DNA of 21,090 nt from a virus. Of the stretch, positions 1 to 21,090 are shown in pieces. The stretch covers positions 1 to 21,090 of the IMG/VR virus record IMGVR_UViG_3300031758_000688, one strand, 5' to 3'. The position numbers and the translations under genes were made by a program. The notes under the pieces were generated by a model. It had not been told where the DNA came from and did no database searches. It saw only the letters and a list, made by a program, of their open reading frames with translations. The stretch's first letter is position 1. Every line of letters begins with the position of its first letter.

Positions 1-23
1 GGCTAACGCAGCGGAGCACATCA

Positions 24-221
24 ATGGAGCGCATCAAGTTCACCTCTACCTGCTACAGCACCCAGTTTGGGACGTTGACCGCGGGTGATCTGCTCACGTG
101 CTCCGCTGCGCATGCCGCGCATTTTGTTGATGAATTGAAAATCGCAGATCGCGTAGCGCTGCCGGTCCCGGCGGACGTTGCGCCACCAGAAGCGCCGGTT
201 CGCCGCCGCAAGCAATCCTGA
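24..221 (+). CDS. Small phage head-region protein, function unknown
   Basis: This 65-residue protein opens with a short beta-rich stretch (MERIKFTSTCYSTQFGTL) followed by an acidic and Ala-rich segment and a basic tail (RRRKQS). Proteins with this opening (a few charged and aromatic residues, then G-x-L-x-A-G-D) are common as small unknown genes next to the major capsid gene in siphoviruses. That is from memory of the family, not a search. The start ATG has a GGAG eight bases upstream (12-15). The frame is open to the window edge upstream, so a longer N-terminus cannot be excluded. A TAA at 4-6 in another frame could be the stop of the preceding gene. Cytoplasmic virion-assembly or minor structural role is inferred only from position. 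Confidence 0.65.
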   Translation: MERIKFTSTCYSTQFGTLTAGDLLTCSAAHAAHFVDELKIADRVALPVPADVAPPEAPVRRRKQS

Positions 222-232
222 TTGAGGTTCAA

Positions 233-883
233 ATGGACCAGTTCTTCGCAAACGGCCGTCAGGGCCTCGGTACCGGCCTCATCGATCTCGACACGGCCGT
301 CATCCGCGCTGCGCTGCTGCGCGGCTACACCTACAACAGCGCGCACGCGTTCGTCTCTGACGTGACCGGTGCCGGCGGCACGCTGGTCAGCACCGTCAAC
401 CTGGCCAGCGTCACGTTCTCGGACGGCGTTCTCGACGCGAACGACGCCACATTTACCGCCGTGGCTGCCGGCGCGGCTGTGCCAGCGATCCTGCTGTTTC
501 AGGCCAGCGCCGTCACGGGCGGGGTCGATGTTGCGGCCACCGCCCAGCGCCTGGTCGCCATTCTCGACGGTCGATTCCGCTTCACCGTCGCAGCCGCGGC
601 CGCAGGCGCAGCCGTTACTGTCACGGTCGAAGCGCTGCAGCTCGGCATCGCCAATGGTGCGGTCGCGACGCTGATCTCGGGAACCGGCCCCGCCACGATC
701 ACGCTGTCCGCCGCCGCATCGGCTGGCGCGCGGTCGCTGACCGTCTCTGCGCTGTCCTCCGGCGTCTCGGCCGACGCCGTGTACGAGGTCGCATACACCG
801 GTAGCAACCTGCCCATCACGCCCAACGGCGGCGACATCGCGGCAGCGTGGAGCAACGGCGCCAACCGCATTTTGAGGATCTGA
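233..883 (+). CDS. Phage minor structural protein, beta-sandwich type
   Basis: The protein has 216 residues, almost free of charge clusters and rich in Ala, Val, Thr and Gly, as expected for a beta-sandwich virion protein. Residues 1-115 follow a pattern seen in many phage structural proteins: an opening helix, then DVTGAGG...LASVTFSDGVLDANDATFTAV, then a strand leading to RLVAILDG. The end (LPITPNGGDIAAAWSNGANRILRI, split here at IAAAWSN) matches the usual close of that family, so the Ala-rich segment at about 118-180 looks like an inserted extra beta module. It starts 12 bases after the upstream stop, with GAGG at 224-227. The gene behind it begins 5 bases after its stop. Decoration, neck or fibre role is an inference from context; the exact role is unknown. 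Confidence 0.7.
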   Translation: MDQFFANGRQGLGTGLIDLDTAVIRAALLRGYTYNSAHAFVSDVTGAGGTLVSTVNLASVTFSDGVLDANDATFTAVAAGAAVPAILLFQASAVTGGVDVAATAQRLVAILDGRFRFTVAAAAAGAAVTVTVEALQLGIANGAVATLISGTGPATITLSAAASAGARSLTVSALSSGVSADAVYEVAYTGSNLPITPNGGDIAAAWSNGANRILRI

Positions 884-887
884 GGCG

Positions 888-2456
888 ATGGCCGACAACG
901 TCATCCTGCCAGGGACCGACGAGCCGGTCGCGACCGACGACATCGGCACGGCTCCGAACAACGCGCACTATCAGCGCGTCAAGCTGAGCGACGGCCTAGC
1001 CGACAGCACTGTGCACGCGCGTGTACTGGCGACCAATGCCGATGCCGGCACGGCTGGGCTTGTGGTGCGTAACACGCCACAGGACACGTGGAGCGTGTCT
1101 TTCACGCGCGCCAGCGCAGCGGGGCTTAATGCGCCCGGCATGACCCAGCGCCGTCTTGGCACAGGCATAACCGTCACTCAGTCGAACGGCAATCTGGTCG
1201 TCGGCGGCGGCACAACAGCTAACTCCGAATTCCTCGCGCGCTCTGATCGCTCATTCAATGGGGCGCTCATCCACCGGCATCAGTTGATTGCCTCGCAGCG
1301 CATTGCCAACACCAACTTCGCGGTGCTGCTGGCGGACATGTTCGCCGAGGGCGCGTCATGCACGATCAACAGCGCCACAAGCATCAGCGTCACCGTGACC
1401 GCGCACGGACTGACTGCCGACAACGTGGGCCAGTCAATGTTCGTGGGTGCGATCACTGGCGCAAACGGTGTTCCCGGGCGCTACGCGATTGCCTCAATCC
1501 CCAACGTTGACACGATTAACTTCACAGTGGCTGGCTGGCCCGCGTCGGGATCGTGTACGGTTGATCTTTTCGGTTGGAGTTATATCCGATGGCTCTACAC
1601 GGGCACCACTGCGACGGCCGCGTCGGTTGACGCGCAGCGCTACGGGTACGCATCGGGCGACACCAGCGCGACGATCAATACGACCGCATCGCCCGGACAC
1701 ATGGCGCAGACGCAGATCGACGGTCGGAGCATCTATTTTGGTGATGCGCTAATCGCGTCAGCCACGGCGCCAGCGGTCACGAATCGCGCGCACAGATGGG
1801 CGAACATCCCGGATCAAGAAGTCGAGCTGTACGTGTATTTGTGGTGCTTCAACGGCACAGCCAACCCGGCCAGCAACACAAACTGGACCCTGGGGTTTGC
1901 CTCCGTCGAAGACACGGTCAACCTGCCGGTGTACCTGGCCGGCGCGCGGCAGATGGGCGCCAGCACGCCGATCCCAGTCGCGCTGACCGTTGCGGGTCCG
2001 ACTCAACCTGTGTCTGGCACGCTCACCGCCAACATCGGCACTGGTTCGATTGCGGCGGGGACAAACGCCATCGGCGATTTCGGCGTTCAGTACCGCGGCA
2101 GCTCGACGGGTGCGGCCACGCCAGTCAATCTCAACTGCCCGGCCACGCCGGCGGCGCAGGCGCTCAAGGGTTCGGCTGGCCGCTTTCTCAAGGTCTACGG
2201 CGTCAACGCAAACGCGGCCACTGACCGCTTCCTTAAGGTGTTCAACACTGCGGCCGGTTCCGTCGTCATGGGCACCACGTCGGCAGTGCTTGACATCATG
2301 CTGCCGCACAACAGGGCCGTGGTCGACATCTCCATGGGCGAGGGCGGCATTGGGTTCGGCACTGCGATGAGTGTGGCGATCACCGGCGCGCGCGGCCTCA
2401 CTGACAACACCGGAGTCACGCTCAACGACGTGACCGGCTTTGTGACTTACGCATAG
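888..2456 (+). CDS. Large beta-rich phage structural protein
   Basis: A 522-residue protein of low charge, rich in Thr, Ala, Gly and Asn. The N-terminus (ADNVILPGTDEPVATDDIG, then YQRVKLSDGLADST) is the opening often seen in phage proteins encoded between the capsid and head-tail joining genes. The segment at about 156-230 (TAHGLTADNVGQSMFVGAI...) resembles the small FCCH-like beta module found in several phage virion proteins. The last 120 residues (KGSAGRFLKVYGVNANAAT, MLPHNRAVVDISMGEGGIGF, AMSVAITGARGLTDN) form a common C-terminal domain of minor structural proteins. The start ATG is preceded by GAGG that overlaps the previous stop. A role as a surface fibre or spike on the head or neck is plausible but not shown. 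No enzymatic motif was seen. Confidence 0.75.
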   Translation: MADNVILPGTDEPVATDDIGTAPNNAHYQRVKLSDGLADSTVHARVLATNADAGTAGLVVRNTPQDTWSVSFTRASAAGLNAPGMTQRRLGTGITVTQSNGNLVVGGGTTANSEFLARSDRSFNGALIHRHQLIASQRIANTNFAVLLADMFAEGASCTINSATSISVTVTAHGLTADNVGQSMFVGAITGANGVPGRYAIASIPNVDTINFTVAGWPASGSCTVDLFGWSYIRWLYTGTTATAASVDAQRYGYASGDTSATINTTASPGHMAQTQIDGRSIYFGDALIASATAPAVTNRAHRWANIPDQEVELYVYLWCFNGTANPASNTNWTLGFASVEDTVNLPVYLAGARQMGASTPIPVALTVAGPTQPVSGTLTANIGTGSIAAGTNAIGDFGVQYRGSSTGAATPVNLNCPATPAAQALKGSAGRFLKVYGVNANAATDRFLKVFNTAAGSVVMGTTSAVLDIMLPHNRAVVDISMGEGGIGFGTAMSVAITGARGLTDNTGVTLNDVTGFVTYA

Positions 2457-2466
2457 GAGCATCACC

Positions 2467-2763
2467 ATGGCAACCAAACCAGTCACCATCGAAGTCTACG
2501 TGCGCGACGACGAGCACGGCACCACCGGCGGCACGCCGTTCGGCATCCTCAACGTCGAGAGCGCGCAAGGCTCGACCGACGACGAGGGCGTCACCGTGGT
2601 CATCGGCAACGGCTACCTGCCAAACGTCGCCGTGGTGGCGCCGGCAGACATCAAGGTCACCGTGCATCAGCCGTCGGTGTTCAACCAGCCGGCCGAGCTC
2701 GTCAGCCGCGTCGACGACGCCGTCGAAAACACTAGCACGCTGACATTCAATTTGGCGCCGTAA
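2467..2763 (+). CDS. Small beta-rich phage structural protein
   Basis: This 98-residue protein is acidic and predicted mostly beta from alternating hydrophobic and polar residues (VTIEVYVRDDE, GVTVVIGNGYLPNVAVV, DIKVTVHQPSVFNQP). It starts 10 bases after the 522-residue protein stop, with a clear GGAG at 2457-2460, and is followed after 3 bases by the Gly-Gly repeat protein. I do not recognise a named family. Its composition and position say minor virion component, probably acting with its two neighbours. No signal peptide, membrane segment or catalytic motif is visible. Confidence 0.65.
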   Translation: MATKPVTIEVYVRDDEHGTTGGTPFGILNVESAQGSTDDEGVTVVIGNGYLPNVAVVAPADIKVTVHQPSVFNQPAELVSRVDDAVENTSTLTFNLAP

Positions 2764-2766
2764 CCT

Positions 2767-3393
2767 ATGCTGCTGCTGCTCTTCAATCAGGCAGCGGCAG
2801 GCGTTTCCGTCAACCTCGGCGGCGTTGCCGAGCCCGCGCTTGCCGGCGGCGTGGCGGTCACGCCCGGCACCGCCTCGGTGGCGCTGGGTGGTGTTCGCGA
2901 GATCGAGCTGGCCGGCGGGCTGGTCGCATCGGTTGCGGGCGTCGCGCTCTCCGTCGGAGGCGTAGCTGAGGCTGACCGCATCGGCGGCCTCGCGGTCGCG
3001 CCGGGCGCGGTCATGCTCGAGGTGGGCGGCGCGCGTGAGGTTGAACGTGCGGGCGGACTTGGCATCCAGCCGGGCGCTGCCACCGTTGCGCCGGGCGGGT
3101 ATGCGGAGTTGCCCGGCATCGGCGGCATTGCCGTCAACGCCGGCGCGGTCACCGTTGCGCTCGGCGGGCTGCGCGAGATCGAGCTGGCCGGCGGCCTGGG
3201 TGTTGAGCTGCTTCCGGATGGCGCGGTTCGCCTCGGCGGGGTGCGCGAGATTGAAGGCCCCGGCGGAGTCGCCGTGTTTGCCTACGTGATGCCGCCCGCG
3301 GGTGGAGGTGGTCAACCGCGCGCCGAGCTGAGCCGCCGGCCCGCGCAGGCCAACACCGCGCGCCCCGCGCAACGCAACACCCGCCGCTCTTGA
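2767..3393 (+). CDS. Protein of seven tandem 23-residue Gly-Gly repeats
   Basis: The 208-residue protein is almost entirely a tandem repeat. The motif V-x-L-G-G-V-x-E-x-x-x-A-G-G-x-x-V recurs seven times with its first Gly pair at residues 18, 41, 64, 87, 110, 133 and 157. The period is 23 residues five times and then 24. The second Gly pair follows nine residues after the first in every copy. A solenoid or beta-roll fold is the natural reading. After residue 175 come a Gly-rich linker and a basic, Arg- and Ala-rich tail. The start ATG lies 3 bases after the previous stop and lacks a good Shine-Dalgarno sequence, so translation is probably coupled. The opening MLLLLFNQAAAG is hydrophobic but too short for a convincing export signal. 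Role unknown; a virion surface or neck component is inferred from position. Confidence 0.7.
   Translation: MLLLLFNQAAAGVSVNLGGVAEPALAGGVAVTPGTASVALGGVREIELAGGLVASVAGVALSVGGVAEADRIGGLAVAPGAVMLEVGGAREVERAGGLGIQPGAATVAPGGYAELPGIGGIAVNAGAVTVALGGLREIELAGGLGVELLPDGAVRLGGVREIEGPGGVAVFAYVMPPAGGGGQPRAELSRRPAQANTARPAQRNTRRS
2806..3279 (+). repeat. Seven tandem 69-bp coding repeats
   Basis: The coding repeat unit is 69 bases (23 codons), with the last unit one codon longer. The Gly-Gly codon pairs (mostly GGCGG) keep strict register. DNA copies have diverged, so the repeat is clear at protein level and weaker at base level. One 60-base row counted by hand (3001-3060) is 73 percent GC, the highest I counted in the window. 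Confidence 0.8.
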
Positions 3394-3416
3394 GCGGCTG
3401 AACATCAAGGACACGC

Positions 3417-3983
3417 ATGGGACTCATCCGCACCGGAAACCCGGCCGCAGAGCCCGTCACGCTGGCAGAGGCCAAGGCGCATCTGCGGGTTGACTCATCC
3501 GACGAAGACGCGCTGATCGCCGCCATGATCTCCGCCGCCCGCGAGGCCGCCGAGCACGAGACCGGCCGCACCTTCGTTAGCACGCCGTGGCGACTCACGC
3601 TAGATCAGTTTCCCACCAGCATCGCACTGCCCATGCCCCGCGTGACCGCGGTCACGCAGATCCATTACGTGGACGGCGATGGCATCACGCAGGCACTTAA
3701 CCCGGCCGGCTACCAGCTCATCGCTGACAGCGAGTACGAGGCGTGGATCGAGCCGGCCTACGGCTACAGTTGGCCCTCCGTGCGTGCCCAGGCCGAAGCG
3801 GTGCGCGTGACCTACATTGCAGGCTGGTCCAACGCAGCCGCCGTGCCTGCGGCAATCAAGGCGCGGATGCTCCTGGCTATCGGAGACATGTACGCCAACA
3901 GAGAGGCCAGCGCAGACAAGCCGGCCATGTCGCACGGGTTTGTCTCTGGCTTGCTCGATCCCTATCGGGTGTGGGGCGTATGA
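3417..3983 (+). CDS. Head-tail connector protein (gp6-like adaptor)
   Basis: The protein of 188 residues fits the phage gp6-like head-tail connector family, which forms a ring beneath the portal. The family signature is visible near the N-terminus: EPVTLAEAKAHLRVDSSDED followed by LIAAMISAAREAAEHETGR. After it come the conserved segments PWRLTLDQFP and LPMPRVTAVTQIHYVDGDG, and a helical C-terminus containing AIKARMLLAIGDMYANRE. Length is near the usual for the family. AAGGA about seven bases before the ATG serves as ribosome site. Its stop TGA overlaps the ATG of the head-closure gene (ATGA at 3980-3983), and the next three genes complete the usual connector, closure and completion series. 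Confidence in the family is high. Confidence 0.9.
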   Translation: MGLIRTGNPAAEPVTLAEAKAHLRVDSSDEDALIAAMISAAREAAEHETGRTFVSTPWRLTLDQFPTSIALPMPRVTAVTQIHYVDGDGITQALNPAGYQLIADSEYEAWIEPAYGYSWPSVRAQAEAVRVTYIAGWSNAAAVPAAIKARMLLAIGDMYANREASADKPAMSHGFVSGLLDPYRVWGV

Positions 3984-4315
3984 GAGCAGGCAAGCTGGAC
4001 CAGCGCGTCACCATTGAGCAGCCGGTAGAAGTGCGTGACGCAGACTACGGGACAATGGTCAAAACGTGGTCGCCTGTGGCAACCGTATGGGCAGCGGTAG
4101 AGCCGCTGTCAGGCCGCGAATTTTTTCTCAATCAAGAGCAGCAGAGCGAGTTGACTACGCGCATTCGCATCCGCTACAGCAGCCTTGTAGCTGGCATCAC
4201 CCCAAAGATGCGGATCAATTTCGGCGGCCGAATGCTGCAAATCACCGCTGTCATGAACTTGCTGCAGGCAGACGACGAGCTACAGATTATGTGTGCTGAG
4301 TGGCGCACAACATAA
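3980..4315 (+). CDS. Phage head closure / head-tail joining protein
   Basis: A 111-residue protein of the head-tail joining (SPP1 gp16-like, Phage_H_T_join) family, which closes the connector channel and provides the tail docking face. The signature start GKLDQRVTIEQPVEVRDADYG, here MRAGKLDQRVTIEQ, is followed by TWSPVATVWAAVEPLSGREF and a C-terminal beta segment ending in the family-typical short E-W motif (AEWR). I chose the ATG at 3980, which overlaps the previous stop as ATGA. The frame is open further upstream to 3743, but that part is antisense-like coding inside the connector gene. The length matches the family (about 110 residues). Confidence 0.9.
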   Translation: MRAGKLDQRVTIEQPVEVRDADYGTMVKTWSPVATVWAAVEPLSGREFFLNQEQQSELTTRIRIRYSSLVAGITPKMRINFGGRMLQITAVMNLLQADDELQIMCAEWRTT

Positions 4316-4324
4316 TGGCAACCA

Positions 4325-4819
4325 ATGGCCGTACAGCTAAACATTAAACTTCAGGGCTTTGATGTTCTGAAGCAACGGCTTTCCGCGCTCCCCGAAAGGC
4401 TACGCCGCAACATTATGCGCGGAGGCATGCGGGCGGCGGTTGCTGTCATTCGTGGCGTTGCGCGCAATCTTGCTCCGCTTGGCCGTACCGGAAATCTGCG
4501 CCGATCTATACGGGTGAGTACCCGAGCGTTTAGAAACGGCCGGATAGAGGGCACAGTCAAAGCAGGCGGCAAGCTCGCGTACTACGCCAACATCGTCGAG
4601 GGCGGCGCAAAGCCACACCAAATCAGCGTCACTCGGGCAGCCAAGGCGCTCAACCTGGGCGGCCGCGTGTTAGTCAAAAAGGTACAGCACCCAGGATTCC
4701 AAGGCCGTCGTTTTATGGAGCGCGCGGCCAATCAATCTGAGGCCGCCGCAAGTAATGCGTTTGCCCAATACGTCAACAACCGCGTTGACTTGTTTCTAAC
4801 TGCGGGCCGAGAACGCTAA
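4325..4819 (+). CDS. HK97 gp10-like tail completion protein
   Basis: This 164-residue basic protein fits the HK97 gp10-like family: N-terminal LQGFDVLKQRLSALPERLRR, then a helix with MRAAVAVIRGVARNLAPLGRTG, then the hallmark TGNLRRSIRVS and YYANIVEGGAKPHQI. The HPGFQGRRFMERAA segment is the conserved C-terminal part. Family members act at the head-tail interface or tail completion. It begins 9 bases after the head closure gene. Its ATG lacks a good Shine-Dalgarno sequence; an alternative ATG at 4315 leads to a 10-codon dead end in another frame and may mediate coupling. The stop TAA overlaps the next start (TAATG at 4817-4821). Confidence 0.88.
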   Translation: MAVQLNIKLQGFDVLKQRLSALPERLRRNIMRGGMRAAVAVIRGVARNLAPLGRTGNLRRSIRVSTRAFRNGRIEGTVKAGGKLAYYANIVEGGAKPHQISVTRAAKALNLGGRVLVKKVQHPGFQGRRFMERAANQSEAAASNAFAQYVNNRVDLFLTAGRER

Positions 4820-5226
4820 TGCGCGCAGAACGTGCAATCAAAGCCTTACTCGATGCCGACGGCGCCGTTACCGCCATCGTGGGCAGCGGTGCAGCCGCGC
4901 GCATCTACGGCGGCGCCGCGCCGCAAGAGGCTGCGGCACCGCTCATTGTCTACACAAAGCAAAGTGCAGAGCGTGAACCAGTTCTAGATCAGGTAGCAAC
5001 TCGTCGAGTAGATGGGCTTATTGACGTGCTCATCGTCGCGCGCACTTACACCCAACTAAAGACTCTAAGCGAAGCCGTGCGCGTAGCTCTTAACGGCAAG
5101 AAAGGAACCTTTGGCGGAACCACGGTACTTGATATCGTGATCGAGTCAGAAGGAAGCGACCAGTTCGAGCCGCAGCTAGACGAGTTCGGACAGGTTTGGA
5201 CGTACCGTGTCATGCACACCGAGTAA
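4819..5226 (+). CDS. DUF3168 tail completion / terminator protein
   Basis: A 135-residue protein with the layout of the DUF3168 family, whose members are tail terminator or tail completion proteins that cap the tail tube at its head end. Visible are the N-terminal helix (ERAIKALLDADGAVTAIVG), the strand pair RIYGGAAPQEAAAPLIVYTK, the central LIDVLIVARTYTQLKTLSEAVR helix region and a C-terminal strand ending VWTYRVMHTE. Start and preceding stop overlap as TAATG. It is followed by the tail tube gene after 20 bases, the normal position for this protein. Size is normal for the family. Confidence 0.87.
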   Translation: MRAERAIKALLDADGAVTAIVGSGAAARIYGGAAPQEAAAPLIVYTKQSAEREPVLDQVATRRVDGLIDVLIVARTYTQLKTLSEAVRVALNGKKGTFGGTTVLDIVIESEGSDQFEPQLDEFGQVWTYRVMHTE

Positions 5227-5246
5227 CCGCAACACCAGGAGAAAAC

Positions 5247-5903
5247 ATGCCTCGCATCATCGTTAACGGAAGCGTCCCTTCCATCGCCGCGACCTTCCGC
5301 ACTGCTGCCAATATCACTGGCATTAGCAACGCTGCCAACGCAGTCGTTACGCTCGCCGTCGGCCACGGAACCGCGCAAGGCGACTTTGTGGAAATCCTTA
5401 GCTCCGGCTGGAGTCGTCTGGCCGGCCGCGTTTTTAGGGTCAGCGCAGTAGCGACTAATGACGTTACGCTTGAGGGCTGCGACACTAGCAACACAACCAC
5501 GTTTCCAGCAGGACAGGGCGCCGGCACGCTGCGCGCCGTTCTTACTTGGACCGATCTTCAGCAGATCAACGAACTCAGTGTGACCGGCGGGGAGCAACAA
5601 TTCCAAGATGGGCAGTACATTGATAACCCCTTGCAATTTCGCTTCCCCACAAACCAGACGCCCATTGATGTGAGCTTCACTGTAGACGACGACCAGTCAA
5701 TGACTTTTTGGACTCAGGTGCGTTCGGCTGCTGACTCTTTGGCAAATCGCCCTCTTCGCATCCGTGACGCCGTAGGCATCCCGCGCGCTGTGGGTACTGG
5801 TGTGTGGAGCTTCAGCGCGGCGCCGGCCTTTGCGGTTAATCAGGTTCTAAAACGGACTATTAACGTCGCGCTCTCCGCTAGGTTCACGGAGTATCAATCC
5901 TAA
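5247..5903 (+). CDS. Major tail tube protein
   Basis: The 218-residue protein is the probable tail tube subunit, judged by its place between tail completion and chaperone genes and by its sequence. Residues 20-97 form a beta module with AVGHGTAQGDFVEILSSG, LAGRVFRVS and GCDTSNTTTFPAGQGAG, a pattern I recall from many tail tube proteins of proteobacterial siphoviruses. Residues 100-218 hold the tube domain (FQDGQYIDNPLQFRFPTNQT, then VDVSF-like strands and NQVLKRTINVALSARFTEY). The ATG at 5247 has AGGAGA just upstream (5237-5242). The frame stays open upstream to 5196 inside the preceding gene, but that start lacks support. The stop overlaps the chaperone start (TAATG). Confidence 0.88.
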   Translation: MPRIIVNGSVPSIAATFRTAANITGISNAANAVVTLAVGHGTAQGDFVEILSSGWSRLAGRVFRVSAVATNDVTLEGCDTSNTTTFPAGQGAGTLRAVLTWTDLQQINELSVTGGEQQFQDGQYIDNPLQFRFPTNQTPIDVSFTVDDDQSMTFWTQVRSAADSLANRPLRIRDAVGIPRAVGTGVWSFSAAPAFAVNQVLKRTINVALSARFTEYQS

Positions 5904-6289
5904 TGAGCGAGATTGAACGACTGATTGCAGCCGCCAACAAGGCGCGGGAATTTTCTTTTGCATTGGGTCCGCGCGCACAAATTGTGCTTCGCGTGCCAAC
6001 GGCCTATGAGTTGGAAATCGCGTCGGCTGGGCGGGTTACTGGTGACACTGGAGCCGTTCAGTTTTTCCGGGGGCTGCTTGAACAATGCGTAGTCGGCTGG
6101 TCGGGCATCGTAGAGGCCGACTTGATCCCCGACCTGCCCAAAGAACCTTCGCCCGAAGTGACGTTCGACCGTGCTCTAGTGCCATTGCTTTTGGACACTA
6201 ACCCGGTTGAGGCGGTATCAATGCGTGATGCCCTGCTTGATCGCCTGTCTAAACGTGCGGCCCGCATAGAGGCCGCCAAAAAAAACTAG
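5903..6289 (+). CDS. Tail assembly chaperone, short form (G-like)
   Basis: A 128-residue protein occupying the position of lambda gpG between the tail tube and tape measure genes. These proteins coat the tape measure during tail assembly and are absent from the finished virion. The sequence has a helical N-terminus (EIERLIAAANKAREFSFALG), a central strand section and a long basic helix at the end (RDALLDRLSKRAARIEAAKKN). The last codons read AAA AAA AAC TAG, forming a slippery site. Most ribosomes would stop at the TAG (6287-6289) to give this short form; a minority would shift and make the longer GT-like fusion listed separately. The start ATG overlaps the tail tube stop as TAATG. Confidence 0.87.
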   Translation: MSEIERLIAAANKAREFSFALGPRAQIVLRVPTAYELEIASAGRVTGDTGAVQFFRGLLEQCVVGWSGIVEADLIPDLPKEPSPEVTFDRALVPLLLDTNPVEAVSMRDALLDRLSKRAARIEAAKKN

Positions 6290-6552
6290 ACGCGCGCCTG
6301 GTTTGGGAGCGGGGCCAGGCGCATCAAGGTCAGATTGTTTCAGCGGGCCTGTCAAGTCTTGCTAGCTCAGCGATGCCATTACTCACGGCCGATACGCACG
6401 CTGTATATCATGCGTGGCGATGGTGCGGCGGATGGTTGCCAGAGCGGATGCCGTTATATTTGGCGCTTCATCCGGTCGATGATCCGTTACTGCTTTGGGA
6501 GTTGTTGCAATACGTGCGCGATCAACTAACGTCCAAACAGCATGACAAATAA
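5903..6552 (+). CDS. Tail assembly chaperone, -1 frameshift fusion (GT-like)
   Basis: The product is read from 5903 to 6286, then shifted back one base at 6286 and continued to the TAA at 6550-6552. This adds 88 residues after Asn128 for a total of 216. The added part begins LDARLVWERGQAHQGQIVSA, contains a Trp-rich stretch (HAWRWCGGWLPERM) and ends KQHDK. It is the equivalent of lambda gpT in gpGT, which recruits tail tube protein to the chaperoned tape measure. Without the shift, 6290-6541 would be an unexplained 252-base gap. The -1 frame is open with no stop from the slippery site to 6552 and runs 11 bases into the tape measure gene. Transcriptional slippage on the run of eight A residues would give the same product. 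Confidence 0.85.
6280..6322 (+). promoter_or_regulatory. Programmed -1 frameshift site with downstream hairpin
   Basis: The heptamer A AAA AAC (6280-6286) lies in the correct phase for simultaneous -1 slippage of Lys and Asn tRNAs, just before the in-frame TAG. After a spacer of 7 bases comes a perfect 8-bp GC-rich stem, GCGCCTGG (6294-6301) with CCAGGCGC (6315-6322), closing a 13-base loop. Slippery heptamer, short spacer and stable stem are the three known parts of such a signal. The run of eight A residues at 6278-6285 could also promote RNA polymerase slippage. Confidence 0.88.
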
Positions 6553-8212
6553 AACTACCATCGTAGTCACGGCCGAAGACCGTGCGTCGGCCGTATTTCG
6601 TGGCGTGCGTGGTAGCGTTGAATCCGCCGCAGCGTCATTCGCTTCGTTTGGCGCTGCCTTTGCTGGCCTTGGCGGCGGCGCCGCTTTGGCTGGTTTACGT
6701 TCGCTGGTGTCGTCTATTGACGACCTTGACGAGGCCGCGCAAGGACTTGGCCTTACTGCTGTTCAGCTATCCAATTTACAGCAGGCGGCGCGCGAGTCTG
6801 GCGTTAGCGCTGAGCAGTTCGGCACCGCCATTACCCGGCTTAATGTTCGTCTGGGTGAGGCCGCAAGCGGGAACGAAGAGGCGGCGCAGCTTTTCAAGGC
6901 CTTTGGCGTTGCTGTCAAAACGGCCGGCGGTTCTATCCGCCCAGTCGATGACGTGCTGCGCGATCTCGCCGGCCGGTTTAGTCAGCTAGAAGACGGTCCG
7001 GCAAAGGCTGCGCTGGCCGTTGACTTGTTTGGCCGAAGTGGTGCGAAGTTAATCCCGCTACTCAATCAAGGCGCCGATGGGTTAGAGCGGTTTAGTGGTC
7101 TGACTAAGGACACCGTGACCGAAGCAGCCAAACTGCAAAAAGAGTTTGACGAGCTCGGCGCTACATTTGAACGGTTTAAGAACACCCTTGCGGGCGGGGT
7201 GTTGCCAGTCCTTAACGATACGATAGATGTCATTCGCCGACTCGACTTTGGCCGCGCGTTTAGCCAAATTTTGCCAGGCCGTATCCTCCAAGACCTTAAC
7301 AATCAGGTGCAAGAGGCTGCGGCCAGGCAACGTCAATTGCGCGAGGCGCTGGCTTTGGGTGCGGGCCAGTACAGCAACGAAGGCCGCGCCGCATTGCAAA
7401 GTGCTGATGGCGTCCTTGTAAACGCAAGGGCCAAGCGAGAAAACACTCGAGCCACGCGAGAAAACAAAGACGCCAACAAGGAATTATTTGACCAGTACGA
7501 GAAAGACATTGCAGTCCTGCGTGAGCGTTTTAGGCTGGAGCAGGACATCGCCCGAATCGTAAGCGAGCGCGAACGCCGTCTGGCCGATCTTACCGGCCGC
7601 AGCGCTGCCGAGCAGCAGGCGCGCGATCTTCAGTTGATTGACGATGCTCTATTCGAGGGGACTATCAGCCTCGAAGAATTCGAGGCCGCTTACAGCCGCA
7701 TTTTCGGCCTCAACAGCGAGGGCGCGCGCGGCCTAAAGGAAGTGACCAATGGAGTCGAAGAGCTTGCCCTTACGTTTGCAAGTAGCCTAGGGGACGCGAT
7801 TAGCTCGGGCCGTCTGGACATCGCAAGCTTTTTCGACGCCCTGTTAAAAGATCTACTCAAGCTGACCACGCAACTCTTGATCGTCAAGCCACTAGCAGAG
7901 GCGCTAAGGTCGGCTCTTGGCGACGGCGGGAGTCTCAGCGGTATTCTTGGCAGCATTGGCGGTGCGTTCGGTTTCGGCGGCGCTCGCGCCATGGGCGGCC
8001 CTGTGGCTGCCGGCATGGGCTACCTGGTAGGAGAACGTGGTCCCGAATTATTTGTCCCCCGCAGCAGTGGGCAGATTGTCCCCAACGGTGGCGGCGCCAT
8101 GAACATCAACGTTAATCTGCCTCCCGGCACAAACGTAACGAGGCAGACCGCTAATCAGATTGGCTTGGCCGTTGGCCGTCAGTTGTCGATGGCCGGACGG
8201 CGGAACGGATAA
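6542..8212 (+). CDS. Tail tape measure protein
   Basis: This 556-residue protein sets tail length. It has a hydrophobic Gly- and Ala-rich segment at about 30-57, then the typical tape-measure domain with AAQGLGLTAVQLSNLQQAA, and the hallmark GPAKAALAVDLFGRSGAKLI at about 152-171. A long charged coiled-coil region follows (about 270-360, including repeated KRENTRATRENKD). The C-terminus has the conserved GGPVAAGMGYLVGERGPELF near residue 487, typical of tape measures. It is short for the family (lambda gpH is 853 residues). At roughly 0.15 nm per residue the tail would be near 80-85 nm, which is an estimate only. The ATG overlaps the end of the frameshifted chaperone. One other open frame at 6335-6529 in front of it is not a gene. 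Confidence 0.92.
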   Translation: MTNKTTIVVTAEDRASAVFRGVRGSVESAAASFASFGAAFAGLGGGAALAGLRSLVSSIDDLDEAAQGLGLTAVQLSNLQQAARESGVSAEQFGTAITRLNVRLGEAASGNEEAAQLFKAFGVAVKTAGGSIRPVDDVLRDLAGRFSQLEDGPAKAALAVDLFGRSGAKLIPLLNQGADGLERFSGLTKDTVTEAAKLQKEFDELGATFERFKNTLAGGVLPVLNDTIDVIRRLDFGRAFSQILPGRILQDLNNQVQEAAARQRQLREALALGAGQYSNEGRAALQSADGVLVNARAKRENTRATRENKDANKELFDQYEKDIAVLRERFRLEQDIARIVSERERRLADLTGRSAAEQQARDLQLIDDALFEGTISLEEFEAAYSRIFGLNSEGARGLKEVTNGVEELALTFASSLGDAISSGRLDIASFFDALLKDLLKLTTQLLIVKPLAEALRSALGDGGSLSGILGSIGGAFGFGGARAMGGPVAAGMGYLVGERGPELFVPRSSGQIVPNGGGAMNINVNLPPGTNVTRQTANQIGLAVGRQLSMAGRRNG

Positions 8213-8215
8213 CCC

Positions 8216-9118
8216 ATGACCTTCATGGAAAGCCCGCGATTCCCTGAGCGGATATCGGTGCAAGCCAGTGGTGGGCCGGGGTACAGCACGGACATCATTA
8301 CCGTTCGCGCCGGGTTCGAGAGTCGAAACATCAACTGGTCACAAGCCAGGGCTCGATACGACATTAGCCACAGCCCAAGAACCGAAGCGCAAAAGGATGA
8401 GCTGCTCGCATTTTTTCGCATGATGCGCGGCGCGGCTTATGGGTTCAGGTTCCGTGATTGGTCTGATTATCGAGTTGCATCGACCGCTGGCGTTTTGCAA
8501 CCGTTCCTGGGCACAATTGACCAGGGCACGCTTGGAACAGGTGACGGCGTAGCAACCTACCAGCTCATGCGTCGTTATGGGTCCGGCACGTTTGCGGAGG
8601 CTCGCCGAATTCGCAAGCCGGTCTCCGGGACAGTTATTGTTTTGCGCAACGGATCGCCGGTCACAGTTGGCTCGGCGAACGGCAATATCTCAATTGACAC
8701 TACGACTGGCGTGATCACGTTTGTCAATGACCAGAATCGCGTAATCAATACGCACACCGTAGGCGCATCGCACGCCATGACGCTGGCAACCGCCTTTGCG
8801 CCTAATCTTGCCGTTGGCGGCCGCATATGGATTGAGGGTGTGACCGGCACCGCTGCAACCATTCTGAACGGGCGCAGCCATGCGGTGACCGGTGTGGGTG
8901 GGGCTAACATTACGATTAGCACCTCAACCACTGGACTCACTGCCACTGGAGGGACGGCTAGATTTTTCCCTCAGCCGACAGACGCCCTTACGTGGTCTGG
9001 TGAGTTCGACGTCCCGGTCCGCTTTGAATCCGACGAAGCGCGCATACAAATTATCGACCGCACTCAAAATGAACTGCTCTACAGTTGGCAGACCAATTTG
9101 ATCGAGCTGCGCACGTGA
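8216..9118 (+). CDS. Tail-tip protein, DUF2460 (GTA gp12-like)
   Basis: The protein of 300 residues carries the DUF2460/TIGR02217 signature: FPERISVQASGGPGYSTDII, then SRNINWSQARARYDI, EAQKDELLAFFRMMRGAAYG and FRFRDWSDY. It ends with the usual EFDVPVRFESDEARI and LIELRT. In gene transfer agents the equivalent is the distal tail protein next to the tube. Typical members have about 210 residues. The extra length lies at about 172-250, where an FCCH-like beta module (GRIWIEGVTGTAATILNGRS) interrupts the domain. The ATG is 3 bases after the tape measure stop, with no strong Shine-Dalgarno sequence; ATG at 8225 is an alternative. The stop overlaps the next start (GTGA). Confidence 0.88.
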   Translation: MTFMESPRFPERISVQASGGPGYSTDIITVRAGFESRNINWSQARARYDISHSPRTEAQKDELLAFFRMMRGAAYGFRFRDWSDYRVASTAGVLQPFLGTIDQGTLGTGDGVATYQLMRRYGSGTFAEARRIRKPVSGTVIVLRNGSPVTVGSANGNISIDTTTGVITFVNDQNRVINTHTVGASHAMTLATAFAPNLAVGGRIWIEGVTGTAATILNGRSHAVTGVGGANITISTSTTGLTATGGTARFFPQPTDALTWSGEFDVPVRFESDEARIQIIDRTQNELLYSWQTNLIELRT

Positions 9119-9957
9119 AGAGCATTTCTGCTGGTCTACTTAGTCATATCGCACAGCCGGTCACGACGATCAGGACCATAGTCCGCGTCACTCGCAGAGA
9201 TCAACAGGTATTCGGATTCACCGACTCGGATATTGATATCTCGTATAGCGGCGTGCTTTACAAAGCCGCAACCGGTGCCAGCGCGTCAGCGGTTGAATCC
9301 ACCTCCGACCTGGCAACGGATAACCTTGACGTGCTCGGACTGTTGAGCGGGCCAGATATCACCGAGGCCGACCTAGAGGCGGGCTTGTGGGATGGCGCCC
9401 AGGTGCGGGTGTCTCACGTTAATGTTTCTGACCTGACCCAGGGCGAGATGGTCCTGCGCGTTGGGCAATTCGGCGAGGTCTCTCGATCAAAGGGCTCGTG
9501 GCAGGTCGAGGTTAGGGGGTTGATGAACGCGCTACAGCGGACCATCACCCGGACCTATTTACCGACCTGCGATGCGGACCTGGGTGACTCTAGGTGCGGC
9601 GTCAATCTGGCCGGAGTAACCGGGACAGGGACTGTCACGTCGGTCACTGATAACCGGCAGTTTGTTGCGTCTGCCCTCGTCGGTGCGGTAGATGTTTATG
9701 CTGGAGGTCGTTTGACGTGGACCTCGGGGCAAAACGCCGGGCGTCAAATGGAGGTCCGATCAAATACGGGCTCTGGCGGCGTCACGTTGTTTTTGCCCAT
9801 GCCGTCTAACGTTTTGATCGGCGATCAATTCTCGGTCGTCCAGGGCTGCAACAAAACGACGGACCATTGTAAAGTCAAGTTCAACAACCTCGTTAACTTC
9901 CGGGGCTTCCCTCACGTCCCGGGGGTCGATAAGACCTTACGTTACGGTGGCACGTAA
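9115..9957 (+). CDS. Tail hub protein, DUF2163 (GTA gp13-like), four Cys
   Basis: A 280-residue protein of the DUF2163/TIGR02218 family, which forms a tail-tip hub in gene transfer agents and related siphoviruses. I start it at GTG 9115, giving MKSISAGLLSHIAQPVTT, which matches the family opening and overlaps the previous TGA as GTGA. An ATG at 9085 in the same frame would add ten residues inside the DUF2460 gene. The N-terminal domain has TRRDQQVFGFTDSDIDISYS, as usual. Four Cys at residues 152, 161, 245 and 252 (TCDADLGDSRCG and QGCNKTTDHCK) sit where homologues and lambda gpL bind an iron-sulfur cluster. Cluster binding here is an inference from the family. Stop and next start overlap as TAATG. 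Confidence 0.88.
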   Translation: MKSISAGLLSHIAQPVTTIRTIVRVTRRDQQVFGFTDSDIDISYSGVLYKAATGASASAVESTSDLATDNLDVLGLLSGPDITEADLEAGLWDGAQVRVSHVNVSDLTQGEMVLRVGQFGEVSRSKGSWQVEVRGLMNALQRTITRTYLPTCDADLGDSRCGVNLAGVTGTGTVTSVTDNRQFVASALVGAVDVYAGGRLTWTSGQNAGRQMEVRSNTGSGGVTLFLPMPSNVLIGDQFSVVQGCNKTTDHCKVKFNNLVNFRGFPHVPGVDKTLRYGGT

Positions 9958-10391
9958 TGGCGAGCCGGGGTGACATTGTGCAAGCTGCCCGCGGCTGGAT
10001 TGGCACGCGCTGGCAGCATCAAGCCAGTGTCAAGGGGGCGGCTTGTGATTGTGTGGGTTTAATCGCGGGGGTGGCAAAAGAGGTCGGACTCATTGCGTCC
10101 ATCACTCTCCCGCCGTATGATCGTCAGGCCGATGGCCGGTCAATGATTGATCTTTGTACCCGTTACATGACCCGCATCAATATTTCCGACCTAGATGCTG
10201 GCGATGTTGCCGTGATGCGGTTCGATCAAAACCCAACTCACCTAGCGTTTGTTGCCCCGTATCTGTACGGCGGCTTTTCGGTCATTCACGCAAGCGCTCC
10301 CGCGCGTGCGGTAGTTGAGCATCAACTAGACGACACGTGGCGCTCGAGGATCGTCGCAGCGTTCTCTTTGCCCGGGGTTGCAGGTGAGTGA
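9957..10391 (+). CDS. Tail-associated NlpC/P60 peptidase (GTA gp14-like)
   Basis: This 144-residue protein is a single NlpC/P60 cysteine peptidase domain of the phage TIGR02219 type, placed exactly where gene transfer agents carry it, after the DUF2163 hub. The family cleaves peptide bonds in peptidoglycan and helps the tail tip cross the wall. The nucleophile is predicted to be Cys32 in the motif CDCVGL, with His95 (NPTHLAF) as catalytic partner and His111 (VIHAS) as possible third residue. The tryptophan-rich opening ARGWIGTRWQHQ is typical. There is no signal peptide, as expected for a virion component. Its end overlaps the start of the central tail protein by eight bases. Confidence 0.9.
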   Translation: MASRGDIVQAARGWIGTRWQHQASVKGAACDCVGLIAGVAKEVGLIASITLPPYDRQADGRSMIDLCTRYMTRINISDLDAGDVAVMRFDQNPTHLAFVAPYLYGGFSVIHASAPARAVVEHQLDDTWRSRIVAAFSLPGVAGE

Positions 10392-13300
10392 TTCAATCGC
10401 ACGGACTGGACTGACTCTAATCGGTCAGGCGGCCGGCGCTGCATTGGGCGGCCCGTTCGGCGCGGCCATTGGTTCCGCCATCGGCAATGCTGCCGGGTGG
10501 TGGTTGTTCCCGGAAGAGATTGTCTCCCAAGGGCCACGGCTTAGTGAGCTGTCGGTCCAGTCAAGCACGCTCGGTTTGACGATCCCCGTCGTTTATGGAT
10601 CGTGGAGGCTGGCCGGCAACATCATATGGTCAACCGATCTAATCGAAACCCGAACCGAACGGGACGCCGGGGGTAAAGGCGGCCCTAGTCAAACAGCGGT
10701 TGAGTACTCATACCGCGCAAGCTTTGCCGTGGGCCTGTGCGAAGGTCCAATCTCTGGGGTGCTCCGAATTTGGGCAGACTCTCGCCTCGTCTACGACGTG
10801 AGCGAGACGGCAGACGCCGAGGCAATCACCGGGAGTATTCGAGTCGGCGAGTCTATGACAGTCTATGTCGGCTCCAACACTCAACTCCCCGACCCGACAA
10901 TCGAGACGGCTCTCGGCGTTGGCAACGTGCCAGCATACAGAGGCTTAGCGTATGTGGTTTTCCGCGACCTTGAGCTGGCGGATTTTGGCAACCGCATACC
11001 CAATTTAACATTTGAGGTAGTCGAAAGCGGCAGTATCGCTCCGGGTTTCCGAGTGCTTTCGACGGAATTTAACTCGCCGATCTCAAAGGCGATTCCACAA
11101 ACTGTTATATGCGGATTTTCTAACGGAGTTATTCGTATTGCTGAACAGCCCAGGACTCTCAACAAATTGATAGCCCCTCCGGTTTGGCTTTACGACTATA
11201 CGGGAAACTACATTGGGTCATCGCACCTAACAAGTGCAGACATATACCTCCCTTCGTTTTACCAGGAGTTTGATTTTGGCGTATGGCGCCTTGGAGAAAC
11301 CGGGAATCTAAACTGGAATGCAAACGACCCAGAAAGGCCAGAGTTGTATTTGACTGGCTGGGAAAACGACAACGATAAAAAATTGATAGTCGGCACGCCG
11401 ATTGAAGGAAAACTAATCGTCGCTTTAATCGCTTGTGTTGATTTTGCCCATTACGTTGTATTGACCAGTACCATTGCGAATGGGCCTGCAACAGAGTTTT
11501 TTTTGTTTCGTTACAACGGCATTTCTATTGATGTTGTTAAAAGCGGGACGACAAGTTTTTTAAACGGCGAAGATCGCGTCGCATTTGGATTGTCTCCGGT
11601 AACTCAAAGGTCTGGCCGTAAAGAAGTCGCAATGATGGAAAGCGACTTAGAGCATATATGGTGCACACCTTCAGCTTATGGGGAGGATACTGGCGTAGGC
11701 GTTTACAAAATAGGCAGGGACAATGTTTTACGCCGGCACATGCTTTTTTACTCTAGCGAACCGCCTAACCGCCCGTCTCTGCCGGCCAGTTTCGATGCTG
11801 ACTACATTTCAATTTATGCGGATCGCGGGTTGTGTTGTATTACAGGTGACACCTCAAATAGTTCACCGCCGGCTAAGCGACATATCTACATCTACAGCCG
11901 TTTAAGCGGCGGGCCATCGACCACTAGGACTGTGGGCGGTGTGGTTTCTGCGCTGGCGCAAAGGGCTGGCTTGACGGCTGGTCAATTGGATACAGCCACT
12001 CTCACAGACCCCGTTGTCGGATATGGCCTGTCTCAATCTCAAACGGCCCGGTCGGCAATTGAAGCCCTGTCAAGGGTGTATCCGTTTTTCGGTGTTGAGT
12101 CAGACGCCAAGCTGAGATTTTCACAACGCAACGGGAGCACTGTTGCGACCATCACGGCAGACGATCTCGGGGCATCGGCCACGGACGATACGGTTGATCT
12201 GATCGAAAGTTCTCGCTCCCAAGAAACTGACCTGCCTGCGCGTCTCACTCTGCGCTATAGAAGCACAGGGGCCGACTATCAGGTGAGCGCACAAAGCGCT
12301 AGGCGGATGACCACCGGCAGCGAGCAGGTGATCGAATTGGATATCCCTGTTGCCCTGACCGATCAGCGCGCAGCCGATGCCGCTCAAATACTGTTGACCG
12401 AAGCGTGGGTCGCTCGCAACCAGCGCAAGTTTTCGACAACTCGTAAATGGTCGCACCTCGAGCCGGGCGACATTGTTTCGCTAGTTACGCCTGCCGCTAA
12501 TTTTAGTGTCCGCATTGTTCGCAAGTCGGAGTCCGGACCTCTAGTCAATTTCGAGGCGGTCGACCATTCCGGGGTCGTGTACTCGGCAACTGCCACTCCG
12601 GGTCTAACGCCTCCCGGGGTCGGCATTACCATTCCGGCGATGACCCACCTCGAAGTTATGAACCTGCCGGCACTGAGGGCAGAAGATGATGACGGAGGTG
12701 TATACGCTGCGGTCTTTGCATTTGTGGGCGGCAGATGGAACGGCGCGGCCATCGAACGCAGACCGGCTAACTGGCCGGCGTGGGACTATCAGCTAAGCAT
12801 ATACACAAGCGGCACTATTGGCCGAATAGTTACGCCTTTCCCAAATTGGTCCGGTCCCAATGTGTGGGATATGAATAGCCAATTCGACGTAGAGTTGTTG
12901 AGTGGCACTTTATCGAGCGTGACTGAAATTGCCGTGCTGAACGGCGCAAACGTTGCCTGCATTGGAGACGAGGTTGTCCAATTCCGGGACGCGACTTTAA
13001 TCAGCGGCACAACGTATCGTCTTAAAGGGTTGCTTAGAGCAAGGCGTGCCACGAATGACGTGGCGACCGCGCATTTAGAGGGCGAGCGCTTTGTATTGCT
13101 CACGCCTCAGACCGTTAGGCGCATACAAGTTGATGCGATTGATGACCGCGGACAATGGATATACGCAGCAAACACTTTAGGCGGCCGTCGAGATGCATCG
13201 TACTACCAGACGGTCAGACATGAAGCCCGGGCGCTGCGGCCTCTAAGTCCTGTTTTTCTCTCGGCTGTCCGCGGGGAGAATAATGTCTACGTGATCCGAT

Positions 13301-14136
13301 GGACGCGAAGGGCAAGGATAAACGCCGCGTGGGAGGATGGGAGGGACGTTCCGCTCGACGAGGACAAAGAGGTCTACGACGTGGAGGTAACAACTGCCAA
13401 CGGAGACATTCGGATTTTCTACCTGCCCGATTTGATTGGGCGGCGGTCATGGGAGATCCCCATCGAAACGCAAATCGCAACGACCAGTTTTCCGTGGCAG
13501 ACGGTACGCCTAAAAGTATGGCAGAAGTCCAGTAGGTACGGGCGAGGGGAAATTGCAGACGCCGTAATCAGCGCTTCGCTTTTGCCCTTCACTCGCGATT
13601 GGAACGACAGCTCGTTAGCTGGTCATACCCTATTTGGAAATGGACCGCCTACTCATTCAATTAATAGTCTGCGTTATGCGCTTAATGCTGGATCATTTGG
13701 TCGAGGCTGGAGCCGACTGGACACGGCCTTGGGCGCCGCGGATTTTGCGCTAGAGGTGGACTGCACAAATCAAACCGGAGCTGGGTGGCAAGGGGTGATT
13801 TACAGGACAACTGCATGGTCTAGTAGTTTTGGCTCGTATGCGTATGCAGCCATGTTCATTCCGGACACTGGTGGTATTCGGCTTGATCTAAAAAGAGGCG
13901 TCAACAATACTTCGGGCGGCACAGAAAACGATCTGGCTTCAATTTTGATTACTGGCCCAACGGTTGGCACATTCCGTATGCGCATTGAGGTCAGCGGAAC
14001 CCTGCATAGAGTTTTAATCAACGGAATTCAGCGCATCTCTGTTACTGACATCAATTTCACCGGCGCTGGTCAGTTCGCCTTGTACTCCACTCTCGCGACT
14101 AGCGTTTTCTTCGACAACCTGCGGATTGATTACTAA
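10384..14136 (+). CDS. Central tail-tip / host-specificity protein (GTA gp15-like)
   Basis: A very large (1250 residues) tail-tip protein. I start at GTG 10384, with GGGG six bases upstream; a TTG at 10378 in frame is less likely. Residues 9-45 form a Gly-zipper hydrophobic stretch ending GWWLFPEE. Residues 45-215 hold the domain with LGLTIPVVYGSWRLAGNIIW and GLAYVVFRDLELADFGNRIP, matching the phage tail protein family with gene transfer agent gp15 and J-like central fibres. About 220-515 is a distinct AT-richer segment of unknown fold. About 518-700 resumes the known domain (ALAQRAGL, IEALSRVYPFFGVESDAKL, WSHLEPGDIVSLVTP). About 750-1065 is beta-rich. The last ~180 residues look like a concanavalin-type lectin or LamG-like sandwich, suited to binding surface sugars. 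Its stop overlaps the next start (TAATG). Confidence 0.88.
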   Translation: MSDSIARTGLTLIGQAAGAALGGPFGAAIGSAIGNAAGWWLFPEEIVSQGPRLSELSVQSSTLGLTIPVVYGSWRLAGNIIWSTDLIETRTERDAGGKGGPSQTAVEYSYRASFAVGLCEGPISGVLRIWADSRLVYDVSETADAEAITGSIRVGESMTVYVGSNTQLPDPTIETALGVGNVPAYRGLAYVVFRDLELADFGNRIPNLTFEVVESGSIAPGFRVLSTEFNSPISKAIPQTVICGFSNGVIRIAEQPRTLNKLIAPPVWLYDYTGNYIGSSHLTSADIYLPSFYQEFDFGVWRLGETGNLNWNANDPERPELYLTGWENDNDKKLIVGTPIEGKLIVALIACVDFAHYVVLTSTIANGPATEFFLFRYNGISIDVVKSGTTSFLNGEDRVAFGLSPVTQRSGRKEVAMMESDLEHIWCTPSAYGEDTGVGVYKIGRDNVLRRHMLFYSSEPPNRPSLPASFDADYISIYADRGLCCITGDTSNSSPPAKRHIYIYSRLSGGPSTTRTVGGVVSALAQRAGLTAGQLDTATLTDPVVGYGLSQSQTARSAIEALSRVYPFFGVESDAKLRFSQRNGSTVATITADDLGASATDDTVDLIESSRSQETDLPARLTLRYRSTGADYQVSAQSARRMTTGSEQVIELDIPVALTDQRAADAAQILLTEAWVARNQRKFSTTRKWSHLEPGDIVSLVTPAANFSVRIVRKSESGPLVNFEAVDHSGVVYSATATPGLTPPGVGITIPAMTHLEVMNLPALRAEDDDGGVYAAVFAFVGGRWNGAAIERRPANWPAWDYQLSIYTSGTIGRIVTPFPNWSGPNVWDMNSQFDVELLSGTLSSVTEIAVLNGANVACIGDEVVQFRDATLISGTTYRLKGLLRARRATNDVATAHLEGERFVLLTPQTVRRIQVDAIDDRGQWIYAANTLGGRRDASYYQTVRHEARALRPLSPVFLSAVRGENNVYVIRWTRRARINAAWEDGRDVPLDEDKEVYDVEVTTANGDIRIFYLPDLIGRRSWEIPIETQIATTSFPWQTVRLKVWQKSSRYGRGEIADAVISASLLPFTRDWNDSSLAGHTLFGNGPPTHSINSLRYALNAGSFGRGWSRLDTALGAADFALEVDCTNQTGAGWQGVIYRTTAWSSSFGSYAYAAMFIPDTGGIRLDLKRGVNNTSGGTENDLASILITGPTVGTFRMRIEVSGTLHRVLINGIQRISVTDINFTGAGQFALYSTLATSVFFDNLRIDY

Positions 14137-14810
14137 TGGCTGACTCAAGTGGATCAAGCGGCGTCCCCGACTTTATCGTAGAGGGACAAAGTCAAAAGGA
14201 AGTCACGGCCAATGGCTACTTTGACGCATCAAGCCCGTCTATCCTATTCGGCCGTCGAGTCTCTACGACAGGTCTGCTGACCTGGGGCTTTTATGGCGGC
14301 GAAATGCTGGTCGACGGAGTGCTGACGGCAATCAATAATTCGTCGCTTGCCCTAACTGCCAGCGCCACGAATTTTGTCGAGGCAACCAGGGCGGGGTCGG
14401 TATCGAGCAACACCGCCGGATTCACGGCAGGCAGAATCCCACTCTATGAAGTGGTGACAAGCGCGGTCGCTGTGACGAGTTACACGGACCGGCGGGCCTG
14501 GGTGCAGCCGCTGCATGTAGCTGGGTTGCTCAGCCGCAGCATGACCGCGGACGCGAATATCACGCTCACCGCAGCCGAGGCGCGCAATCAGGTGTTGAGG
14601 TTTACCAGCGCGGTCAGCCTGACCACTACGCGAGACGTGATCGTCCCGCTGGCCCCTCAAATCTGGACGGTCAGTAATGAGACCACCGGAGCGCAGTCTC
14701 TGAGATTTATCGGAGCAACCGGCACCGGCATCACGGTGGCGAACGCGCGCCGCGCTATCATATTTTCGGACGGCACTAACATCGTTCGAGCAACCGCCGA
14801 TCAGGCATAG
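14136..14810 (+). CDS. Tail fibre-like protein after the central tail gene
   Basis: The protein has 224 residues. It opens with GVPDFIVEGQSQKEVTANGY, a motif of phage proteins that follow the tail-tip gene. The central part (TTGLTWGFYGG-like, here TTGLLTWGFYGGEMLVDG, then LTASATNFVEATRAGSVS and GRIPLYEVVTSAVAVTSYTD) is a beta-sandwich pattern very common among phage fibre or tip-attached proteins. The last 80 residues (NQVLRFTSAVSLTTTRDVIV, ATGTGITVANARRAIIFSDG) form a knob-like domain seen at the end of many such proteins. The start overlaps the previous stop. The role, probably receptor contact or fibre support, is inferred from family and position. Confidence 0.78.
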   Translation: MADSSGSSGVPDFIVEGQSQKEVTANGYFDASSPSILFGRRVSTTGLLTWGFYGGEMLVDGVLTAINNSSLALTASATNFVEATRAGSVSSNTAGFTAGRIPLYEVVTSAVAVTSYTDRRAWVQPLHVAGLLSRSMTADANITLTAAEARNQVLRFTSAVSLTTTRDVIVPLAPQIWTVSNETTGAQSLRFIGATGTGITVANARRAIIFSDGTNIVRATADQA

Positions 14811-14823
14811 ACGGAGACCAAAC

Positions 14824-15003
14824 ATGATGACTCGCATCCGCATGCGCATTGCCAGCATTCTGCGCCGGGTTGCTAATCGGCTTGATCCCTACGCCCCGGA
14901 GTCGCTGTCTTTCGTGGCGCCCAAGTACGCTCTACGCCCCTTGCGCGGCGGCGGACCAGTGCAAGACGACCCGCCGCCCCCGCCTCCGGCTGGCGCCAAC
15001 TAA
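14824..15003 (+). CDS. Small protein with basic helix and proline-run tail
   Basis: A 59-residue reading frame that I translated by hand. The first 20 residues (MMTRIRMRIASILRRVANRL) form a strongly basic amphipathic helix. The end is Gly-rich and then has six prolines in a row (DDPPPPPPAGAN). GGAG at 14813-14816 lies seven bases before the ATG, and its TAA overlaps the next ATG (TAATG at 15001-15005). That spacing and overlap argue that it is a real gene despite its size. The second codon is also ATG. No family recognised. A membrane-surface association is possible from the helix, but this is speculative. Confidence 0.6.
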   Translation: MMTRIRMRIASILRRVANRLDPYAPESLSFVAPKYALRPLRGGGPVQDDPPPPPPAGAN

Positions 15004-15689
15004 TGCGCGCATACGCGGCTGCGGCCGTGCTGCTGCTGGCCGTTTTGGCTGGTCATCACGGCTACTACATGTTTGCCGATTGGAGCTGGTCTCCGCGCGT
15101 TGCTGACGCTGCACTGAGTGGAGTCGAGCGGGTACTGCTTTACGCGGTGATTGCCGGCCTACTTCTCCAGCCGTCTCTAAGCGTTTCAGCGCGCGCCGCC
15201 GCGCTTGTAGTGGTTGCAGTCGGCGCCGTTGAATCGAGTCAGGTCGCGGTGTGCCAAACGATGCACGGCATCACCGGCGCAAGCCTCCGGTTAACTCAGG
15301 ACACCTGCGACGCCCTCACCGGCTGGCCGGTCGGCACCGTTGTTGCTCTAGCGTGCGGCGCGTTGCTGCTGCTGTTTATTGTCGGCTCGGCTCGTCGGTC
15401 TAGGTTGCCCGGAGTGCCGTACTCGACAGATGGTGTGTTCGTCGGGTTCGAGCGGCGGGGCCGCACGGCGTGGAAGGTCATCGCCGCTTTGCTCGTGCAT
15501 CCATATGCCGGGTGCGTCTGGTTCAAAGAGGGCACCGGCTACCGCTTCGACCGCGTGCGCGGCTGCCTGGTCGAAGACCCCAGCCTACGCTGGCAGGATT
15601 TTAAGCTGCGCCCATTCGGTGGCGACGCCGCGCTCTTGCGCGACGGTCTGCCGTGGTCCATCCGCCATAACTGTGTGACGCTCAGATGA
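15003..15689 (+). CDS. Multi-pass membrane protein with soluble C-terminal domain
   Basis: This 228-residue protein has four likely membrane segments at about 4-24, 43-60, 63-80 and 110-130. A 95-residue soluble C-terminal domain follows (GVFVGFERRGRTAWKVIAA, HPYAGCVWFKEGTGYRFDR, DFKLRPFGGDAALL). Four Cys at 84, 102, 117 and 171 include a pair (84 and 102) in the loop between segments three and four that could be periplasmic. I do not recognise the family. The position, between tail fibre genes and the holin and endolysin genes, suggests a role in lysis timing, superinfection exclusion or membrane remodelling, none of which the sequence proves. ATG overlaps the preceding stop; its own end overlaps the next ATG (ATGA). 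Confidence 0.7.
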   Translation: MRAYAAAAVLLLAVLAGHHGYYMFADWSWSPRVADAALSGVERVLLYAVIAGLLLQPSLSVSARAAALVVVAVGAVESSQVAVCQTMHGITGASLRLTQDTCDALTGWPVGTVVALACGALLLLFIVGSARRSRLPGVPYSTDGVFVGFERRGRTAWKVIAALLVHPYAGCVWFKEGTGYRFDRVRGCLVEDPSLRWQDFKLRPFGGDAALLRDGLPWSIRHNCVTLR

Positions 15690-16078
15690 TCGACGACACT
15701 GACGACAAGACGCGCCGTGTGGCCGAGGCTATCCGCACGGCGGTAGGCGACGACGTGCATTCGCTCACGCAGAGCCTGCGCAGTATCGCAATTGAGGTCA
15801 ACGCGGCACGGACAAAACTCGCGCAGCATGAGCACAGCATGCAAACCGCGGTGCGGGTTGCGCAGTGGATCGGTGCTCCGCTGGCGGCTTTGTTTTGCTG
15901 GATCTTATTGCGAGGCCAGGCGTCCATTGATGACGCACTTCGCAGCCAGCATGCAATGCAGCTCAAGATCGAGTCGATCCTCGTCGCAATGGAGCGCGAC
16001 CGGAAAGTCTCAGAGCAGCAGCACAACGCGCTGTCGACCCGCGTCGAGCGCATCGAAGCCCAGCGGATGCAGCGATAG
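15686..16078 (+). CDS. Single-pass membrane protein with flanking coiled coils
   Basis: A 130-residue protein with an N-terminal helical region (residues 8-55, heptad-like, including VHSLTQSLRSIAIEVNAART), one membrane segment at about 58-76 (AQWIGAPLAALFCWILL) and a C-terminal coiled coil (about 83-128). The layout recalls small phage lysis-region proteins such as XhlA-like or holin accessory proteins, although the membrane span is central rather than terminal. Start overlaps the previous stop as ATGA. The next gene begins two bases after its stop. A holin partner or antiholin role is inferred from position only. Confidence 0.7.
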   Translation: MIDDTDDKTRRVAEAIRTAVGDDVHSLTQSLRSIAIEVNAARTKLAQHEHSMQTAVRVAQWIGAPLAALFCWILLRGQASIDDALRSQHAMQLKIESILVAMERDRKVSEQQHNALSTRVERIEAQRMQR

Positions 16079-16079
16079 C

Positions 16080-16331
16080 ATGCGCTTCCTCACCGTCGAA
16101 AACTGGAAGCGCGGCATCGCGCTGACCATCCTCGCTGCCTATAGCTATCAGCTTGTGGCGTGGCCCATCGTGTATTGGTTGACGACGTTGCTCACGCTCG
16201 CCACCGGGGTCCAGTGGCCCGCGCCGCCCATCGTGCCCTGGGAGCAACTCACGGCAGGGACTGCCACGCTCGCGGCGGTGGGCGGGATCGAGACCTGGCG
16301 CAAGCAGCGCGGCACCGAGAGCACGCAATGA
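16080..16331 (+). CDS. Probable holin (GTA 3TM-holin-like)
   Basis: This 83-residue protein has a long hydrophobic region at 11-43 (IALTILAAYSYQLVAWPIVY and following), which may be one or two membrane passes, and a second at about 53-69 (LTAGTATLAAVGGIET). A short charged tail ends WRKQRGTESTQ. The pattern of an internal Trp-Pro followed by a Gly-rich last helix and a basic end resembles the GTA_holin_3TM family, although I cannot confirm it without a search. It would form the membrane lesion that releases the endolysin encoded immediately downstream. The ATG at 16080 is 2 bases after the preceding stop; the frame is open upstream but overlaps the previous gene. Its TGA overlaps the endolysin ATG (ATGA at 16328-16331). 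Confidence 0.72.
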   Translation: MRFLTVENWKRGIALTILAAYSYQLVAWPIVYWLTTLLTLATGVQWPAPPIVPWEQLTAGTATLAAVGGIETWRKQRGTESTQ

Positions 16332-16786
16332 GCGACATGATCGACCCGCTCAGTGAGCACTTCACCTGGTCGGAAGCAACGCACAGCGAAACCGCCATCC
16401 GCCTCGGCATCGACAACACCCCGCCGCTTTCGGTGCGCGTGAACATCCGAACGACGGCCGCGAAAATGGACAGGCTGCGCAAGTTTGTCGGCCGGCCGGT
16501 ACATGTCACAAGCTGGTATCGCTGCTTAGACCTCAACCGCGCTTTGCGCAGCCGAGACAACAGCGCCCACGTGCAGGGGTTTGCCGTGGACTTCGTGGCC
16601 CCGAGTTATGGATCGACCGAGCAGCTTTTCGACTTGCTCGCGCCGCTGGCCCTAGACATGGGGGCAGACCAGATCATCCGCGAGTTTGCGGGCAGCGCCC
16701 GAGGCGGGTGGGTACACGTTAGCTTTGACCCGCGCGGGCGGGGGCAAAAACTGGTGATTGACGGCAGCGGGACGCGCGTTGCGTGA
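16328..16786 (+). CDS. Endolysin, M15-family peptidase
   Basis: A 152-residue zinc peptidase of the M15 (D-Ala-D-Ala carboxypeptidase or L-Ala-D-Glu endopeptidase) type, which cuts peptidoglycan stem peptides at lysis. Zinc ligands are predicted as His81 and Asp88 in SAHVQGFAVDF and His130 in GWVHVSF, the S-x-H-x-x-G-x-x-x-D and W-x-H motifs of the family. A nearby acid such as Glu119 may be catalytic. The N-terminus (LSEHFTWSEATHSETAIRLG) is typical for phage M15_3 proteins. There is no signal peptide, so release should need the holin encoded just upstream. ATG at 16328 overlaps the holin stop. The last 135 bases overlap a leftward HTH gene on the other strand. Confidence 0.9.
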   Translation: MSDMIDPLSEHFTWSEATHSETAIRLGIDNTPPLSVRVNIRTTAAKMDRLRKFVGRPVHVTSWYRCLDLNRALRSRDNSAHVQGFAVDFVAPSYGSTEQLFDLLAPLALDMGADQIIREFAGSARGGWVHVSFDPRGRGQKLVIDGSGTRVA

Positions 16787-17017
16787 CGCGCTGGATGCCC
16801 CAGGACGCGCGCACAGCTTGTGGCTAGGGTGTTGCCCCGTCCGGAGCAAAAAAAGCTCCCACGCGGCCAGGTCGAGCGTCCTATCCCCTGCCTCGACGGC
16901 TTGCCATGCTCGCAGGGAGCGGTGGCAGAGAGCGCCCGCGGCGGTTTGCGACAGTCCGGCCGCTTTGCGGGCGGCGCGGATGTCGGTCGGGCCAGCTACG
17001 ACTTTGTCACTAACCAT
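16652..17017 (-). CDS. Small HTH DNA-binding protein, 3' end antisense to endolysin
   Basis: A 121-residue reading frame. Residues 11-60 form a helix-turn-helix of the phage XRE-like type (DIRAARKAAGLSQTAAGALC, then SLRAWQAVEAGDR and AAWELFLLRTGQHP), and the typical protein of this sort ends near residue 65-70. Here no stop occurs before the frame enters the endolysin gene, so the last 45 or so codons are antisense to it. These residues (Pro- and Ala-rich, no pattern) look like run-on translation. It starts 8 bases inside the end of the ParB-like gene. It is the last gene of the leftward cassette and could be its regulator. The HTH part is convincing; the C-terminal part is doubtful. Confidence 0.7.
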   Translation of the reverse strand: MVSDKVVAGPTDIRAARKAAGLSQTAAGALCHRSLRAWQAVEAGDRTLDLAAWELFLLRTGQHPSHKLCARPGASSASRNARPAAVNHQFLPPPARVKANVYPPASGAARKLADDLVCPHV

Positions 17018-17666
17018 GGCTTGCCCCCCATGCCTGCGAAAACTCGCGCTCGGAGAAAAGCTCGGCCAGCCCTGTGATCTGTTTTAGTCGGAGTACTTCG
17101 TCTGGCTCCATGCCGAGTTCGGTGGCAATCTTTTCGTCGCTCCAGTTGCGCCGCGCCAGATCAATGACGATATCGGCCATAGCGTCAACCTGATGTTTGC
17201 CCCGCGCCCGGTTGTGCCGAATAGTCGCCGCGACTCGATCTTCTTTGCCGGTGCGCTCTGTGTTGATTACCGCAATCGGCAGGCGGCCGTGTACCCGTTT
17301 GCGAACGGCGCCGACTTCGCGGCCAACTCGGTTGCGGTGAAAGCCGTCAACGACTTCGTAACTGCCTTCCGCATCCGGCCACGCCACAATCGGCTGTGTG
17401 TATCCGTCCGCCATAATGGACAGTTGCAGCAGCCGCATTTCGGGTGGCGCCACGCTGTTCGGGTTGTAGTCATTGGCATGCAATTGTTCCGCGCGAACCC
17501 AAAGCACGCAGTCCACCGGCTCGCGTTTCATCGGCGAGTGCTCGCGCAGGGCAAGCCTGATGGCGTTGATCGCGTCAATGCGGTTGTCATTGTCTAAATC
17601 GGCGAAGCGCGCAAACAACGCGCGCGCCTCTTCAACTAAGCCGGCAGCAGTTAGATCAAGTTCCAT
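17010..17666 (-). CDS. ibrB: IbrB/YbdM-like ParB-fold protein
   Basis: A 218-residue protein of the ParB/Srx fold, starting at the ATG at 17666 with GGAG just before it; the frame is open further upstream into the previous gene. After a helical N-terminus, the ParB-like domain runs about 50-155 with NDYNPNSVAPPEM, SIMADGYTQPIVAW, the nucleotide-binding type motif VVDGFHRNRV (106-115) and the hallmark IRHNRARGKH (149-158). A helical DNA-binding-like region follows (about 160-205, WSDEKIATELGMEPDEVLRL). This order and the adjacent PP-loop gene match E. coli IbrB/YbdM. Members of this fold can be NTP-dependent; the activity here is unknown. It is not a plasmid-partition ParB, since no parA lies nearby. 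Its end overlaps the HTH gene by 8 bases. Confidence 0.85.
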   Translation of the reverse strand: MELDLTAAGLVEEARALFARFADLDNDNRIDAINAIRLALREHSPMKREPVDCVLWVRAEQLHANDYNPNSVAPPEMRLLQLSIMADGYTQPIVAWPDAEGSYEVVDGFHRNRVGREVGAVRKRVHGRLPIAVINTERTGKEDRVAATIRHNRARGKHQVDAMADIVIDLARRNWSDEKIATELGMEPDEVLRLKQITGLAELFSEREFSQAWGASHG

Positions 17667-18847
17667 TGGCTTCTCCGTCGCTTCATGAGTTGCTGATACT
17701 TTGAAAACGCTTCCGTTTTGTGCTGACTGAACGACAGCCCCTTGCACCAATAGTCATTTCTAAGCAGCGCCTTGCATATGCGAGTCCACGATGGCTGCCC
17801 CTTGTCGGCGACGGGGCCGGCATCGGGAATTCCATGCGGGTAGCCGCGTTTTTGATACCACATCAAAAACACGGCGATCTTGTCTTTGTAGTGTTCGGCT
17901 GTTGATGGCGGCATGCTGGCGAGAATTGACTCGGCAAACTGCCGCCAGCTCAAATGGCCGGGCTTGCTGATGTTGCGATAGCCGAGCACACTGCCCGACT
18001 CCTGCACGTAGAGGGCGCCTTGATTGGCGCCATTGACTCGCGCAACAACCCGGCCCCATGTCTCAGGTTCTATTACGTGATAGAGCCAAAGCCCTTTCCG
18101 TTGATCGTCGCCATAAGGTTGGCAGATGCGCGCTTGGTGAATCGTTAGACCGGCTTGGTGCATGCGGTCGTACAGTTTGTTGTAAGGGGCGCCAAAGCGG
18201 CCGTTGTAAGTCCAGATGTCTTCCGTGCGCCAGTCGTAGATCGGGTAGGCGTTGTATAGGTGGTCGCCACACCAAGTCATCCATTGCCGGCCATCAAACG
18301 TGCTTTTGCGGCCGGCGATCGTGCGGTAGCGGTTCAGCGACTCGTCACTGCGAATGCCGACGAAGCACGCGCACAGCTTGCCCTGTGCGTACCATTGCCC
18401 AAACGCAGGCACAAATTCCTCGAACTCCATCGCCCGCCGGAAAAAAGGAAAGTAACCCTCGTGGGTGATTGATCTAGCGTGGGGTTGCCGCACCCAATCA
18501 GCCTCGCGTCCTGGCTGCCAACAAACCCACTGCGGCTCGAACTGGCTGACTGCGTTACGCAGGTGAATTGGCAGCGCAACCCAATACGGCTCGATGTGCT
18601 CGGCGTAGCGCTCAAAGGTCTGCGTGACGTAGTCGATGGTGAGACGGTACTGCGCTTCCAGATCGACAAATAGCAAGCCGATCCGGCGGTTGCGCTTCAC
18701 TGCCTCTTGCATCACAAGCTCAAGCATCACGCCGCTATCTTTGCCGCCGCTGAAAGAAACGTAAATGCGCGGGAAGTCGTCAAACACGGCTGCGATTCGC
18801 TGCCGGGCCGCCGTCAAAACGTCAATGCCTAGTGGTTTTTTAGCCAT
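17651..18847 (-). CDS. ibrA: IbrA/YbdN-like PP-loop protein (PAPS reductase fold, DUF3440)
   Basis: A 398-residue protein with the PP-loop SGGKDS at residues 33-38, which binds ATP or adenylylated substrates in PAPS reductases, DndC and related enzymes. Further family motifs are VGIRSDES (163-170) and YPIYDWRTEDIW (201-212), followed by the DUF3440 part (MHQAGLTIHQARICQPYGDD and later AVFLMWYQKRGYPHGIP). Length is close to E. coli YbdN (about 406). Cysteines at 109, 159, 161, 193, 242, 358 and 368 could be redox or metal ligands. Substrate and reaction are not known. It is the fourth from last in a chain of overlapping genes: the preceding gene ends 19 bases inside it, and it overlaps the ParB-fold gene by 16. 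Start ATG lacks a strong ribosome site, fitting translational coupling. Confidence 0.88.
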   Translation of the reverse strand: MAKKPLGIDVLTAARQRIAAVFDDFPRIYVSFSGGKDSGVMLELVMQEAVKRNRRIGLLFVDLEAQYRLTIDYVTQTFERYAEHIEPYWVALPIHLRNAVSQFEPQWVCWQPGREADWVRQPHARSITHEGYFPFFRRAMEFEEFVPAFGQWYAQGKLCACFVGIRSDESLNRYRTIAGRKSTFDGRQWMTWCGDHLYNAYPIYDWRTEDIWTYNGRFGAPYNKLYDRMHQAGLTIHQARICQPYGDDQRKGLWLYHVIEPETWGRVVARVNGANQGALYVQESGSVLGYRNISKPGHLSWRQFAESILASMPPSTAEHYKDKIAVFLMWYQKRGYPHGIPDAGPVADKGQPSWTRICKALLRNDYWCKGLSFSQHKTEAFSKYQQLMKRRRSQWNLI

Positions 18848-19227
18848 TGTTCGATCACCGACTCTGCGATGCGCTGAATCTCACCTTCACCGTTGACGAT
18901 GCAGAAATAGCGGTCGGACGATCGCCAGCTCGTCGGCGACTTGACTTCGTAGACATTGCCCGAATCCAAAACAAACCAAAGCTCGACTCCTCGTGAGTGA
19001 GTTGAATTGGCGCGCTTGCGCTGCCAGTTGGCTTGCAGAAACTCGCGAGTCCAGCCGTATTTTCGGTCGCGCCCGACAATGCGCGCGACCCACGGTTTGC
19101 GCGGACGAGCGTTCCCGACTACGCGCCGGCCAAGCCCAGGCTTGACCTGATCGATAATCATGGAATACATTTTTAAGAGCGCGTCTTGTGATTCCCCGAT
19201 GTACTCCAGCGCTAACGTAGCCTTCAT
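18829..19227 (-). CDS. Uncharacterised protein encoded upstream of IbrA
   Basis: A 132-residue basic protein that I do not recognise. It begins at ATG 19227, which forms an ATGA overlap with the preceding stop; a GTG at 19236 in frame would add three residues. The sequence has an N-terminal helix (QDALLKMYSMIIDQVKPGLG), a highly basic middle (RKPWVARIVGRDRKYGWTRE, NWQRKRANSTHSRG), then a beta hairpin (VELWFVLDSGNVYEVKSPTS) and an end with RYFCIVNGEGEIQRIAE. The basic middle and hairpin could bind nucleic acid. Its stop lies inside the IbrA-like gene, so the two are almost certainly translated together. A role with IbrA/IbrB is an inference from that linkage. Confidence 0.75.
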   Translation of the reverse strand: MKATLALEYIGESQDALLKMYSMIIDQVKPGLGRRVVGNARPRKPWVARIVGRDRKYGWTREFLQANWQRKRANSTHSRGVELWFVLDSGNVYEVKSPTSWRSSDRYFCIVNGEGEIQRIAESVIEQWLKNH

Positions 19228-19580
19228 GCGGGCCACTCGACCTGATGAGATGCCGGCCGATACAACCCGACTAGGTGCGCCACTTCTTTGATGGCCTCAC
19301 GCGCCGCAAGAAACTGATTCTGACGATCGTGGAAGTCCTGCAACGTAAAAACGCCCCCGTGCCATTGAACTGTGCCAATCTGCCTCGGGTCTTCTTCGTT
19401 CATCTCGCGCCACGCAACGTCGAGGGTCGCGCCAATTGCATCAATATCCGCCTGCGTCGGAGAATAGGCCGGGTCACGCATCCGCTCGGACCCGATGGCA
19501 CTTTTCATGGCCTCGGTAAGAGGATCGCACCGCTGGCCATTAAGAGCTAAATGTGCTGCCGTGCCAATAGAGATTTGCAT
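19224..19580 (-). CDS. Uncharacterised first gene of the IbrA/IbrB cassette
   Basis: A 118-residue acidic protein, first of the leftward operon. It has a strong Shine-Dalgarno GGAG (complement of 19587-19590) six bases before its ATG. The protein is mainly helical: an N-terminal segment with a possible short hairpin, YSPTQADIDAIGATLDVAWR, a short strand pair (IGTVQWHGGVFT) and a final helix (NQFLAAREAIKEVAHLVGLY). No family recognised. It overlaps the next gene as ATGA, and the operon is preceded by the near-consensus promoter at 19638-19665. Function unknown; a partner or regulator of the PP-loop and ParB-fold proteins is a reasonable guess. Confidence 0.75.
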   Translation of the reverse strand: MQISIGTAAHLALNGQRCDPLTEAMKSAIGSERMRDPAYSPTQADIDAIGATLDVAWREMNEEDPRQIGTVQWHGGVFTLQDFHDRQNQFLAAREAIKEVAHLVGLYRPASHQVEWPA

Positions 19581-19592
19581 TTTTTTCTCCAG

Positions 19593-19607
19593 CCCCTGAT
19601 CCAGGGG
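19593..19607. promoter_or_regulatory. Leader hairpin next to the ribosome site of the cassette
   Basis: CCCCTGATCCAGGGG contains a perfect 6-bp stem with a 3-base loop. In the leftward mRNA it ends two bases before the GGAG of the first gene, so it could influence access of ribosomes. There is no U run, so it is not a terminator. Confidence 0.4.
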
Positions 19608-19613
19608 AGCGGC

Positions 19614-19628
19614 GGATGCGTTGCATCC
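19614..19628. promoter_or_regulatory. Inverted repeat at the transcription start of the cassette
   Basis: GGATGC (19614-19619) and GCATCC (19623-19628) form a perfect 6-bp inverted repeat around a 3-base centre. It lies just downstream of the predicted start of the leftward transcript and may be a second operator or a hairpin in the 5' leader. Confidence 0.45.
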
Positions 19629-19637
19629 ATGACCAGC

Positions 19638-19665
19638 ATCATACGCACCGGGTGCGCATTGTCAA
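19638..19665 (-). promoter_or_regulatory. Near-consensus sigma70 promoter for the leftward cassette
   Basis: Read on the minus strand: TTGACA (19665-19660), a 16-base spacer, then TATGAT (19643-19638). The -35 is perfect and the -10 has one change from TATAAT. Transcription would start near 19631, about 50 bases before the first ATG of the operon. The strength and separate orientation suggest expression independent of the late rightward transcript. Confidence 0.78.
19641..19659. promoter_or_regulatory. Palindromic operator candidate inside the promoter spacer
   Basis: The 19 bases ATACGCACCGGGTGCGCAT form an inverted repeat centred on 19650. The CGCACC and GGTGCG arms are perfect, with two more matching pairs outside one mismatch. 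It fills the space between the -35 and -10 elements, where a bound repressor would block RNA polymerase. The binding protein is unknown; the HTH protein of the cassette or a host or phage repressor are candidates. Confidence 0.6.
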
Positions 19666-19733
19666 GGGGTATCGACAACAAAATGCCGGAGTGTCAAAAA
19701 CGCAACAACCGGCGCCCATAAAGGAGTCCGTCA

Positions 19734-20273
19734 ATGATCCCCGGCCTACCCGTACCGCTCGCAAGCCTCCGAACCGCCCTCGCGGTAGCCGGTGCCGTCG
19801 CCGTCGTCGCGTTGCTCGCTGGCACGTACTGGCTCGGTCGCAGCCACGAAGCCGACGGGTGGCGCCTCAAAGCCGCCCAGGCGGCCGCTGCAACTGAGCG
19901 GGCAATCGCCCTTGAGCAAACCCGCCAGCGCGAGATTGAGGCGCGCTGGCAATCAACCGTCGATCAACAGGCCTCGGAGTTATCTAATGCACGCACAACG
20001 ATCACCCAGCAGGCTTCCCGCCTGCGCGCTCTTAGTCTCGACTCTAGTCGGCTGCGCGACCAGCTCACCGCCTACGCCGCCGGTAGCCCCGGCGAGGATT
20101 CCGTCGCCGCCTGTCACGCTCGGGCCGCAGCACTCTCAGCCTATGCTGCCGATCTTGGAGCCGTTGCTGGTGAGATTGCAATCGCTGCTCGACAATCCGC
20201 CGTCGAGCGAGACGAGTTTGCCGCAGAAGTGAACGCGCTGATTAAAGCGTGGCCGCGTGCGGGAGAACGCTAG
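19734..20273 (+). CDS. Rz: Inner-membrane spanin Rz (i-spanin)
   Basis: A 179-residue protein with a single N-terminal membrane segment at about 12-33 (VAGAVAVVALLAGTYWLG) followed by a long Ala- and Gln-rich periplasmic coiled coil (RAIALEQTRQREIEARWQST onward). This is the layout of Rz-type inner-membrane spanins, which with an outer-membrane partner fuse the two membranes in the last step of lysis of Gram-negative hosts. AAGGAG at 19721-19726 precedes the ATG. The Rz1 partner is nested in another frame. The endolysin and holin lie 2.9 kb upstream, separated by the leftward IbrA/IbrB cassette. Its stop TAG abuts the stop of a leftward gene. Confidence 0.9.
   Translation: MIPGLPVPLASLRTALAVAGAVAVVALLAGTYWLGRSHEADGWRLKAAQAAAATERAIALEQTRQREIEARWQSTVDQQASELSNARTTITQQASRLRALSLDSSRLRDQLTAYAAGSPGEDSVAACHARAAALSAYAADLGAVAGEIAIAARQSAVERDEFAAEVNALIKAWPRAGER
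19987..20232 (+). CDS. Rz1: Outer-membrane lipoprotein spanin Rz1 (o-spanin), nested in Rz
   Basis: An 81-residue lipoprotein read in the +1 frame relative to Rz and lying wholly within it. ATG 19987 is preceded by GGAG (19976-19979) seven bases away. Residues 1-22 are a lipoprotein signal (MHAQRSPSRLPACALLVSTL) with the lipobox LVGC and lipidated Cys23. The mature part is Pro-rich (SSPPTPPVAPARIPSPPV), as in Rz1 proteins, and about 59 residues long. It would sit in the outer membrane and contact the Rz periplasmic domain. The frame is open upstream to 19792, but only the later ATG yields a signal peptide. Confidence 0.9.
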   Translation: MHAQRSPSRLPACALLVSTLVGCATSSPPTPPVAPARIPSPPVTLGPQHSQPMLPILEPLLVRLQSLLDNPPSSETSLPQK

Positions 20274-20507
20274 TTAGGCGTCTTCGCACTTTGCCAGCAG
20301 CGAATCTATCGCCTTGTCTACTGCGGCGCCAGCTTTGCCCTTGTTGTCCTTCAACATCGAAGCAAAGAAAGCGCGGTAAATCTGGTCCGTCAGGATGTTG
20401 GCTTTGTCGCAGTGCGGGTAGCCGTAGGCGTGCAGGTTCTTCACGCCGGCTGCAATCAATTTGTCTTCCATCGTCGTTCCTCTCTTTTCTCAACCAAGAC
20501 GCCTAAC
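20273..20507. repeat. 12-base inverted repeats flanking the 65-residue gene
   Basis: GTTAGGCGTCTT at 20273-20284 and its exact reverse complement AAGACGCCTAAC at 20496-20507 enclose the small leftward gene at 20274-20471. A further 10-base copy, GTTAGGCGTC, occurs at 20951-20960, just upstream of another small gene. The first copy covers the meeting stop codons of Rz and the 65-residue gene. Confidence 0.65.
20274..20471 (-). CDS. Small phage protein, function unknown (65 residues)
   Basis: A 65-residue protein (MEDKLIAAGVKNLHAYGYPH, later FFASMLKDNKGKAGAAVDKA) with two Cys (21 and 62) and a largely helical C-terminal half. An AGAGG stands about seven bases before the ATG. Its stop is immediately next to the Rz stop, so the two genes converge with no spacer. 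No family recognised. It is flanked by 12-base inverted repeats. Confidence 0.72.
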   Translation of the reverse strand: MEDKLIAAGVKNLHAYGYPHCDKANILTDQIYRAFFASMLKDNKGKAGAAVDKAIDSLLAKCEDA

Positions 20508-20513
20508 TTATCG

Positions 20514-20723
20514 TTATGCGGCCACCACGAATACCAATTCGCGGTCTTTTGCGTCCCATCGCTTTTGATCAATGTACGGACTGCCCCTTGACCGCACTTT
20601 GACAAGGTTGGCGTCGCATAGCTCGTCATCGATCCCCTCGTCCGGGCATGGGACGCAAACATCTAGGTCGCCGTACGTCTCAATTGCATTTTGTGCCCGT
20701 TCAATCAACTCACTGAGCTTCAT
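20514..20723 (-). CDS. Small phage protein, function unknown (69 residues)
   Basis: The protein of 69 residues opens MKLSELIERAQNAIETYGDL, a helix followed by a strand (DVCVPCPDEG), then a basic hairpin and a C-terminal strand (RELVFVVAA). The opening L-S-E-L-I-x-x-x-Q-x-x-x-x-x-x-G-D-x-x-V is a pattern I recall in many small phage proteins of unknown function. AAGGAAA stands upstream of the ATG. Three Cys (23, 26 and 36), two of them as C-x-x-C, could bind metal, but this is unproven. Confidence 0.7.
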   Translation of the reverse strand: MKLSELIERAQNAIETYGDLDVCVPCPDEGIDDELCDANLVKVRSRGSPYIDQKRWDAKDRELVFVVAA

Positions 20724-20735
20724 CCGAATTTCCTT

Positions 20736-20939
20736 TTAGGAGGCCCTATACGCCAGCAATGCAGCGGCAAATTCTGCGCCTGTCGCTGGTGTTTCGTTGC
20801 GCTGCACTGCAAGCCACGCGGCATCTGCGGCCACGGCAGCATCCCATGCGCGCCGCGCCATCAACCTTGCCGCCCTGGCCGCAAGGTCGTTGTCGTTGAG
20901 ATAGGCCCCGTCAGTGGCGCACCAGTCGTCGAATGTCAT
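20736..20939 (-). CDS. Small Ala-rich phage protein, function unknown (67 residues)
   Basis: A 67-residue, Ala-rich, helical protein (NDLAARAARLMARRAWDAAV, then a helix with ADAAWLAVQRNETPATGAEF). GGAG stands upstream of the ATG, and the next leftward gene begins 12 bases after its stop. Low-complexity Ala content makes coding less certain than for the neighbours, but start site, spacing and direction fit a small-gene operon. No family recognised. Confidence 0.65.
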   Translation of the reverse strand: MTFDDWCATDGAYLNDNDLAARAARLMARRAWDAAVAADAAWLAVQRNETPATGAEFAAALLAYRAS

Positions 20940-20958
20940 TGTTGCTCTCCGTTAGGCG

Positions 20959-21090
20959 TCAGGTATGCCGCCGCCAGTTAATGCGTTGCTTGCCGATCTG
21001 GCCGGTGAATGCGTACTTGATCGCAATCCAGACACTGTGCGCCCGGTCAATGCCAAAGCCGCAGCACGCCGCATAAACATGCAGCGCGTC
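20959..21090 (-). CDS. C-terminal end of a leftward gene cut by the window edge
   Basis: The last 43 residues of a leftward gene, whose start lies beyond the window; the stop TGA is at 20961-20959. The visible part reads DALHVYAACCGFGIDRAHSV, then WIAIKYAFTGQIGKQRINWR and RHT. No internal ATG is present, and the frame is open to the edge. It ends 19 bases before the next ATG (at 20939), with a GGAG in between. Family unknown; membership of the same small-gene operon is inferred. Confidence 0.6.
   Translation of the reverse strand, partial: DALHVYAACCGFGIDRAHSVWIAIKYAFTGQIGKQRINWRRHT

Follow-up and report, generated by a model that had tools for sequence, protein, structure and literature searches.

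The IbrA/IbrB-type genes of this phage are, on sequence comparison, members of a recurrent unit of three co-inherited genes, B-ibrA-ibrB, and the site that holds them between the endolysin and the spanin genes is a slot of the moron type whose cargo can be exchanged. Insertion, a promoter-like site of its own, and cargo exchange are demonstrated by sequence analysis. The IbrA/IbrB pair was already known; what is new is that a third component recurs with it, that accessory proteins are swapped and fused, and that the site occurs in three states. Our preferred reading is tentative and falls somewhat short of an even chance of being right: the slot would be repressed by an HTH protein, and its cargo, which includes IbrAB and B, would carry out an ATP-dependent adenylylation directed most likely to nucleic acid.

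Organisation of the cassette

The window is the entire virus record of 21,090 bases, and coordinates count from its first letter. Five overlapping minus-strand open reading frames (ORFs), in the order A, B, ibrA, ibrB, and HTH, lie between the endolysin gene and Rz/Rz1. The overlaps are 4 bases for A/B (ATGA), 19 for B/ibrA, 16 for ibrA/ibrB, and 8 for ibrB/HTH, with starts fitted to relatives. For gene B this start is the ATG that aligns with its relatives, and a GTG at 19236 gives a longer ORF. These ORF calls agree with an earlier note, which had described five leftward genes with overlaps of 4 to 19 bases between a rightward endolysin and a rightward Rz/Rz1. The same cassette is found in two near-identical contigs. 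Its features and those of its flanks are as follows.

16328..16786, plus strand: endolysin (Peptidase_M15_3), left flank; Pfam 5.5e-11, PHROG endolysin 1.8e-30
16652..17017, minus strand: XRE-type HTH ORF; HTH_31 6.1e-6, just under the Pfam cut-off
16993..19577, minus strand: exchangeable cargo block; similarity to the sister contig L217 stops at 16992 and restarts at 19578
17010..17666, minus strand: ibrB, 218 aa, ParB/Srx N-terminal domain and helical C-terminal part; phrog_2159, ParB/Noc profile
17651..18847, minus strand: ibrA, 398 aa, PP-loop ATP-pyrophosphatase with DUF3440; Pfam, fold match
18829..19227, minus strand: gene B, 132 aa, small mainly-beta IbrA partner; phrog_26647 family
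19224..19580, minus strand: gene A, 118 aa, orphan and first cargo gene; no weighty Pfam, PHROG, or NCBIfam match
19638..19665, minus strand: sigma70-type promoter TTGACA-N16-TATGAT, 11/12 match, reading into gene A
19644..19656, no strand: perfect palindrome CGCACC-C-GGTGCG, placed between the -35 and -10 hexamers; candidate HTH-protein operator
19734..20273, plus strand: Rz-like i-spanin, right flank; PHROG 6.8e-8
about 19987-20232, plus strand: Rz1 o-spanin, lipoprotein, an ORF embedded in Rz

An HMM search of the five proteins gave matches for IbrA, IbrB, HTH, and B, and left only A without a weighty one. Among 50,697 phage records none matches gene A, and its only relatives are in the near-identical contigs. 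The other side of Rz is also variable. It has a 65-aa ORF here (20274-20471), and in the relative L216 a protein of 200 aa, with the ligase-like motif EKIDGT, lies beyond Rz (L216:6016-6618).

The insertion site

Three site states were read from the endolysin relatives L216, L217, and L218. In L216 (endolysin 91% and Rz 94% identical) the site is empty and Rz begins 17 bases past the endolysin stop, which bears out the earlier claim that the cassette is inserted. L218 (76% identical) is also without the cassette. L217 (endolysin 91% and Rz 93% identical) retains the HTH gene, with 95% identity in its core, and carries a single ORF of about 72 codons in place of A-B-ibrA-ibrB, with the same ATG and the same leader. 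This alternative cargo (L217:2840-3077, MANHPNRCQSRDELLARAYV...) encodes a protein of about 72 aa with no relatives found in the phage collection.

The promoter precedes gene A on the strand of that gene. No other sigma70-type site in the 21-kb window reaches 11/12 matches, and the chance expectation for such a site is 0.0125 per 4.6 kb. A 62-base stretch with promoter and palindrome (19609-19670) is identical between the window and L217. The palindrome is a single copy in the window, is present in L217, and was not found in the empty-site relatives L216 and L218. Since the same three elements (promoter, palindrome, and HTH) enclose a different gene in L217, they are assigned to the insertion site as its frame, and the genes between them are assigned as cargo. 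The cassette has its own promoter-like site, lies on the opposite strand, and is absent from the close relatives L216 and L218, as in a moron. The P2-like Pseudomonas phage Sirocco has a comparable moron, in which a small gene and a related HTH gene lie leftward among rightward late genes, but it is without the palindrome and has no IbrAB at that spot.

The HTH ORF overlaps the endolysin 3' end in antisense by 135 bases (16652-16786). HTH sequence takes up roughly 72 codons at its start, and the remainder is antisense to the endolysin gene. The tail of about 45 residues is probably a junction by-product on which there is no selection, because in L217 the frame is interrupted close to residue 75. 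The HTH protein probably binds the palindrome between -35 and -10 and so represses the promoter.

The recurrent unit and its accessory partners

A total of 174 IbrA loci were surveyed with iterated profiles: 80 viral, 80 from one-per-species genomes, and 14 others including the window. They were picked by similarity to the window IbrA, so the counts are not population frequencies. IbrB adjoins IbrA in 170 of the loci. Directly upstream of ibrA stands B in 69, c3 (a second small family, unrelated to B) in 26, an SNF2-type helicase in 15, and none of these in 64. After collapse at 85% IbrA identity (130 rows), B still precedes ibrA in 57. A and HTH were seen in this survey only in near-identical contigs. 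The earlier note had proposed that the two small proteins and the HTH protein form a complete unit with the pair; this stands for B as a recurrent partner, and does not stand for A, an orphan, or for HTH, which belongs to the site. Likewise, the neighbourhood survey that it had called for recovers B-ibrA-ibrB repeatedly and never all five genes together beyond the near-identical contigs.

The partners follow the IbrA tree, a FastTree tree in which many forks are weakly supported. In one clade 58 of 66 rows have B, and in another all 24 of 24 have c3; the upstream-partner labels need 16 changes vs 62.9 in shuffles. Distances of B and IbrA correlate (r 0.41), as do those of IbrA and IbrB (r 0.70), and in both cases none of 2000 permutations was as high.

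The association of B was also examined in reverse, independently of IbrA. Scans with single B proteins return close kin only, and the B motif DYSxANSxGSRG[VI], written as a DNA pattern, was used instead. It found 26 viral stretches, all of which encode B. The ibrA gene lies directly downstream in 24 of the 26, or in 25 counting L205, a cut contig end whose other part (L057) carries ibrA. One intact B gene, L202:2344-2661, is without ibrA; its neighbours are a DNA methyltransferase-like ORF and a small RHH-like ORF.

A GNAT-like protein is adjacent or fused to the pair in 48 of the 174 loci, often between ibrA and ibrB, and part of these neighbours score as GNAT in Pfam while others do not. IbrB-c3 fusions occur in uncultured bacterial contigs (L118:329-1471 and L119:4813-5961), and an IbrA-GNAT fusion occurs in Aneurinibacillus (L142:5977-7695) with an SNF2-type helicase immediately upstream. 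These fusions tie the accessory proteins to the IbrA/IbrB pair. In Streptomyces loci the B domain forms the end of a longer protein rich in cysteine, and an annotated protein of this kind (484 aa) occupies the B position before ibrA-ibrB on a Streptomyces plasmid (L181:4580-6034), where its gene stands beside type I-E cas genes. The helicase of PY1 is split into two ORFs and was left out of the evidence. B is best explained, from these arrangements, as one of several interchangeable accessory subunits, with c3 or an SNF2-type helicase in its position elsewhere and GNAT as a possible addition.

IbrA-type genes are widespread: the phage records with a match number 216, and the plasmid records 676. 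Around B-type loci stand terminase, portal, integrase, and recombination genes, and a scan of 90 neighbour proteins there gave no further recurrent partner. In the Streptococcus thermophilus phage D4276 (L093:1478-3508) the order is AcrIIA5, a small protein, an SNF2-type helicase, and ibrA-ibrB.

Such surroundings bear on the proposal that the trio serves counter-defence or superinfection exclusion. The moron position with its own promoter, the AcrIIA5 gene two genes before helicase-ibrA-ibrB in D4276, and the presence of IbrA pairs on plasmids agree with it. The anti-CRISPR association is one locus, however, no defence partner recurs at B-type loci, and PADLOC gave no weighty defence match, and we regard this proposal as unlikely.

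IbrA

The earlier description of a PP-loop protein with DUF3440 and SGGKDS at residues 33-38 is confirmed by Pfam, which places DUF3440 (8.9e-31) and PAPS_reduct (4e-18) in one protein. In the predicted model (pLDDT 87.9), residues 5-260 match FAD synthase (Z 15.6, rmsd 2.5, 171 aligned), CysD (Z 14.9, rmsd 3.2, 169 aligned), and APS reductases (Z about 15), which are tied. TilS, NcsA, TtuA, and LarE come next at Z 10-12. The family profile finds CysD as its best solved sequence (1.1e-7), followed by FAD synthase. By model and profile, IbrA thus has the fold of the adenylyl-transferring ATP-pyrophosphatases, shared with FAD synthase, CysD, and APS/PAPS reductase at Z of about 14-15.6, but it is unlike them in its extra DUF3440 region and its near-constant ParB-like partner.

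Residues invariant over 70 diverse rows include S33, G35, K36, D37, S38, D62, E64, R120, R166, E169, S170, R173, P202, Y204, D205, W206, D210, W212, R240, and R270, a selection rather than an exhaustive list. They comprise the motifs RxxESxxR and PxYDW, and G34 of SGGKDS is nearly invariant. None of the cysteines is universal among 130 rows; C242 is kept in 120 and C368 in 110. The window protein has all five common cysteines, and no more than one of them survives in intact relatives such as phiAQ113 and FCL-2. Because its cysteines are not universal, a sulfur-transfer role is not preferred for IbrA. Adenylyl transfer as the end reaction is what we infer, in a fold group that includes reductases and sulfur-transferring enzymes.

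Many annotations state that such a protein is an auxiliary PAPS reductase, which would aid host sulfur metabolism. The PAPS_reduct domain, the PHROG name (phosphoadenosine phosphosulfate reductase), and the published treatment of a phage protein with a PAPS_reduct domain speak for this role. Against it, the catalytic CysH motif ECGxH is found in 0 of 70 IbrA while GKDS is found in all 70, and the role leaves the ParB-like pairing in 170 of 174 loci unexplained. It is highly implausible.

A sulfur-based DNA modification like phosphorothioation is a further candidate function of the cassette. Dnd, Ssp, and BREX type 4 have a PAPS-reductase-like PP-loop enzyme like IbrA, and Dnd also has a ParB-superfamily protein. 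IbrA would then resemble DndC or SspD and work with a host cysteine desulfurase, IbrB would be a regulator like the ParB-like DndB of Dnd systems, and B would be nickase-like. IbrA has weak PADLOC matches to DndC, BrxP, and SspD, and the best solved match of B is a nuclease (Z 4.8). In contrast, DndC requires a cysteine-held [4Fe-4S] cluster, and each of the five common IbrA cysteines is missing from some family members, a test that applies to the family, as the window protein has all five. The cassette has no desulfurase, and the PADLOC scan of its five proteins found no DndD, DndE, or SspB/C partner. This modification is quite improbable here, the more so as the nuclease match of B is weak and a candidate catalytic residue is not kept (see Gene B). 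The preferred reading takes IbrA as an adenylylating enzyme, with IbrB and B as its partners.

IbrB

IbrB has the DGFHR and IRHNRARG motifs that the earlier note had given for a ParB-fold protein. This classification holds through phrog_2159 (3.3e-70), with ParB_N (2.4e-4) below the Pfam cut-off, and the family profile matches ParB and Noc structures (best 3.7e-7). DG[FY]HR is found in 26 of 26 IbrB rows where ParB has the GERR CTP-binding motif, and GERR is found in none. IbrB is, as judged from these profiles and motifs, a ParB/sulfiredoxin-like protein without the CTPase motif. PDB profile matches of its C-terminal part are helical designs only.

Gene B

Gene B had no Pfam match in the search of the cassette proteins, and matches phrog_26647, a phrog annotated as function unknown. 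Its AlphaFold2 model (pLDDT 92.8) has seven strands and flanking helices. The best match among solved structures is weak, namely AFV1 ORF157 (Z 4.8 over 83 residues), which is a nuclease (PMC4187194). Foldseek gave no confident solved fold for B, which does not make the fold new, and three viral predicted structures match it at E < 0.001, all without an assigned function. A catalytic nuclease was not taken up as the reading of B, as Z is only 4.8 and D69, the obvious acidic residue, is replaced by Q in the window and by N in L013.

The window protein deviates from the near-invariant KDYS motif of the B family and may for this reason be a relaxed member. The Pfam family Phage_Gp111 matched 8 of 48 B members (best 2.3e-4), and this identity is left unclaimed, as none of the ibrA-neighbouring Streptococcus phage genes that were examined matched the B profile. 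In profile comparison, B, c3, and the small Firmicutes phage proteins have no similarity to each other.

Relation to known pairs

The E. coli pairs IbrA/IbrB and YbdN/YbdM have the same genes in the same order as the window; domains and adjacency agree with the earlier assignment to this type. The enterobacterial pairs differ in the lack of the B gene, and the E. coli and Klebsiella pairs persist in that form. The IbrA and IbrB of phage phiR5_2 are 48% and 56% identical to the window proteins. The pair-only form may be derived, because the phiR5_2 IbrA sequence is nested inside the B-type clade, with modest support. A Klebsiella copy lies near dsbG and ahpCF, and ybdNM is repressed by CitR (PMC9068703). 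The literature searched seldom names DUF3440 and gave no chemistry for it.

The Chlorobiaceae phage CV-1-33 has B-ibrA-ibrB in the same order and with overlapping ends within its genes 5-9, and the identities to the window are 35% for B, 67% for IbrA, and 65% for IbrB. The genes at the two ends of this run have no relation to A and HTH, and its gene products have domain labels only, or none.

In E. coli an ibrAB island raises the expression of prophage eib genes (Sandt 2002, as cited in PMC7649339). This agrees with a transcription co-activator pair in which the enzyme folds would be only nucleotide sensors and B a modulator, as do the Cro and antirepressor genes near ibrA in Streptococcus and Lactobacillus phages. 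A mere sensor, however, need not keep the PP-loop and the acidic and arginine set that are invariant over 70 IbrA, and the link with GNAT and helicase genes hints at an enzymatic role. A purely regulatory pair is rather unlikely, and an adenylylating system is preferred.

Proposed function and significance

In the preferred mechanism, the dedicated promoter would read against the lysis genes, and the HTH protein would repress it through the palindrome. The slot holds exchangeable cargo, which in this phage is gene A and the three-component IbrAB system. IbrA would most likely adenylylate an acceptor with ATP, like its fold relatives FAD synthase and CysD. IbrB, with its ParB/Srx nucleotide-binding domain and helical part, and B would guide IbrA to a target that is most likely nucleic acid. 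At other loci B gives way to c3 or an SNF2-type helicase, and GNAT may be added. The benefit would probably go to the resident or replicating phage, by altered host gene expression or an effect on competing phages, which is the least certain step.

A broader and doubtful proposal is that IbrA/IbrB forms the core of an undescribed phage family of nucleic-acid-directed adenylylating enzymes with interchangeable subunits, of which the E. coli pair would be a reduced form that has lost the third subunit. If this is true, the accessory subunits (B, c3, SNF2-type helicase, and GNAT) would set the target or the product. The third co-inherited subunit in one large phage branch, together with the recurrent GNAT and helicase partners and the fusions, gives biochemists parts to test. 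The three-state site (empty, small gene, or IbrAB) is a natural experiment in which promoter and regulator are constant.
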